Assembly (NCBI GenBank): GCA_001749745.1
Contig: JWTM01000101.1
Location: forward strand, 186,001-250,000
Direction: 5' to 3'
Length of the DNA: 64,000 nt
Origin: Candidatus Marispirochaeta associata
GTDB taxonomy: Bacteria; Spirochaetota; Spirochaetia; JC444; Marispirochaetaceae
Shown: positions 1-64,000 of the stretch, piece after piece
How the letters are laid out: each line of letters starts with the position of its first letter
Numbering within the stretch: position 1 is the first letter of the stretch
Notes under the pieces: generated by a model
What the model was told of the DNA's origin: nothing
Database searches by the model: none
The model's input: only the letters and a program-made list of their open reading frames with translations
Made by a program: the position numbers and the translations under genes

Positions 1-28
1 TAAGATCGGTAAGTCTGGCGTAAAGTAG
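1..28 (+). CDS. rplF: 50S ribosomal protein L6, C-terminal tail (partial)
   Basis: Only the last eight codons are inside the window (reading KIGKSGVK, then TAG at 26-28). A basic, glycine-rich tail of this type is usual for L6, and the next gene is rplR, the standard neighbour of rplF in the spc operon. The identification rests mainly on that gene order, because eight residues carry little information. Confidence 0.75.
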
Positions 29-40
29 TAGGGTAGCAGA

Positions 41-400
41 ATGAAGAGTGTGATAGAAAAGAACCGTAAGCGTCTGCAGCGGAAGCGGCATATCCGGAAG
101 AGGATTTTCGGTACCGCCGATCGTCCCCGTTTAACCGTCTTTCGCAGTAACCGCTTTGTGTATATTCAGGTAATCGACGATGAGAAGGGGGTTACCCTGG
201 CATCGGTCAATAACCGGCAGAAGGAGAACGCCGCATTGAATACGAACGTTGAAAATGCGGTTACAATGGGCGAGAAAATCGGCGAACTGCTGAAAGCCCA
301 GTCGATCTCCACGGTCGTCTTCGATCGCAACGGATACAAATACCACGGCGTGGTCAAAGCCGTAGCCGAAGGCGCCCGCAAGTCGGGACTGAAGTTTTAG
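41..400 (+). CDS. rplR: 50S ribosomal protein L18
   Basis: Protein of 119 residues, the normal length for bacterial L18, which binds 5S rRNA in the central protuberance of the large subunit. The basic start (KNRKRLQRKRHIRKR), the following RPRLTVFRSNRFVYIQVIDD stretch and the C-terminal FDRNGYKYHGVVKAVAEGAR segment are all family hallmarks. It lies 12 bases after the rplF stop and 9 bases before rpsE, in the usual spc operon order, and should be cotranscribed with them. Confidence 0.97.
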   Translation: MKSVIEKNRKRLQRKRHIRKRIFGTADRPRLTVFRSNRFVYIQVIDDEKGVTLASVNNRQKENAALNTNVENAVTMGEKIGELLKAQSISTVVFDRNGYKYHGVVKAVAEGARKSGLKF

Positions 401-409
401 GGGGAGATT

Positions 410-913
410 GTGGAAAGACGAGATCGAGATAGAGATAAAGAGTTTACCGAGAAGCTGATCAAGTTGAACCGCGTCGCCAAGGTTGTGAAGGGCGGTCGCC
501 GCTTCTCATTCTCCGCCCTGGTGGTTGTGGGCGATCAGAAAGGCCGTATCGGCCTTGGATTCGGCAAGGCCAACGATGTTACCGAAGCGATTCGTAAGAG
601 CATCGAGAAAGCCAAGAAGAATATGATCACCATCCCGCTTAAGAACGGAACCCTGCCCCACGAGGTAATCGGACGATTCAAGAGCGCCGAGGTTCTAATG
701 AAGCCTGCTGCGCCCGGTACCGGCGTTATCGCCGGCGGTCCGGTGCGGGCCATCATGGATGCATCCGGGGTGACTGATATTCTGAGCAAGTCCTTAGGCT
801 CGAAGAACACGATCAATATCGTCAAGGCGGTTTTCGCCGGCTTCGATGAGATCCTCGACGCAAAAGAGGTCGCACGAAACCGGGGCAAGAGCCTGGCGGA
901 GATGTGGGGGTAA
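410..913 (+). CDS. rpsE: 30S ribosomal protein S5
   Basis: Protein of 167 residues with the S5 double-stranded-RNA-binding N-terminal domain ([17 protein letters not shown], about residues 26-43) and the C-terminal ribosomal S5 fold ([17 protein letters not shown], about 99-115). S5 sits near the decoding centre and affects translational accuracy. The start is GTG at 410, preceded by a GGGGGAG Shine-Dalgarno sequence at 400-406 that overlaps the rplR stop. It is followed after three bases by rpmD. Confidence 0.97.
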
Positions 914-916
914 GCC

Positions 917-1096
917 ATGAAGCTGCGCATACAACTGGTTAACAGCGTCATCGGCCGTCCCGAGAAGCAGCGGCGCGTTGTCGAGGCCCTGGGCTTGAAG
1001 AAACTGAACAGCAGCGTGGAACAGGAGGATACTCCTTCTATCCGCGGTATGGTAAAGAAGGTTTCTCATCTGCTGAAAGTAGAGGAGATCAAATAG
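917..1096 (+). CDS. rpmD: 50S ribosomal protein L30
   Basis: Short gene of 59 codons plus stop. The product begins [19 protein letters not shown] and contains the L30 pattern of a beta strand, an S-x-IG-x-P-x-x-QR turn, then helix ([14 protein letters not shown]) and a second beta-alpha half ([17 protein letters not shown]). It sits between rpsE and rplO exactly as in other spc operons. Its Shine-Dalgarno sequence (GGGGG at 906-910) lies inside the end of rpsE, and its stop codon directly touches the ATG of rplO, so translation is probably coupled. Confidence 0.96.
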
Positions 1097-1579
1097 ATGG
1101 AATTACATGCACCGAAAGGTTCCAATAAGAAGAAGATCATTGTAGGCCGCGGTAACTCCGCCCGGAAGGGTCGGACCGCAGGTAAAGGCAACAATGGTCA
1201 GAACGCCCGCTCCGGCGGCGGCGTACGGCCCGGTTTCGAGGGTGGTCAGATGCCCCTCTACCGTCGGATTGCCCGACGGGGGTTTTCGAACTACCACTTC
1301 AAGAAAGAGTACCGGCCGGTCAATATCTCTTTTATCGAGGCCCACTATGACGACGGTGAGACCGTCAGTCTTGAGACCTTGAAGGCCAAAGGCTTGGTAA
1401 AGGGGAAACGGGTACTGGTAAAGGTCCTCGGCTCCGGTGAACTCTCGAAGAAACTGACCTTTGACGTGGATAAGATCTCCGCATCGGCCCGGGAAAAGAT
1501 CGAGAAGGCCGGCGGAACGATCGTAGCCGCCGCTGCCGAGGAGAAAAGCGAAACGACCGCCGAAGAAAAAGGCGAATAG
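1097..1579 (+). CDS. rplO: 50S ribosomal protein L15
   Basis: Protein of 160 residues. The N-terminal glycine- and arginine-rich segment (RGNSARKGRTAGKGNNGQ, about 18-35) and the GGVRPGFEGGQMPLYRRI motif (about 41-58) are diagnostic of L15, an early assembly protein of the large subunit. The C-terminus carries an extra alanine- and glutamate-rich tail of about 15 residues beyond the common core. It starts directly after the rpmD stop and precedes secY by 12 bases. Confidence 0.97.
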   Translation: MELHAPKGSNKKKIIVGRGNSARKGRTAGKGNNGQNARSGGGVRPGFEGGQMPLYRRIARRGFSNYHFKKEYRPVNISFIEAHYDDGETVSLETLKAKGLVKGKRVLVKVLGSGELSKKLTFDVDKISASAREKIEKAGGTIVAAAAEEKSETTAEEKGE

Positions 1580-1591
1580 GATTAGGTTGGT

Positions 1592-2914
1592 ATGGCGACA
1601 AACCCATTAGTTGACATTTTTCGCATCCGCGATCTTAGACAGAGAATACTCTTTACCCTGAGTATGCTGGTTGTATTCCGCTTGGGAGCCAACCTGCCGA
1701 TTCCAGGGATCAATGTCAAAGCCTTGAATCTCTATTTCATGTCCCAGCAGGGCAGCGGCGGCGTTGGAATCACCGAGTATATCGACTTCTTCGCCGGCGG
1801 GGCGTTCAAGAACTTCTCGATCTTCATGTTGGGGATCATGCCCTACATCTCGACCTCTATTATCATGCAGCTTCTGGTCCTGGTTTTTCCGACTTTGAAG
1901 CGGATCAGCGAAGAGGACGGCGGGCGTAAGAAGATTCAGCGTTTTACGCGCTACGGCACCGTGGTAATCTGTCTTATACAGTCCTACGCGGTGACGATTT
2001 ACGCAAACCAGATTCCCGATGCGATTACCATCAACAGGACGGCCTATACCCTAATCGCCATGCTGACGGTAACCGCGGGGACAATTTTCCTGATGTGGAT
2101 CGGCGAACAGATTTCACAGCGGGGTATCGGCAACGGTATCTCCCTCTTAATCTTTGCCGGTATTGTCGCCCGGATGCCGGGAGCCTTCGTGACCCTGGTG
2201 GAGAAGGTACAGATCGGCGAACTCAATCCCGTATTCGTCATTCTGGTTTTGGCTATGTTCGTACTGGTAATCGGCCTGGTTATCTATGAGCAGCAGGGGC
2301 AGCGGAAGATCCCGGTTCAGTACGCTAAGCGGGTAGTCGGACGGCGGATGTACGGTGCGCAGAACACCTACATTCCCTTTAAGATAAACCCTTCAGGCGT
2401 TATCCCGGTAATCTTCGCCTCCAGTGTGCTGACCTTTCCGCTCCAGATAGCGGGCAGCATGGGGGCTCGGTTTAGCTGGCTGGCGGCCTTCAGTGCATGG
2501 CTGCGGCCCAATGGTATTCCGTACCTGGTGGTCTACACCCTGCTGATTGTCTTCTTTGCATATTTTTATACTCAGGTAACCTTGAATCCCCAGGAGATTG
2601 CGAAGCAGATTCGTGAAAACGGCGGCTCCATTCCCGGGATTCGTTCTGATAAAATTGAGGAGCACCTAACTACCATTCTGAGCCGGATCATCCTGCCGGG
2701 AGCGCTTTTCCTGGCTTTCATCGCGGTGATTCCCTCCATGGTGCAGATGCTCTTTAGTTTTCCCGCAGAAGTAGCTATGCTAATGGGCGGTACCTCTCTG
2801 CTGATCATGGTCGGTGTCGATCTGGACACCATGTCGCAGATCGAAGGGCATCTCCGCATGCATCATCACGACGGCCTGGTGAAGAAGGGTAAACTCCGCT
2901 CCAGGAATCTATAA
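1592..2914 (+). CDS. secY: Preprotein translocase channel subunit SecY
   Basis: Integral membrane protein of 440 residues with ten predicted hydrophobic segments, forming the pore of the Sec translocon with SecE and SecG. Family marks are the start of transmembrane 1 (RILFTLSMLVVFRLGANLPIPG), the GGAFKNFSIFMLGIMPYISTSI plug region near residues 69-90, and the C-terminal cytoplasmic loop with HLRMHHHDGLVKKGK. In many bacteria adk, map and infA follow secY; here rpmJ follows directly, as in other spirochaetes. Confidence 0.98.
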   Translation: MATNPLVDIFRIRDLRQRILFTLSMLVVFRLGANLPIPGINVKALNLYFMSQQGSGGVGITEYIDFFAGGAFKNFSIFMLGIMPYISTSIIMQLLVLVFPTLKRISEEDGGRKKIQRFTRYGTVVICLIQSYAVTIYANQIPDAITINRTAYTLIAMLTVTAGTIFLMWIGEQISQRGIGNGISLLIFAGIVARMPGAFVTLVEKVQIGELNPVFVILVLAMFVLVIGLVIYEQQGQRKIPVQYAKRVVGRRMYGAQNTYIPFKINPSGVIPVIFASSVLTFPLQIAGSMGARFSWLAAFSAWLRPNGIPYLVVYTLLIVFFAYFYTQVTLNPQEIAKQIRENGGSIPGIRSDKIEEHLTTILSRIILPGALFLAFIAVIPSMVQMLFSFPAEVAMLMGGTSLLIMVGVDLDTMSQIEGHLRMHHHDGLVKKGKLRSRNL

Positions 2915-2925
2915 GGGGACTTTAA

Positions 2926-3039
2926 ATGAAGGTAAGAGTGAGCGTTAAACCAATGTGTGATAAATGCAAGGTTATTCGCCGGCGGGGCGTCGTGCGGATC
3001 ATCTGCGATAATCCTAAGCACAAGCAGCGCCAGAAGTAG
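2926..3039 (+). CDS. rpmJ: 50S ribosomal protein L36 (zinc-binding form)
   Basis: Gene of 37 codons plus stop, with ATG at 2926 and an AAGGGG Shine-Dalgarno sequence at 2913-2918. The product reads [20 protein letters not shown], then continues to a [11 protein letters not shown] end. The Cys-x2-Cys, Cys and His positions are those of the zinc-containing form of L36. It sits between secY and rpsM. Spacing to rpsM is nine bases, with an AGGAG site between them. Confidence 0.97.
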
Positions 3040-3048
3040 GAGAATTGA

Positions 3049-3423
3049 ATGGCACGTATTGCAGGAATCGACCTTCCAAATAAGATGACCAAGATCGCGT
3101 TGACTTACATCTACGGGATCGGTCGTTCGACGGCGATTGAGGTTTGTGAAAAAGCGGGTGTAAATCCCGATGCTAAGATAAATGATCTGACTGCGGAAGA
3201 GGTAAACACCATCCGGCAGTTGCTTGACAACGAGTACACCGTAGAGGGACGTCTTCGGACCCAAACGGCGCTCAACATCAAGCGTCTGATGGATATCGGT
3301 TGCTATCGCGGCTTACGGCACCGACGCGGTTTACCGGTTCGCGGTCAACGCACCAAAACGAATGCTCGTACCCGTAAGGGTAAGAGAAAGACCGTCGCCA
3401 ACAAGAAGAAAGCGACCAAGTAG
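3049..3423 (+). CDS. rpsM: 30S ribosomal protein S13
   Basis: Protein of 124 residues, normal for S13, which contacts the P-site tRNA and the large subunit at the head of the 30S particle. It starts [20 protein letters not shown] and contains the helix-two-turn-helix region and the C-terminal [20 protein letters not shown] tail typical of the family. It opens the alpha-operon part (rpsM-rpsK-rpsD-rpoA-rplQ). Confidence 0.98.
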
Positions 3424-3438
3424 TCAAAGGAGCATACA

Positions 3439-3819
3439 TTGGCTAAGGTTAGGAAGAAGAAAGAGAAGAAGACGGTATACGAAGGTCAAGTCTTTATCCA
3501 GGCGACCTTCAACAATACCATTGTGACTATTACCGATATGACCGGAAACGCCGTTTCCTGGGCGTCCGCCGGCGGTCTCGGTTTCAAGGGAGCGAAGAAA
3601 TCGACTCCCTATGCGGCACAGACCACTGCCGAAACCGCAGCAAAGAAGGCCATGGATTACGGCCTGCGGGAGGTACACGTCAAGGTTAAGGGACCGGGCA
3701 TGGGACGGGAATCCGCCATTCGCTCCCTGGGTAACCTCGGCTTGACGGTTAAGAGTATCCGGGATATCACTCCCATTCCCCACAACGGCTGCCGGCCTCG
3801 GAAGAGCCGCAGGGTATAA
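3439..3819 (+). CDS. rpsK: 30S ribosomal protein S11
   Basis: Protein of 126 residues with a TTG start at 3439, preceded by AAAGGAG at 3425-3431. The core motifs [20 protein letters not shown] and the C-terminal [13 protein letters not shown] are diagnostic. S11 lies on the platform of the small subunit, near the mRNA exit. The lysine-rich first 15 residues are a common variable extension. Confidence 0.98.
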
Positions 3820-3831
3820 GGAGTATAATCA

Positions 3832-4467
3832 ATGGCAAGATACGTAGGACCCAGCTGCCGGCTCTGCCGTGCGGAAAAGACCAAGCTGTTCCTGAAAGGG
3901 GACCGCTGTAACAGCCCCAAGTGTCCCATTAACAAGAAGCGCCCTGCTCCCGGCAAGGGACCCCGGACTCGGATGAAGAAGATGTCCGACTACGGTATTC
4001 AGTTGCGGGAGAAGCAGAAGCTCAAGCGGATCTACATGCTGCTCGAGAAGCAGTTTAAGATCTTCTTCGAGAAGGCTGAACGGATGCAGGGCAAGACCGG
4101 TGAAAACCTGATTACCCTCCTGGAACGCCGGGCCGACAACATCGTTTACCGGATGCATTTTGCATCCTCCCGGGCCCAAGCCCGTCAGCTCGTGAGCCAC
4201 GGTCATATCCGGATCAACGGCAAGCGGGTAACCATCCCCTCATACCTGGTGCGTGAAAACGACGTGGTCGAGGTGGACGAGTCGAGCAAGAAGATCGTCG
4301 GTATCAAGGAGAGCCTGAAGGCCTTCTCCCGAACCGGCGTAAGCCCCTGGCTTGAGCTTGATCCCGATGCGATGAAAGGAAAGGTGATCGCTCTGCCTCG
4401 GCGCTCCGATGTTACGGAACTTGCCGACGTGAAGGAACAGCTGATCGTCGAGCTCTATTCACGGTAA
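3832..4467 (+). CDS. rpsD: 30S ribosomal protein S4 (zinc-binding form)
   Basis: Protein of 211 residues. The N-terminus has C-x2-C (CRLC, residues 9-12) and a later C-x4-C pair (CNSPKC), the pattern of the zinc-containing S4 variant. The S4 RNA-binding domain (RRADNIVYRMHFASSRAQAR to SHGHIRINGKRV) is in the middle. In other bacteria S4 nucleates 16S rRNA folding and represses its own operon; no regulatory structure is evident here. It is followed by rpoA after nine bases. Confidence 0.98.
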   Translation: MARYVGPSCRLCRAEKTKLFLKGDRCNSPKCPINKKRPAPGKGPRTRMKKMSDYGIQLREKQKLKRIYMLLEKQFKIFFEKAERMQGKTGENLITLLERRADNIVYRMHFASSRAQARQLVSHGHIRINGKRVTIPSYLVRENDVVEVDESSKKIVGIKESLKAFSRTGVSPWLELDPDAMKGKVIALPRRSDVTELADVKEQLIVELYSR

Positions 4468-4476
4468 GGTGGTTAC

Positions 4477-5529
4477 ATGGCGCGCAAGAACTTAATGAAA
4501 GGATTCAAAAAACCGAAGGGGATTACCTTCGAACACTCGGAGGTAAACCGAAACTATGGGAAATTCGTAGCCTATCCCTTTGAGCGGGGATTCGGTACGA
4601 CCATTGGCAATACCTTGCGCCGTGTGCTGTTGAGTTCGATCCAGGGGTATGCGATTACCGCGGTGAAGATCACCAGCTACGATGAGGAAGGGACGCCCCA
4701 TATTATCTCGTCGGAGTTCGAGTCGATTCCCGAGGTGGTAGAGGATACCCCTGAAATTATCAATAACCTGAAGAATCTTCAGGTTCGTCTTCCCAACGAG
4801 CTGGATCAGAAAACAGTGCTGGTCGAGTTCAAGGGCCCCGGAGAGATTACCGGTGAATCCATTGCCAAGGCTGCGGACGTAGAGATCGTCAATCAGGATC
4901 TCAAGATCGCCACCATGATGGACAAGGCCAACATTGATCTGGAACTCCAGATCGATCTGGGCCGCGGTTATACTCCGGCGGAGACCAACGAGAAGTACAT
5001 CGATGTGATCGGTACGATTGCGGTCGATTCCGTATTCTCCCCCGTTAAGCGGGTAAAATACTCGATCGAGAACACCCGTGTCGGTCAGCGCAGCGATTAC
5101 GACAAGCTGGTGCTCGAGGTATTCACCGACGGGACCATCAGTCCCGAAGACTCTGTGGCCGAAGCGGCGAAGATTGCCAAGGATCACTTTTCAATCTTTA
5201 TCAACTTTGATGAGGATTCGGTTACCGGCGACGACGAGATGGATGAAGAGGAAGAGCGGGTGCGTGCAATCCTCGATACGCCGGTTGAGGAGCTGGAACT
5301 CTCGGTACGGTCCAGCAACTGTCTCAAGAATGCGAATATCAAGACCATCGGCGATCTGACGCGCAGAACCGAGGATGATATTGCTAAGACCCGTAACTTC
5401 GGTAAGAAGTCCCTTACGGAGATCAAAGAGAAACTTCAGGAATGGAACCTTCACCTGGGCATGACCGACTACAGTGTGCTCAAGGATTCCGACAGGTTCA
5501 TGAAAGGCAAAGAAGAAGATGAAGCATAG
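4477..5529 (+). CDS. rpoA: DNA-directed RNA polymerase alpha subunit
   Basis: Protein of 350 residues, within the usual 310-350 range. The N-terminal dimerisation domain contains [20 protein letters not shown] (about 40-59). The C-terminal domain (from about residue 265: [19 protein letters not shown]) has the helix-hairpin-helix elements that contact UP elements and activators. A strongly acidic linker (DEMDEEEER) lies between them. The end overlaps the start of rplQ by 11 bases, which implies translational coupling. Confidence 0.98.
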
Positions 5530-6085
5530 AGTTGGATTTAATCGTCTCAGCCGGAAAGCCAGTCACCGTCGAGCCATGCTGAGGAATATGGTAACCTCCC
5601 TGTTCGATCACGAGCGGATCACCACCACCAAGGCCAAGGCCCTGGAGGTACGTCGAATCGCCGAGAAGATGATCACCAGAGCGAAGACGGACTCGGTACA
5701 CAACCGGCGCATGACTGCCCGGTATATCTGGGACAAGGCTATCGTCAACAAGCTGTACACCGAAATCGGACCCCGTTTCGCCGAGCGGAACGGCGGATAC
5801 TGCCGTATCTTGAAGATCGGCCATCGCCAAGGCGACGCTGCCGATATGGCTATTCTCGAACTCCTCGGCCGCAACGGCGAGGAAGAAGAGAAGCCTGCTA
5901 AGGAGAAGGCCAAGAAGAGCAAGAAGGAGACTCCGAAAAAAGAGGCTCCCGCTAAGGCCGAAGCACCGAAGGAAGAGGCTCCCAAAAAGGAGACTCCGGC
6001 CGAGGAAGCTCCTGCGGCGGACGAACCCAAGGCCGAAGCTGCTGAAGCCGAAGCCGGTGAAGCTGAAGAGAAGAGCGAAGAGTAG
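5519..6085 (+). CDS. rplQ: 50S ribosomal protein L17 with long charged C-terminal tail
   Basis: The first ~120 residues are a complete L17 (start [20 protein letters not shown]; core [41 protein letters not shown]). L17 sits near the peptide exit tunnel. Residues from about 121 to 188 form an extra low-complexity tail of Lys, Ala, Pro and Glu that becomes progressively acidic. The ATG at 5519 lies inside rpoA. A strong terminator follows, so this is the last gene of the operon. Confidence 0.96.
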
Positions 6086-6107
6086 TCTGCCGCTGCAGGT
6101 TATAGAG

Positions 6108-6134
6108 AAGGGGAGAGTAATCTCCCCTTTTTTT
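6108..6134 (+). terminator. Intrinsic terminator after rplQ
   Basis: A perfect 9-bp stem (AAGGGGAGA at 6108-6116 with TCTCCCCTT at 6121-6129), a GTAA loop, and T residues at 6128-6134. It is placed 22 bases after the rplQ stop and before a new promoter, so it closes the spc-alpha transcription unit. Confidence 0.93.
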
Positions 6135-6163
6135 ATCCCTAATTACTCAGGGCCGGATTGTTC

Positions 6164-6192
6164 TTTACATAGATCTTTATCATACCGATAAT
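6164..6192 (+). promoter_or_regulatory. sigma70-type promoter for the acidic-repeat membrane protein
   Basis: TTTACA at 6164-6169, a 17-base spacer and GATAAT at 6187-6192. A second -10-like TATACT lies at 6198-6203. An AAGGAG site at 6211-6216 precedes the ATG at 6232 by 15 bases, which is longer than normal spacing. Confidence 0.6.
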
Positions 6193-6231
6193 TTACCTAT
6201 ACTTCCGTCTAAGGAGCGGTTTCGTCCAGTA

Positions 6232-9200
6232 ATGCGACCAGGTCAGCGAATATCGATAAGTCTACTCCTCACGGTGGTGATCTTTACGGTGTTCACCTTC
6301 CTGGCCTATTCAGGTCTCTTTAACTATATCGAGACCACGATCTACAACAGCCGGGTTTCCGCCAGTATTCAGAGCGACCTGGAGGCCAAGGCCCGGGTAA
6401 TTCGAGATTTTCACCAGGGAAAGCTCACAAGCTTATTAGAAACCTTCTCCGATCCGATCTTCTGGCAGATATACCGCAACAATGAGAGTCAGGAGCTTAT
6501 TCAAGCCGTTGGCAATGCCGGAAATCAGTTGAGCGGGCAGCATCCCGGCTATCTAGGCTTTCGCTTTATCGATCCCGACGGGAAGATCTGGTATTCTAGC
6601 TTCCCTGGAGATCTGCGTGAGTCCAGCGCCACCCGGCGGGTCTATTTTCTGCTCGAGGATGTGGAGCCCGGACTAGAGATCGACTCGTATATCGTCTATG
6701 ATTCCCCTGCCTACCGCCTTGATCCCGAGGGTCAGCGCTTTGCCTACCTTCTGCCGGTCACCAATACCATAGAGGAGTACCAGGGTACGCTGGTGGTCTA
6801 TCTCGGTTATACCAGCCTCTTGAATACCATGGCGGCCAGAAATGTGCTCGAGGCGGGGCGTAGTTCTCGACTGGTAGGGGAGGGAGTCTATCTATTTAAT
6901 TCAGGTATCCTCCCCGACAACCAGAGTATCGCCGAGATTGCCCGGCTCTTAGAGAATCACAGTTCCGAACCGGAACAGCGCACTATCGGCGAGAGCGGCG
7001 AGAGTCTCTTTACCCTCTTCTCCCGTCCCGCCGAAGACCAGGGAGTTGTCGCCTACATTGTCAGCATGAATCAGCTGCAGCTCACCCTGCCCCTGCAGAT
7101 TCTGCTGCTTACCCTTGTCTTTCTGACCATCTTCCTGCTCATATTCCTTATATTGAGTTTTCGCCAGGATGACATGAGCGTCATCAGCGAGCGGATCAAG
7201 CGTTTTCAATACGGATTCTTGAAAGAGTACATTAACAAGAGTGATGATATAGATCTCAGTCGCTGGAGATCCGATCTGCAGAACCAGCAGGAGGCTATAA
7301 AAAAGCGGCTCCTTAAAGGGATTCGTAAAGCCCAGTTGGAGCAGGCGTCCGAGGCCTTCGATCAGAACTGGAATGATGTTATTGAACTCTTGACTCCCGA
7401 CAAGAAGAGCAGTTCCCCGGGCGTGGATATGCAGAATCTGGAACAGATTCTGGAGAAGGTTCTGGAGCGTCAGCGCCATCTGGAAAGCTCCATCGCCGCA
7501 GGACCCTCCCGCACTCAGGATAAACCCCGTCTAGAGTCAGCTCCCACGCCCCAAGTCGCCGAACCGGCCGAGGAACTTGACGAAGCGGAAGCCCTGGAAG
7601 AGGTCGAGGAGTCAGGCGAGGCCGAGGAACTCGATGAAGTAGAAGCCCTCGAGGAAGCCGAAGAACTCGACGAGGTAGAAGCCCTCGAGGAAGCCGAAGA
7701 GCTCGAGGAAGTGGAAGAACTTGACGAAGCGGAAGCCCTCGAGGAGGTCGAGGAGTTAGGCGAAGCCGAAGAACTCGATGAGGTAGAAGCCCTCGAGGAA
7801 GCCGAAGAACTCGACGAAGCGGAAGCCCTGGAAGAGGTCGAGGAGTTAGGCGAGACCGAGGAACTCGATGAGGTAGAAGCCCTCGAGGAAGTTGAAGAAC
7901 TCGACGAGGTAGAAGCCCTCGAGGAAGCTGAAGAGCTCGACGAAGCGGAAGCTCTGGAAGAGGTCGAGGAGTTAGGTGAAGCCGAAGAGTTAGGCGAAGC
8001 CGAGGAGCTCGATGAGGTAGAAGCCCTCGAGGAAGTTGAAGAACTCGACGAAGCGGAAGCCCTGGAAGAGGTCGAGGAGATAGGTGAAGCCGAAGAGTTA
8101 GGCGAGGCCGAGGAACTCGATGAGGTAGAAGCCCTCGAGGAAGCCGAAGAGCTCGACGAAGCGGAAGCCCTGGAAGATGTCGAAGAGTTAGGCGAGGCCG
8201 AGGAACTCGACGAGGTAGAAGCCCTCGAGGAAGCCGAAGCACTCAATGAGTTAGAAGCCCTCGAGGAGCCGGAGATACCGGAACTTGTATATCAGCAGGA
8301 ACAGTATGAGCTGGTCAGGCTTGAAGAGGCGCAGGATCTGCAAGGTCCGGATGAGGAGGATTTGGCTGAGGCGGAGATGCTCGAAGAGGTCGATGAGAGT
8401 CCCGAAGCAACCGGACTCTACTCGGATATGTTCTTTGCCGACGAAGATGCCTTCGATCTGGAAGCCCTCTTCCGCCGTCCCGAGGATTTAGGCGATATCG
8501 GGGTCTTCGAGGATGCCTATGACGAGGAGGCCGTCGAGGAGCTCGATGAACTCGAGGACGATACGGCGGAAGATGAAGGGCTTGAAGCTGCGCAGCAGCC
8601 TCTACCGGAAGAAGCACAGAAAAAATCCGACTTTCCGGTAGAAGAGCTTCATGAGCCGAGCGAAGATGAGATTGAGCTTCTTTCAGCTGCAAAGAGGGCT
8701 CACGGCGATACCCATATCTCTGTACGCCCCCTCGATTCCGAACCCTTTGAAATTCTCGAAGAGCTGCCCGAGATTGATGCCGGTCGCGAGAGCGCCGAGC
8801 TGCAACCGGTCGACCTGAGGGACAAGGACGGTCTTGCCTATCGCAGCATTGATCGTGATTTCAGCTATGCACCGATTTCTGTCGGGAGCGGTACCTTGTC
8901 CCTGCATGAGGATCTTCCCTCTCAGCTGCTGCTGGTCGGTACCGTCGATAGTACTGAGGTCGATAAACTGGTCTCGCAGGTAATAGAGCCCGGAAGCTGT
9001 GAAATTTATCCCTTTGCCGCCTTTCTCCCTCAAGAGGAGAAGGTGGAAGAGGCTATCGAGGAGAAGGATGGGGTCTTTCGGATTCGAGAAGAGGTCTACA
9101 GTACTAGCAAGAGTGGAGAGAGGAAGGAGTTCAAGGAGCTGGTAGATTCGGTCCTCAGGAGCGAAAGCGGCGACGAGAGCATCGATTCGATATTCTCCTC

Positions 9201-9729
9201 CGGTTCGGTCGACCTGGGATTCGCGCCGTTGAGTGAGGAATCAGCGGCCGGAAAAAAACTCAAAGGCGGCCAGATCGGTAATCAGCGCCTCCTGGGCCCC
9301 AAGGGCTTCAACTACGATCTCTATCTTCAAGATTTTCGAGAGGGGCATATCGGCATCATGAAATCCCTAATGCGGGTATCGGCCCAGTTCAATGCGGTTC
9401 ATGCGGCCATTCTCGGCTTCGACGAGGAGGGGCTGAACAGTCAGTATACCCTCGGAATGGATGAAACCGGCAATAAACGCCTCCGTTTCGATAAAGCCGA
9501 AGAGCTTTTCCCGCTTTTCCTGGACTATCGGATCATCTATTTGACGAGTTCTCTGGTCGGGGTTCCCTTTTTCGACCAGGCAATCGACGAGCGGGGCAAA
9601 CATTTCATTGAGGGACACCTCTTTCTTCCGGTAGTCTTAAGGGAAATTCCGGCCTATATCTACCTGGCTTTGAAGATGAAGCGCTCCAAAATGGAAGAGT
9701 ATATCGGGATTTTAAACGGTCTTATTTGA
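6232..9729 (+). CDS. Large membrane protein with acidic hexapeptide-repeat domain (unknown function)
   Basis: I do not recognise this 1165-residue protein as a named family. A signal-anchor helix (about residues 8-30) is followed by a region of ~250 residues that would lie outside the membrane and resembles a sensor-type domain in length and position. A second membrane helix spans about 285-310 (LQILLLTLVFLTIFLLIFLI). After a charged, probably coiled-coil stretch (315-430) comes a 234-residue block (447-680) of hexads such as EELDEV and EALEEA, almost free of basic residues, and then an acidic but non-repetitive region. The last ~170 residues (about 1000-1165) look like a folded cytoplasmic domain. 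It is monocistronic between the rplQ terminator and the rny promoter. The topology resembles a membrane receptor, but no catalytic or methylation motif is visible. Confidence 0.85.
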   Translation: MRPGQRISISLLLTVVIFTVFTFLAYSGLFNYIETTIYNSRVSASIQSDLEAKARVIRDFHQGKLTSLLETFSDPIFWQIYRNNESQELIQAVGNAGNQLSGQHPGYLGFRFIDPDGKIWYSSFPGDLRESSATRRVYFLLEDVEPGLEIDSYIVYDSPAYRLDPEGQRFAYLLPVTNTIEEYQGTLVVYLGYTSLLNTMAARNVLEAGRSSRLVGEGVYLFNSGILPDNQSIAEIARLLENHSSEPEQRTIGESGESLFTLFSRPAEDQGVVAYIVSMNQLQLTLPLQILLLTLVFLTIFLLIFLILSFRQDDMSVISERIKRFQYGFLKEYINKSDDIDLSRWRSDLQNQQEAIKKRLLKGIRKAQLEQASEAFDQNWNDVIELLTPDKKSSSPGVDMQNLEQILEKVLERQRHLESSIAAGPSRTQDKPRLESAPTPQVAEPAEELDEAEALEEVEESGEAEELDEVEALEEAEELDEVEALEEAEELEEVEELDEAEALEEVEELGEAEELDEVEALEEAEELDEAEALEEVEELGETEELDEVEALEEVEELDEVEALEEAEELDEAEALEEVEELGEAEELGEAEELDEVEALEEVEELDEAEALEEVEEIGEAEELGEAEELDEVEALEEAEELDEAEALEDVEELGEAEELDEVEALEEAEALNELEALEEPEIPELVYQQEQYELVRLEEAQDLQGPDEEDLAEAEMLEEVDESPEATGLYSDMFFADEDAFDLEALFRRPEDLGDIGVFEDAYDEEAVEELDELEDDTAEDEGLEAAQQPLPEEAQKKSDFPVEELHEPSEDEIELLSAAKRAHGDTHISVRPLDSEPFEILEELPEIDAGRESAELQPVDLRDKDGLAYRSIDRDFSYAPISVGSGTLSLHEDLPSQLLLVGTVDSTEVDKLVSQVIEPGSCEIYPFAAFLPQEEKVEEAIEEKDGVFRIREEVYSTSKSGERKEFKELVDSVLRSESGDESIDSIFSSGSVDLGFAPLSEESAAGKKLKGGQIGNQRLLGPKGFNYDLYLQDFREGHIGIMKSLMRVSAQFNAVHAAILGFDEEGLNSQYTLGMDETGNKRLRFDKAEELFPLFLDYRIIYLTSSLVGVPFFDQAIDERGKHFIEGHLFLPVVLREIPAYIYLALKMKRSKMEEYIGILNGLI
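7570..8271 (+). repeat. Coding tandem repeat, 39 units of 18 bp (acidic hexapeptides)
   Basis: Thirty-nine consecutive in-frame 18-base units encode hexapeptides of the form E-[EA]-L-x-E-[AV], for example EELDEA, EALEEV and EELGEA. Units alternate in 12- and 18-residue higher-order groups, and long stretches are nearly identical at the DNA level. The codons used (GAG, GAA, CTC, GCC) leave the opposite strand open as well, which explains the long antisense frames here. Such a tract can expand or shrink in frame. Confidence 0.95.
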
Positions 9730-9775
9730 TAGTAAATATCAATAAAACCCTCTTTTTTTCAGAAATTCAATTTGC

Positions 9776-9803
9776 TTGACAAATGTGTTGCAATATTTAT
9801 AAT
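9776..9803 (+). promoter_or_regulatory. Consensus sigma70-type promoter of rny
   Basis: Exact TTGACA (9776-9781), 16-base spacer and exact TATAAT (9798-9803). A GGAGG site at 9823-9827 precedes the ATG at 9835. The promoter overlaps a possible earlier in-frame ATG at 9772, which argues against that earlier start. Confidence 0.88.
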
Positions 9804-9834
9804 TATGCTTACATTTGCATCTGGAGGAAGAAGC

Positions 9835-11364
9835 ATGAGTCTATTGCTTAGTATCATTCTTCCTCTCGTTGGTATAATTCTAGGTTGGACGATTAGATGG
9901 GTCTATGCCCGATTCCAGCTCTCTTCTGTTGAACAGAGGGCTGAACGCTTAAGTCAGGATGCTATTCGGGAAGCCGAAGCACGTAAACGGGAACTTCTAC
10001 TTGAAACAAAAGATCAGCTCCTCAAGGAGCGGAACAGCCAGGAACGAGAGTTTCGGGAGAGAAGAAACGAGTTACAACGTCTGGACAGACGTCTGCAGCA
10101 GAGAGAAGAAAACTTAGAAAAGAAACAGAGCTTGCTTGAACGCCAGAAGCAGGAACTTACCGATCGAGAGGGGAAACTAGAACAGGAAGAGGCGCAGATT
10201 GCGCAGAAGATAGAACAGTGGCGGGACGAACTGGAGAAGATCGCCGGCATGACCTCGGAAGAGGCCAAGAAGCTGATCATGAACTCCATGGAAAACGAAG
10301 CTCGTCATGACGCTCAGGTTATTATCAACAAGATTGAACAGGAAGCCACCGCAACGGCCGACAAGAAGGCCCGGGATATCCTGATCACGACTATCCAGCG
10401 CCTCTCTACGGAGGTGAGCTCGGAGATTACCGTCGCTTCAGTGAGTCTACCCAATGACGAGATGAAGGGGCGGATCATCGGCCGGGAGGGGCGGAATATC
10501 CGGACCCTTGAGACCCTTACCGGTGTGGATGTGATTATCGACGATACCCCGGAAGCGGTCGTGATCTCCTGTTTCGATCCTATCCGCAAAGAGATTGCCC
10601 GGCGTTCTCTGGAGCGTCTGATAACCGACGGGCGGATCCACCCGGCTCGAATCGAAGAGGTGGTTCAGAAGGTTACCAAGGAGATCAGTCAGATCATCTA
10701 CGAGGAGGGCGAGAAGGTCCTCTTCGATCTGGGGGTCCATAACATGAGTCAGGAGTGTGTTCGGGCTCTGGGACGCCTTCATTTCCGGACCAGCTATGGG
10801 CAGAATGTGCTTAATCACTCGAAAGAGGTTGCTATCCTCGCCGGAATGCTCGCCGCAGAGGTGGGAGCCGACCGGGAGATCGCCAAGCGCGGCGCCCTGC
10901 TCCACGACATCGGCAAGGGAATCGAGACCGACGGCGACGGCAATCATGCCGAGCTCGGTATGGATCTCGCCCGCAAGAACGGTGAGGATAATCGGGTCAT
11001 CAATGCCATCGGCTCGCATCATAACGATATCGAACCCAACAGCGTCGAGTCTATTCTGGTACAGATTGCCGATGCGATCTCCGCCGCCCGGCCCGGCGCT
11101 AGGCGGGAGACCCTGAACAACTATATCAAGCGCTTGGAGAACCTCGAGCGGATCGCCGGCGAGTTCGACGGAGTCGAGAAGACCTTTGCCATCCAGGCCG
11201 GACGGGAACTCAGAATCATGGTCAACCATGATAAGATCGGCGACGATAAGGCCAAGGATCTCGCTAAGGAGATAGCCAAGAAGATCGAGTCGGAGCTCAG
11301 GTATCCGGGTCGAATCAAAGTAACGATCATTCGCGAGACCCGGGTCGTCGAGTACGCCCGTTGA
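9835..11364 (+). CDS. rny: Ribonuclease Y
   Basis: Membrane-anchored endoribonuclease that initiates mRNA decay in many bacteria lacking RNase E. From ATG 9835 the product has 509 residues, close to the usual ~515. An N-terminal membrane helix (SLLLSIILPLVGIILGWTI) is followed by a long charged coiled coil, a KH domain (GRIIGREGRNIRTLETLTGV) and an HD domain with the metal-binding HDIGKG at about residues 357-362. I chose this start because it has a good Shine-Dalgarno sequence and lies just downstream of the promoter. ymdB follows, as in Bacillus. Confidence 0.97.
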   Translation: MSLLLSIILPLVGIILGWTIRWVYARFQLSSVEQRAERLSQDAIREAEARKRELLLETKDQLLKERNSQEREFRERRNELQRLDRRLQQREENLEKKQSLLERQKQELTDREGKLEQEEAQIAQKIEQWRDELEKIAGMTSEEAKKLIMNSMENEARHDAQVIINKIEQEATATADKKARDILITTIQRLSTEVSSEITVASVSLPNDEMKGRIIGREGRNIRTLETLTGVDVIIDDTPEAVVISCFDPIRKEIARRSLERLITDGRIHPARIEEVVQKVTKEISQIIYEEGEKVLFDLGVHNMSQECVRALGRLHFRTSYGQNVLNHSKEVAILAGMLAAEVGADREIAKRGALLHDIGKGIETDGDGNHAELGMDLARKNGEDNRVINAIGSHHNDIEPNSVESILVQIADAISAARPGARRETLNNYIKRLENLERIAGEFDGVEKTFAIQAGRELRIMVNHDKIGDDKAKDLAKEIAKKIESELRYPGRIKVTIIRETRVVEYAR

Positions 11365-11424
11365 TCCTCGCAAAACAAGAGAAAGGATAGAGCGCTGTCT
11401 GCTATTCATTATCTAAACGCTCTG

Positions 11425-12195
11425 GTGCTCGGCGACATTATCGGTCAGCCGGGTATCAGGGCGCTTTTTATTCATCTTAAGCAGTTAATTCGGGATACCT
11501 CCGCCAATCTGGTGGTGATCAATGGCGAGAACTCCGCCGACGGCTTCGGTATTACGCCGCAGATCGCCGGTCAGCTCTTCGGCCTGGGGGTGGATGTGAT
11601 CACCACCGGCAACCACGTCTGGCAGAAGAAGGAGATCCTGCCCTACCTGGACGAGAACGAGCGTATTCTCAGACCTGCAAACTATCCTCCCGGTACCGTG
11701 GGGAGGGGTGTCGTACAGCTCGAGGTCAAGGGAATGCCGGTTGCCGTGGTCAACCTCCAGGGGCGGCAGCATATGTATGCCACCGACTGCCCCTTTAGGA
11801 CCGCCGACGATATTCTCAAGAAGCTCGACGGCAAGGCCAAATCGGTCATTGTCGATTTTCATGCCGAAGAGGTGATGGAGAAGGAAGCCCTTGCTTATTA
11901 CCTGGACGGCCGAGTGACGGCGGTCGTGGGAACTCACACCCATGTACAGACCGCCGACGAGCGTATTCTGAAAGGCGGTACCGCCTATATCACCGACCTG
12001 GGGATGACCGGTCCCGGGGAGAGCGTCATCGGAGTGGGGCCGGAGACGGCGATCGAACGTTCCCTGTCGCAGATGCCCTTGAAGATGGAGGTCGCCGATC
12101 ACGAAGCGGCTATCCGCGGAGTACAGCTCAAGATCGATCCGGAGACCGGGAAGTGCGCCTCTATTGAACGCGTGCTGGTTCGCTCGAGCGTCTAA
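11425..12195 (+). CDS. ymdB: YmdB-family metallophosphoesterase
   Basis: Member of the calcineurin-like TIGR00282/YmdB family; in Bacillus the protein is a phosphodiesterase encoded next to rny and linked to RNA and cyclic-nucleotide metabolism. Motifs seen: GDIIGQPG near the start, NGENSADGFG, TTGNHVW and GTHTHVQTADERI, which carry the metal ligands. The coordinates use the first standard start, GTG at 11425, giving 256 residues. That start has no Shine-Dalgarno sequence and cuts into the first beta strand. The frame stays open upstream, and a CTG at 11395 preceded by AAAGGA is a plausible real start (about 266 residues). Confidence 0.93.
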   Translation: MLGDIIGQPGIRALFIHLKQLIRDTSANLVVINGENSADGFGITPQIAGQLFGLGVDVITTGNHVWQKKEILPYLDENERILRPANYPPGTVGRGVVQLEVKGMPVAVVNLQGRQHMYATDCPFRTADDILKKLDGKAKSVIVDFHAEEVMEKEALAYYLDGRVTAVVGTHTHVQTADERILKGGTAYITDLGMTGPGESVIGVGPETAIERSLSQMPLKMEVADHEAAIRGVQLKIDPETGKCASIERVLVRSSV

Positions 12196-12204
12196 TCGGT
12201 TCTG

Positions 12205-13002
12205 ATGGCCTCTGTTCGGCGCCGACCGCTACTAACTCTTCTTCAGGAACGCTTCCCGGACTCCTCCAAGGAGGAGCTCTTCGCCCGCATCCTCTGCGGC
12301 GAGGTGCTGCTTGCAGGCGGAGTATGTCGCGATCCGAAACAGTCGGTCTCTCGGGATGCCGAAATCGAGTTTCTCAGTAAGAGCTACGTAAGTCGCGGCG
12401 GCGAGAAGCTCGCCTCCGCCTACGCCGCTTGGGAGTTCCCCATCGCCGGGAAGGTCTTCGTCGACGCGGGTGCGTCCACCGGGGGCTTTACCGACTTCCT
12501 GTTGCAGCACGGCGCACAGCGGGTGCATGCCGTCGATGTGGGCTACAATCAGCTCGATTTCAGGCTCCGTACCGACAGCCGGGTTATCAACCACGAACGG
12601 ACCAATATCCTCGATCTGAAAGAGCTTGATCCGGAACCGGATGCCGCGGTAGGGGATCTCTCCTTTCGATCCCTGCGCCGGGCGGCGGCCCATACCCTTA
12701 AACTGACCCGTGAAGGTTGGGGAGTATTCCTCTTGAAACCGCAGTTCGAGTTGGGCGGCGCAGAGCGTGAGTTCGACGGCGTTGTGAGCGATCAGGGGCA
12801 GCTGGGTCGAGTAGTGCTGGCTACCCTCGAAGATTTAGCCTCCGAGGGGCTCAGTCCCGAGTCGATCATCCCCGCGGGCATCAAGGGCCGTAAGGGAAAT
12901 CAGGAGTATCTGCTGCGGCTGCGGTTCGCTAACGAAGCCGAGGAGCTAATCCGTAAGCAGGCTTTGATGCTCTGGGAGGGGCTTTTCGGCCCTCAATCCT
13001 AG
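12205..13002 (+). CDS. tlyA: TlyA-family rRNA 2'-O-methyltransferase (hemolysin A family)
   Basis: Protein of 265 residues. Residues 1-60 form an S4 RNA-binding domain (SRDAEIEFLSKSYVSRGGEK), followed by an FtsJ-like SAM-dependent methyltransferase domain with the cofactor loop DAGASTGGFTDFLLQHGA and the FLLKPQFELGG motif that carries a catalytic lysine. TlyA of mycobacteria methylates 16S and 23S rRNA; some relatives are called hemolysins, but the rRNA role is better supported. It follows ymdB by nine bases, so it is probably in the rny operon. It ends convergently with the GerMN gene, overlapping it by four bases. Confidence 0.94.
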   Translation: MASVRRRPLLTLLQERFPDSSKEELFARILCGEVLLAGGVCRDPKQSVSRDAEIEFLSKSYVSRGGEKLASAYAAWEFPIAGKVFVDAGASTGGFTDFLLQHGAQRVHAVDVGYNQLDFRLRTDSRVINHERTNILDLKELDPEPDAAVGDLSFRSLRRAAAHTLKLTREGWGVFLLKPQFELGGAEREFDGVVSDQGQLGRVVLATLEDLASEGLSPESIIPAGIKGRKGNQEYLLRLRFANEAEELIRKQALMLWEGLFGPQS

Positions 13003-13787
13003 AGCGACTCCCGGGAGAGGGGCTTTCCGATATAGAGGCCCTCCGGATTGAGGTACTGCTGCTTTTGACCGTCGATCAGGAACTGCACCTGGGATACGGT
13101 GGCAAACTCCGTGGCCGTATAGATCAGCTGCTTCAACTGCAGTACGGAGCCTTCGTAACCGAAGGCGTTGAAACGAAACTCCTCGGACATATCGATATAA
13201 GCGATCCCGTCCTTGACGATCACCGAGCGGATTGTCGCATCCCCCGGGATGAGGGAGATCAGATTTTGATTTAGTTCGGAGCCCGAAGGTCCCTCTAAGA
13301 GCGCCCTGAGGGTATCGGTCAGCGGGGAGTCGACATAATAGACCGGCCGAACAATCCGGCGGAGCTCGCCCTTGCTCCCGTCGTGGAAAACAAAGTAGAG
13401 GGCCGCCCGGCGCACCCGTCGTTCCTCGACGTTCGTATTCTCCGTGCTGTTGGAAGAGGAGCTGTTCTCGGGAACCACCTCAAGGGCGATCACCTCCTCC
13501 GGTTCGGAGGACTCAAGCTCATCGGGACTCGTTTCCTCCGGCGCTTCGGGAGTTTCCGCTTCAGGAGTCTCCAGTGCGGGTGCGGGCTCCTCGCGGCTGC
13601 TCTCCGGCTCTTCCCCGCGGCGTTCTATCTCGGGCTCCTCGCGGCTGGTGCTGATCACGTCGATAAAGCCGGTGGTCTCGAGCACCGTCTCTATCCGTTT
13701 GCGGTTGAAGAGAAATATTACCAGTACCAGCAAGATCAGGGCTATCCAAAAGAGGCATCCTAAGGATGTCTTCCGTTTCTGTTTCAT
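12999..13787 (-). CDS. GerMN-domain membrane protein
   Basis: From ATG at 13787 the product has 262 residues: a cytoplasmic basic start, a membrane helix (GCLFWIALILLVLVIFLF), a low-complexity Glu/Pro/Ser linker and a C-terminal GerMN domain (from about RRAALYFVFHDGSKGELR to LIDGQKQQYLN). GerMN domains occur in spore-germination proteins and in many non-sporulating bacteria as envelope proteins of unclear role. A TTG at 13829 would add 14 residues, but it lies inside the ptsI promoter region and has no Shine-Dalgarno sequence. It diverges from ptsI with 69 bases between the starts. Confidence 0.85.
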   Translation of the reverse strand: MKQKRKTSLGCLFWIALILLVLVIFLFNRKRIETVLETTGFIDVISTSREEPEIERRGEEPESSREEPAPALETPEAETPEAPEETSPDELESSEPEEVIALEVVPENSSSSNSTENTNVEERRVRRAALYFVFHDGSKGELRRIVRPVYYVDSPLTDTLRALLEGPSGSELNQNLISLIPGDATIRSVIVKDGIAYIDMSEEFRFNAFGYEGSVLQLKQLIYTATEFATVSQVQFLIDGQKQQYLNPEGLYIGKPLSRESL

Positions 13788-13818
13788 ACTCTTCTTATCG
13801 ACCTTTCTGCTTCCATAT

Positions 13819-13847
13819 TTGACAGTCAACTCAAAAGGACGTATAGT
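13819..13847 (+). promoter_or_regulatory. sigma70-type promoter of ptsI placed at the start codon
   Basis: TTGACA at 13819-13824, 17-base spacer and TATAGT at 13842-13847. The ATG of ptsI is at 13857, nine bases after the -10 element, so the transcript should begin at or within about three bases of the start codon. The only Shine-Dalgarno-like AAGGA (13835-13839) lies inside the promoter, upstream of any likely start site. Confidence 0.82.
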
Positions 13848-13856
13848 GATCTCTGC

Positions 13857-15605
13857 ATGAGAGAACTGACGGGAATTTCAGCTTCTCCGGGCATAACTAT
13901 CGGCCGCGTATTCCTTTACATCGACGATGCCTTTACCGTTCCGCGTTATGATGTGAAAGAGTCCGAACTCGACCGGGAGTATGAACGCTTCCAAGAAGCC
14001 CTGGAGAAAGCAACTCAAGAGATCATAGACCTCAAGGAGCAGACCTCCTCTCAGATGGAGGGGCAGGAGAACCAATTCCTCGATGCCCATATCCTTATGA
14101 TACAGGATCCGGACTTCGCTGACCAGATTAAGCGTAATTTGGCCGAAAAGAAGGAGAATGTCGAGTGGATCCTGCACCAGACAATCGAAGGGGTAATCAG
14201 TAAGCTCGCCAGCTCTCAGGATAGCTATATCTCCGAACGCTCGGTCGATATACACGACGTCTCTAAGCGGGTGCTGAACCACCTGATGTACCGGGATCGG
14301 ATCTCCTTAGCGGATCTGGAGACCGAGGTTATCCTGGTCACCCATAATCTTCTCCCGTCGGATGCATTGGCCATGAACTCCCGGATGGTCAAGGGCATCG
14401 CCATGGATGCCGGAGGGAAGACCTCCCACACCGCTATCCTGGCGCGAGCCTTCGAGATTCCGGCCGTTTTGGGACTCTCCTCGATAAGCCGCATCGCCCG
14501 TACGGGGGATCAGATCATTATCGACGGAAACCGGGGCAAGGTGATTGTCGATCCCGATCAGGCGACCCTTAAACGCTATAACGATATCCTCAAGGAGTGG
14601 CAGCAGCGGGAGGTGCAGCTCTCGGCCCTGAACAAGCTCCCCGCCGAGACCCGGGACGGGAAACTGATCAGCCTGCAGGCCAACATCGAGGTTCCCGAAG
14701 AGACCGAAGCCCTGTTGGCTCACGGAGCGGACGGCATCGGTCTCTACCGTTCGGAGTTCCTCTTCATGCAGTCCGACGGCCTCTCCTCCGAGGAGAAGCA
14801 GTACGAATCCTACTCTCGGGTAGTGGAAGCCCTGGATGGCAAACCGGTTACTATCCGAACCCTCGATGTGGGGGGCGATAAGGCGATTCCCGGTTTCGAG
14901 CAGCAGAACGAGAAGAATCCTATTCTAGGCTGGCGGGCGGTCCGCTTCTGCCTATCCCGGACCGAACTATTCAAGACTCAGCTGCGGGCGCTCCTCAGGG
15001 CCTCGGCCCACGGAGATCTGCGCATCATGTTTCCCATGATCTCCGGCGTCGAGGAGCTCGAGAAGGTCCTGCTCCTGTTGGAGGAGGCTAAGGATGAGTG
15101 TCGCAGTCGAAATCAGCCCTTCAACGAAGAGATTCAGACCGGTATCATGATCGAGGTGCCCTCGGCGGCGATGACCACCGACATCCTGGCCCGGAAGGTC
15201 GACTTCTTCTCGATCGGTACCAACGACCTGATTCAATACACCATTGCCGTCGACCGGGGGAACGAACGGATCGCCTATCTCTACGAACCCTTTCACCCGG
15301 GAGTCTTAAGGCTGATCAAAACCGTAATCGACAACGCCCACGCCGCCGGCATTCCGGTAAGCATGTGCGGCGAGATGGCCGGCGATCCGATGGCCTCGGT
15401 TATCCTCCTCGGCTTAGGGCTAGATATCTACAGTATGTCCTCCTTCGGAATACCGGAAGTTAAGCAGATCATCCGATCGATCTCGATGATTGAGGCCGAA
15501 GAACTGGTGGGAGAGATAATGGAAATGAAATCCTACGCCGAGATCGATCAACATGTTACTGGATGGATGAATGCACGCTACAATCTCGAACGTTTCACCG
15601 GCTAA
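13857..15605 (+). CDS. ptsI: Phosphoenolpyruvate-protein phosphotransferase (PTS enzyme I)
   Basis: Protein of 582 residues. It transfers phosphate from PEP to HPr as the first step of the sugar phosphotransferase system. Domains in order: N-terminal HPr-binding domain; swivelling domain with the phospho-histidine in GGKTSHTAILAR (His191); and a PEP-binding TIM barrel with TLDVGGDKAIPGF, SIGTNDLIQYTIAVDRGN and the catalytic cysteine in VSMCGEMAGD. The start is fixed by the family pattern of a few residues before GISASPGI. The gene overlaps der by 35 bases. HPr is not in this window. Confidence 0.97.
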   Translation: MRELTGISASPGITIGRVFLYIDDAFTVPRYDVKESELDREYERFQEALEKATQEIIDLKEQTSSQMEGQENQFLDAHILMIQDPDFADQIKRNLAEKKENVEWILHQTIEGVISKLASSQDSYISERSVDIHDVSKRVLNHLMYRDRISLADLETEVILVTHNLLPSDALAMNSRMVKGIAMDAGGKTSHTAILARAFEIPAVLGLSSISRIARTGDQIIIDGNRGKVIVDPDQATLKRYNDILKEWQQREVQLSALNKLPAETRDGKLISLQANIEVPEETEALLAHGADGIGLYRSEFLFMQSDGLSSEEKQYESYSRVVEALDGKPVTIRTLDVGGDKAIPGFEQQNEKNPILGWRAVRFCLSRTELFKTQLRALLRASAHGDLRIMFPMISGVEELEKVLLLLEEAKDECRSRNQPFNEEIQTGIMIEVPSAAMTTDILARKVDFFSIGTNDLIQYTIAVDRGNERIAYLYEPFHPGVLRLIKTVIDNAHAAGIPVSMCGEMAGDPMASVILLGLGLDIYSMSSFGIPEVKQIIRSISMIEAEELVGEIMEMKSYAEIDQHVTGWMNARYNLERFTG

Positions 15606-16902
15606 CTTGCCCAAGGTGGTCGTCGTCGGACGGCCTAATGTCGGAAAATCAACCCTTTTCAACCGCCTCATCGGCCACCGTAAGGCTATTACCGATCCTA
15701 CTCCGGGGGTAACCCGCGATCCGGTGGAGGCAAAATGGACGACCGAAGCCGGTCCGGTGATGCTGATCGATACCGGAGGCTACAAACTCGAGCAGGAAGA
15801 GCTCGACAACCTGGTAACCCTGCGCAGCCTCAAAACCTTGAAAGACGCCGACTGCATCGTACTGGTTCTGGATGTGACCGAGGTAACCCCCGAGGACGAA
15901 TCCTTCATGGAGCACCTCAGACCCTACAGCGATCGGGTGATCGTGGCGGTCAACAAGGTCGACTCCGAAACCCGGGAACCCCTGGTGGCCGACTACTACG
16001 CCTACGGATTCGCCCGCATTGTCGGCATCTCCTCCGCTCACGGCAGGGGGATCGGCGAACTCGAGGAGTCGGTGCTCGCCCTCCTGCCGGAGAGTGTGGA
16101 GCAAGGCGAGGAGGAAGTTGCGATCCGGCTGGCGATTCTCGGTAAGCCCAATACCGGCAAGTCGACCCTGGTCAACCGTCTCTGCGGCGACGAGCGTTCC
16201 ATCGTTTCGGATATACCCGGCACGACCCGGGATGTGGTGGAGGGGGAGTTCCGCTTCAAGCATACCCTCTACCGGGTACTCGACACCGCCGGAATCCGGC
16301 GCAAGGGGAAGGTTACCGATTCGGTGGAGTACTACTCGGTAAACCGGGCCATTGCCGCCATCGAGGGGGCGGACATCGTCTTTCTGATGGTCGACTCCCA
16401 GTCGGGCCTGAGCGACCAGGATAAGAAGATCGCCAACCTGGCGGTGCGCCGCGGTCGCGGCGTGGTGCTGGTCCTCAATAAGTGGGACCTGATGTCGGGG
16501 ATGTCCAACGAGGGACAGGCGGTGGAGGATCGGGTCCGCTTTCTTTTTCCGATGCTCGAATTCGCCCCGCTGGTGAGGATCTCCGCCAAGGAGGGGGAGG
16601 GCATAGAGGAGCTCCTCAACAGCGCCTACAAGGTTTGGAAGCAGCTGCATCTCCGAGTCGATACGGGCGAGCTCAACCGCAAGCTGGCGGTTTGGACCGA
16701 GCACTACAATCCCCCCCGGGATAGTCGCGGTCAGTACCGGACGAAATACATCACCCAGGTCTCGGTCAATCCCGTCGCCTTTACCCTCTTCGTGAACCGT
16801 CCGAAAGGCTTTCCCCAGGGCTACCTGCAATACCTGAAGAATCGTCTCCGTAAGGATCTGGGATTCAGCGCGATTCCCTTGGATATACATATTAAGGGCT
16901 AA
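15571..16902 (+). CDS. der: Ribosome-assembly GTPase Der (EngA)
   Basis: Protein of 443 residues with two tandem GTPase domains and a C-terminal KH-like domain, acting in 50S maturation. Domain 1 has P-loop GRPNVGKST, DPTPGVTRD and DTGGY; domain 2 has GKPNTGKST, IVSDIPGTTRD, DTAGI and NKWD. The C-terminal domain is about the last 100 residues. The start at 15571 overlaps ptsI by 35 bases; a TTG at 15607 just after the ptsI stop would give a start right before the first P-loop strand and cannot be excluded. Neither has a strong Shine-Dalgarno sequence. Confidence 0.96.
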   Translation: MHATISNVSPANLPKVVVVGRPNVGKSTLFNRLIGHRKAITDPTPGVTRDPVEAKWTTEAGPVMLIDTGGYKLEQEELDNLVTLRSLKTLKDADCIVLVLDVTEVTPEDESFMEHLRPYSDRVIVAVNKVDSETREPLVADYYAYGFARIVGISSAHGRGIGELEESVLALLPESVEQGEEEVAIRLAILGKPNTGKSTLVNRLCGDERSIVSDIPGTTRDVVEGEFRFKHTLYRVLDTAGIRRKGKVTDSVEYYSVNRAIAAIEGADIVFLMVDSQSGLSDQDKKIANLAVRRGRGVVLVLNKWDLMSGMSNEGQAVEDRVRFLFPMLEFAPLVRISAKEGEGIEELLNSAYKVWKQLHLRVDTGELNRKLAVWTEHYNPPRDSRGQYRTKYITQVSVNPVAFTLFVNRPKGFPQGYLQYLKNRLRKDLGFSAIPLDIHIKG

Positions 16903-16920
16903 GCCGTCGATACTAAGAGT

Positions 16921-18198
16921 ATGAAAAGCTTACAGGCGGGAGTACTCTTCCTGCTGATTCTCGTTCCCCTGCATTCTCAGGGATTCTTTACTACGGATCC
17001 TCAGGGGAACGCTGCCTTTCCGGACGCGGTTGATCTGCGGACCTCTTTAAAGAGCTCTCTTACCGCTTCGGCCTGGACGGCCCGCAGGCTGCCTTCGGAG
17101 ATCTATACCAGTGAAACCGCCGGCCGGACGGTCCGTTTTCAGGTCCAGGTTCAAAAGGAGGCCTTCTACCTCATCCTGACCAATGAGAATGAGGAGGGCT
17201 ATCCCCTCTACAGCGCCGGGAGCTACATTATTAAACGGAGTGTGGCCGACGGCAGCTTTGTGCAGGCCAAGATCTTCCTTAAGAACGATCCCGGCACCTT
17301 CGTGCGCCTCTCGCCCTTAGGCGACCGCAGTCAGTTGGAGCTCTACCTCTACGATACCCTGGCCTACCGCAACATAGTCCTGCCCCTCCCCTTTGAGGAG
17401 CTCCTCTTCGCCCCCTTCGCGCGGATCGTTTCCCTGACGGCCAACCGGGTCGATTGGGGCCTCATCTTCCCCGGGCCTCCACCGCTAGGGTCCCCCATTC
17501 CGTCGATGATCTCCCATCTTCGGGAACGAGTGAAGGAGCTTCCCGATATGGACGACGGGGCGATGGATGCGGAAGGAAGATTTGTCTATATCGAATCGGG
17601 GGAACGGAGCCGGGCCGGCGGCTTCAACTGCTCGGGATTCGCCAAGTATGTGGCCGACGGCCTCTATCTGCCCGCCGAGGGGCGGTTGATGCCGGTGGAA
17701 CCCCTGAAGAATAAACACCCCGAACTCCGGGGCAGCAGCTGGACCGAACGCTATGAGGAAGAACGGGATCCCTTCTTCGGTCTCGACTGGACCCGCAATA
17801 TCGCCGGCTACCTGAAGGGGGCGGATCCGACCGAATTGGAGGCGAATGATTTACGGGACGTCCCCTTTTTAGAGTATACCGAGGATGTAGGCTATCCGGT
17901 CGAGGAGCTCATGTCGGTCCTCTACTATGGCGCGGTCGCCTATCCGGGGGACTTCTACCTGGCCTCGGTGAATGCCGAGTTCGGTAGCGACCCCCCGCTG
18001 CGGCAGCATATCCATGTCGTGGTACTGATGCCCTTCCTCAATCAGCGGGGAGAGCTGCGGACGGCGGTCTTCGAGCGCAATCGAGAGACCGGCGTGGACT
18101 CCCTGCGCCGTCGCTACCCCCATGAGTTCATTCATCTGGTACGGATTCAGGGAGACCGAGATTTTCGTCTGCCCGAGCTTTCGAGCTTCGTCCCCTGA
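16921..18198 (+). CDS. Secreted cysteine-peptidase-like protein (NlpC/P60-like motif)
   Basis: Protein of 425 residues with a signal peptide (QAGVLFLLILVPLHSQG). The first ~200 residues form an uncharacterised domain. The C-terminal half has FNCSGFAKYV with Cys237, resembling the catalytic Cys-Ser-Gly-Phe of NlpC/P60 peptidases, and a later hydrophobic strand with His363 and His365 (QHIHVVVLMPF) that could supply the histidine. This suggests a periplasmic cell-wall peptidase or amidase, but the fit is by motif only. It follows der by 18 bases. A GATACT sequence at 16909-16914 ends six bases before the ATG and could be a local -10 element. Confidence 0.7.
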   Translation: MKSLQAGVLFLLILVPLHSQGFFTTDPQGNAAFPDAVDLRTSLKSSLTASAWTARRLPSEIYTSETAGRTVRFQVQVQKEAFYLILTNENEEGYPLYSAGSYIIKRSVADGSFVQAKIFLKNDPGTFVRLSPLGDRSQLELYLYDTLAYRNIVLPLPFEELLFAPFARIVSLTANRVDWGLIFPGPPPLGSPIPSMISHLRERVKELPDMDDGAMDAEGRFVYIESGERSRAGGFNCSGFAKYVADGLYLPAEGRLMPVEPLKNKHPELRGSSWTERYEEERDPFFGLDWTRNIAGYLKGADPTELEANDLRDVPFLEYTEDVGYPVEELMSVLYYGAVAYPGDFYLASVNAEFGSDPPLRQHIHVVVLMPFLNQRGELRTAVFERNRETGVDSLRRRYPHEFIHLVRIQGDRDFRLPELSSFVP

Positions 18199-18218
18199 AT
18201 ATCTCTTTGGTCAAATCT

Positions 18219-18247
18219 TTGAATCGTGCTCCTATTTGAGGTACATT
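18219..18247 (+). promoter_or_regulatory. Candidate promoter of the 950-residue TPR gene
   Basis: TTGAAT at 18219-18224, a 17-base spacer and TACATT at 18242-18247. The ATG at 18256 follows after eight bases with no Shine-Dalgarno sequence between, so this is another candidate for a leaderless transcript. The hexamers match the consensus at four or more positions each. Confidence 0.55.
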
Positions 18248-18255
18248 TAGCGCAT

Positions 18256-21108
18256 ATGAAAGCGTCCCGCCCTCTTCTGATCATCATTATCGCCTCTTGT
18301 GCTGCGCTGCTCTTCGCCGCCGACTCCTCCGAACGTCTTCTGCGGGAAGGTAACGCCCGGTTCGAACGGGGGGACTACCCCGGCGCCGCAGAGCGCTACC
18401 GAGACCTGGTGCGGCTATACCCCGGGAGCGACGAGTACCCTGAAGCTCTCTACCGTTTCGGCATCTCCCGTATCAAGTCGGATGCCTATGCCGAGGGCGT
18501 AGAACTTCTGGAACGACTCGAAGCGCGTTACCCGGGAGGGCGATTTCACGCCTCCTTCTGGATCGGCTACGGCAAAAACCGTCTGGGTCTGAAGGAGGAG
18601 GCGCTCTCGGCCTGGGAACGTTACCTGGCGGGAAATCTCGGGCTTTACCGCAACGAAGCGCGGCTCTTGGCCGCCTACGTCGCGGTGGATCTGGATCGGA
18701 GCGAGAGGGCGGAGGAACTCCTCCAGCGCCTCGCGACGGACGATAAGGAGTTCTTCGCCGTCGAGGGGGGACTCGTCCTCTTGGGGGAGCTCTACCGGCT
18801 CGCCGGACGCTATGAAGAGCTGGTCGCCCTGGCCGAGGAGTATAAGGGCGACTCACCGCCGCCCCGCTTCAACCTCGCCTTAGGCGAGGCCTATGCCGAG
18901 CTCGGACGGCTCGATGCGGCCGAGGCGGCCTACCGCGCCACGGCGCAGAACGGCAACGAGGCCGATCGGGCTACCGCCTTCGGCAGACTCTTTTCGCTCT
19001 TTGAGGGGGAAGAACGCTTCTCCGCCATGGAGGAGCTGATGCTCGAGGCCGAAGAGTCCCTGGACGGAAACCGAGAGGCCCTGGCGGCTTTCTGGTACCG
19101 GGTCGGTGCGGTCCTGGGCCGGGGAGATAATCCAACCCGGGGGATCTCGTATCTAAGCCGTGCCTGGCGCTTGCGCAACGAGGTCGCCCTGCCCGCGGCG
19201 CTGCCGCTCTTTCTGGCCCAGGCTCTGCATCAGAATGGGGATGCCGAGGCGGGGATCGCAATTCTCGAAACCGCTCTGGAGGAGGAGTACGGCACGCCCG
19301 AGCGCATTCGCTATCGCCTGGCGGCGCTGGAGGCATCCCGGGAGAACTGGAACCGGACGGCGGAGGTTCTCGAAGAGAGCGAGAGCCTCGATGATGCGGC
19401 CGCGGCGCTCTTAGGGAGCGCCTATCTGAAGCTCAGGTTGTATGCGCAAGGGCTCTCGGCGGTCGATCGGGGACTCGGGTTCGAGGATATCTCCTCCCGC
19501 TGGGAACTGCGTCTTCTGGAGCTGCGCTGGCGGCTCCTGGCGGCTCTGGGGCGGCCGGGAGAAGCGGCGGATCAGCTGGCGGAGTATCGCCGTCTGGGAG
19601 GAAGGGCCGGTACGGTGTTGGAGCGGGCCAGATTGAGTTATAATGCCGGGCGCTACCGGGAAGCCCTGGATCTTCTCAAGGCGGAGGAGGAACTGCCCGC
19701 GGTAAAACTGCTGCAGGGGCTCTCTTTTATCGCCCTGGAAGAGTACGGCGCAGCGGAAGAACGGCTGGGCGGAGTAGATTCGACGCAGCTTGCCGCCGAT
19801 GAGGCTCCTTTGGCCCTCTACTATCTGGCTTGGAGCCGCTACAGAAGGGGCGACTACAGAGCGGCCCTGAGGGATTTTACCCAGTTTCTCGGCTCTTACC
19901 CAGATCACGATCGTACCCGGGACGCCGCATTCTACGGCGCCTGGTCGGCCTTCTCTCTTGAGGAGTATCTGCGGGCGGCCGAGCTCTTCGCCGCCTACGG
20001 AAGCGGCGGGAAGCGGAGCAATGCGGCCCTGCTGGCCCGGGCCAGAGCCCTCGCGGCAGCCGGGAAGGGGCCCGAAGCCATACTGATTGCCGAGGAGTAT
20101 CTGAAAGGCGGGATAGGCGCAAACGAGAAGGATCAAGCCCTCTACCTTATCTTCCGGATACGCCTCGAAGCCGATGATTTTTCCGGATCCGCCGCCGCCC
20201 TGAGCCGTTTAGGGCGCGAGTATCCGGGAAGCAGCTGGCGGGGCCGCGCCCTCTATCATCAGGGTCGGGCGCTTCTGACCGCGGGCAGGCCAGAGGAGGC
20301 GGCCGGCTATCTCGACCGCTATCGAACGGCCTACTCCGGCGGAGAGTTCGCCCCGGAGGCGCTCTACTACCGGGCGGAAGCGGCGGTGAATATGGGTGAG
20401 GGCCGCTTAGCGGTACTCCTCTGGGCTCGACTCAACCGGGAGTATCCAGAGAGCCCCTTAAGGGCGGAGGCCCTCTTCAAGCGGGGAAGCCAACTGGAGG
20501 AGCTGGGGCAGTATGCGGATGCCTTGGAGACCTACGGATTGCTCTTGAAGGATTTTCCCGCTCGGGCGGAGCGGCTCGGCGTCGGCGCTGCGGTCGAACG
20601 GCTGGAGTCCCTGCTGATCGCCGCCGACTCCTCCTACTGGGATCTGATCCGCAACGCCGAGGAGGCGGGAGGAGTAGCGAATACCGGCGGCAGAGAACTT
20701 ATGCGGGAGGCGATACGCCGGGCGATGGCCGAAGGACGGGCCGAGGAGTTTACCGATGCCGGCCGGCGGATCGATGATTTGATTAGCTACCGCAACCAGG
20801 ACGACCGGGAGGAGGCGGAAAACCTCTATTTGGCGGGGGAGTACCGCTTTCGTCGTAATGAGTACGGCCGGGCCGCCTCCTTCTATCTCCAGGCCGGATC
20901 GGTCATGCCCGGTAATCCGGATTTCACCGCCCAGGCCCTCTATCGGGCGGCCTTGATGACCCGCTATGCCGGGGACGACCGGGGCTACTCGGAGATTCTC
21001 AGACAGATGCGCGGCGCCTTCCCCGGTTCGAGCTGGCTCGAAGCGGCCGAAGAGCTTCAGGACGAGGATTTCAGGGGAGCCAGCAGTCTCTCCGGGGAGG
21101 CACGATGA
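18256..21108 (+). CDS. Large periplasmic TPR-repeat protein
   Basis: From ATG 18256 the protein has 950 residues with a signal peptide (PLLIIIIASCAALLFAA). Nearly the whole chain consists of tetratricopeptide-type helical repeats, e.g. GNARFERGDYPGAAERYRDL and later GDYRAALRDFTQFLGSYPDH, with the YPGS turns seen in BamD/YbgF-like proteins. It probably acts as a scaffold for envelope complexes. A GTG at 18226 would add ten residues in front of the signal peptide and is less likely. The stop overlaps the next start (ATGA), so it is translationally coupled to the barrel-like gene and the TonB cluster. Confidence 0.85.
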   Translation: MKASRPLLIIIIASCAALLFAADSSERLLREGNARFERGDYPGAAERYRDLVRLYPGSDEYPEALYRFGISRIKSDAYAEGVELLERLEARYPGGRFHASFWIGYGKNRLGLKEEALSAWERYLAGNLGLYRNEARLLAAYVAVDLDRSERAEELLQRLATDDKEFFAVEGGLVLLGELYRLAGRYEELVALAEEYKGDSPPPRFNLALGEAYAELGRLDAAEAAYRATAQNGNEADRATAFGRLFSLFEGEERFSAMEELMLEAEESLDGNREALAAFWYRVGAVLGRGDNPTRGISYLSRAWRLRNEVALPAALPLFLAQALHQNGDAEAGIAILETALEEEYGTPERIRYRLAALEASRENWNRTAEVLEESESLDDAAAALLGSAYLKLRLYAQGLSAVDRGLGFEDISSRWELRLLELRWRLLAALGRPGEAADQLAEYRRLGGRAGTVLERARLSYNAGRYREALDLLKAEEELPAVKLLQGLSFIALEEYGAAEERLGGVDSTQLAADEAPLALYYLAWSRYRRGDYRAALRDFTQFLGSYPDHDRTRDAAFYGAWSAFSLEEYLRAAELFAAYGSGGKRSNAALLARARALAAAGKGPEAILIAEEYLKGGIGANEKDQALYLIFRIRLEADDFSGSAAALSRLGREYPGSSWRGRALYHQGRALLTAGRPEEAAGYLDRYRTAYSGGEFAPEALYYRAEAAVNMGEGRLAVLLWARLNREYPESPLRAEALFKRGSQLEELGQYADALETYGLLLKDFPARAERLGVGAAVERLESLLIAADSSYWDLIRNAEEAGGVANTGGRELMREAIRRAMAEGRAEEFTDAGRRIDDLISYRNQDDREEAENLYLAGEYRFRRNEYGRAASFYLQAGSVMPGNPDFTAQALYRAALMTRYAGDDRGYSEILRQMRGAFPGSSWLEAAEELQDEDFRGASSLSGEAR

Positions 21109-22703
21109 GACTTCATAGATTCCTCTGCTTGATCTTTATTTTGAGCCTCGCTCTCTCGAGCCGCCTCTTCGCGCAAGAGACGGAAGCCCCCCAGGAACCG
21201 GAGTTGGAACTGCCGGAGCTGGCCTTGAGTTTCGAAGCCGATCAGGAGGAGGAGCTGCCGCTCTTGGAACTCGATCCCGCGGAGGCGCTGGAGCCGGAGA
21301 TTCTCGAGGCGGAGAGCGGTCTAGCCGAAGAGATCCCGGTTTCGGAAACCCTAGATCTGCCGGTGCCCGCCTTCGATGCGCTTCCCTACGGAGATGCGGC
21401 GGCGCCCCTTTACGGCCGGGGCTTAATCGGCTTCGGTACCGCCAACCTGCTGATAGGGGAGGTAGAGATTGCGACCCTGGGGGCCGATCCCGGATTCGGT
21501 CTCTCCTATCGTCACAGCTCGCTGGACGGCTTCGGTACCCATGCGCCCGGCGAAGGCTTTACTACCCGCCGGGAGGAGATCGAGGGACGGGCTGAATATG
21601 CCGCCTTACCTGGGCGCATCAGCTTTTTGGGCAGCTTCATCGAGGACGAGCGGGGGCTGCAGGGAGAATCAAGCTACAGTTCGCGGCTGAACCGCTTGAG
21701 CAGCGGCCGGCTCGCCTACCGCAGCGAATCCGAACGGGGCTGGTATGCTTCGGGCGCCATCGATGCGACCGGCGGCTATCAGAACCTGAGCGGCGCCGAT
21801 CCGCAAGATCGCAGTCTGGTGCAGTTCTCGCCGACGGTCGAGGGGGGCTACGGCTGGGAGCGTTATCGCCTGGGGCTGAGTCTCGCCTACGGACTGCAGA
21901 GCAGTGCGGAGCAGACCCAAAATCAGCTCTCCGCCGGAATTCGCCTCGGAGCGGAGATAAATCCCCAGGTCGGGATCTCCCTGCAGGCGGATACCCTCTA
22001 CCAGCTCGGCGATGAGGATGAAGGCTTCGCCTTTCCGGCGGAGCTGCGCCTCAATTTGGGGTTAAACGATACCATGAGTCTGGAGGCATCCGGCGGCTAT
22101 ATCTATCGTCCGGCGGATCCTCTGCTGCTCTTCGAGTCCGCTCCTTTCCTGCGCCTGCCGGAATACGGTTTCGGCTTCGACGAAGGCTGGACGGGCGAAC
22201 TGGTTCTTCGCAACCGGTTGGCCAGCGGACTCTATCTGAATCTGAGCGGCGAATGGCTCCATACCGAGTTCATCCGGCCCGGCGAGGAGCCGGAAGGGGT
22301 CTCACCGCTGCTGCCGGCGCTCAGTGAGGAGATTCGGGAGGTGTTGGGCCGGGCGGAACTCGATTTTCCCCTCTCCCGATCCCTTTTCGGCAGTTTTTCC
22401 GCCGAACTGGGCTATGATTACCAGGAGACCGATCTCTCGGTGATGGCCCTGGCCCTGAATCTGGAGCGGGATCGGAGCGCCGCTAAGCTCGGCTTCTCCC
22501 TCTCCGGTGAGTGGGACCTCAAGGATGACGAGGAGACCCCCATTATCAGCGGGGAGGCCTGGTACGAGGCTCTGGGGGGGGTACGGCTTATCCTCGATGT
22601 GGAGGATATTCTAGGCCCCCTCAACAGCGGCGGCCGGGAGGATCAGAGCGGACTGGAGCTTCCGGGGCTGCTCGTAAGTGCCGGAGTAGAAATCAGCCTT
22701 TAG
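21105..22703 (+). CDS. Probable outer-membrane beta-barrel protein
   Basis: Protein of 532 residues with signal peptide (FLCLIFILSLALSSRLFAQ), an acidic Glu/Pro/Leu-rich linker (about 25-95), then ~430 residues of alternating amphipathic beta strands rich in Gly, Tyr, Leu and Ser (e.g. GISLQADTLYQLGDEDEGF) and a C-terminal SAGVEISL strand ending without a typical aromatic residue. This is the look of an outer-membrane porin or barrel; no named family is recognised. It is coupled to the TPR gene by a 4-base overlap and precedes exbB by 31 bases. Confidence 0.7.
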   Translation: MRLHRFLCLIFILSLALSSRLFAQETEAPQEPELELPELALSFEADQEEELPLLELDPAEALEPEILEAESGLAEEIPVSETLDLPVPAFDALPYGDAAAPLYGRGLIGFGTANLLIGEVEIATLGADPGFGLSYRHSSLDGFGTHAPGEGFTTRREEIEGRAEYAALPGRISFLGSFIEDERGLQGESSYSSRLNRLSSGRLAYRSESERGWYASGAIDATGGYQNLSGADPQDRSLVQFSPTVEGGYGWERYRLGLSLAYGLQSSAEQTQNQLSAGIRLGAEINPQVGISLQADTLYQLGDEDEGFAFPAELRLNLGLNDTMSLEASGGYIYRPADPLLLFESAPFLRLPEYGFGFDEGWTGELVLRNRLASGLYLNLSGEWLHTEFIRPGEEPEGVSPLLPALSEEIREVLGRAELDFPLSRSLFGSFSAELGYDYQETDLSVMALALNLERDRSAAKLGFSLSGEWDLKDDEETPIISGEAWYEALGGVRLILDVEDILGPLNSGGREDQSGLELPGLLVSAGVEISL

Positions 22704-22734
22704 GCTATGAGATTAATCTAGAAAGGAATGCAAC

Positions 22735-23349
22735 ATGGAGAGTATAGGAAGTCTACTGCAGGACGGCGGGATTATCCTGATCGTCATCTTAAGCCTTTCG
22801 CTGGCGGCGGGAGCGATCATTATCGAGCGGCTGCTCTATTTCCGGAGAATCCGGGTCGATGAGGAGTCCCTGCTTACCCGGCTGAAAGCCGCTATGCAGA
22901 AGGGGCATTACGAGGAGGCCTTGAGCATCTGCGACTCGAATCCTTCGCCTATCAGCAACCTGATGAAGGTCGGCATCGAGAGCCGTCATCTCGCCCCCGC
23001 GGACATCCGGGATCTGGTAGTGAGCGCCGCCAATATGGAGATTCCGAAGTTGGAGCGCTCCTTAAGCGCCCTGGGTACCATCGCACATATCACCCCGCTG
23101 TTGGGGCTCCTGGGGACGGTGACCGGTAACATCGAGGCCTTCGGCGTCCTGGGTGAGTTCGGCGCCGTCGGGGATCCCGGTCTTCTGGCATCGGGGATAG
23201 CCGAGGCCCTGATTACCACCGCGGCGGGACTGATCGTCTCTATTCCGGCCATAGTCTTCTATAATCACCTCGTCAGTCGGGTGAATCACATCATCATCCG
23301 CCTGGAGAACAGGGTCAACGAGTTGGTGCTCTTCCTAGGGGGAGAATGA
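22735..23349 (+). CDS. exbB: MotA/TolQ/ExbB family proton-channel protein
   Basis: Protein of 204 residues with three hydrophobic segments: near residues 10-28, 105-135 (HITPLLGLLGTVTGNIEAF) and 150-175 (GIAEALITTAAGLIVSIPAIVF). The two C-terminal helices carry the typical GLLGTV-G and EAL-TT-AGL motifs of ExbB/TolQ. With ExbD/TolR it forms an inner-membrane motor that uses the proton gradient. An AAGGA site precedes the ATG. Whether it serves a TonB or a Tol-type system is not settled by the sequence; the downstream TonB-like gene favours ExbB. Confidence 0.92.
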   Translation: MESIGSLLQDGGIILIVILSLSLAAGAIIIERLLYFRRIRVDEESLLTRLKAAMQKGHYEEALSICDSNPSPISNLMKVGIESRHLAPADIRDLVVSAANMEIPKLERSLSALGTIAHITPLLGLLGTVTGNIEAFGVLGEFGAVGDPGLLASGIAEALITTAAGLIVSIPAIVFYNHLVSRVNHIIIRLENRVNELVLFLGGE

Positions 23350-23774
23350 TGCAGTTCCGGCGTCGATTGAAGACTAATACCACAGTCGACCTGGTGCCCA
23401 TGATCGACGTGGTCTTCCAATTGGTGATCTTCTTTATGGTCTCCACCACCTTTATTCTGACTCCCGGCATCAATCTCTCCTTGCCCGAGTCGACTACCGC
23501 CGAACCGGTAGCGGTCTCTAAGATCATCGTAACGGTGGTCGACGACGAGGAGATCTACCTCAACAAGGAGCGGGTAGAGCTCGATTCCCTCATTGCCATG
23601 CTGCGGGAGATGCGCGGTTCGGCGGAGGAGGGGAGCGTCGTGGTCGAGGGGGACCAGCAGGTCTCCTATGCGGTCCTGATACGGGTCTTGGATGTGCTCC
23701 GGTCGGCCGGCTACAGCGGCGCTAACCTGAGGACCCTCGAACCTTCCTCTACCAGAGGAGCCGAAGGGAATTAG
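23346..23774 (+). CDS. exbD: ExbD/TolR family biopolymer transport protein
   Basis: Protein of 142 residues. The N-terminal membrane helix contains the essential aspartate context VDLVPMIDVVFQLVIFFMVS, followed by a periplasmic domain. The start overlaps exbB by four bases (ATGA), typical of the pair, which assembles into one motor complex. It is followed after three bases by the TonB-like gene. Confidence 0.93.
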   Translation: MMQFRRRLKTNTTVDLVPMIDVVFQLVIFFMVSTTFILTPGINLSLPESTTAEPVAVSKIIVTVVDDEEIYLNKERVELDSLIAMLREMRGSAEEGSVVVEGDQQVSYAVLIRVLDVLRSAGYSGANLRTLEPSSTRGAEGN

Positions 23775-23777
23775 CTG

Positions 23778-24731
23778 ATGCACGCAGAACCCCGCGATAC
23801 AGAGCGGATCGGACTGGCCCTGATCATCTCCTTGGGACTGCATCTGGTCTTGATGATCCTGATGCTCGCCTTCGGGGCAGGGAAAATCGACCCGGTGAGG
23901 CCCGAATCAATTCCGGTGCGGATCAATTTCGTTCCCGCCCTTCCCGAGCCGGAGCCTGAAGTGCAGCCCCCCCGGGTTGAACCGGTCCCCGCACCCGCGC
24001 CGAGGCCCTCCGCACAGCAGGCGCCGCCGACCCCTCGGCGGTCCGCAGCGGAGGCCGCCGCCGCGCCCCAGCCGCAGCCGAGTCAGGAGTTCGAGGAGTT
24101 TGTCCCCGGGCCGGCGGAGTCGGTGGCGGGAAGCTTCTCTCATCCCGGGAGCAGCACAGCCAGAGGCGGACGGGTAGCCTCCAGCGATGAGGCCTCGATC
24201 CAGAGCACGGCGGGGATGAGCGCCCTCGACCGGGGCTCGGAAGAGGGCGAAGCTTCGGTCACGATCAGTTCGGCCGACGAAAGCCGGGGATCGACCCTCT
24301 CTGATGAGGATCTTGCGGCTTTAGAAGAGGCCCTGGCCGGTGCTCGCGCCGGGTCCGGCGGGAACTCGGGCAGCGCAGGCGACTCGCCGGTGGCCGCGCC
24401 GGTCGCCGCCGAGGGCTTTGCCGACCTGCAGGAGCTTCTCTCCTATCGGGGCGCGACCTATACCGGACTCGGCGAACTTACCGCCGATGCGAAGGCCGAG
24501 ATCGAAGCCACGGGTGCAACCGTTGCGGAGGTCGATATTTCCTTTAGAATATCCCCGTTAGGAACGATTCACGACTTGCAAACCACCGCCGAGTCGCGCT
24601 ATCCTGCACTGGATGCTTTTCTGAGGGCCCAATTGCCCGGAGTGCTCTCGTTCGAGCCTCTTCCTCAGGACGGCCCCTATGCCGAACTGTGGCAGGAGGT
24701 TGATCTGCGGTTAAGCGTCAAATCCAATTAG
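23778..24731 (+). CDS. TonB-like energy transducer
   Basis: Protein of 317 residues with an N-terminal membrane helix (IGLALIISLGLHLVLMILML) that has the S-x3-H pattern of TonB, a proline-rich spacer (about 50-100), a Ser/Gly/Ala-rich segment, and a C-terminal domain with the beta-alpha-beta pattern of TonB (VAEVDISFRISPLGTIHDLQ to WQEVDLRLSV). It completes a TonB-ExbB-ExbD set. The spacer differs from TonB of enterics, and a TolA-like role remains possible. The right-edge BtuB-like receptor would need such a protein. Confidence 0.82.
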   Translation: MHAEPRDTERIGLALIISLGLHLVLMILMLAFGAGKIDPVRPESIPVRINFVPALPEPEPEVQPPRVEPVPAPAPRPSAQQAPPTPRRSAAEAAAAPQPQPSQEFEEFVPGPAESVAGSFSHPGSSTARGGRVASSDEASIQSTAGMSALDRGSEEGEASVTISSADESRGSTLSDEDLAALEEALAGARAGSGGNSGSAGDSPVAAPVAAEGFADLQELLSYRGATYTGLGELTADAKAEIEATGATVAEVDISFRISPLGTIHDLQTTAESRYPALDAFLRAQLPGVLSFEPLPQDGPYAELWQEVDLRLSVKSN

Positions 24732-24746
24732 AGTAAGCGATGGACA

Positions 24747-25409
24747 ATGAAGCTTCGCGCCTTGGCATTCGACATCGATGGGACTCTCTATCCCAATTAC
24801 CGCATGTACCTCCACTCTCTGGGCCCGGCTCTGCTCCATCCCAGGCTGGCGGTCAACTTCGGTATCGTCCGTAAGAAGATCCGCAGCATCCGGCCGGTAG
24901 AGAATTTCCGGCATCTCCAGGCGGAGATGCTGGCCGAACGGATGGGTACTAGCGCCGAGCACGCCTATGCCATGGCCGAGCGCTATCTCTATCAGAACTG
25001 GCATATCTCCTTTCAGGGGCTCAAGTCCTTCCCCGGCGTCCGGCAAACCCTGGAGGAGTTCAAAGCGGCGGGATTCCCCTTGGCGGCGATGTCCGACTTT
25101 CCCATTCAGGGAAAGCTCGACTACCTGGGCCTCGGCGGCCTCTGGGATGCGGCCTTTACCTCGGAGGATACCCACTATCTGAAACCCCATCCCGAGCCTT
25201 TCGAGCGCTTGATCGCGGAGCTCGATCTTCCCCCTGAAGAGATCCTCTATATCGGCAACAGCTACGAATACGATGTAATCGGCGCGCGCAACGTCGGTAT
25301 GCGGACCGCCCACCTCGCGAAGCGTCCGGTGCCCGATTCGGCGGCCGATTTTACCTTTTTTCGCTATTCCCAGCTGCGGGATTTCGTTTTTGACCATTCT
25401 GGGGTATAA
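24747..25409 (+). CDS. HAD-superfamily hydrolase
   Basis: Protein of 220 residues with the HAD motifs: nucleophile region AFDIDGTLYPNY (residues 6-17), motif II serine (AAMSDFP), a lysine (HYLKPHPEPF) and motif IV acid residues (ILYIGNSYEYDVIGARNVG). A helical cap follows the first motif. It is probably a phosphatase acting on a small metabolite; the substrate cannot be told. It sits 15 bases after the TonB-like gene, so it may be the last gene of that operon. Confidence 0.9.
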   Translation: MKLRALAFDIDGTLYPNYRMYLHSLGPALLHPRLAVNFGIVRKKIRSIRPVENFRHLQAEMLAERMGTSAEHAYAMAERYLYQNWHISFQGLKSFPGVRQTLEEFKAAGFPLAAMSDFPIQGKLDYLGLGGLWDAAFTSEDTHYLKPHPEPFERLIAELDLPPEEILYIGNSYEYDVIGARNVGMRTAHLAKRPVPDSAADFTFFRYSQLRDFVFDHSGV

Positions 25410-25415
25410 TTACCC
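25402..25415 (+). other. Short hairpin and TATAAT between HAD gene and SpiroCoCo gene
   Basis: GGGTA (25402-25406) pairs with TACCC (25411-25415) around a TAAT loop; the same stretch reads TATAAT at 25405-25410. No acceptable -35 element lies at 16-18 bases upstream and no T-run follows, so it is unclear whether it is a promoter, a weak terminator or chance. Confidence 0.3.
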
Positions 25416-25447
25416 TGGGTCAATAGAAAAAAACTGGGAGTGGGACA

Positions 25448-28400
25448 ATGCTATTTGACTCTTTTTTTCAGGCTGGAAATATTATTACCCTGGCTATAGT
25501 GCTCATCATCCTCGCGGTGTACCGTCAGATGGACAAGGACAACCGTTCCCTGGAGAAGGTGAAGAAATTCGCCGACCGGATGAAGGATGAGATCGGCGCC
25601 TTCGTCGACAGTCGCAGCCGGGATATGCAGAACCTTTCGATCGAACTCGACGTACATCAAAAGACCGCCAAAGAGATTCTCGCCCGTCTTTCCCGGGCCG
25701 AAGAGGCGATAAATGAGCGCTCCGAGGCCTTAGAGGCCGTTCAGAGCCGGATCGACGGCTACGATACCACCCTGCGGGAGCTGGGCGAGATGACCGCCAA
25801 GGTGGAAGAGAACCTGAAACGGATCGCCTCCGAGTCGGAGTTCGTCGACACCGTTGCCAAGCGGGTAAAGGCGGTATCGGGGCAACTCGACGGGGTGGAG
25901 AAATCGATTCCCCAGATCGAAGCACAGCTCAGAAAGGAGTCGGCCAAGGCTCTCGAGGAGCTAAAGCAGGATATCCTCAAGGGGGTCTACGACGAGGTCG
26001 GGCGCCTGAAGCGGGAGGGCCGGGAAATCGGCGAGAAGGTGGACCAGTTCTCCGGTTTCATGGATGAAATCCTGGGAAAACAGAGCGATACCGAACGCGA
26101 GGCGATAGAGACCCTGCGCGGCGCGTTGAACGAATCCCTGAATGAGCTCGATCGATCTAAGATCAGTCTGCAGGATGAATTCGGCGAGGAGCTCCGGAAA
26201 CGGCTCGATGCGGCCCTGGAAGAGGGACGGACCGTCGAATCCGCCGCGCTCAACACCCTTAAAGCCTATATCGACCGGGAGACCGATCAGGTCAAGAGCG
26301 GCTTCGAGGAGTCCCTCACACAGGTCCAAGAGGATCTCGGCGGCTCCCTGGGAGAGGTCCAGACCGAACTCGGCGGGACCCTCAATCAGATGCGGAGCGA
26401 GTTCTCCACCACCCAAAACGAGCTGGAACGACTCTTCGAGGCCCTGAAAAGCAGCTCGGAAGATTGGCGCGCCGACGCCGAGAGCAGCCTCGAGGGACAC
26501 CGCCTGGGGATTCAAAAGAAGATTTCCGACCTGGAAGCCCGTCTGCTGGAGTACGAAGAGGATACCGGTTACCGCTTCTCCCGCATCGAGGAGATCACCC
26601 GCGATATGGACCAGCTCGAGGAGACCCTGCGGGCCTCGATGGACCGGGTCAGCGCCAAGATCCGCAAGGAGTTCGCCGACTTCGCCGCTGTGCTGGCGGC
26701 CGAACGGGCCGAGGAGCGGGAGAAGGCCTCGGGCGAACTTACCGCGATTCACGCCTCTATGGGCGAGCTGGAAGAGGAGCTCAATCAGCTCAAAACCACG
26801 GCCTACGACAGCGTCTCCGAGAAGCTGAAGCTCTTCGAGGACGATTTCTTCTCCGATCTGCGGGAACGGAACGCCGCCATGCAGGATCAGTTCCAGGAAT
26901 GGAAGGAGCGAGTGCGCTCAAGCCTCGAGGAGCTGGCCGCAGATTCCGAACAGCAGCGGGGCGCGGTGGAGAACCGTTACAGTGAGGAGCTCGCCCAGCG
27001 TCTAGACCAGGTCCAGCATGAGCTCGACCGGCGCCTCGGCGAATACGAGAGTGAGGTAAACGGCTTCTTTGCCCGGATGAACGAGAAGATCGGCACCACC
27101 GAGGCCGACATGAAGGCCCTGGAGGAGGGGATCCGCCAGGATGTGGAGGACGCCCGACGTCAGTCGCGGGCCTCCTTCGAGACCGTCTTCACCGAGCACG
27201 ATACCTCCATCAAGGATCAGTTGAAGAAGTCCGAGCGGGAGTATAGCGGCGAGCTGAAACGTCTCGGAGACGAGCTCTCCGACGGCCGCAAGGAGCTTTC
27301 GTCGATCCTGGAGAGCGCTAAATCGGACGTGACCGTCTGGCAGGCCCAGGTGCTGCAGCAGCTGAAGGAGGCTGAATCGAAGATCGGTGAGGATATCGCC
27401 GGCTTTAAACTGGCGACCAAGGAGAATACCTCCGCCCTGATCCAGGCCTACACGGAGGAACAGGAAGAGCTGGTCCAGAACAGCCAGGAGGAGCGCAGCC
27501 GCATTCGCGGGGAGATCAAGAACCTCAACGACGCTGTTCTGGAACTGCAAGCGGAGCTGCGGAAGCGCAGCGAGGAGGCCCTCGATCGTCAGCGGCGGGA
27601 GTCCGAGCAGGCTCACGCGGAGCTCCAGAAACGGGCCCGGGACCTTCTGGCCGAGTCGGACGAACGCTTGAAGGAGTTCCGGACCTCCGCGGCGGATCTC
27701 AAGGAGAAGGTCGAAGGGGCCCAAAAAAGGCTCTTCGGCAAGATCGAGGATCAGTACAAGATCCAGTCGGTTAAACTCCAGGAGATCGACAAACGGCAGA
27801 AGAACTTCGTCGCCCAGACCAAGATCTTCGACCGGGCCGACTCCCTCAAGCTGGCCTTAGAGGAGAATCTGGAGGATCTCAAGTCCGAGATCGCCCGGGT
27901 CGATGCGATGAGCAAGGAGATCAAGGAGTCCGAACGCAAGTTCGTCAAGGTTCAGAAGCTGGGCGAGGAGGTTTCGGCCAAGTTTACCCGTTTCCTGAAC
28001 GAACGCAACCGGATCGAGGAGATGGAGGGGGACTTCAAGAAGCTGATCAACCTCTCCCAAGCCATCGGCACCAAGCTGACGGACGTAACCGACTCTCACG
28101 ATGCCCTCACGGCGGTCCAGGCCGAGCTGCGGCGGCTGGAGGAGCTGGAGAAAGAGGTGGCCGTCAAGTACGAACGTTTAGAAAGCAAGTCCAATATCCT
28201 GGAGGTTACCGCTTCAGGGGTGGACAAGAACTTCCAGTCCCTGCAGCAGCTCGAGGGACGCACCAAGGAGCTCGGTTCCAGGCTCCAATCCCTGCCCAAG
28301 GAGATCGAACGCCTCCAGAACGGCATTCGCGATCTCTCCCAGAACAAGGAACGGGCCGACGAGGCGGTGGAGAAGCTCTCCTCCCTGGATGCGACCCTTT

Positions 28401-28699
28401 CTGAGATCGAGGAGCGCTCGGATAAACTGCAACAGGCCCGGGAGTGGCTGGCCAGGACCGAGACCCGGTTGCAGGAGGTCGGCAAGCAGGCCCAGGAGCA
28501 GGTAAAGCTTCTCGGTTCGATCATGAAAGAGGAGAGCCGGCGCAGCGGCAAAGAGAAGGGGGCTCCCAATCTGGGCGCCCGAGAAGTGGTCACCAAGCTT
28601 GCCCATCAGGGATGGAGCGTCGAGGAGATCGCCCGGGCTACCAAACTGAGTCGCGGCGAGGTCGAGCTTATCCTGGAATTACTGCCGAAGAAGGGGTAG
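25448..28699 (+). CDS. SpiroCoCo-type long coiled-coil protein
   Basis: Protein of 1083 residues: a short membrane helix near residues 9-25 (AGNIITLAIVLIILAVY), then almost 1000 residues of heptad-rich, Glu/Lys/Arg-rich coiled coil without prolines, and a C-terminal helix-turn-helix-like module of ~35 residues (about KLAHQGWSVEEIARATKLSR). Long coiled-coil proteins of this type are known in spirochaetes under the name SpiroCoCo; their function is not established in detail. A GGGAG site precedes the ATG. The membrane anchor and rod-like length suggest a cytoskeletal or spacer role in the long thin cell (inference). Confidence 0.85.
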   Translation: MLFDSFFQAGNIITLAIVLIILAVYRQMDKDNRSLEKVKKFADRMKDEIGAFVDSRSRDMQNLSIELDVHQKTAKEILARLSRAEEAINERSEALEAVQSRIDGYDTTLRELGEMTAKVEENLKRIASESEFVDTVAKRVKAVSGQLDGVEKSIPQIEAQLRKESAKALEELKQDILKGVYDEVGRLKREGREIGEKVDQFSGFMDEILGKQSDTEREAIETLRGALNESLNELDRSKISLQDEFGEELRKRLDAALEEGRTVESAALNTLKAYIDRETDQVKSGFEESLTQVQEDLGGSLGEVQTELGGTLNQMRSEFSTTQNELERLFEALKSSSEDWRADAESSLEGHRLGIQKKISDLEARLLEYEEDTGYRFSRIEEITRDMDQLEETLRASMDRVSAKIRKEFADFAAVLAAERAEEREKASGELTAIHASMGELEEELNQLKTTAYDSVSEKLKLFEDDFFSDLRERNAAMQDQFQEWKERVRSSLEELAADSEQQRGAVENRYSEELAQRLDQVQHELDRRLGEYESEVNGFFARMNEKIGTTEADMKALEEGIRQDVEDARRQSRASFETVFTEHDTSIKDQLKKSEREYSGELKRLGDELSDGRKELSSILESAKSDVTVWQAQVLQQLKEAESKIGEDIAGFKLATKENTSALIQAYTEEQEELVQNSQEERSRIRGEIKNLNDAVLELQAELRKRSEEALDRQRRESEQAHAELQKRARDLLAESDERLKEFRTSAADLKEKVEGAQKRLFGKIEDQYKIQSVKLQEIDKRQKNFVAQTKIFDRADSLKLALEENLEDLKSEIARVDAMSKEIKESERKFVKVQKLGEEVSAKFTRFLNERNRIEEMEGDFKKLINLSQAIGTKLTDVTDSHDALTAVQAELRRLEELEKEVAVKYERLESKSNILEVTASGVDKNFQSLQQLEGRTKELGSRLQSLPKEIERLQNGIRDLSQNKERADEAVEKLSSLDATLSEIEERSDKLQQAREWLARTETRLQEVGKQAQEQVKLLGSIMKEESRRSGKEKGAPNLGAREVVTKLAHQGWSVEEIARATKLSRGEVELILELLPKKG

Positions 28700-28761
28700 A
28701 TTCTTACCCCGGACATAGATTCTCCTCTCTTCTTTCCGATCCAGGCATCGAGTGACAAGAC

Positions 28762-28791
28762 TTGACGTATCCCGTGGTGTGTTAGTAAATT
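28762..28791 (+). promoter_or_regulatory. Candidate promoter of grpE-dnaK-dnaJ
   Basis: TTGACG at 28762-28767, an 18-base spacer and TAAATT at 28786-28791, 31 bases before the grpE ATG. No CIRCE inverted repeat (TTAGCACTC-N9-GAGTGCTAA) is present between 28700 and 28821, so HrcA control is not indicated here. Confidence 0.5.
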
Positions 28792-28821
28792 ATCCACCAA
28801 GAATCACTGACAGAGGTAGTT

Positions 28822-29475
28822 ATGTCTAAGCAGCAAAATGAAGGGGTGGTCGAGAATCAACCTCAGGAGGTTGATGAGTCCATCGAGAACGAGGGGCCTG
28901 AGAAGGGGGCAAACGAGTCTCAGGCCGCGGAAGATACTATCGAGGTCGGCGATGAAGCAGGTGTTCTCCGCAGCCGGGTAGCGGAACTCGAGGCGGAGAA
29001 CAGCGAGCTTAAGAGCCAGTATCTGCGGAAGAGCGCGGATTTTGAGAACTTCCGCAAGCGGATGATTCGGGAGAAGGAAGAGGCGGCCAAGTATGCCAAC
29101 AGCGGACTCCTCTCCGACATCGTAACCATAATCGACGACTTCGAACGGGCCATAAAATCATCCGAGGAATCGAAGGACTTCGATTCCTTTCACTCGGGGA
29201 TCGAGCTGATCGAGAAGCAGTTTACCAGCATGCTCGAGCGGAACTGGGGGCTCAAGCGCTTCGAAAGCGTGGGCGAGCTTTTTGATCCCCAGAAGCACGA
29301 GGCGATCGGCATGGAAGAGCGCGAAGGCCTCGACGACCAGACGGTTATCGAGGATTACCAAAAGGGATATTTCCTGCACGACCGGGTTCTTCGGAACGCC
29401 AAGGTCAAGGTTGGAATTCCCAAAGCGGCCGCAGCAGGCGGTCCGGAAAACGAACAAAGCAGTACTGAGGAATAG
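28822..29475 (+). CDS. grpE: Nucleotide-exchange factor GrpE
   Basis: Protein of 217 residues. An acidic, disordered N-terminus (about 1-50) precedes the coiled-coil and beta domain with SADFENFRKRMIREKEEAAK and the C-terminal FDPQKHEAIGMEE to VLRNAKVKVG motif. GrpE releases ADP from DnaK. The start has GAGG at 28813-28816. It is followed 12 bases later by dnaK. Confidence 0.97.
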   Translation: MSKQQNEGVVENQPQEVDESIENEGPEKGANESQAAEDTIEVGDEAGVLRSRVAELEAENSELKSQYLRKSADFENFRKRMIREKEEAAKYANSGLLSDIVTIIDDFERAIKSSEESKDFDSFHSGIELIEKQFTSMLERNWGLKRFESVGELFDPQKHEAIGMEEREGLDDQTVIEDYQKGYFLHDRVLRNAKVKVGIPKAAAAGGPENEQSSTEE

Positions 29476-29487
29476 GAGACTGAAAGA

Positions 29488-31422
29488 ATGGGACGTATAA
29501 TTGGAATTGACTTAGGTACTACCAACTCTTGTGTGGCCGTCATGGAAGGCGGCGAGCCGGTGGTAATCCAGAACGCCGAGGGACAGCGCACGACTCCCTC
29601 GATCGTAGGCTTTACCGCCAAGGGCGAACGGCTTATCGGCCAACCCGCCAAGAACCAGATCGTAACCAATCCGGAGAACACCGTTTACTCCATCAAGCGC
29701 TTCATGGGACGGCGCTTCGGCGAAGTGCCCGATGAGATCGGCATGGTGCCCTACAATATCAAGGATTCGGGGAACGGCGAGGTTCGGGTCGCTATTCACG
29801 ATAAGGAGTACTCCCCCCAGGAGATCTCCGCCGCGACCCTGCAGAAGATGAAGAAGACCGCCGAGGACTATCTGGGCGAGACGGTTACCGAGGCGGTTAT
29901 CACTGTTCCGGCCTACTTTAACGACGCCCAGCGTCAGGCGACCAAGGACGCCGGCCGGATCGCCGGACTCGAGGTTAAGCGGATCGTCAACGAGCCCACC
30001 GCGGCTTCCCTGGCCTACGGATTCGGTAAGGACAAGAAGGAAGAGAAGATCGCCGTCTACGACCTGGGCGGCGGTACCTTCGATATCTCGGTTCTCGAGC
30101 TCGGCGACGGCGTCTTCGAGGTTAAATCCACCAACGGCGATACCCATCTCGGCGGGGATAACTTCGATCAGCGCATCATCGACTGGCTGGTGCAAAACTT
30201 CAAGAACGACTACAGCATCGACCTGACCCAGGACCGGATGGCCCTGCAGCGGCTCAAAGAGGCGGCGGAGAAGGCCAAGATCGAGCTGTCGAGCACCCAG
30301 TCGACCGATATCAATCTACCCTTTATTACCGCCGACTCCTCCGGGCCGAAGCACCTTCAGTACAATCTGACCCGCTCCAAGTTCGAGCAGATGGTCGCCG
30401 ACCTGGTGCAGAAGACCAAAGAGCCCTGTATCAAGGCCATGAAGGACGCCGGTGTCAGCGCCTCGGATATCGACGAGGTTATTCTCGTCGGCGGTTCCAC
30501 CCGGATGCCCGCGGTACAGCAGATTGTCAAGGAGCTTTTCGGTAAGGAGCCCCATAAGGGGGTTAATCCCGACGAGGTCGTGGCCATGGGCGCCGCCATC
30601 CAGGGCGGTATCCTCGGCGGCGACGTCAAGGATGTGCTCCTGCTCGACGTTACCCCCCTCTCTCTCGGAATCGAGACCTTGGGCGGGGTCTTCACGAAGT
30701 TGATCGAGCGTAATACGACCATCCCCACCCGCAAGAGTCAGATCTTCTCGACAGCGGCGGACAATCAGACCGCAGTCTCGATACACGTCCTGCAGGGTGA
30801 GCGGGAGATGGCTACCCAGAACCGAACCCTCGGTAGATTCGACCTGGTCGGTATCCCTGCGGCGCCCCGGGGGGTTCCCCAGATCGAGGTAACCTTCGAT
30901 ATCGACGCCAACGGCATCGTGCATGTATCCGCCAAGGATATGGGCACCGGTAAAGAGCAGAAGATCCGGATCGAGAGCTCCTCCGGTCTCTCCGAGGACG
31001 AGATCGACCGCATGGTGAAGGATGCGGAACTCCACGCCGACGAGGACAAGAAGGAGCGCGAGAAGATCGAGGTCCGCAACGAGGCGGATACCCTGATCTA
31101 CTCCACCGAGAAGAGCCTCTCCGAGTACGGCGACAAGATCAGCGACGGCGACAAGAGCGCCATTCAGTCCGCCCTGGACGACCTCAAAGGCAGTCTGGAT
31201 ACCGCCAGCGTCGAGGATCTGCGCACCAAGATACAGACCCTGACCCAGGCTTCCCATAAGCTGGCGGAGGAGATGTACAAGAACGCCTCCGCCGCTCAGG
31301 GCGAGGGCGCTCCGGGAGCCGAGCAGGCCGCCGGTTCCTCCGACGACGGTCAATCCGGATCCGACGGCTCGGGCAACGTGGAAGATGTCGATTACGAGGT
31401 AGTCGACGACGACGAGAAATAG
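29488..31422 (+). CDS. dnaK: Molecular chaperone DnaK (Hsp70)
   Basis: Protein of 644 residues. The ATPase domain (1-~385) has [39 protein letters not shown] and [17 protein letters not shown]; a substrate-binding beta domain follows, then a helical lid and a Gly/Ser/Asp-rich tail ending in VVDDDEK. It works with GrpE and DnaJ in protein folding and stress response. An AGGAG site precedes the ATG. Confidence 0.99.
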
Positions 31423-31450
31423 ACCGAACATTAGCATTTAAGGTGCATAC

Positions 31451-31478
31451 GCCCGGAGACGGAATATCGTCTTCGGGC
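31451..31478 (+). other. Stable hairpin between dnaK and dnaJ
   Basis: GCCCGGAGAC (31451-31460) pairs with GTCTTCGGGC (31469-31478) as a 10-bp stem with one G-U pair and an 8-base loop. There is no T-run after it. It could protect the dnaK mRNA 3' end or lower dnaJ expression; both are inferences. Confidence 0.6.
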
Positions 31479-31515
31479 TGCTTACGATTAATCACCAGAG
31501 GAAGGATGGTCTGCT

Positions 31516-32646
31516 TTGGCCAAACGTGACTACTACGAAGTCCTCGGCGTTGCAAAGGACGCCTCGAAAGAGGATATAAAACGAGCCTACAGAAAAATGG
31601 CGGTACAAAACCATCCGGACCGCAACCCCGGCGACACAAAGGCGGAGGAACGCTTCAAGGAGGCGACCGAGGCTTACGAGGTGCTCGGGGATGAACAGAA
31701 GCGTCAGACCTACGATCAGTTCGGCTTTGCCGGTCTCGAGGGAATGGGCGGCGGAGGACACGACTATTCCACGGTTTTCCGGGATTTCGAGGATATCTTC
31801 GGGGATTTCGGCGGTATCTTCGACTCCTTCTTCGGGGGAGGCGGAGGCCGGGGCGGACGTCGGCGTTCATCGGGCGCGGCTAACCGCGGCGCCGACCTGC
31901 GCTACAACCTGGAGATATCCTTCAAGGATGCGGTCTTCGGAACGAAACTCGAAATCTCCTACCGCAAGAACTCCGCCTGTGCGAGCTGTAAGGGGCATGG
32001 AACGACATCCGGCAGCGGCAAGAAGATGTGTCCCACCTGCGGAGGATCGGGGCAGGTCCGGCGTAGCTCCGGATTCTTCTCGATCGCCTCCCCTTGTCCG
32101 ACCTGTTCGGGCGAGGGCTACATAATCGAAAATCCCTGCGGCGACTGCGGCGGATCCGGTGTACAGCCGAAGAATCAGAAGATTAAGGTTACCATTCCCC
32201 CGGGAATCGAGCATGGAAAACGGATCAATATCCCCGGTCAAGGCGATGTCGGTCCCAACGGCGGTCCGGCGGGGGACCTGTATGTCTACATCAGCGTGAC
32301 TCCCCATAAGTATTTCGAGCGGGACGGAAACGATCTCTACTGTATGATTCCCATATCTATAACCCAAGCCGCCCTCGGCGCGGAGATCTACGTCACCACC
32401 CTGGATGATAAGAAGATCAAGGTAAAGATCCCGGCGGGGACCCAGAACGGTAAGATCCTCAGGATCCGCAACGAAGGGGTGCCCCATCTGCATAATACCC
32501 AGCAGCGGGGGGATATCTACATCAAGATCAGTGTGACCATTCCGACCAAGCTATCGGGAAAGGCGAAGAACCTCCTGAAGGAGCTCTCCGAAATGGAGGG
32601 TGAGGAGAAGCAGCCCGATCCGGTACCCTTGTCGCAGCTACGTTAG
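31516..32646 (+). CDS. dnaJ: Co-chaperone DnaJ (type I Hsp40)
   Basis: Protein of 376 residues with TTG start, preceded by a GAGGAAGGA site. J domain with HPD (residues ~36-38, in QNHPDRNPGD), a Gly/Phe-rich linker (GGGGHDY to GGGGRGG), four CxxCxGxG zinc repeats (CASCKGHG, CPTCGGSG, CPTCSGEG, CGDCGGSG) and the C-terminal substrate domain. It stimulates the ATPase of DnaK. A 93-base gap with a hairpin separates it from dnaK. Confidence 0.98.
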   Translation: MAKRDYYEVLGVAKDASKEDIKRAYRKMAVQNHPDRNPGDTKAEERFKEATEAYEVLGDEQKRQTYDQFGFAGLEGMGGGGHDYSTVFRDFEDIFGDFGGIFDSFFGGGGGRGGRRRSSGAANRGADLRYNLEISFKDAVFGTKLEISYRKNSACASCKGHGTTSGSGKKMCPTCGGSGQVRRSSGFFSIASPCPTCSGEGYIIENPCGDCGGSGVQPKNQKIKVTIPPGIEHGKRINIPGQGDVGPNGGPAGDLYVYISVTPHKYFERDGNDLYCMIPISITQAALGAEIYVTTLDDKKIKVKIPAGTQNGKILRIRNEGVPHLHNTQQRGDIYIKISVTIPTKLSGKAKNLLKELSEMEGEEKQPDPVPLSQLR

Positions 32647-32660
32647 GAGGTTCTTAGACG

Positions 32661-33182
32661 ATGGCCAGGAATAAGCGCAAGCAGCTTGTGGTGGATAAGG
32701 GATTTCAGTTCCGCTTTGTGTCGACCTTTCTTTTCTCCATCCTGGGGGCGCTTATTCTCTTCTCCGCCCTGGTGGCGGGCTATTACTGGCTTTCCAGTAT
32801 GGCCGGGGAGAATCTCTTCAAGGAGTTCATCACCATCGACCGGCAGGTGGTCGAGAAGCGGACGGTGGTAGAAGACGGGGTCGAGAAGGTGGTCGAGGTG
32901 CCCACGACGAAGACCATCGTCGGGTTGAAGCGCTGGGAACTTGTCCTGCCGGCAATTCTGGTGAACAACCTGGTCATTATGGTCATCGTCTCGATTATCG
33001 GCATCTCCTATTCCCACAGGATCGCCGGACCGGTCTACCGCATAAGCGAGGATATCAAACAAGCTCTGCAGGGCGAGTCCGAGGTGCGCATAAAGCTGCG
33101 CAATAAGGACGGCCTCCAGGAGCTGGCCAATATGGTCAATCTTCTGATAGAGCAGCTCGAACAGCAACGGCGGCGAACTTAA
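32661..33182 (+). CDS. Two-helix membrane protein with HAMP-like C-terminus
   Basis: Protein of 173 residues: a basic start, membrane helix 1 (STFLFSILGALILFSALVA), a short external loop of ~55 residues, helix 2 (ILVNNLVIMVIVSIIGISY) and a C-terminal SHRIAGPVYRISEDIKQAL stretch resembling HAMP linkers of sensor proteins. No kinase, cyclase or chemoreceptor output domain follows. It may modulate another membrane protein. An AGGAGG site (32645-32650) precedes the ATG at 32661; it is probably cotranscribed with dnaJ. Confidence 0.8.
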   Translation: MARNKRKQLVVDKGFQFRFVSTFLFSILGALILFSALVAGYYWLSSMAGENLFKEFITIDRQVVEKRTVVEDGVEKVVEVPTTKTIVGLKRWELVLPAILVNNLVIMVIVSIIGISYSHRIAGPVYRISEDIKQALQGESEVRIKLRNKDGLQELANMVNLLIEQLEQQRRRT

Positions 33183-33239
33183 GCTTATGGAATCCTGTGC
33201 CGATAGTTGGGGTAGCCCACTACGGTAAGGACTGTTCCC

Positions 33240-33665
33240 ATGCGCAAGCCCGCCCCGTTGTTACTCTTTATTCTATTCACCGCCGCCCTGTTGCAGGCCA
33301 ATAACCAGGTATCTTCCGATGAAAACGGCGACGGTCGCCCCGACACCTGGACGATATTCGAAGAGGGGCGTCGCAAGGCGGTGCTCTACGACAGTGATTT
33401 CGACGGTGCGGTCGATTACTCCCTCCACTACAATCGGGACGAACAGATGATTGAACAGCAGCAGGATTTCAATCGCGACGGCGAGATGGACGATTTCTAC
33501 TACTACGCCAATAATGTGCTCAAACGGCGCGAGATGGATACCAATTACGACAACGAGATCGATGTCTGGGTCTATCTGAAAGAGGGCATCTATATTACCC
33601 GCTATGAACAGGATACCGACTTCGACGGTACCGTCGACAAGGTCAAAGAATTCGGTCCTAAATGA
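33240..33665 (+). CDS. Small secreted protein with EF-hand-like Asp-rich loops
   Basis: Protein of 141 residues with signal peptide (APLLLFILFTAALLQA). It holds repeated acidic loops of the form D-x-[DN]-x-D-G: DENGDGRPDTW, DSDFDGAVDYS, DFNRDGEMDDF, DTNYDNEIDVW and DTDFDGTVDKV, spaced about 20 residues. These look like calcium-binding loops of dockerin or EF-hand type, but no flanking EF helices are clear. It overlaps rlmB by four bases (ATGA). An AAGGA site lies eight bases before the ATG. Confidence 0.85.
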   Translation: MRKPAPLLLFILFTAALLQANNQVSSDENGDGRPDTWTIFEEGRRKAVLYDSDFDGAVDYSLHYNRDEQMIEQQQDFNRDGEMDDFYYYANNVLKRREMDTNYDNEIDVWVYLKEGIYITRYEQDTDFDGTVDKVKEFGPK

Positions 33666-34381
33666 TTCAGCTCACCGGTTTTCACGCCATTGAAGAGGCC
33701 CTGCGTTCCGCGAAGAGGGGCGAGGGACGCCTCCGCATCTCGGGCAAAGGTCCGCGCATCAAGAAGATAGAGGAGATCGCCGCTAAACGGGGTATTCCCG
33801 TCCTGCGGGTGTCCAAGGCTGAGCTGACTGCTCTGGTGGGGCAGGATCATCGGGGAATAGCCTTCGAGGCCAGTCTGGATCGGCGCGAGCTTACTCTGGA
33901 GGGTTTCCTGGCGGAGTTCAATGCCGAGAACGGGCTGGTTCTCCTGTTGGACGGGGTTACCGATCCCCACAATCTGGGGGCGATTCTGCGTTCCGCCGAC
34001 CAGTTCGAGGCCGATCTTGTCTGTCTGCCCGAGCGCCGTTCAGCCCCGGAGACGGCCGTAGTGGCCAACAGCTCCGCCGGTGCGGTTCATCACGTCCCTC
34101 AAGTCAGGCTCCCGAACCTCTCCCGGGCGGCGGAGCTCCTGAAGCAGCACGAGTTCTGGATCTATGCCGCCGTAATGGGGGGCGCGCCGATTAATAGCCT
34201 CGATTTGACCGGCCGCACCGCCGTGGTGCTCGGCAGCGAAGGCAGCGGCGTCTCGGCCAATCTGCTGCGTCACAGCGATGCGGAGATCGCTATCCCGACC
34301 CGGGGGCGGGTCGACTCCCTCAATGTCTCGGTTGCCGCCGGGGTAATTCTTTATGAGGTCCGCCGCCAGCAGGGCTGGTAG
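33662..34381 (+). CDS. rlmB: 23S rRNA 2'-O-methyltransferase, RlmB/TrmH (SpoU) family
   Basis: Protein of 239 residues. An N-terminal L30e-like substrate-binding region is followed by the SpoU knotted methyltransferase domain with LLDGVTDPHNLGAILRSADQ, VVLGSEGSGVS and VDSLNVSVAAGVILYE, the three family motifs. RlmB modifies G2251 of 23S rRNA in E. coli; the precise target here could be another RNA of the TrmH group. It ends convergently with lepB, with two bases between the stops. Confidence 0.93.
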   Translation: MIQLTGFHAIEEALRSAKRGEGRLRISGKGPRIKKIEEIAAKRGIPVLRVSKAELTALVGQDHRGIAFEASLDRRELTLEGFLAEFNAENGLVLLLDGVTDPHNLGAILRSADQFEADLVCLPERRSAPETAVVANSSAGAVHHVPQVRLPNLSRAAELLKQHEFWIYAAVMGGAPINSLDLTGRTAVVLGSEGSGVSANLLRHSDAEIAIPTRGRVDSLNVSVAAGVILYEVRRQQGW

Positions 34382-34383
34382 TC

Positions 34384-36246
34384 TTAACGGGCCAGGCCCA
34401 GCCGGTCAGGGGGCCAGAAGGTCGCCACCGCCTTACCCAGAATATTCGTCTCCTCCAGAAGATAGGGATCAAGCAGGCTGAAGTAGTAGATCGATGCGGG
34501 ATCATCCGGATCCAGGGCAGCTAAAGAGCGTCCGCTGTGGGAGTGTCGGAAATCGAGGCTGTTGTAGCGGTTGTCTCCCATCAGGAAGTAACTCCCCTTA
34601 GGTATATACTCTCCCTCGCCTGCCGGGGTGACCGGAAAATTGCGGTTGTCGTGGAACTCGTTCAGGTAACGGAAGAGCTCTTCCGCATCCATTTCGAGGG
34701 TTTCGAACTCGACGGAGGCCACAATCTCCGCTGCCGGCGCCCTTCTCTCGACCAAATTACTGAAGAGAATAAGCCGTTTCAGCTGTTCTATCTTGAAGAT
34801 CAGGTTGAGTTTCTTGACCGAGGCTTGAAAAGGATCGTTGGGTTGCCGGGCGGCTGAGACTAAGCCGCCCTCGACGTAGTTCTCCAGAATTGACGGACCA
34901 TCGTCCATCAGCGCCAGGAGCAGCAGAAGGTCGTAGCGGTAGGAGTCGGCATACTGGAAGAGTTCCAGATCGAGGGCCTTGAGTCGCGTCCGTATCTCGT
35001 CTATCAGGTTCTCCGGCTCCTGTTCGGACTGTAAGAGGGCCGCAATAAGCTCATCCTTCAGATAGGTCCGGTCCTGCTCATCGAAGGATGCCGACAGGGC
35101 TAGGAACTCGCGATTGAGCTCGGAGAGCTCCTCGGCCAGCTGCGGAATAGCGGCCGATGCCCGGTAGTCGTCCCAGCGGTCCAGCATCTCCCGGGTCGAA
35201 GCGTCTAAGGGCATATAGGCGATGCGGCTGCGGATCGCCGGCTCCTGGGCGTAGAGATCGACATTGGAGTAGTTCTGATCCGCTTCAAGGGCTTGAAACT
35301 CTCCCTCCGGACGTTTGACGTAGACCTGATCGTCTATCATCATCAGCTTCTCCCCCGGTTCGCCGATTAGGCGCTTGACGATGAAGCGTTTGCGGGGATT
35401 TCCGTTCTCGTCCCGGTCGATATCGACCATGGTCAGAGTGATGTAGTAGACGAACTGCTGGAACACCCGCTTGGCCAGGGTCTTATGGGTATACTCGGGG
35501 CTCTGGAAGACGACGATATCTCCCCGGCGGGGCTTGCGTAGCACCGGCAGGCGCCAGCGGGTAAGGGGAATAGACGGTCCCGACTGGAATTTCGTCACCA
35601 GGGTACGGTCTTTGATGAGATAGGTGGGAACCATCGATTCCGTAGGGATTACATAGAGCTGGAAGATGAAGTGCTGCAGAATGATGACGATTATTATGGA
35701 CTGCACCACCGCGTCCACGTTCTCCCAGATGTGCGAACCGAGGCTGCGTTTGATTTTCTGCTTCTTCTGTTGCTTGCGCCGCTCCTTGAGCTCCTTGCGG
35801 GAGACATATACCCCCCAGGCCTCTTGAAAGGGTTTCCACCAGAGGGCCAGGTAGAGAAGGGCGGGCCACAGGGTCGAGACGAAGGAGCCTATCCAGAGCC
35901 GCCGGTAGGCTGCAGGGCTGAGGATGCCGTCCATCTCCCAGGACATTCGGGGCAGATTGTAGAAGACGTAGACGAAGACGATGAAGTACCCCGCGTAGGT
36001 CTTCAATTTCTTGTAATAGTCGCTCCGCTCCTGAATGAGGAGACGATACCCGAGATAGAGGTTGGCGCATATGACGATCAGCTTAAGGACGATCGAGGAG
36101 ACTACCGCCCAGTCCAGGGTTCGGAAGCCGGTAATGAATATGGAGAGGAGCGCATCCAGGCTCCAGATCGTGAGTAAAATAGAGGGCACCAGCCACGCAG
36201 GGTCGCCCGCGCGGCGTTTCACGAGGTCATGCAGATTGATCTTCAT
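34384..36246 (-). CDS. lepB: Enlarged signal peptidase I
   Basis: Protein of 620 residues, about two to three times the usual size. The catalytic serine is in YVIPTESMVP (Ser204) after a membrane helix at 179-199; the general-base lysine is in FIVKRLIGEPGE (Lys291); and the C-terminal box FLMGDNRYNSLDFRH is at 555-568. Two additions stand out: an N-terminal region of ~170 residues with four further membrane helices, and an insertion of ~230 residues (about 315-545), mostly helical and charged, between the lysine box and the GDN box. It removes Sec signal peptides. It has its own promoter and no Shine-Dalgarno sequence. Confidence 0.93.
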   Translation of the reverse strand: MKINLHDLVKRRAGDPAWLVPSILLTIWSLDALLSIFITGFRTLDWAVVSSIVLKLIVICANLYLGYRLLIQERSDYYKKLKTYAGYFIVFVYVFYNLPRMSWEMDGILSPAAYRRLWIGSFVSTLWPALLYLALWWKPFQEAWGVYVSRKELKERRKQQKKQKIKRSLGSHIWENVDAVVQSIIIVIILQHFIFQLYVIPTESMVPTYLIKDRTLVTKFQSGPSIPLTRWRLPVLRKPRRGDIVVFQSPEYTHKTLAKRVFQQFVYYITLTMVDIDRDENGNPRKRFIVKRLIGEPGEKLMMIDDQVYVKRPEGEFQALEADQNYSNVDLYAQEPAIRSRIAYMPLDASTREMLDRWDDYRASAAIPQLAEELSELNREFLALSASFDEQDRTYLKDELIAALLQSEQEPENLIDEIRTRLKALDLELFQYADSYRYDLLLLLALMDDGPSILENYVEGGLVSAARQPNDPFQASVKKLNLIFKIEQLKRLILFSNLVERRAPAAEIVASVEFETLEMDAEELFRYLNEFHDNRNFPVTPAGEGEYIPKGSYFLMGDNRYNSLDFRHSHSGRSLAALDPDDPASIYYFSLLDPYLLEETNILGKAVATFWPPDRLGLAR

Positions 36247-36254
36247 ACAGGGAG

Positions 36255-36283
36255 ATAGTAGTGGGTTGGGCCGATAATGACAA
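36255..36283 (-). promoter_or_regulatory. sigma70-type promoter of lepB placed at the start codon
   Basis: On the minus strand TTGTCA (36283-36278), a 17-base spacer and TACTAT (36260-36255) lie upstream of the ATG at 36246, with eight bases (CTCCCTGT) between the -10 and the ATG. There is no Shine-Dalgarno sequence in this gap, so the transcript should be leaderless or nearly so. Confidence 0.75.
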
Positions 36284-36290
36284 GTCGGGA

Positions 36291-37550
36291 TTATTCCCCG
36301 TCTATGAAGAACTTCTTGCCGATATCGGGTCTAAACCAGGCACCTTCGAAGCGTACCTCCGGGGCGGCGGAGTAGGCCTTTACCCGGGCGCTGAGCAGGT
36401 TCGAGCCGAAGCCCACCACCGTAAAGCAGCGTCCGCCGCCGGTTAGAATCCGGCCGTCGCCGTCGCTTGATGTGGCGGCATGGAATAAGAGGGCTTCCCG
36501 CTCGGGCCGTTTGGGCAGGGATTCCACCGGTATAGAGAGCGGGTACTCGCCGGGATAGCCGGGGCTGGCGATCACCACCCCTAAGGCGGAGCGCTCGCAG
36601 ATTCTTAAAGGGAACTCATCCAGTTTCCCGCTGCACATGCTGTCGATCAGGTTGCCCAGGTCGGACTGGATCAGCGGCAGGAGCACCTGAGCCTCGGGAT
36701 CTCCGAAACGGACATTGTATTCCAGTACCTTCGGTCCCTCTTCGGTCATCATTAGACCGAAATAGAGGACGCCGGTATAGTAGATATCATCCTTCTTGAG
36801 GCCCTCGATAGTCGGGACGACGATCTCCTTCTCGATTTTGGCCAGAATACCGTTGCTGATGGTAGGCACGGGACAGATGGAGCCCATTCCGCCGGTATTC
36901 GGACCGGTATCGCCGAGGCCGGCTTTCTTGAAATCGGCACAGGAGGGGAGTAGGCGGTAGTTCTTGCCGTCGAGGAGGGCGAAGATCGAGATCTCGTAGC
37001 CGGTAAGAAACTCCTCGAGGATGAGGGAGTCGTCTTTGAGGATCTCCGTGCCGAAGTCGATCAGCTCTTGACGGTCATCCGACTCGAGTACCCCTTTTCC
37101 GGCGGCCAGACCGCTCTTCTTAAGCACCCAGCGGCCGTTTCGGGATTCGACTTCCTGCTTCAATTGCTCGACCGAGTCGATTTCTACCGCCGCGGCAGTC
37201 GGAATCCCGTGGCGCTGCATAAAATCCTTGGAGAACTGTTTGCTCGATTCAAGGCGGGCGGCCCGCTTGTCCGGTCCGATGGCGGCGATACCGGCCTCCC
37301 GCAGGGCGTCGACAACCCCCGCCGCCAGGGCGGATTCGGGGCCGATCACCGCGTGGGTAACCTTATGCTCAATCGCCGCCCGGGTGACGCTTTCGGGATC
37401 GCATTGATTCACATCGCTTAAGTTCTCGCCCAGCTCCTGGGTTCCGGCATTCCCGGGGGCTATAAAGAGACCGGATATGCGTTTACTTAAGCTGATCTTC
37501 CAGGCCAGCGTATGTTCCCGTGCACCGGAACCGACAATCAGTACCTTCAA
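36291..37550 (-). CDS. purD: Phosphoribosylamine-glycine ligase
   Basis: Protein of 419 residues (ATP-grasp family), which joins glycine to phosphoribosylamine in purine synthesis. Motifs: VLIVGSGAREHTLAWKI at the start, VLKKSGLAAGKGVL in the ATP-binding domain and GGMGSICPVP. The start is TTG at 37550 with AAGGAG (37562-37557) at good spacing. It is the last pur gene in the minus-strand cluster. Confidence 0.97.
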   Translation of the reverse strand: MKVLIVGSGAREHTLAWKISLSKRISGLFIAPGNAGTQELGENLSDVNQCDPESVTRAAIEHKVTHAVIGPESALAAGVVDALREAGIAAIGPDKRAARLESSKQFSKDFMQRHGIPTAAAVEIDSVEQLKQEVESRNGRWVLKKSGLAAGKGVLESDDRQELIDFGTEILKDDSLILEEFLTGYEISIFALLDGKNYRLLPSCADFKKAGLGDTGPNTGGMGSICPVPTISNGILAKIEKEIVVPTIEGLKKDDIYYTGVLYFGLMMTEEGPKVLEYNVRFGDPEAQVLLPLIQSDLGNLIDSMCSGKLDEFPLRICERSALGVVIASPGYPGEYPLSIPVESLPKRPEREALLFHAATSSDGDGRILTGGGRCFTVVGFGSNLLSARVKAYSAAPEVRFEGAWFRPDIGKKFFIDGE

Positions 37551-37568
37551 CGGCTGCTCCTTGAAACT

Positions 37569-38195
37569 CTATGTTGCATTGGTTGGATAATCGACATGGG
37601 TGTCTGATGCGCACACCAGGCGCGGTGAGGGCCTTCGCCCGTTAAGAATGGTTAAGATTACATCAGGATAGAGCCGATGTTCAAGGGCGTGAATCCGGAC
37701 CTCGAAATCCTTCAGGCTCTCCCCGGAGATCCTCGGAATCACCCCCTGCTGGAGGATAGGACCGGTATCGAGGCCGTAGTCGACCTGATGGATCGTGATT
37801 CCCAGCTCTGCATCCCCGGAATAGTAGCTCTCCTCGATGCCCTTGGTGCCGGGATATTTCGGCAAGAGGCTCGGATGGAGATTCAGTATCCGGCCGGGAT
37901 AGGCGTCGATCAAAACCGGACTCAAGAGGCGCATGAATCCCGCCAGGGCAATCAGCTCGACGGGATACTCCTTCAGCCTAGTCAGGAGCTCTCTCTCGAT
38001 CTCCTCCCGGGACCGCTCCTTGGAATATCGAATCGCCAGCACCGGAATCTCCGCCTCCCGGGCGATCTCTACTGCCCCCGCATTTTTCCGGTCGCAGACG
38101 AGAACCGCCACCCGGTGCGGGCTTTGTTGAAAGGCGGTGAGGATCGCCCTGAAATTACTTCCGCCGCCGGAGGCGAATACCGCGATCGACGCCAC
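37569..38195 (-). CDS. purN: Phosphoribosylglycinamide formyltransferase
   Basis: Transfers a formyl group from 10-formyl-tetrahydrofolate to GAR. Motifs: IAVFASGGGSNFRAIL at the N-terminus, LAGFMRLLSPVLIDAYPGRILN and NLHPSLLPKYPG with the catalytic Asn and His, and HQVDYGLDTGPI. I place the start at GTG 38195 because it follows the purM stop by one base, leaves the first beta strand near the N-terminus as in the family, and has a GAGG site inside the end of purM; this gives 208 residues. An earlier in-frame start at 38258 would add a 21-residue tail of arginine and serine inside purM. Confidence 0.95.
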   Translation of the reverse strand: MASIAVFASGGGSNFRAILTAFQQSPHRVAVLVCDRKNAGAVEIAREAEIPVLAIRYSKERSREEIERELLTRLKEYPVELIALAGFMRLLSPVLIDAYPGRILNLHPSLLPKYPGTKGIEESYYSGDAELGITIHQVDYGLDTGPILQQGVIPRISGESLKDFEVRIHALEHRLYPDVILTILNGRRPSPRLVCASDTHVDYPTNAT

Positions 38196-38196
38196 C

Positions 38197-39153
38197 CTAG
38201 GCCTCGACGACTCGGCCGATGGGGAAGGCCCTCTCTCCCGTCTTCCGCAGAAGCTCAAGGAGCTCGTCGGCCCCTTCCTCTTTGGTCACGAGCACCATAC
38301 CGACGCCCATGTTGAAGACCCGGTACATCTCATCGCTCTCGATGCCGCCCTGCTTTTGAATCGCTTCGAAGATGGCCGGAATCTGCCAACTCTTCTCAAT
38401 CTCTAGGGCGCAGCCCTCGGGGAGAACCCGGGAGATGTTGCCTTCCAACCCGCCGCCGGTAATGTGGGCCGCGGCCAGGATGCTTGTCTCGGCCAGTACC
38501 TGTTTCAGGGTACGCACATAGATCCGGGTCGGCGTCAGTAGCTCCTTGCGGAGATCGGTCGCGTCGGCGGGGATCGCCTTGCGGGCCAGGGAGAGGCCGT
38601 TGGAGTGCACCCCGGAGGAGGGGAGGGCGATAAGTACCGCTCCGGGCCGGATCGCATCCTTTTTGGGCAGCATCCGGCTCTTCTCGGCGATTCCCACGGC
38701 GAAGCCCGCCAAATCGAAGTCCCCCGGCGCATAGAGGTCGGGCATCTCGGCGGTCTCTCCCCCGGCGAGCCGGCACTCGGCCTCTTCGCAGCCGGCGACG
38801 ATTCCCTCTACCAGGGGATGCAGGATCGACTCGTCCAAGCCTCCCAGGGCGATGTAGTCCAGGAACTGCAGCGGCTCGGCGCCGCAGACGATCAGATCGT
38901 TGACGCTCATGGCCACCAGGTCGATACCCACGGTATTGTAGATCCCGAGCTCCTGGGCCAATAGGAGCTTGGTACCCACCCCGTCGGTGCAGGAGAGCAG
39001 TACCGGTTCCTTGTAGCCTTTCAGGTCGATTTCCATCCCGCCGGCGAACCCGCCGATTCCGGCGCCGAGGGCGGGGGACTTGATGGATGCGATAAAATCG
39101 GCGAAGCGATCGCCCCGCTCTATGTCGACACCGGCCTCTTTATAGCTCTTCAT
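38197..39153 (-). CDS. purM: Phosphoribosylformylglycinamidine cyclo-ligase (AIR synthetase)
   Basis: Protein of 318 residues, somewhat shorter than the typical ~345. Motifs: VLLSCTDGVGTKLLLAQ, GIDLVAMSVNDLIVCGAEPL, LAGGETAEMPDLY and HITGGGLEGNISRVLP. It closes the imidazole ring of the purine pathway. Start ATG at 39153 directly follows the purF stop with a GAGGAG site inside purF, so translation is coupled. Confidence 0.97.
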   Translation of the reverse strand: MKSYKEAGVDIERGDRFADFIASIKSPALGAGIGGFAGGMEIDLKGYKEPVLLSCTDGVGTKLLLAQELGIYNTVGIDLVAMSVNDLIVCGAEPLQFLDYIALGGLDESILHPLVEGIVAGCEEAECRLAGGETAEMPDLYAPGDFDLAGFAVGIAEKSRMLPKKDAIRPGAVLIALPSSGVHSNGLSLARKAIPADATDLRKELLTPTRIYVRTLKQVLAETSILAAAHITGGGLEGNISRVLPEGCALEIEKSWQIPAIFEAIQKQGGIESDEMYRVFNMGVGMVLVTKEEGADELLELLRKTGERAFPIGRVVEA

Positions 39154-40557
39154 TTACAGACTCCTCGGTTTATAGGGAACGGGATAATTCCCGGTGAAAC
39201 AGGCGTAACAGTACTCCTTCCCCTCGCTCAAGCAGGCCTCCAGGTGCTCCCGGGAGAGGAAGCGGACGCTGTCGGCGCCGATATGGGCGGCGATACCCGC
39301 GGGATCGAGGGAGTTGGAGATAAGCTCCTCCCGGGTGGGAATATCGATTCCATAGTAGCAGGGCCATTTGATCTCCGGGGCGGAGAGCCGTAGATGCACC
39401 TCGGCCGCGCCCGCCTCGCGCATCAGGGCGATCAGGATGCGGCTGGTGGTGCCCCGCACCAGGGAGTCGTCGATCAGGATGACCCGTTTGCCTTTGACGG
39501 CCGCCTTAACCGGATGCAGCTTCATCCGCACCGCCAGCTCCCTCAAGGAGGTTGTCGGCATGATGAAGGAGCGGCCGGCGTAGTGGTTACGGGTCAGGCC
39601 GTGTTCCAGGGGCAGCCCCGAGGCCTCGGCATAGCCTAAGGCGGCGCTGTTCCCGGAGTCGGGAACCGGAACCACCAGATCGGCTTCGACCGTTTCTTGG
39701 GCGGCCAGGGCTGCGCCCATCGCCTTGCGGCGCAGATGTACCGATTCGGAGAATACCTCCGAGTCGGGCCGGGCGAAGTAGATGAGTTCGAAGACGCAGC
39801 GCTTGGGGGCTGTCTGAGGGCCGAAGCGTTCGCAATGGAGACCGTCGTTATCGATCCAGATCAGTTCTCCCGGTTCAACCTCCCGGTACTCCCGGATCTT
39901 GAGCATGTCCAGGGCGCAGGTCTCCGAGGCGACCACGGTGGTATTCTTCCCGAAGCCGATGTAGAGGGGGCGGAAACCCCAGGGATCGCGCAGGGCGATC
40001 AGGCGGTCTTCGTGGATCATCACCATACTGAAGGCTCCTTCTAAGCGGGAAATGGTCTCCCGCAGGGCGGAGTCGAAGTCGGCGGCCCGGGAGCGGGCGA
40101 TCATATGCAGGGTCAGTTCGGTGTCGGAGCTGCTCTGGAAGATCGAGCCCTCCTCGGAGAGTTCCCGGTTCAGCAGTCCGGCGTTGGAGATATTCCCGTT
40201 ATGCGCCAGGGCGATAGAACCCTTGTTGCAGCCGGCGGCCAGGGGTTGGGCGTTTTCGATCCGGTTCCCGCCGTGGGTCGAGTAGCGGACATGACCGATG
40301 CCGACCGTCGAGGGATGGGGTTTCTCCAGGTAGTGTCCGAGCACGCTGGATACCATTCCTAAATCCTTGTAGGTAACCAATCTACCGCTTCCGTCCTCGG
40401 GGGTCTCTTTGCGATAGCAGATACCGGCGCTCTCCTGACCGCGGTGCTGGAGCGCGAAGAGGGAGTAGAAGAGTTGTTCCGGTATATTGTCGGGATTTAT
40501 GCTGTGGATTCCCACCACGCCGCAATGATGCCTGAGAGAATCGCCGTGTTGTTCCAT
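39154..40557 (-). CDS. purF: Amidophosphoribosyltransferase
   Basis: First enzyme of purine synthesis. From ATG 40557 the product has 467 residues: an 11-residue propeptide, then Cys12 (HHCGVVGIHS) as the glutaminase nucleophile; the PRPP loop VILIDDSLVRGTTSRI; and a C-terminal CYACFTGNYP, a pattern of the iron-sulfur-containing B. subtilis type. An earlier in-frame start at 40626 would run into dus and add residues unlike any PurF. The promoter at 40564-40593 directly abuts this ATG, which supports the choice. Confidence 0.97.
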   Translation of the reverse strand: MEQHGDSLRHHCGVVGIHSINPDNIPEQLFYSLFALQHRGQESAGICYRKETPEDGSGRLVTYKDLGMVSSVLGHYLEKPHPSTVGIGHVRYSTHGGNRIENAQPLAAGCNKGSIALAHNGNISNAGLLNRELSEEGSIFQSSSDTELTLHMIARSRAADFDSALRETISRLEGAFSMVMIHEDRLIALRDPWGFRPLYIGFGKNTTVVASETCALDMLKIREYREVEPGELIWIDNDGLHCERFGPQTAPKRCVFELIYFARPDSEVFSESVHLRRKAMGAALAAQETVEADLVVPVPDSGNSAALGYAEASGLPLEHGLTRNHYAGRSFIMPTTSLRELAVRMKLHPVKAAVKGKRVILIDDSLVRGTTSRILIALMREAGAAEVHLRLSAPEIKWPCYYGIDIPTREELISNSLDPAGIAAHIGADSVRFLSREHLEACLSEGKEYCYACFTGNYPVPYKPRSL

Positions 40558-40563
40558 TGAGAA

Positions 40564-40593
40564 GATATAGCACCCTTCTCGGCCGCTGGTCAA
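40564..40593 (-). promoter_or_regulatory. Extended -10 promoter of purF at the start codon
   Basis: On the minus strand TTGACC (40593-40588), 18-base spacer and TATATC (40569-40564) with a TG one base upstream of it (extended -10). Only six bases (TTCTCA) separate the -10 from the purF ATG, so the first transcribed base should be the A of the ATG. No PurR-box-like or purine-riboswitch structure was seen. Confidence 0.75.
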
Positions 40594-40622
40594 CTGGGGA
40601 GCCGTTCCGGACGGCCCGGTGA

Positions 40623-41612
40623 TCAACCCAGGCTGGCGAGAAAGTCCTTGAAAAACTCCCGGTACTCAGCCGCCGATTCGGAGTGGACAAGCTGATTGCG
40701 AAATCCGGCGGAGCCGGGTATCCCCTTGGTGTAGGCGCAGAGCTGCTTCTTCATCTCCTTAACCGCCGTTCGTTCGCTCTTGATCTCGATCGCCCGCTCT
40801 AGTTGGGCCAGGGCGGTCTCTATTCTCAGCTGCGGCGAAGGCGGTTCCGGCACCTCTCGGCCCTCTAACAGCGCCCGGATCCCGGCAAAGATAAAGGGGT
40901 TGCCGATAGCTCCCCGGGCGACCATCACGCCGTCGCAACCGGTCTCGCTCAACATACGGATTGCGTCGTCCGGGGCGAAGATATCCCCGTTGCCGACAAC
41001 GGGAATAGAGAGGGCCTCTTTTAGCCGGGCGATCTTCTCCCAGTCGGCTGTTCCGCCGTAGCCTTGACTGCGGGTCCGACCGTGGAGGGTCACCAGGCAG
41101 GCGCCGGCCTCTTCCGCCCTCAGTCCCGCCTCCAGAAAGGTATAGTTTTGATGATCCCAGCCGGTACGCAGCTTGACGCTGACGGGTAAGGAGGTTTCGC
41201 GTTTCATCGCGGCTACGATGGCGGCGATCTGTTTGGGCTCCTTCATGAGCGCCGATCCGGCCCCCCCCTTTACCACCTTGGGTACGGGGCAGCCGCAGTT
41301 CAGGTCGATTACTACCGGATTATAGGCTTCGATATACCGCATCGAGCCGGCTGCGGCTTCTGCGGAGGCGGTAAAGAGTTGTATGCCGTAATCGGATTCA
41401 CCTTGAGCCCGGGCCAGAAGAGATACGGTTTTCCCGTTCTCCCGGACCAGGGCCTCGCATGAGACCATCTCGGTATAGCACATAGCGGCCCCCTGGGCGA
41501 GGGCCTGTTCACGATAGGCGATGTCGGTGTAGCCCGCTAGGGGAGCGCAAAGTACGTTCCCGTCGATACGACGGGAACCGAAGTGCAGGGGATGCCAGGA
41601 GGCGCTGTTCAC
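40623..41612 (-). CDS. dus: tRNA-dihydrouridine synthase
   Basis: Protein of 329 residues (FMN-dependent Dus family) that reduces uridines in tRNA. Motifs: VLCAPLAGYTDIAYR near the start, DLNCGCPVPKVVKGGAGSAL (with the catalytic cysteine), VTLHGRTRSQGY and VVGNGDIFAPDDA. The start is GTG at 41612 with GAGGAG just upstream. It follows tatD by 12 bases. Which tRNA positions it modifies cannot be told. Confidence 0.96.
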   Translation of the reverse strand: MNSASWHPLHFGSRRIDGNVLCAPLAGYTDIAYREQALAQGAAMCYTEMVSCEALVRENGKTVSLLARAQGESDYGIQLFTASAEAAAGSMRYIEAYNPVVIDLNCGCPVPKVVKGGAGSALMKEPKQIAAIVAAMKRETSLPVSVKLRTGWDHQNYTFLEAGLRAEEAGACLVTLHGRTRSQGYGGTADWEKIARLKEALSIPVVGNGDIFAPDDAIRMLSETGCDGVMVARGAIGNPFIFAGIRALLEGREVPEPPSPQLRIETALAQLERAIEIKSERTAVKEMKKQLCAYTKGIPGSAGFRNQLVHSESAAEYREFFKDFLASLG

Positions 41613-41624
41613 GAAGCTCCTCGT

Positions 41625-42398
41625 CTACTCCTCGATAGAGAAGAAGGTACAGGCGTTCTGATAGAGGATCTCCGCCATCTCTTCCGCCTCTAATCCGCGC
41701 AGTTCCGCCAGAAATTCGGCGGTAGAGCCGATGTATGAGGGCCGGTTCCGCTTGCCCCGATAGGCCGCGGGAACCATGAAGGGACTCTCCGATTCAATCA
41801 GCATCCGATCCAAGGGCATGTTGAGGGCCGTCTCGTGCAGATTCTTCGCGTTCCGGTAGGTGACGTTCCCGGCGAAGGAGATATAGAGGTTTAGATCCAG
41901 CGCCTTTTGGGCGTAGGTCCAGTCCTCGGAGTAACAGTGAAGGACGCCCCCCTTCGGAGGGAGCTTCTCGGTTAGGATCTCGAGTACATCCTGTCCTGCT
42001 TCGCGGTTATGGATGATGACCGGGTAGTCGAGCTTCGAAGCCATCTCGAGCTGCCGGATAAAGAGCTCGATTTGTGAGTCCCGGTTGCCGAATTTGCGAA
42101 AATAGTCCAATCCGATCTCGCCGATGGCGACAATCCGGTCGAATTTGGCGCCTTCCTCAATTTTTCGCTCCCAATCCTTGCCTGGATGCGCAACTTCGGA
42201 GGGAGAAACGCCGATACTATGATATATATGACCGGCGGTTTTCAGATTTTCATACACCTGAAAAAAATCATGCAAATTGTTGCAGATAGAGACAATGTGG
42301 TCGACCCCCGCCTGGCGTGCTTCGGATACAATAATAAGCTGATCAATGGGGTCCTCATTGATAAGCCCTATGTGCGCGTGAGTGTCAAAAAACTTCAT
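41625..42398 (-). CDS. tatD: TatD-family metal-dependent deoxyribonuclease
   Basis: From ATG 42398 the product has 257 residues, the family norm. It starts MKFFDTHAHIG with the metal-binding HxH, then GEIGLDYFRKFG, PVIIHNREAGQDVLEIL and the C-terminal ESESPFMVPAAYRGKRNRP. TatD proteins are magnesium-dependent 3'-5' nucleases. The frame is open for a further 111 codons upstream, but that stretch has no family similarity and lies in the promoter region shared with the divergent M23 gene. It is the first gene of the minus-strand cluster. Confidence 0.94.
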   Translation of the reverse strand: MKFFDTHAHIGLINEDPIDQLIIVSEARQAGVDHIVSICNNLHDFFQVYENLKTAGHIYHSIGVSPSEVAHPGKDWERKIEEGAKFDRIVAIGEIGLDYFRKFGNRDSQIELFIRQLEMASKLDYPVIIHNREAGQDVLEILTEKLPPKGGVLHCYSEDWTYAQKALDLNLYISFAGNVTYRNAKNLHETALNMPLDRMLIESESPFMVPAAYRGKRNRPSYIGSTAEFLAELRGLEAEEMAEILYQNACTFFSIEE

Positions 42399-42485
42399 GT
42401 CGGCTTCCGTTGTGTGAGGATTACGCAGAATACTAACGTATACGAAGGTAAAGTACCACGAAGTCCTGACAAGGTCAATAATTAT

Positions 42486-42512
42486 TTGACAAAGTTTTAT
42501 CAACATGATAGT
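42486..42512 (+). promoter_or_regulatory. Candidate promoter of the M23 peptidase gene
   Basis: An exact TTGACA at 42486-42491 is followed by GATAGT at 42507-42512 with a short 15-base spacer. TAGGAG at 42547-42552 gives a good ribosome site for GTG 42559. The short spacer lowers confidence. Confidence 0.45.
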
Positions 42513-42558
42513 CTTTGCACATTCAGGGCAAGCTTGATGAGTCCCGTAGGAGTAGTTT

Positions 42559-43566
42559 GTGTCCCCCGCTAACCAGTATAAAAAGGTGGAAAATAAAGTC
42601 TTCGTAGCCCTCGGGAAGCTGCTGATTCGGGTTTTTTCCGCTGTTGCTAGGTTCTTTAACGCTATAATCGCCGCCGGGAAACAACGTTTCACGGTGATGT
42701 TCATACCCCACTCTGAAAAAAAGATATTCAATTTTAAGATCTCGGTTTTTGCAATGCTCTTCTTTGCAGCCTTGCTTTCAGGGGTCGTCTCGTTTTTCTT
42801 TTTCTATGGCACCCAATACACCGGCATCTCGTCCCTCTTAACCGACCGTTCCCGCAGTTTGGAGGATACCCAGGCCAGCATGGAGCTCTTGCGGGACGAA
42901 ATCGCCTCCCTCAAAAAAAGCTCCCGGGTCTTCGAGACCTCGTTGAACGAGGCGCTCTCTACCCTGGGACTCCAGGAGCGGAACAATCGGCAGCCGAGCG
43001 CCGAGGGGGACCTCTCCAGTTTCCTCGGTATGGAGGAACAGCAGGAGGGGGTGATGCGCGAGTTGAGCGACCTGCGCAGTATGGAAGCCCTCTTCCTGGA
43101 TTCGGCGGATTCCCTGGAGAGCATCTCGAAGTTGCTCTCCGCACAGGGGGATTTGCTCTATGATCTGCCCTCGATCTGGCCTGTGGAAGGCGGCATTGGT
43201 CGGATAACCAATCCCTTCGGTCCGGCGGAACACCCCTTCACCCATCAATGGTACCTCCATAAGGGTATCGATATCGCCTACGGTTACGGTATCCCGCTTA
43301 TCGCCAGCGCCAACGGCAAGGTGGTCGAGCGGAAGTATGAACCCCTGGGATTCGGTAATTATATTCTGGTCCGTCATAAATTCGGCTTCTACACCAAGTA
43401 CGCGCATATGGGACGGGTCTATGTACGGGAAGGCGATACGGTAACCCAGGGGCAGCGAATCGGCACAATGGACTCGACCGGTTTGTCGACCGGACCGCAC
43501 CTGCACTATGAAGTCCGCATCGGTTCCCAGGTTGTCGATCCGGCCCGGTTTTTGAACATCAAATAA
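42559..43566 (+). CDS. M23-family peptidoglycan endopeptidase, membrane-anchored
   Basis: Protein of 335 residues with a GTG start. One membrane helix at about 57-82 (FKISVFAMLFFAALLSGVV), a periplasmic coiled coil (about 90-200) and a LytM/M23 domain from about 225: the metal-binding HKGIDIAYG and HLHYEVRIG motifs are complete, so the enzyme should be active. M23 enzymes cut peptide cross-links. It lies 19 bases upstream of a bactofilin gene. Confidence 0.95.
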   Translation: MSPANQYKKVENKVFVALGKLLIRVFSAVARFFNAIIAAGKQRFTVMFIPHSEKKIFNFKISVFAMLFFAALLSGVVSFFFFYGTQYTGISSLLTDRSRSLEDTQASMELLRDEIASLKKSSRVFETSLNEALSTLGLQERNNRQPSAEGDLSSFLGMEEQQEGVMRELSDLRSMEALFLDSADSLESISKLLSAQGDLLYDLPSIWPVEGGIGRITNPFGPAEHPFTHQWYLHKGIDIAYGYGIPLIASANGKVVERKYEPLGFGNYILVRHKFGFYTKYAHMGRVYVREGDTVTQGQRIGTMDSTGLSTGPHLHYEVRIGSQVVDPARFLNIK

Positions 43567-43585
43567 GCGGCGGCATAATACTGAT

Positions 43586-43987
43586 ATGAGCGACACGATT
43601 AGCGCCGACGGCGCATTTATTAATTCATTTATAGGCGAAGGCACCCGTTTCGAAGGCAACATTAAGCTCTCCGGCTTGCTGAGGATAGACGGTGATTTTG
43701 TGGGAAAGATCGACACCGAGGGCAAGGTGCTGATCGGCAAGAGCGGACGGGCCGAGTGCTCTATTTCCGCCCGCACGGTGGTTATCGGCGGAGTGGTCAA
43801 AGGGGATATAGTCTGCAGCGAGAAGCTGGTGATCCTCTCCTCCGGGATCGTCCTGGGCAATGTCCACACACCGAAGATGATCGTCGAGGAGGGAGTGATC
43901 CTGAACGGTGATTGTGTGGTAGAGGTCGGCGGCAATCATGCCAAGGATGTCCCCGATTCGATGGCCTATCAGCCCTTCGGGGCCTAG
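43586..43987 (+). CDS. Bactofilin (first copy)
   Basis: Protein of 133 residues with the bactofilin beta-helix core (GEGTRFEGNIKLSGLLRIDG to VHTPKMIVEEGVILNG), a series of short repeats of about 18 residues. Bactofilins polymerise into filaments and, in several bacteria, act with M23 peptidases to shape cells. It lies directly downstream of an M23 gene, which supports that role here. A second bactofilin is at 49086. Confidence 0.93.
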   Translation: MSDTISADGAFINSFIGEGTRFEGNIKLSGLLRIDGDFVGKIDTEGKVLIGKSGRAECSISARTVVIGGVVKGDIVCSEKLVILSSGIVLGNVHTPKMIVEEGVILNGDCVVEVGGNHAKDVPDSMAYQPFGA

Positions 43988-44002
43988 GCGGCGGGTACGG
44001 GT

Positions 44003-44482
44003 ATGGATCGAATCGATCCTTTAACCGGAGCACCCCTCCCGTTTTATCAGCCTGATAAAAAGAAGGTAGAAAAAAAGCGTCCAGTAAAGAGTGTGTTCAG
44101 CGGATTGGTCGAGTCGAATCAAACCGAAGGGGCGACACCGGCGGAGGAGATGGAGTTCTCCGATCTGGAGAGCATTCTCGATGAGATCCATCAGGCGGGC
44201 GAAGCCTTGGCCGAGGATCCGGGAATGCAGAAGGTGATGGCCTATAAACGCCGGATACAGGCATTCCTGCGCTACGTGGTCAAAGAGACCCGGCAGCTCG
44301 AGCATCAGGACGGCGCACGACTGAGTATCTTCAAGTCGCCGAAGCGCTATACCCTGATCTCCGTGGTCGACAAGAAGCTGGAACAGCTGGCGGCGGGGAT
44401 TCTGCAGAATCAAGCGGATAAGTTAGAGATATTGCAAAAGGTGGAAGAGATACAGGGAATTCTGGTCGATATCGTCGGCTAG
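44003..44482 (+). CDS. YaaR-family protein (DUF327)
   Basis: Protein of 159 residues with a disordered, basic N-terminus and an all-helical domain (from about FSDLESILDEIHQAGEALAE to FLRYVVKETRQLEH and later helices) typical of DUF327/YaaR. The function is not established. In Bacillus yaaR is close to yaaT; here the next gene is the YaaT/RicT homologue, so this synteny is kept. Confidence 0.8.
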   Translation: MDRIDPLTGAPLPFYQPDKKKVEKKRPVKSVFSGLVESNQTEGATPAEEMEFSDLESILDEIHQAGEALAEDPGMQKVMAYKRRIQAFLRYVVKETRQLEHQDGARLSIFKSPKRYTLISVVDKKLEQLAAGILQNQADKLEILQKVEEIQGILVDIVG

Positions 44483-44512
44483 ATCAGACCCGATTGAAGA
44501 TAAGGAAGAACG

Positions 44513-45382
44513 ATGGAAGGAAATCAGGCATCGAACGGAGATACCTGCTGTTACCGTATCAAGATAAAACATTCCAGCGAGACCCACATCGTCGAGCATC
44601 CGGCGGAGGAACCGCTGGATCCGGAGACGAGTCTCATCGTTAACTCCCGCTACGGGAAGGATCTGGCGGTGGTTCTCGGGCCCTCATGTTGCGGAAGCAA
44701 CAGTAAGGATAAGCACGAGGTGGTTCCGATCGTCCGCAAGGCCAGTGAGAAGGACCTTGAACGTTTTGAGGCTAATAAGGAACGGGAGAAAGAGGCCCTC
44801 GCGGTCTGCCGGGAAAAGGTGCGGGCTCGGCGGCTCGAGATGAAGCTGGTATCGGCGCACTTCCTCGAGGATGAGTCCAAGCTTCTCTTCTTCTTTACCG
44901 CCGAGGCGCGGGTCGATTTCCGGGAGCTCGTCAAGGACCTGGTTGCCGTTTTCAAGACCCGGATCGAGCTTCGTCAGATTGGGGTTCGCGACGAGTCTCG
45001 CGTATTGGGCGGCGTCGCGGTTTGCGGCCGGGTACTCTGCTGTAACGGAATAACCGATAAGCTGAATCCCGTCTCTATAAAGATGGCCAAGGAGCAGAAC
45101 CTGAGTCTCAATTCGATGAAGATCTCCGGGCCCTGCGGGCGACTGCTCTGCTGTCTCTCCTATGAGTATGATTTCTACAAGGAAGAGAAGCGTTCCTTCC
45201 CTCCGGAGGGGGCGAAACTGCCCTTTAAGGGGCTTACCTATAAGGTTTCAGAGGTGAACGTCCTTTCCAAGACCGTCAAGCTCTACTCTTCCGAGGGGGG
45301 CATCTCCGATGTACCCTTATCGAAGTTTGAAAAGGATAAAGAAACCCGGCGCTGGAGTATCATCGATCTCGATGAGGAGTAA
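44513..45382 (+). CDS. ricT: PSP1-domain protein, RicT (YaaT) homologue
   Basis: Protein of 289 residues with a central PSP1 domain (RLEMKLVSAHFLEDESKLLF, FRELVKDLVAVFKTRIELRQ) and cysteine groups (CCGS, CGRVLCC, CGRLLCC) as in YaaT/RicT. In B. subtilis RicT binds RicA and RicF, carries an iron-sulfur cluster and helps RNase Y. It is notable that rny is in this window (9835), though not adjacent. Homology is clear; the RNase Y partnership here is inference. Confidence 0.88.
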   Translation: MEGNQASNGDTCCYRIKIKHSSETHIVEHPAEEPLDPETSLIVNSRYGKDLAVVLGPSCCGSNSKDKHEVVPIVRKASEKDLERFEANKEREKEALAVCREKVRARRLEMKLVSAHFLEDESKLLFFFTAEARVDFRELVKDLVAVFKTRIELRQIGVRDESRVLGGVAVCGRVLCCNGITDKLNPVSIKMAKEQNLSLNSMKISGPCGRLLCCLSYEYDFYKEEKRSFPPEGAKLPFKGLTYKVSEVNVLSKTVKLYSSEGGISDVPLSKFEKDKETRRWSIIDLDEE

Positions 45383-45387
45383 CGGCC

Positions 45388-45416
45388 TTGACTCCCGGGC
45401 TCACCCATGCTATATT
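45388..45416 (+). promoter_or_regulatory. Extended -10 promoter upstream of the zinc-ribbon gene
   Basis: TTGACT at 45388-45393, a 17-base spacer and TATATT at 45411-45416 with TG one base before it (extended -10). A second, weaker candidate (TTGTGC 45450-45455, 16-base spacer, TATAGC 45472-45477) lies downstream. The leader to the ATG at 45506 would be about 83 bases from the first promoter. Confidence 0.65.
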
Positions 45417-45505
45417 CAGCCACGATTTTTTCAAATACCTTACATCGGGTTGTGCCCTGGGCGCAATTTAGTATAGCAATTCATTGTATGGGAAGGAGTT
45501 AAGCG

Positions 45506-45676
45506 ATGGCACAAGTAAGTAAGAACGCCCGTGCGGGATCGGCTACCCAGCGTTTCGAATGTTCCTGCGGAGGCGAGATCAAGATGAAGTCCGTCTTTGC
45601 TAACGGACGGCTGCGGAATGTCGCCGAATGCGAAAAATGCAAGCGTACCGCTCGTCGGCCGAGGGATCTGCGTTAA
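45506..45676 (+). CDS. Small zinc-ribbon protein (56 aa, unknown function)
   Basis: Short gene of 56 codons plus stop with a good GGAAGGAG site at 45491-45498. The product contains a C-x-C pair (FECSCGGEIK) and a C-x2-C pair (CEKCKRTARR), a four-cysteine zinc ribbon, with a basic end. It resembles small ribosome-associated or RNA-binding zinc ribbons, but I cannot assign it. It is monocistronic: a promoter lies upstream and a terminator downstream, and it precedes rpsT. Confidence 0.85.
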   Translation: MAQVSKNARAGSATQRFECSCGGEIKMKSVFANGRLRNVAECEKCKRTARRPRDLR

Positions 45677-45701
45677 TACCGCGTATCGATTTGGAAAAAA
45701 C

Positions 45702-45730
45702 GGGCCGCACGTCGTGCGGCCCTTATTGTA
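45702..45730 (+). terminator. Intrinsic terminator after the zinc-ribbon gene
   Basis: A perfect 9-bp G+C-rich stem (GGGCCGCAC at 45702-45710 with GTGCGGCCC at 45714-45722), a 3-base loop and a T-rich tail (TTATTGTA). A run of A at 45695-45700 precedes it. Confidence 0.85.
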
Positions 45731-45759
45731 TTGACAGGAAAGGATTTATCTGGTATTTT
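45731..45759 (+). promoter_or_regulatory. Promoter of rpsT
   Basis: TTGACA at 45731-45736, 17-base spacer and TATTTT at 45754-45759 with TG one base before it (extended -10). The leader to the TTG start at 45805 would be about 39 bases, with GGGGG at 45793-45797 as ribosome site. Confidence 0.75.
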
Positions 45760-45804
45760 ACCAGTTCAAAACCAGCCTGATTTTGCCAGTATGGGGGTTG
45801 TAAA

Positions 45805-46083
45805 TTGCCTGGAAAAGGTTCCGCCGCTAAGCGGCATCGTCAAAGCCGAGAGCGCCGGATGCGTAATCGGACGAGTAAGAGCACTATCCTGACGGCCAAG
45901 AAGAGCTTCTTAGCCGCAGTTAAGGATGAGGATGCAGCCGAGGCCGAGGCCCGGTATCGTTATGTAACCAAATTGATCGACACCGCCGCCGGTAAGGGCG
46001 TGTTCCATGCGAACACCGCCGCCCGGAAGAAGTCGCGTCTCAATAAGGTTCTGAAACAGTTGAAGCAAGGAAACGAGGCTTAA
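45805..46083 (+). CDS. rpsT: 30S ribosomal protein S20
   Basis: Protein of 92 residues, basic and helical: GSAAKRHRQSRERRMRNRTS at the start and KGVFHANTAARKKSRLNKVL near the end are family marks. S20 binds 16S rRNA at the bottom of the small subunit. It begins with TTG, as rpsT does in several bacteria, where the weak start allows autoregulation. A 12-bp hairpin encloses its stop codon. Confidence 0.96.
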   Translation: MPGKGSAAKRHRQSRERRMRNRTSKSTILTAKKSFLAAVKDEDAAEAEARYRYVTKLIDTAAGKGVFHANTAARKKSRLNKVLKQLKQGNEA

Positions 46084-46099
46084 TAGCAGCCTCGTTTCC
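46069..46099 (+). other. Perfect 12-bp hairpin around the rpsT stop codon
   Basis: GGAAACGAGGCT (46069-46080) pairs perfectly with AGCCTCGTTTCC (46088-46099) across a 7-base loop that contains the TAA stop codon. There is no T-run, so it is not a normal intrinsic terminator; it could protect the rpsT mRNA end or separate rpsT from the HU gene. Confidence 0.8.
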
Positions 46100-46135
46100 G
46101 AACCGTGAATGGTTTTCGAGGAAGGAGCTGCGCTG

Positions 46136-46435
46136 GTGAGTAACAAGCTCACGAAAGCCGAGATTATCGATAGTATATTCGAAAAGACCGGCGTTAATCG
46201 CAAGGATGTCCATCGGATACTCGACGAATTCTTTGACGAGCTGAAAGACGGCCTCCGGGATGACCGGGTGGTGGAGCTGCGGGGATTCGGTACCTTCGAG
46301 ATTCGTACCCGCAAGGGGCGCGAGAAGGCCAGAAATCCCAAGACCGGCGAAATTGTGCCGGTCAGCGCTCACGGTGTGGCGGTGTTTCGGCCCGGGAAGG
46401 AGCTGAAACAACTGGCCTGGCCGCTGCGGTCCTAG
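46136..46435 (+). CDS. HU/IHF-family DNA-binding protein
   Basis: From GTG 46136 the product has 99 residues. Motifs: LTKAEIIDSIFEKTG at the start, VELRGFGTFEIRTRKGR in the beta arms and RNPKTGEIVPVSAHGVAVFR. These dimeric proteins bend DNA and compact the nucleoid. I chose GTG 46136 because AAGGAG (46122-46127) is at good spacing and the family begins a few residues before LTK; an ATG at 46109 would add nine residues. It may be HU or an IHF-like variant. Confidence 0.94.
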   Translation: MSNKLTKAEIIDSIFEKTGVNRKDVHRILDEFFDELKDGLRDDRVVELRGFGTFEIRTRKGREKARNPKTGEIVPVSAHGVAVFRPGKELKQLAWPLRS

Positions 46436-46460
46436 GTCGTCGCCCCAGCCGAGTGGACGA

Positions 46461-48071
46461 ATGAGCACCTTAGCGAAACATAATTCCATTAGCGCGCGTA
46501 TACGGGGCGTACTCATCGACATCGCCCTGTTATTAATCTCTGCTCTATTTTTTGCCTTAGCATTTCCCAGTTTCCTCTCCGTAAAAGGCTGGGCTCCATT
46601 GGCCTATATCGCTATTGCGCCGGCCTTCATTGTGGTTCACCGCACCAGCTGGATCGGTTCCTTTCTGCTTGGGTGGCTCTACGGTCTCGTCAGTTACGCA
46701 ATCTTCAACTACTGGCTGGCGATTTTCCATCCCTTGGCTATTTTTATCGTTCCCCTTATCTATTCGGCCTACTTCTTTATCCTTTTTCCGCTCCTGAAGC
46801 TGGCGGACCGACTCTTCCCGCGTTACGGTTATCTGGTTCAGGTGCTCCTGTGGATGGGCTATGAACTGCTGCGGACCAAGGGGTTTCTCGGTTATCCCTA
46901 CGGAAATCTGGGATACTCCCAGTACGGCTTCCTGCCGCTGATTCAGCTTGCATCGGTGTTCGGCATGTGGGGTGTCTCCCTCCTGGTCATTTTTCCATCC
47001 GCCTGGCTTGGAAACGCCTTAAAGCAGCTCTCCCTCAAGGGGTGTACCGATTTTCTAAAGCAGCACCGAACCGAGATTTTCGGTTGGGCCGCAGTGATGA
47101 TTCTCGCCTTAGGTGTCGGGTTCGCCGCTATGCGCAGCTATGATGAAGAGCGGCAGTGGAAGGTGGCCCTGGTTCAGCAGAACGAGGATCCGTGGCGCAG
47201 CAGTGTAGAGGCCTATCGGGATGCGCTGGAGACCCTTATTCGCTTGAGTAATGAGGCCCTGAAGGAGGACCCCGAGATTGTGGTCTGGTCGGAGACGGCA
47301 TTCGTGCCCCGGATCCAGTGGCATGACCGCTATCGGACATCCCGGCCCCATTACGAGCTGGTGCGGGAGCTGCTTGATTATCTGGCGGCCCAGGACGTGC
47401 CCTTTGTGGTAGGAAACGATCATGCCGAGAACGGTGCAGAGCCCGGAGAACCCCTGGACCCGGTGGATTATAACGCAGCCATCCTCTTCGAGGGGGGCGA
47501 GATCCAGGATATATACAAGAAGACCCACCTCGTACCCTTTACGGAGCATTTTCCCTACGAGAATACCCTCCCGGGAATGCATCGTCTGCTGATTGAGGCG
47601 GATACCCACTTCTGGGCCAAGGGTGAGGAGTATACCGTCTTCGAGTCCGGCGGGGTGCGCTTTTCGACGCCGATCTGTTTCGAAGATGTCTTCGGGTATC
47701 TGAGCCGGGAGTTTGTGCTTCGGGGCTCCCAGGTTATCGTCAACATGACCAACGATTCCTGGTCCGGTTCCGTGGCCGCCCAGGTCCAGCATGCGGCAAT
47801 GGCGGTTTTTCGGGCCGTCGAGAATCGTCGCAGCGTTGTGCGCAGCACCAACGGCGGGATGACCTGGATTATCGACCCCGACGGACGGATAACAGCCGAA
47901 CTGGCCCCCTTTATCGATGATGTTCTGGTCGGTGAGGTCCCCGTTTACGACGGACGCACAACCCTCTATACCCGTTTCGGCGACTGGTTCGCCTGGCTGC
48001 TCCTTTTTTCCGGAATCCTCGCCCTGGCTGCCGGATCGGTATTTCGGATTCTACGCATCATTGACAAGTAG
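46461..48071 (+). CDS. lnt: Apolipoprotein N-acyltransferase
   Basis: Protein of 536 residues. The N-terminal half has about six membrane helices and the C-terminal half is a nitrilase-type domain with the triad Glu278 (VVWSETAFVPR), Lys354 (YKKTHLVPFTEHFP) and Cys406 (STPICFEDVFG). One more helix ends the protein. Lnt adds the third acyl chain to lipoproteins; its presence fits the rich lipoprotein content of spirochaetes. It lies 25 bases after the HU gene. Confidence 0.96.
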   Translation: MSTLAKHNSISARIRGVLIDIALLLISALFFALAFPSFLSVKGWAPLAYIAIAPAFIVVHRTSWIGSFLLGWLYGLVSYAIFNYWLAIFHPLAIFIVPLIYSAYFFILFPLLKLADRLFPRYGYLVQVLLWMGYELLRTKGFLGYPYGNLGYSQYGFLPLIQLASVFGMWGVSLLVIFPSAWLGNALKQLSLKGCTDFLKQHRTEIFGWAAVMILALGVGFAAMRSYDEERQWKVALVQQNEDPWRSSVEAYRDALETLIRLSNEALKEDPEIVVWSETAFVPRIQWHDRYRTSRPHYELVRELLDYLAAQDVPFVVGNDHAENGAEPGEPLDPVDYNAAILFEGGEIQDIYKKTHLVPFTEHFPYENTLPGMHRLLIEADTHFWAKGEEYTVFESGGVRFSTPICFEDVFGYLSREFVLRGSQVIVNMTNDSWSGSVAAQVQHAAMAVFRAVENRRSVVRSTNGGMTWIIDPDGRITAELAPFIDDVLVGEVPVYDGRTTLYTRFGDWFAWLLLFSGILALAAGSVFRILRIIDK

Positions 48072-48089
48072 CTCTACATGTAGGAATAT
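48061..48089 (+). promoter_or_regulatory. Weak candidate promoter of the response-regulator gene
   Basis: An exact TTGACA at 48061-48066 lies across the end of lnt, with GAATAT at 48084-48089 after 17 bases. The -10 is poor (three matches), so the promoter is uncertain. An AGGA site precedes the ATG at 48107. Confidence 0.35.
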
Positions 48090-48106
48090 AGAAATCAGGA
48101 ATACCG

Positions 48107-48853
48107 ATGGATAAGAAGACCAAGATTCTAATAGTAGATGATGAACCGATAAATCTCGATTTCTTCGATGTTATGCTCAGTAAGCTGGGCTTCGAGGTGG
48201 TCAAGGCCGAGGACGGCGAAGAGGCCCTCGAGAAGATCAAGGACGAGGAGCCCGATCTTATCATCTTGGACAATATTATGCCCAAGATGTCCGGCTGGAA
48301 GCTCACCAAGCTTTTGAAGAAGAGCGACGAGTACGCCGACTTCCGGGATATCCCGGTGATCATGTTCTCCGCCATGGACGATGTGAAGGATAAGATCGAA
48401 GGTTTCGAGCTCGGAGTCGAGGATTATATCACCAAGCCCTTCAATTTCTCTGAGGTGCTGGCCCGAATCCGGGCGGTGCTTCGCAGCCGGGAATTATCGC
48501 GCCAGGTAGTCCTCAAGGAACGGAAGATTGCATCCATCGAGTCCCTGAATCAGTCGCTCATCTACTTCACCCAGCACTTGAAAGAGCCGGTGGAGAGTTT
48601 GCAGAAACGGGTCGAGACCCTGGATCATACCTCCGCTGATGCGGTGGAGGATTTTATCGAAGCTGTACGCAGCGAAACCAAACAGGTTATGGTAACCTTG
48701 AAGAGTCTCGAAGATGAGATAGAGGAGCTGCAGAACGCTCCCGAGGTTCAGGACGAGCGCGATGCCGACCTTCTGGAGGATCTGGAAGATAAGTTCCAGA
48801 AGCATTTTGCCAGTTGGAAGGAGAATCAGGGGGGCGCCGGAGTTTCCTCATGA
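48107..48853 (+). CDS. Response regulator with helical output domain
   Basis: Protein of 248 residues. Residues 1-125 form a receiver domain: acidic pocket (IVDDEP), phospho-acceptor Asp55 (LIILDNIMPKMSG) and the conserved lysine (ITKPFNF). The rest (about 135-248) is an acidic helical or coiled-coil region (LNQSLIYFTQHLKEPVESLQ) with no DNA-binding or enzyme motif, so it probably works by protein contact. No sensor kinase is adjacent. It overlaps the next TPR gene (ATGA). Confidence 0.92.
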   Translation: MDKKTKILIVDDEPINLDFFDVMLSKLGFEVVKAEDGEEALEKIKDEEPDLIILDNIMPKMSGWKLTKLLKKSDEYADFRDIPVIMFSAMDDVKDKIEGFELGVEDYITKPFNFSEVLARIRAVLRSRELSRQVVLKERKIASIESLNQSLIYFTQHLKEPVESLQKRVETLDHTSADAVEDFIEAVRSETKQVMVTLKSLEDEIEELQNAPEVQDERDADLLEDLEDKFQKHFASWKENQGGAGVSS

Positions 48854-49071
48854 TACAAGAAGAGAAAAAACAGGTCTTGGATCTCTTCGCGGAAGGCAGG
48901 AAATACTACAAGCTGATGGATTTCTCCAAGGCTAAAGAGAGCTTCGCCAAAGCCCTGGAAATCGATCCGGAAGACGGTCCGTCGAAGGTCTACTTCCTCC
49001 GCTGTAAGCATTACATCGAGAATCCGCCCCCCGAGGACTGGGACGGCGTATTCGTTATGAAAACAAAATAG
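48850..49071 (+). CDS. TPR mini-protein with cyclase-like tail
   Basis: From ATG 48850 the product has 73 residues: one TPR unit (EGRKYYKLMDFSKAKESFAK and ALEIDPEDG) followed by the tail NPPPEDWDGVFVMKTK. I recall similar tails at the C-terminus of class III adenylate/guanylate cyclases of spirochaetes, but here no catalytic domain precedes it. The 4-base overlap with the response-regulator gene suggests the two proteins work together. Confidence 0.85.
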   Translation: MIQEEKKQVLDLFAEGRKYYKLMDFSKAKESFAKALEIDPEDGPSKVYFLRCKHYIENPPPEDWDGVFVMKTK

Positions 49072-49085
49072 ACCAGACTAGGTAA

Positions 49086-49502
49086 ATGGCCAGATTAACT
49101 ACCAGCAGTTTAGATAAACCCACAACGACCCTCGGCAATGCAACCTCGTTTACCGGAGATCTCAAGTTTGCGAGCTCTTTACGTATCGAGGGCAGCTATT
49201 CCGGACGCATCGAATCCCCGGGGACCCTCTTTATTGCCCCGGACGCCAAGGTCGAGGCCGATATCGACGTCGGTTCGGTTGTCGTCGCAGGATCGGTGGT
49301 CGGCAATATCACCGCCCGGGAGAAGGTCGAGATCGAGGCCAGCGGCCGGGTGGTGGGCAATATCCGCACTCCTCAGCTCAAGGCTGCCGAGGGCTTTGTC
49401 TTCCGCGGCCGATGCGACATGCTCAACGGAGGAGAAGGGATAGATATCTTCTCGGCAGAGCCGGAAAAATTGAAGAAGATTCTCACCCACTCCCACATGT
49501 AG
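49086..49502 (+). CDS. Bactofilin (second copy)
   Basis: Protein of 138 residues with the beta-helix core (TSFTGDLKFASSLRIEGSYS to VVGNIRTPQLKAAEG). It differs clearly from the copy at 43586, so it is an old paralogue, not a recent duplicate. It lies 14 bases after the TPR mini-gene in a run that includes the response regulator, which suggests a signal-linked role (inference). Confidence 0.92.
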   Translation: MARLTTSSLDKPTTTLGNATSFTGDLKFASSLRIEGSYSGRIESPGTLFIAPDAKVEADIDVGSVVVAGSVVGNITAREKVEIEASGRVVGNIRTPQLKAAEGFVFRGRCDMLNGGEGIDIFSAEPEKLKKILTHSHM

Positions 49503-50207
49503 ATGAGCAGTAGCGGATTCTCGATAGCGGCCCTTACCCCGGCGGGGGTGCTGCGACGAGCGGCGGATACGGGTCGGGTAATCGATCCGAGCAGACTCAA
49601 GGCCGATACCTACGGCACGAATATAATCAAGCCCGCACTGACGGAGTACGAACTCCATAGCCTCTTCGATCCCTATCTTTATGCCCGGGACCGGGAGATA
49701 GTAAATCCGGCCTTTCCTCTTGTCAGAGCCGCCGGGGAACAGGGTTTGAAGATAGCCTTTGCCGAATCGTGTACGGGCGGTCTGGCAGGCGCCCTGGTGA
49801 CGGCGGTACCCGGCAGTTCCGGCTGCTTTTGGGGTTCCATGGTAACCTATGCCAACGAAGCCAAGGAGCGGGTGCTCGAGGTTTCGACCCTGGTCGACCA
49901 CGGCGCGGTATCCGAGGCCACCGTTAGGGCCATGGTGGAGGGAACGCTCCGCCTCTCCGGAGCCGATGCCGCCCTTGCGATTTCCGGTATAGCCGGTCCC
50001 GGGGGCGGAAGCGCAGAGAAGCCGGTGGGAACGGTCTGGTTCGCCTTCGGTTTCCGGGGTAGGATAGAGGCGTTCAAGGCTCGCTTGAGCGGCGGACGGG
50101 AGGATGTCCGGGCTAAAGCGGCGGCATTGGCCTGTTGCGCCCTTGCAGATCAGTTTAAAGGAGCTTTACTTGACAGCAAATGGATAGCTGAGTATACTTT
50201 TAGCTAA
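49503..50207 (+). CDS. CinA C-terminal-domain protein (NMN amidohydrolase type)
   Basis: Protein of 234 residues. The last ~160 residues are a CinA C-terminal domain ([54 protein letters not shown]), which in bacteria deamidates nicotinamide mononucleotide. The N-terminal ~75 residues are not the MoaB-like CinA domain; I do not recognise them. The gene directly touches the bactofilin stop, and its end contains the rho promoter. Confidence 0.92.
50170..50198 (+). promoter_or_regulatory. Promoter of rho inside the cinA end
   Basis: TTGACA at 50170-50175, a 17-base spacer and TATACT at 50193-50198. A start site near 50205 would give a leader of about 130 bases before the rho start. Confidence 0.82.
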
Positions 50208-50336
50208 CTGTTTCACACTGATTTTATTTCAGGTACCAAATCTGACGACACAGCCTCCTAACAAAGAGACAACATAATTAATGCAAACCTACCAAGGTTC
50301 GATTGTAGTACTAATCCCAATTTTGCGGAGACCCAT
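50205..50336 (+). promoter_or_regulatory. Long, G-poor leader of rho
   Basis: The expected rho leader is rich in A, C and T and poor in G, especially from about 50221 to 50310. Unstructured C-over-G stretches are the kind of RNA that Rho binds, and Rho represses its own gene in other bacteria. The leader also holds a short open frame (50281-50346). Rho-dependent attenuation is therefore likely but not proven. Confidence 0.5.
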
Positions 50337-50346
50337 TTGGCATTGA
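50281..50346 (+). CDS. Possible rho leader peptide (21 aa)
   Basis: ATG at 50281 opens a frame of 21 codons that ends with TGA at 50344-50346, overlapping the rho start (TTG 50337). E. coli rho also has a leader peptide (rhoL), but no sequence similarity is claimed. There is only a weak ribosome site upstream, so translation is uncertain. Confidence 0.25.
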
Positions 50347-52046
50347 TACCCAAACATGCCGACCAAGATAACGCCATTGAAAACGAGGAGACGCAAGTGG
50401 ACAGCTCCGAAACAGTTCAGAATGAACTGAGTCTAGCCGAAACCGAATCCAACACTAACCAGCAACCTGAATCTTCCAATGAAACCGATAACGGATCTGA
50501 ATCCTCCGAACCGGTCAAAAAGCGCCGCGTGCGACGCAAGGGGAACGAAAACGGCGATGCCGCTAATGACGCCGCCCCTAAAAAGCGGGCGAAGAAGAAA
50601 ATCCGCGTAGAACTAATCAAAGATAGTGTCGCGGACGAGGAGAGCCCGGAGATTCCCCCGGAGGAGTCGACCTCCGAGCCGGCCCCGGCCGTCAATAATC
50701 ATACAAACTATTATCCCGATCATGGTAAACACTCCGCACCCCGTAAGGGCGGATCCGACAGCCGTGAGAAGGATAAACTGAGCATCAACGATCTGACCCG
50801 GATGAACATGGGCGATCTGCGAGCTTTCGCCATCGATAAAGGGGTATCTCCGGATAATCTGGGGTCGATGAAGAAGCAAGAGGTGATTTTCGCCATCCTG
50901 AAGGCCCATACCTCCGCCGGAGGGGCGATAATCGCCTACGGGTCTCTGGAGATCCTGCCCGACGGCTACGGCTTCTTGCGATCCCCCCAGAACAGCTACC
51001 TGCCGGGACAGGATGATATCTACATTTCACCCTCCCAGATCCGGCTCTTCAATCTGCGCACCGGCGATACCGTCTCCGGGCATATCCGGCCCCCCAAAGA
51101 GGGGGAGCGCTTCTTTGCGATGCTGCGGGTCGACATGGTCAACTTCCGGGATCCCGCGGAAGCCCAGACCAGAATCCCCTTCGACAACCTGACGCCCCTC
51201 TATCCGGATACCCGGATCAATATGGAGGGGGAGAAGGGCGTCGTTTCTACCCGCATGATCAACCTCTTCTGTCCTATCGGAAAAGGGCAGCGCGGTCTGA
51301 TCGTATCTCCCCCGCGGACGGGAAAGACGGTTCTGCTCCAGCAGGTCGCCAATGCAATCACCACTAATCATCCCGAGGTCTACCTCATCGTGCTCCTGAT
51401 CGACGAGCGGCCCGAAGAGGTAACCGATATGCGGCGTAACGTCAACGGCGAGGTGATCGCCTCGACCTTCGACGAGCAGGCGACCCGACACGTTCAGGTG
51501 GCCGAGATGGTCCTGGAGAAGGCCAAACGCTTAGTGGAACACGGCAACGACGTGGTTATTCTCCTCGACTCGATAACCCGGCTGGCCCGGGCTTACAACC
51601 AGACCGTGCCGACTTCCGGCAAGATCCTCTCCGGCGGTGTCGATTCCAATGCCCTCCATAAGCCGAAGCGCTTCTTCGGCGCGGCCCGGAATATCGAGGG
51701 CGGCGGCAGCTTGACCATTATCGCCACCGCGCTGATCGAGACCGGTAGCCGGATGGACGAGGTCATATTCGAGGAGTTCAAGGGAACCGGTAATATGGAG
51801 ATCAATCTCGACCGGCGTATGTCCGATAGACGCCTCTATCCGTCGATCAACATCAAGAAGTCGGGAACCCGGAAGGAGGAGCTCCTGCTTACGGAGACCG
51901 AACTTCAGAAGATGTGGGTCCTGCGCAAGGTGATCAACCCCATGGACGACATCGAGATCACCGAACTGATGATTGACAGAATGCGCAAAAGCAAGAATAA
52001 TGAGGCCTTCCTGCGCTCGATGAATACCTCGTCGGTAGCCGAGTAG
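50337..52046 (+). CDS. rho: Transcription termination factor Rho
   Basis: Protein of 569 residues, longer than the ~420 of E. coli. The first ~145 residues are a disordered, charged extension (acidic, then [11 protein letters not shown]). Next come the N-terminal helical bundle ([14 protein letters not shown]), the cold-shock RNA-binding fold ([14 protein letters not shown]) and the ATPase with P-loop [24 protein letters not shown] and the Q/R-loop regions. It starts with TTG 50337, with GGAG at 50327-50330. The N-terminal extension resembles the insertions of other high-G+C or phase-separating Rho proteins only in composition. Confidence 0.97.
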
Positions 52047-52069
52047 CAAGGATTGCTAAAAAATTTATG

Positions 52070-52107
52070 CCCGGTGACGTATCCCATAGATAAGGATAAT
52101 CATCGGG
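52070..52107 (+). promoter_or_regulatory. Two-part hairpin in the rpmE leader
   Basis: CCCGGTGA (52070-52077) pairs with TCATCGGG (52100-52107; one G-U pair), and inside it TATCC (52080-52084) pairs with GGATA (52094-52098) around a 9-base loop. It lies between the rho stop and the GAGGAG site of rpmE (52121-52126). It could be a binding site for L31 or part of a processing or termination signal for rho; no T-run follows. Confidence 0.5.
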
Positions 52108-52132
52108 TAACTATAGATTTGAGGAGAACTTT

Positions 52133-52339
52133 ATGAAAACCGGGATCCATCCCAAATACGAGTTCACCACGATTAAGTGCGCCTGCGGCAACGTAATCGA
52201 GACTCGGTCCACCTCTAAGGATCTTGAAGTGGAAATCTGCTCCAACTGTCACCCGTTCTTTACCGGTAAGCAGAAGCTTGTCGATACTGCGGGTCGGGTA
52301 GAGCGCTTCAAGAAGAAGTACGGCATCAAGGACGAGTAG
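52133..52339 (+). CDS. rpmE: 50S ribosomal protein L31 (zinc-binding form)
   Basis: Protein of 68 residues with CACG, then [20 protein letters not shown], the C-plus type with zinc-binding cysteines. L31 bridges the two subunits. The rho-rpmE order is common in bacteria. A terminator follows directly. Confidence 0.97.
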
Positions 52340-52351
52340 TTCCTCGCCGGC

Positions 52352-52380
52352 GAGCGGTCCATCGGGGCCGCTCTTTTTTT
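52352..52380 (+). terminator. Intrinsic terminator after rpmE
   Basis: GAGCGGTCC (52352-52360) pairs with GGGCCGCTC (52365-52373), one G-U pair, an ATCG loop, and seven T residues (52374-52380). Confidence 0.92.
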
Positions 52381-52407
52381 CTTCCCCTTCGCCATATCTA
52401 ATTCTTA

Positions 52408-52436
52408 TTGCATAGCCTCACATTATCCAGTAAGAT
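52408..52436 (+). promoter_or_regulatory. Weak candidate promoter of galK
   Basis: TTGCAT at 52408-52413, 17-base spacer, TAAGAT at 52431-52436. Four matches to each hexamer. It lies after the rpmE terminator and is the best candidate between 52381 and 52491. Confidence 0.4.
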
Positions 52437-52491
52437 GATACTGTACAACGATGTATAGCGCTGCCCTATGGTTGATAGCGAAGGAAGTTGA

Positions 52492-53658
52492 ATGAAAGAG
52501 CTGGAAGCACTCCATGTAGAGGAGTTCGGGCGCAAGCCTGATTGTATCGCCCGAGCCCCCGGGGTCATCAACTTGATGGGCGAGCATACCGACTACAGCG
52601 AGGGCTTCGTACTGCAGGCGGCGCTGCCCCTCTACGCATCCGTGGCGGTCAGTCGCCGAGATGATCCTTCACTTCGCTTCTACACCGCCGATGCGGGGGA
52701 ACGCAAAAAAACCTCCGTCCCGAACCTCAAATATAAACGGGAAGATCGCTGGGCAAACTACCTGAAAGGGGTCCTCTCCGAGCTGGCCGAGCGCGGATAC
52801 GATCTGCCGGGCTTTGAATTCACTATCTCATCGGAAATTCCTCAAAATATCGGACTCGGCTCCTCCGACGCGCTCTGTACCGCGGCGGCGATCGCCGTCT
52901 GCCGCTGCCTGGAGATCGAACTGGCTGTAGAGGATCTGATCGATGTGGCCTACGGGGCCGAAGCCCGATTTATCGGTTTGGCGAAGGAGCCCACCGATGT
53001 GGCGACAAGCCTCTTGGCGGTGGCGGATAAGGCGATCTATCTCGATATGCGTACCCTCGAGTATCGTCAGGTACCGCTGGAGCTGGGGTCGGCCAAGCTG
53101 GTGCTGACCAACTCCCACGTCCCCCATATCGATGTGGATGATTACATCGAAGAGCGCCGGGGGGAGTGCTATGAATGCGTCGAGCATCTGCAGGCAAAGC
53201 GCAGCGGTACCGCCCTCAGGGATTACAGCGTGGACGACCTCAAGACCGGCATCGGTATTCTTCCGGAGTCCCTGCGCCGTCTCTGCCTGCATGTGGTCGA
53301 AGAGAATCAGCGCGTGAAAGAGGCGGTTCAGATGCTTCCCGACGGGGACCTGGACGGATTCGGCAAACTGATGTACCGTTCCCATGAATCCCTCAGGGAT
53401 GCCTACGAGGTCTCCTGTCCCGAGCTTGATTGGCTTGTGAAGCGGGCGGGCGAAATCGAAGGCGTCTATGGTTCGCGTTTGACCGGACCGGGGCTGGGCG
53501 GCTGTACAATCTCCCTCGTGCGAGAGGCCGCCTTGAACGAATATATCGACCGTCTGGGCGAATACGAAAGGATCTTTGGTTTCGCCGCTGAAGCCTTCCA
53601 ATTCCGCGCCTCCGACGGTGCCAAGGCGATAAACGATGAAGATTCTCCTTACCAATGA
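52492..53658 (+). CDS. galK: Galactokinase (GHMP kinase family)
   Basis: Protein of 388 residues, normal for galactokinase. Motifs: RAPGVINLMGEHTDYSEGFV (sugar-binding signature), EIPQNIGLGSSDALCTAAA (ATP-binding loop, which reads GLGSSDALC instead of the common GLSSSASLE) and GPGLGGCTISLV. It phosphorylates galactose for the Leloir pathway, which fits the beta-galactosidase at 58962. The altered ATP loop leaves room for a different sugar substrate. It overlaps surE by 23 bases. Confidence 0.88.
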   Translation: MKELEALHVEEFGRKPDCIARAPGVINLMGEHTDYSEGFVLQAALPLYASVAVSRRDDPSLRFYTADAGERKKTSVPNLKYKREDRWANYLKGVLSELAERGYDLPGFEFTISSEIPQNIGLGSSDALCTAAAIAVCRCLEIELAVEDLIDVAYGAEARFIGLAKEPTDVATSLLAVADKAIYLDMRTLEYRQVPLELGSAKLVLTNSHVPHIDVDDYIEERRGECYECVEHLQAKRSGTALRDYSVDDLKTGIGILPESLRRLCLHVVEENQRVKEAVQMLPDGDLDGFGKLMYRSHESLRDAYEVSCPELDWLVKRAGEIEGVYGSRLTGPGLGGCTISLVREAALNEYIDRLGEYERIFGFAAEAFQFRASDGAKAINDEDSPYQ

Positions 53659-54370
53659 TGACGGCATTGATAGTCCGGGTCTGAAGGCCCTCCAGGAAGC
53701 CCTTGCGGCCCACGATCTCTGCGTGGTGGCTCCCGACGGGGAGCGTTCCGGCAACTCTCACAAGATTACCCTTAAAGAACCGGTCAAGTTCGTTCAGCGG
53801 GGCGATATGGCCTATGCCTGCAGCGGATCGCCGGCGGATTGCGTGCTCTACTCCCTGAGCGGAGCGGTTGATTTTGAACCGGATCTGGTTGTTTCGGGGA
53901 TAAACATCGGTCCTAATATCGGGACCGATCTGATCTACTCCGGGACCGCCGCCGCGGCCCGGCAGGCCTCGTTTATGGGGATTCCCAGTATCGCCGTATC
54001 CCAGCTTCTCAAGGATAACGCCATAGAGTACACCGCCGGAGCGGAATTCGTTGCGGCCCACTTAAGCCGCCTGGTAGCCGCTTGGGATAAAAACCATTTT
54101 ATCAATATCAACGTACCCTATCCCGACTCCTCCGAGCTCGAATACGAGATTACCTTTCCAGCGAAGCGCATCTACCACGATGCGGTTGAGTCCTATACGG
54201 CTCCCGACGGACATACCTACCACTTCCTGAACGGTAGCTGGCCCAGTGCCGAACCGGAAGCGGGAACCGATTGGGATGCGGTAAGCCGCGGCCGGATCTC
54301 GGTCTCGCCCATCTACCTGCATCCCGTGCCGGAGAGCGATTTAGACGGATTCAGGAGTAAGCTGGCCTAG
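53636..54370 (+). CDS. surE: 5'/3'-nucleotidase SurE
   Basis: Protein of 244 residues, with the metal-binding start MKILLTNDDGIDSPGL, CVVAPDGERSGNSHKITL, YACSGSPADCVLYSL and LVVSGINIGPNIGTDLIYSG. SurE dephosphorylates nucleoside monophosphates and is linked to stress survival in other bacteria. The gene overlaps galK and is followed by a TPR gene. Confidence 0.96.
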   Translation: MKILLTNDDGIDSPGLKALQEALAAHDLCVVAPDGERSGNSHKITLKEPVKFVQRGDMAYACSGSPADCVLYSLSGAVDFEPDLVVSGINIGPNIGTDLIYSGTAAAARQASFMGIPSIAVSQLLKDNAIEYTAGAEFVAAHLSRLVAAWDKNHFININVPYPDSSELEYEITFPAKRIYHDAVESYTAPDGHTYHFLNGSWPSAEPEAGTDWDAVSRGRISVSPIYLHPVPESDLDGFRSKLA

Positions 54371-54379
54371 CGGGGAGAG

Positions 54380-55066
54380 ATGAAAGGCGACTTGAAGGAA
54401 GCCAAACGGCTCTATAAATCCAAACGCTACGAACAGGCTCTGCGGGAATTGTTGGCGATCGATGCCGATCCCGCCGAGGATGCGGAGCTCTCCTACTACC
54501 TCGGACTCACCTATACCCAGCTGGGACAGTATGACGACGCTCTGCTCTATCTGGAGCAGGTGGTAACTAACCACGCCAATCTGTTGCATATCTATCAGAG
54601 CCGGATGGTTCTGGGGTTGATCTATGCCATGACCAAGCGCTACAGCCTGGCCAAGTTCGAACTGGAGCAGCTGATGGAGGGCGGCTACGAATCGACTCAG
54701 GTTTACGCCGCCTACGGATATGTTCTCTACGAGTTGGGCGAGGTGGACGAGAGTCTCAATCTGCTGCAGAAGGCGCTGACCCTGGACGCGGAGAACGCCA
54801 ACGCCCTCAACTCATTAGGCTATATCATGGCCGAGCAGGGACTGGATCCGGCCACGGCGGTCAACTATTGCCGGGAAGCGGTCAAGAAGCGGCCCGAGAG
54901 CTACGCCTACCTTGATTCCCTGGGTTGGGCGCTCTTGAAGGCGGGAAGACTGGAGGAGGCGAGGGGCTACCTGCGTCGGGCGATGGAGCTCTCCAGCGGA
55001 GACTCCCTGGTGGCTCAGCATATGCGCGTTTTGCTGGATGAAATAGAATCTAATAATCTTGACTAA
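54380..55066 (+). CDS. TPR-repeat protein, cytoplasmic
   Basis: Protein of 228 residues without a signal peptide. It holds about five to six TPR units, e.g. AKRLYKSKRYEQALRELLAI, YYLGLTYTQLGQYDDALLYL and YLDSLGWALLKAGRLEEARG. It probably serves as a protein-contact scaffold; partners are unknown. It starts nine bases after surE. Confidence 0.9.
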   Translation: MKGDLKEAKRLYKSKRYEQALRELLAIDADPAEDAELSYYLGLTYTQLGQYDDALLYLEQVVTNHANLLHIYQSRMVLGLIYAMTKRYSLAKFELEQLMEGGYESTQVYAAYGYVLYELGEVDESLNLLQKALTLDAENANALNSLGYIMAEQGLDPATAVNYCREAVKKRPESYAYLDSLGWALLKAGRLEEARGYLRRAMELSSGDSLVAQHMRVLLDEIESNNLD

Positions 55067-55098
55067 ATGTGCCGACAATAGGGGTAAGGAGGCTCAAT

Positions 55099-55260
55099 AT
55101 GAGTGTTGAACCCTCAAGCGGGCTGCATTCAGTGCCGGCCCCGACGCCCGATGAGCTGCCGATCATGGATATGCGGGATATGAAACGGATCCTGATGCTC
55201 GGTATCCGCGGCGAAGTGGCCCTGCCCCGGGAAGAACATGAGGTAGATATCTACGCCTGA
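55099..55260 (+). CDS. Hypothetical 53-residue protein
   Basis: From ATG 55099, which has AAGGAGG at 55086-55092, the product has 53 residues: a proline-rich start (SAVPAPTPDELPI-like) and a helical, methionine-rich DMRDMKRILMLGIRGEVALP followed by an acidic end. It has no signal peptide or membrane helix. The good ribosome site argues it is real. An upstream start at 55069 has no such site. The -10 element of the next gene follows right after its stop. Confidence 0.65.
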   Translation: MSVEPSSGLHSVPAPTPDELPIMDMRDMKRILMLGIRGEVALPREEHEVDIYA

Positions 55261-55267
55261 CATCGGA

Positions 55268-55273
55268 TATACT
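55268..55273 (+). promoter_or_regulatory. -10 element directly before the NHL/VWA gene
   Basis: TATACT at 55268-55273 ends six bases before the GTG start at 55280, and no Shine-Dalgarno sequence lies between. No -35 with good spacing was found, so an activator or cotranscription from upstream is possible. Confidence 0.4.
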
Positions 55274-55279
55274 CTTTTT

Positions 55280-57340
55280 GTGAAACTTCGTCGGGCGAGC
55301 TACCTTCTACTACTCATCCTTATTTCAACTACAACCGTCATTCATGCCCAGGAACTCGACTGGGATCAGCTGCGCGGCAGCGAGGAGTTCCGTTGGGGCG
55401 TACAGGCCTATCATAACGGCCTCTTCGATAGCGCGCTGGTCTCCTTCGAGCGGGCCTTGAGTTTTTCTCCCGATCAGCCGGATTTCAAGGAGTGGCTGGG
55501 GCGGAGCTATCATCGCCTCGGACTCGACTCCACCGCCCTCTCCCTCTGGCGGGAGATCGTACGGGCGGGCGAAGGCAGCGCCCTCCTGCAACAGCGAATC
55601 GATGTGATCGACGCCCGGCTGGGCCTCGAACGGGAACGGACGAGTCGGGAACGCTATGTGTTGGGCGAAAGCCTGCAGGGGATTTTCGAGGAGTACACCC
55701 TCTTTACCCGGCCGGTAGGCCTCGAACCCTGGCCCGACGGCAGCTATTTCGTCGCCTCGTTCACCGGAAACGAGGTCTATCGCTTCAATCTCAACGGCGC
55801 CCTGCAGCAGACCCTTCAGGGCGGGGTACTCGGCTTCAGCCAGCCCTTCGATGTGCTCCGGTACGACAATAATACAATCTACGTCTCTGAGTTCGGCGCG
55901 GATCGAATCGCCTACGGCCGGCCGGACGGCGGCGGTCTTCAGCGCATCGGTTCCGAGGGAAGCGGTCCCGGGGAGCTCTCGGGACCCCAGTATCTGGCCC
56001 GGGATGCGGCCGGCTACCTCTATGTGAGCGAGATGGGGAACCGCCGGATCAGCAAATTCTCTCCCGAGGGGGAGTTTATCCTCAGTTTCGGCCGCCGCGG
56101 CGCGAGCTTCCCCGGCTTCGGGGCTCCGTCGGGAATAGCCGTTCAGGACGGCAGCGTCTACGTGGCCGATTCACGGCGGGAAAGAATCTATGCCTTCGAT
56201 ACCTCGGGGAACTACCTCTTCGAAGCGGGCGAGGGGAGTCTTGAATCACCCGAAGGGATGTCGCTTCTCGAAGACGGAACCATCATGGTGGCCGACGGAG
56301 AGAGGCTGCTGCTCTTCGATACGGAACTCCGTTCCTTCGAACTCTTGAGCGATTTCAGCGGCGACGGACGCCGGATTATCGATGCGGTGCAGGACGTCAA
56401 CGGAAATATCCTGATCAGCGACTTCAAGCGTAACGAGATAGGCGTCTTGAGCGAGCTTACCGCCATGTATTCGGGGGTATTCGTCGAGATCGAGCGGATC
56501 GACGCCGACGGCTTCCCCGAGGTTTTTATGGATGTCGCCGTTCACGACCGGCTCGGTAACCCGATCGTCGGTTTGCGGGAGAGTAATTTCATCCTCTCCG
56601 AGGCCTACGGTCTCCCCGGATCACCGGCGCTTCTGGCGCAGGCCGATGCGATCGAGGGACTCGAGGTCGCGGTGGTGGTGGAACGATCGGCCTACACCGC
56701 CGGAAGGGAGGATGAGCTCGTCGGGGCGCTGCGGGATCTCATACGAAATCTACCCGCAGGCAGTAGACTCAGGCTCTACACGGCCGGTGAAATTCCTCAA
56801 CTTGAACAGCCCGCCGGCAGGAGCAGTCAAAATTACCTGGACGCGGTTCGAATGGCCCCGCCCGCCGCCGGGGTCGGTTTTGCCCTGCCGGGGACCCTCA
56901 GAATGGCTTCTCTGGAGCTTGCCCCCTTACGGGGACGAAAACTGATTGTCTGTCTCGGCAGTGGACAAATGCCTGTTCTCCCACAGGAGAGCGATGCGCC
57001 GTCGGCTGCGGTTCTGGCAAATATGATGCGCACCAACGGCATCAGACTGGCCTATGTCTCCCTCGATCGCCAGGCGGAGCTTGCGATAAGCGCCCCCCAA
57101 CTTGAATATCTGGCCGCTGAGAGCGGCGGCGGAAGCTACTCCCTCTACCGGCCGGCCGGGATCGGCCCCCTGATGGCGGAGTATGCTCAGAAGCCGACCG
57201 GCCGGTATTATCTGAAGATTATCAGCCAGCGGGATCCGGATTACGGCAATCGCTACCTGCCGATAGAGGTCGAGGTGGCCTATTATAACCGTACCGGCAG
57301 GGATGAGCTCGGCTACTACGCCGCACCGCCCTACAACTAG
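55280..57340 (+). CDS. Secreted TPR-NHL-VWA-like protein
   Basis: Protein of 686 residues with a signal peptide (SYLLLLILISTTTVIHAQ). Residues ~30-115 are TPR-like; ~150-390 contain about five beta-propeller (NHL-type) blades such as LYVSEMGNRRISKFSPEGEF and VYVADSRRERIYAFDTSGNY; and ~400-686 resemble a von Willebrand A domain whose metal site is degenerate (VVVERSAYTAG). It may bind proteins at the cell surface or periplasm. The start is GTG without a Shine-Dalgarno sequence. Confidence 0.82.
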   Translation: MKLRRASYLLLLILISTTTVIHAQELDWDQLRGSEEFRWGVQAYHNGLFDSALVSFERALSFSPDQPDFKEWLGRSYHRLGLDSTALSLWREIVRAGEGSALLQQRIDVIDARLGLERERTSRERYVLGESLQGIFEEYTLFTRPVGLEPWPDGSYFVASFTGNEVYRFNLNGALQQTLQGGVLGFSQPFDVLRYDNNTIYVSEFGADRIAYGRPDGGGLQRIGSEGSGPGELSGPQYLARDAAGYLYVSEMGNRRISKFSPEGEFILSFGRRGASFPGFGAPSGIAVQDGSVYVADSRRERIYAFDTSGNYLFEAGEGSLESPEGMSLLEDGTIMVADGERLLLFDTELRSFELLSDFSGDGRRIIDAVQDVNGNILISDFKRNEIGVLSELTAMYSGVFVEIERIDADGFPEVFMDVAVHDRLGNPIVGLRESNFILSEAYGLPGSPALLAQADAIEGLEVAVVVERSAYTAGREDELVGALRDLIRNLPAGSRLRLYTAGEIPQLEQPAGRSSQNYLDAVRMAPPAAGVGFALPGTLRMASLELAPLRGRKLIVCLGSGQMPVLPQESDAPSAAVLANMMRTNGIRLAYVSLDRQAELAISAPQLEYLAAESGGGSYSLYRPAGIGPLMAEYAQKPTGRYYLKIISQRDPDYGNRYLPIEVEVAYYNRTGRDELGYYAAPPYN

Positions 57341-57406
57341 ATTCCTCCCTTGAATTCCAGCTCAAAATGACGCATGCTTAAGGCTATACGGCAGAAGGAG
57401 CGCAGC

Positions 57407-57706
57407 ATGTTCGACTACGTGGAATTTCAACACAAGAACGGAGCAAAGAAGGATAAGCAATTGAAGCTTTTCGCTCTGTCTACCTGCGGTTTTTGCAAGA
57501 AGGCGATGGCCTTTTTGGAAGAGAACGATACCGCCTACGATTACATTTATGTGGACGAGATCGATCCTGAACTCAAGAGCAAGATAAAATCCGACTTTCT
57601 CGAGAAGTTCGGGAAGAAGATGCTCTTTCCCTCCCTGGTTATCGATGAGGACGATTTTCTGGTCGGTTTTATCCGCTATCATTGGCAGAAGTTGGTCTCT
57701 CCGTGA
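57407..57706 (+). CDS. Glutaredoxin-like protein
   Basis: From ATG 57407 (AAGGAG at 57395-57400) the product has 99 residues with the redox motif CGFC in KLFALSTCGFCKKAMAFLEE and a second cis-proline region (FPSLVIDEDDFLVGF). It should exchange thiols and disulfides. The stop overlaps the start of the FTR-like gene (GTGA), so the two are coupled and probably form one redox pathway. Confidence 0.93.
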   Translation: MFDYVEFQHKNGAKKDKQLKLFALSTCGFCKKAMAFLEENDTAYDYIYVDEIDPELKSKIKSDFLEKFGKKMLFPSLVIDEDDFLVGFIRYHWQKLVSP

Positions 57707-58047
57707 GTAAAGAGAAGAGCGTTGCCGACGTTCGGACCTTCGTTGAATCCGTGGCCGCCCACAAAGGGTGGCACCTCAATCGAGAAGAGGATTTCATTAC
57801 CGATCTGATCGAAGGCTTCCGGACCAACTACAGTCGTTACGGTTTCTTTCAATGCCCCTGCCGCGATTCCTACGGCGACCGAACCAAGGACAAGGATATT
57901 CAGTGTCCCTGCGCCTATGCGGCGGAGGATATCGCCGAGTACGGCCAGTGCTACTGCGGTCTGTTTCTCAAGCCTGATTTCTACGAGACCCATGGGGAAA
58001 TCGACGGTATCCCCGAGCGCCGTCCGGAAGAGCTTTTTCCGGATTAG
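57703..58047 (+). CDS. Ferredoxin:thioredoxin reductase, catalytic beta subunit-like
   Basis: From GTG 57703 the product has 114 residues with the FTR beta cysteine pattern: FFQCPCRDSYGD, IQCPCAYAAEDIAEYGQCYC. The family uses a 4Fe-4S cluster and a nearby disulfide to reduce a thioredoxin-fold partner with electrons from ferredoxin. Here the likely partner is the adjacent glutaredoxin. No FTR alpha chain is present, as in other anaerobes. It ends convergently with the AraC gene. Confidence 0.9.
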   Translation: MSKEKSVADVRTFVESVAAHKGWHLNREEDFITDLIEGFRTNYSRYGFFQCPCRDSYGDRTKDKDIQCPCAYAAEDIAEYGQCYCGLFLKPDFYETHGEIDGIPERRPEELFPD

Positions 58048-58877
58048 AGTCTGGTTCGATACTCCTGGGGCGCATACCCCAGGTGTCGGCGAAACTGCTT
58101 CGAGAAACTGAACTGATCAGGATAGCCAAGCATCTCCGCTATCTCCCCGATGGACCGGTCCCTCTTAGAGAGCAGTTCCCGGGCACGGTTCAACCGCACA
58201 TTGATTCGATACTGCGTAAGGGATATCCCCGTCTCATTCTTAAAGCGACGCCGCAGACTGGCATAGCTCGTATCGAGCTCTGCGGCAATCTCCGGCAGCT
58301 TCTTGCGGGCCGCCGGATCGGCCTCGATCAACTTTACCGCTCGTCCAACTATTGACCCGGCTGCCTGTTCATTATTGGCTTCACCGAAGAGCATGAATAG
58401 AGTCCCCAACAACCTGTGCATCAGCAGCGGCAGTTCCCGGTGTTCAGCGTGAGCCAGGGCTTCCAGCATCTCTCCGTAGAGTTGGGGGGTGCATCGCTCG
58501 GTGGGAACATGTAACAGCTCCTCTTGGGGGAGGGCCCGCAGCTCCTGCAGACTCCTATAAAGAGGCGCACCGAGGGCTATCCAGAACTCGAGCCAGCCGC
58601 TTTCGGGGGCGACTCGGTTCGAGTGACGCCGACCGGGGATGCGTTGGAAGAGCGACCCGGGCGAGAGGAGATGCTCGTCGCCGGATGAGTCGGTAAAGGT
58701 CCCCCCGCCCCGCAGGAGTACAATAACCGCATAGTGAGGAAATACCGCATCGATGTGAGAATCATGATCGTTGTACTTGCGTTCGAATCCGCAGCCTACC
58801 ACGCCGGTAACGGGATCCGGCCCGAGGGTTCTAAAGACTCGCCGGGTCTGATCGAGATGAAGAGGGATCGATATCAT
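58044..58877 (-). CDS. AraC-family transcriptional regulator
   Basis: From ATG 58877 the product has 277 residues. The N-terminal half is a cupin-like ligand-binding domain; the C-terminal ~100 residues carry two helix-turn-helix motifs (EIAAELDTSYASLRRRFKNE and IGEIAEMLGYPDQFSFSKQF) typical of AraC. It is divergent from the beta-galactosidase gene, so it probably controls that gene in response to a sugar (inference). A TTG at 58883 is a less likely start. Confidence 0.93.
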   Translation of the reverse strand: MISIPLHLDQTRRVFRTLGPDPVTGVVGCGFERKYNDHDSHIDAVFPHYAVIVLLRGGGTFTDSSGDEHLLSPGSLFQRIPGRRHSNRVAPESGWLEFWIALGAPLYRSLQELRALPQEELLHVPTERCTPQLYGEMLEALAHAEHRELPLLMHRLLGTLFMLFGEANNEQAAGSIVGRAVKLIEADPAARKKLPEIAAELDTSYASLRRRFKNETGISLTQYRINVRLNRARELLSKRDRSIGEIAEMLGYPDQFSFSKQFRRHLGYAPQEYRTRL

Positions 58878-58882
58878 GAGCA

Positions 58883-62737
<3,855 letters not shown>

Positions 62738-62743
62738 ACCTAT

Positions 62744-62772
62744 ATTGTAGAAAGCCTATAGTTTCGTGTCAA
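62744..62772 (-). promoter_or_regulatory. Near-consensus promoter ending six bases before an ATG
   Basis: On the minus strand exact TTGACA (62772-62767), a 17-base spacer and TACAAT (62749-62744), then six bases (ATAGGT) and the ATG at 62737. The transcript should start at the A of the ATG. There is no Shine-Dalgarno sequence. This is the clearest leaderless arrangement in the window. Confidence 0.85.
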
Positions 62773-62816
62773 GTCAATCTCCAATATCTCAACATCCGAA
62801 GTGAGATAATCGATGA

Positions 62817-62845
62817 TTGTCTTCTGCGGCATAATCGGGTATAGT
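62817..62845 (+). promoter_or_regulatory. Promoter of the cobalamin riboswitch and btuB
   Basis: TTGTCT at 62817-62822, a 17-base spacer and TATAGT at 62840-62845. A second TATAAT lies at 62852-62857. The riboswitch starts about 80 bases downstream. Confidence 0.65.
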
Positions 62846-62930
62846 GGACTCTATAATCAGATATGGTCGATTAGACGGGACCGGAGGAGGGGAGATAAGT
62901 CCGTCGCTCTAGTTGTACAATTTGGGTGTA

Positions 62931-63064
62931 ATGAAATAACGGAAATCTGTGAAAATCAGATGCGGGCGTGCCGCTGTAAGCGGATTTTAGCCGGAGGAGA
63001 CCACTGCTCAAGCAGGGCGGGAAGGTTCCGGCGCAATTATCCGTAAGCCAGAAGACGATTTCAT
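62931..63064 (+). ncRNA. Cobalamin (B12) riboswitch
   Basis: The P1 stem pairs ATGAAAT (62931-62937) with ATTTCAT (63058-63064). Inside are the conserved core parts: GGAAATCTGTGAAAATCAG, the GCCGCTGTAA element, the B12 box (CCACTGCTCAAGCAGGGCGG at 63001-63020, then GAAGG) and CCGTAAGCCAGAAGACG before the 3' strand. These are established marks of adenosylcobalamin riboswitches, which switch off B12 uptake and synthesis genes when the cofactor is abundant. Confidence 0.96.
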
Positions 63065-63216
63065 TCCCCGGAACAGCTTCAAACTGTTCAAACCAGACCA
63101 ATTCTCTCACGTACGGGGAATCGGAGCATATGAATAACCTGCCGAATAATCTGCAAACCTTCATAGCCCGTTCCTTCCTTACCTGAGACCTATGCGACAA
63201 ACCTAAGGAAGGGAAG
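63065..63216 (+). promoter_or_regulatory. Expression platform between riboswitch and btuB
   Basis: ATTCCCCG (63063-63070) can pair with CGGGGAAT (63114-63121), overlapping the 3' strand of P1 by two bases; a small inner hairpin (GAACAG 63071-63076 with CTGTTC 63084-63089) lies within. There is no T-run, so control is more likely translational or Rho-dependent than by an intrinsic terminator. The ribosome site AAGGAAGGGAAG stands at 63205-63216. Confidence 0.5.
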
Positions 63217-64000
63217 ATGAATCGAATTATTGTATTAGGAATATTACTCACGTTTATGGTGCCTGTTGCGGCGCAGGAATCAGATGAGACCGTTCGACTA
63301 GACGATGTCGTAGTTAGCGCTACCCGTAATGAACGTACCGTGCTTGAGGCACCGGGACATGCAACTGTAATTACCGCGGAATATATTGAAGCATCGGGAG
63401 CGGGCAATCTGGCCGATGTACTAACTCGGGAGGTCGGTGTAATTGTTCGTGATTATGGAGCCGCCGGAGCACAGAAGAGCATCAGCATCCGGGGAGCGAG
63501 CTCCGCTCAAGTTCTGGTGCTGGTCGATGGAATTCGTCAGAACGACAATCGTCAGGGAGGCGTGAATCTCAATAACTACTCCCTGGAGAATATCGAGCGT
63601 ATTGAGATCGTTCGTGGCGGGTATGGTGCCATCTACGGCGCTGATGCCGTTGGTGGGGTTATCAACATCATCACCAAGAGCGAGGCGGAAAACTCGTTTA
63701 AACTAAGTATCGAGAACTATAGCTATATTCCGCGGGATGCGAAAAAGGTGACCGCTTACTCTACATTCCCTGTTGAAAGTATAGAGACTGAAGATAAAGA
63801 TGCGGATTGGTCATCTTTGATCGATACTCAAATACTAGGTGCTTCTCTGAGCAGAGAGATTGGTTTCGCCAATGTAATCCTCAGCGGAACACTCATAAAC
63901 GCTAACAATCGTTTTGTCTGGAAAGACGATGAGTTGTTGAATGACGAGTACCGAATTAGAACTGATGCGGAAGCTATTGCGGGTGGTGCGGATTTAAGTG
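63217..64000 (+). CDS. btuB: TonB-dependent vitamin B12 receptor (BtuB-like), 5' part
   Basis: The frame from ATG 63217 runs out of the window after 261 codons. A signal peptide (IIVLGILLTFMVPVAAQ) is followed by a TonB box (DDVVVSATRNE), a plug domain (LADVLTREVGVIVRDYG, ISIRGASSAQVLVLVDGIRQ, ERIEIVRGGYGAIYGADAVG) and the start of the barrel. The cobalamin riboswitch upstream supports cobalamin or a precursor as the substrate. It would be powered by the TonB-ExbB-ExbD set of 22735-24731 or by another set. Confidence 0.93.
   Translation, partial: MNRIIVLGILLTFMVPVAAQESDETVRLDDVVVSATRNERTVLEAPGHATVITAEYIEASGAGNLADVLTREVGVIVRDYGAAGAQKSISIRGASSAQVLVLVDGIRQNDNRQGGVNLNNYSLENIERIEIVRGGYGAIYGADAVGGVINIITKSEAENSFKLSIENYSYIPRDAKKVTAYSTFPVESIETEDKDADWSSLIDTQILGASLSREIGFANVILSGTLINANNRFVWKDDELLNDEYRIRTDAEAIAGGADLS

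Follow-up and report, generated by a model that had tools for sequence, protein, structure and literature searches.

An acidic linker of three-residue periodicity in an undescribed family of spirochaete membrane sensor proteins

Introduction

Sensors of the dCache class, such as the chemoreceptor TlpA of H. pylori and the kinases DctB and KinD, consist of a double-Cache fold held between two transmembrane (TM) helices. Some chemoreceptors carry a flexible C-terminal tether with a docking pentapeptide for CheR/CheB. In spirochaetes, variable tandem repeats have been described in the Treponema pallidum genes for Arp (TP0433) and TP0470 (PMC9531955). Dense arrays of carboxylates are typified by poly-glutamate, which at pH 7 lies near the polyproline II (PPII) helix, an extended conformation (PMC12750409).

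We analysed a 64-kb stretch of spirochaete DNA (the window), in which a large open reading frame (ORF) holds a long acidic tract. Like dCache sensors, the tract protein has a double-Cache-like fold between two TM helices, but it lacks an MCP signalling domain, a kinase or any known output, and it scores below the cut-off of the dCache_1 model. Its last 140 residues have the fold of GAF domains (3hcy, 5w10 and others) with no Pfam GAF match. The family to which it belongs is therefore neither a chemoreceptor nor a kinase family, and its likeness to dCache and GAF is at the level of the fold only. The Treponema-type members, made of a sensor, a flexible tail and an end peptide, would work much as the chemoreceptor tether does; however, they have no MCP module, their FKxLVDSVL peptide is unrelated to the pentapeptide, and the family tether is far longer and polyanionic. 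The genes for Arp and TP0470 are different genes, set apart by name and position. The tract shares the dense carboxylates of poly-glutamate yet differs from it in that every third residue is hydrophobic. The parts of the protein are known folds; their combination and the triplet linker have no description in the literature searched.

Results

The initial annotation of this DNA had placed 39 units of an acidic hexapeptide, with an 18-base DNA period and virtually no basic residues, at 7570-8271. These coordinates proved exact: the tract is in frame, spans aa 447-680 and consists of 39 x 18 bp. Of its 234 residues (E116 L38 A35 V17 D15 G8 S1 T1 I1 N1 P1), 131 are acidic and none is K, R or H, giving a net charge of -131. 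The K/R/H-free run enclosing the tract is 262 aa long, against 84 for the runner-up among window ORFs of 150 aa or more, and the D+E content of the protein peaks at 59 per 100 aa versus 29 for the next ORF of the window. Position 1 of the hexapeptide is E in 39/39 units, position 3 is L in 37/39 and position 5 is E in 38/39. Third codon positions vary between units and pN/pS is 0.23, the mark of purifying selection. Together with the near-invariant E at positions 1 and 5, this shows a constraint on the protein sequence and not on the DNA alone.

Tandem Repeats Finder resolved the array into higher-order periods of 36, 90, 108, 126 and 234 bp, so blocks of units were duplicated. The longest exact repeat within the array is 44 bp. 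Short reads could therefore resolve it, and the assembled copy number is credible, if not proven by long reads. This length and the similar tracts found in single-contig genomes (e.g. L082, L087, L160) rule out an assembly artefact, a caveat of the initial annotation. The repeat is real, very acidic and located inside a membrane sensor protein. The purine-rich DNA does not act as a Shine-Dalgarno-like pausing signal by count (31 SD-like 5-mers vs 30.6 in synonymous shuffles), and two antisense ORFs over the tract (243 and 287 aa) were rejected as genes because they are a by-product of the 18-bp period. Acidic nascent chains are known for intrinsic ribosome destabilisation (PMC9718836).

The features of the protein are as follows.

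6232..9729, + strand: whole-protein ORF, 1165 aa (relatives by profile)
6253..6324, + strand: TM helix 1, aa ~8-31 (sequence; AlphaFold helix 3-71)
6325..7083, + strand: extracytoplasmic double-Cache-like (dCache) sensor domain, aa ~32-284 (fold match)
7087..7155, + strand: TM helix 2, aa ~286-308 (sequence; AlphaFold helix 286-335)
7156..7521, + strand: conserved cytoplasmic juxtamembrane helices, aa 309-430 (best-conserved stretch VISERIKRFQ)
7570..8271, + strand: acidic tract, aa 447-680, 39 hexapeptides or 78 triplets of acidic, mostly acidic and hydrophobic residues
8452..8514, + strand: aa 741-761, short conserved stretch FDLEALFRRPEDLGDIGVFED within the distal part of the linker (translations inspected by eye)
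9067..9156, + strand: conserved linker motif pair DGVFRI ... FKELVDSVL, aa 946-975
9178..9216, + strand: SIDSIFSSGSVDL, aa 983-995 (translations and alignment; several relatives have similar stretches such as IEDIFSSAGVEL)
9301..9726, + strand: C-terminal GAF-like domain, aa ~1024-1165 (AlphaFold and PDB fold matches)

An AlphaFold model was built with 33 related sequences. It shows a double-PAS-like fold between the two TM helices, with a pLDDT mostly of 75-94 in the external domain. The best structural match of this domain is the ligand-binding domain of H. pylori TlpA (Foldseek E 4.3e-6, probability 1.00), and other dCache domains also matched, which bears out the sensor-like external region and the two-helix membrane region read earlier from the sequence. 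Pfam dCache_1 (PF02743) gave a subthreshold 17.5 or 15.1 bits against a cut-off of 45 (E 0.003-0.017), and the N-domain profile, searched against PDB sequences, returned nothing below E 0.1. The juxtamembrane segment carries a net charge of +4, and eight of its residues (Q312, D313, V317, S319, R321, K323, F325 and W380) are invariant in 33 sequences. The tract was said to sit just inside the membrane; it is indeed cytoplasmic and follows TM helix 2, but it begins ~140 residues beyond that helix. Further along the linker, the FDLEALFRRPEDLGDIGVFED stretch can be recognised by eye in relatives of the same genus, the same family and in some of the same class.

The C-terminal ~140 residues were modelled with a pLDDT mostly of 85-96, and their best PDB fold matches are GAF domains (3hcy, E 2.8e-5; 5w10, E 1.9e-4). 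Because the target-normalised TM-scores to GAF structures are ~0.5-0.6, we term this domain GAF-like; the Pfam GAF profile matched none of 17 family members. Searches of the protein with Pfam and NCBIfam found no methyl-accepting chemotaxis signalling domain, no kinase or other recognised output domain and, over all 1165 aa, no model above its cut-off.

The protein is a member of an undescribed spirochaete family that no Pfam or NCBIfam model detects. For the genome scan, a narrow profile was used, with a pattern taken from the juxtamembrane stretch VISERIKRFQ. A profile (A1) found the family in 161/297 genomes and 82/112 genera of the class. Among 60 class relatives searched, the N-terminal part was matched in 37 genomes and the C-terminal part in 31. 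Fainter matches occurred outside the class in the sample of the phylum Spirochaetota, where the identical architecture could be read in L179 and L181. Named relatives are Spirochaetes without exception, and a plasmid search found none. The ORF adjoining TP0594 in genome G076 is a family member, so the T. pallidum member is presumably TP0593, as judged by position and an assumed strain identity. TP0594 itself is 225 aa long (PMC3373638). The literature searched yielded nothing on TP0593, on a dCache plus GAF protein in Treponema or on the family as a whole; titles on RNase Y in spirochetes likewise held nothing about the tract-bearing gene. Much of a bacterial phylum, and apparently the syphilis spirochaete within it, has retained this membrane sensor family. 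In one genome of the same genus (G001, locus L062), the otherwise open family gene has an in-frame TAA at codon 103, either a pseudogene or a sequencing error.

Nearly all linkers read in relatives were acidic, but the repeat unit depends on the lineage: EELEEA in the nearest relatives and, elsewhere, EEL plus ESPxELE, EELDEV, EAEAVEELDEVE, EEIGEV or EEIEEI. Close relatives differ as well. The N-domains of L118 and L125 are 98.6% identical, yet unit variants and numbers differ; those of L085 and L087 are 94.6% identical, and the hexads number roughly 11 vs 17 by reading. Repeat number is not fixed among relatives, and length variation, expected between strains, was found at the level of sister species or MAGs. 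The family gene was cut by a contig end in 10 of the loci fetched and had an N gap inside it in 4, as expected from the repeat; the linker may account for the breaks that several spirochaete assemblies show there. Shorter and less repetitive linkers were seen in L159, L162 and L166.

The earlier reading took the hexapeptide as the basic unit. The 39 hexads are there, but the basic period is the triplet: the hydrophobic spectral power of the tract is 20.0 at period 3.0 versus 1.2 at 6.0, 0.09 at 3.6 and 0.02 at 3.5. The last two values agree with the earlier view that the tract is not a coiled coil, which calls for a heptad period of 3.5 or one of ~3.6. We also rejected a single alpha-helix (ER/K) domain, which needs alternating acidic and basic residues and finds no K or R in the 234 aa. 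The left-handed beta-helix hexapeptide motif is [LIV]-[GAED]-x-x-[STAV]-x. In the tract the small residue falls at i+3 and not at i+4, and Pfam Hexapep gave no match, so this fold was rejected too.

The same period was found in the relatives. Acidic windows of their linkers had a hydrophobic power of 2.96 at 3.0 versus 0.22 after shuffling, 0.16 at 3.5 and 0.13 at 3.6; acidic windows from other ORFs of the same loci reached 0.45 at 3.0. Tandem arrays stood well above shuffled sequence in 42/67 linkers, and 41 of these 42 had a period divisible by 3. To separate periodicity from mere duplication, we chose windows without any exactly repeated DNA 12-mer (34 windows, 18 proteins). Their power at 3.0 was still 1.06 versus 0.27 shuffled. 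The rule is thus a triplet of acidic, mostly acidic and hydrophobic residues, and the hexamer of the window is one instance of it. Charge and the three-residue pattern are conserved while unit and copy number turn over. Period 3 could in part be inherited from ancestral EEL-like expansions instead of being selected for structure.

A motif near FKxLVDSVL was present in the linkers of 39/59 intact relatives (mean 1.1 in shuffled linkers), usually ~20 residues after DGVFxI; the pattern used found none in the other 20/59. In 16 relatives, mostly Treponema-type proteins without the GAF-like domain, the motif lies at most 8 residues from the C-terminus. The GAF-like domain is usual in the family and absent in several lineages. 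The survival of the motif as the very end of a protein is the best hint of a docking role, and we regard the motif as a candidate docking peptide. In L121, L122, L123, L124, L126 and L128 the protein ends at or shortly after LVDSVL, has no GAF-like domain and is encoded away from rplQ.

The neighbourhood of the gene comprises the following features.

5519..6085, + strand: rplQ (L17), upstream neighbour, in the identical place in 45/70 relatives
6110..6125, + strand: terminator-like hairpin and T run in the gap between rplQ and the tract gene (by consensus alone; 10 such sites against 9.4 expected)
6164..6192, + strand: promoter-like site TTTACA-17-GATAAT, 10/12, upstream of the tract gene (consensus match only)
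9829..11364, + strand: rny (RNase Y), the next gene downstream, in the identical place in 18/59 relatives

The order rpoA-rplQ-X-rny, where X is the tract gene, occurs in the window and in several families. Downstream genes in other relatives vary and include no constant partner. A neighbourhood this varied names no partner. In L160 the ORFs read place the family gene in a row with LolA-like, RodZ-like, RimO and peptidase-like genes. A perfect sigma-70-like site, TTGACA-16-TATAAT (12/12, consensus match), lies at 9776-9803 directly upstream of rny and suggests that rny has its own promoter.

Discussion

We propose that the tract forms the acidic centre of a long cytoplasmic tether, intrinsically disordered, within a membrane sensor found across the spirochaetes, where it would present the distal motif and the GAF-like domain; we give this reading about even odds (~50%). 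A spacer had been one of the roles suggested for the tract. We favour its tether form because the conserved elements (juxtamembrane helices, distal motif and GAF-like domain) lie outside the repeat. From the charge-hydropathy value of the tract (0.56 against a boundary of ~0, far into the disordered region), we infer that it is disordered. By analogy with poly-glutamate it is probably extended and PPII-like. With three residues to each turn of a PPII helix, side chains spaced three apart would line up on one edge. Self-repulsion of the carboxylates would keep the chain extended; if each residue spans 0.31 nm, the tract would reach up to ~70 nm. Such a tether could hold the motif and the GAF-like domain off the anionic membrane and nucleic acids and within reach of a partner; access may be governed by the juxtamembrane helices together with the dCache domain. 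The repeat would grow and shrink through tandem duplication of 9-bp multiples, and this turnover would be tolerated or favoured because any unit of two E and a hydrophobic residue does the job. The tract could turn helical under the influence of its hydrophobic residues, of divalent cations or of low pH.

A stronger version of the tether is speculative, and we think it rather less probable. It holds that a selected triplet code, (acidic-acidic-hydrophobic)n, may build a charged, amphipathic PPII-like rod throughout a phylum-wide sensor family: a renewable spacer tens of nm long, its length reset by duplications of 9-bp multiples, that would start at the membrane and carry a docking motif into the cytoplasm. 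The short, little-repeated linkers of, for example, L159 and L162 show that not every member needs a long rod. The linker looks constrained in charge and in three-residue spacing, not in sequence, with a repeat rebuilt repeatedly. The family makes selection for extended polyelectrolyte tethers in bacteria testable.

Among the alternatives, a docking track or decoy fares best, although we hold it to be unlikely. The polyanion would bind basic partners (ribosomal or nucleic-acid-binding proteins, or its own juxtamembrane helices), and the hydrophobic third residues would add weak, sticky contacts. The charges of -131 on the tract and +4 on the juxtamembrane segment, the regular hydrophobic spacing and the place of the gene after rplQ in most relatives all suit this idea. 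However, the rplQ neighbourhood is possibly just ancestral; in Treponema-type genomes the gene has changed its place and the family persists. Unspecific binding of basic proteins is common among polyanions.

Mostly neutral expansion seems a little less likely again. Here the linker would be a duplication hotspot that tolerates anything soluble, its acidity being simply what is tolerated; the fast turnover of units and copy number and the shorter linkers of L159, L162 and L166 fit this. It does not readily account for the recurrence of the triplet and of the absence of K, R and H in many lineages, with different units and in non-repeated windows, nor for the pN/pS inside the tract.

We consider a cation (Ca2+, Mg2+) or pH cushion improbable. 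The transition pH of poly-glutamate is far from cytoplasmic pH. The protein has no match to a known Ca-binding Pfam model, and the linkers differ too much in length and unit to suit a tuned site. The case for a cushion is that the carboxylates are dense and that binding or protonation could make the tract helical or compact and so signal to the GAF-like domain, much as poly-glutamate passes from a PPII-like state at pH 7 to an alpha-helix at pH 4.2-5.5 (PMC12750409).

A role as accessory to RNase Y or translation, with the protein as a membrane scaffold for RNA degradation beside rny, is suggested by the rpoA-rplQ-X-rny order but is very improbable, and we rejected RNase Y as the partner, because rny lies directly downstream in so few relatives, a 12/12 promoter-like site separates the two genes, and reading the neighbours in the Treponema-type loci L159, L160 and L161 revealed no RNA-decay gene.

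Two minor features of the window lie outside the tract gene. L17 carries a K/E/A/P-rich C-terminal extension of ~70 residues past its Pfam domain (aa 20-115 of 188), and two more short tandem repeats, with 24-bp and 21-bp units, are found at 13583-13647 and 31777-31822.
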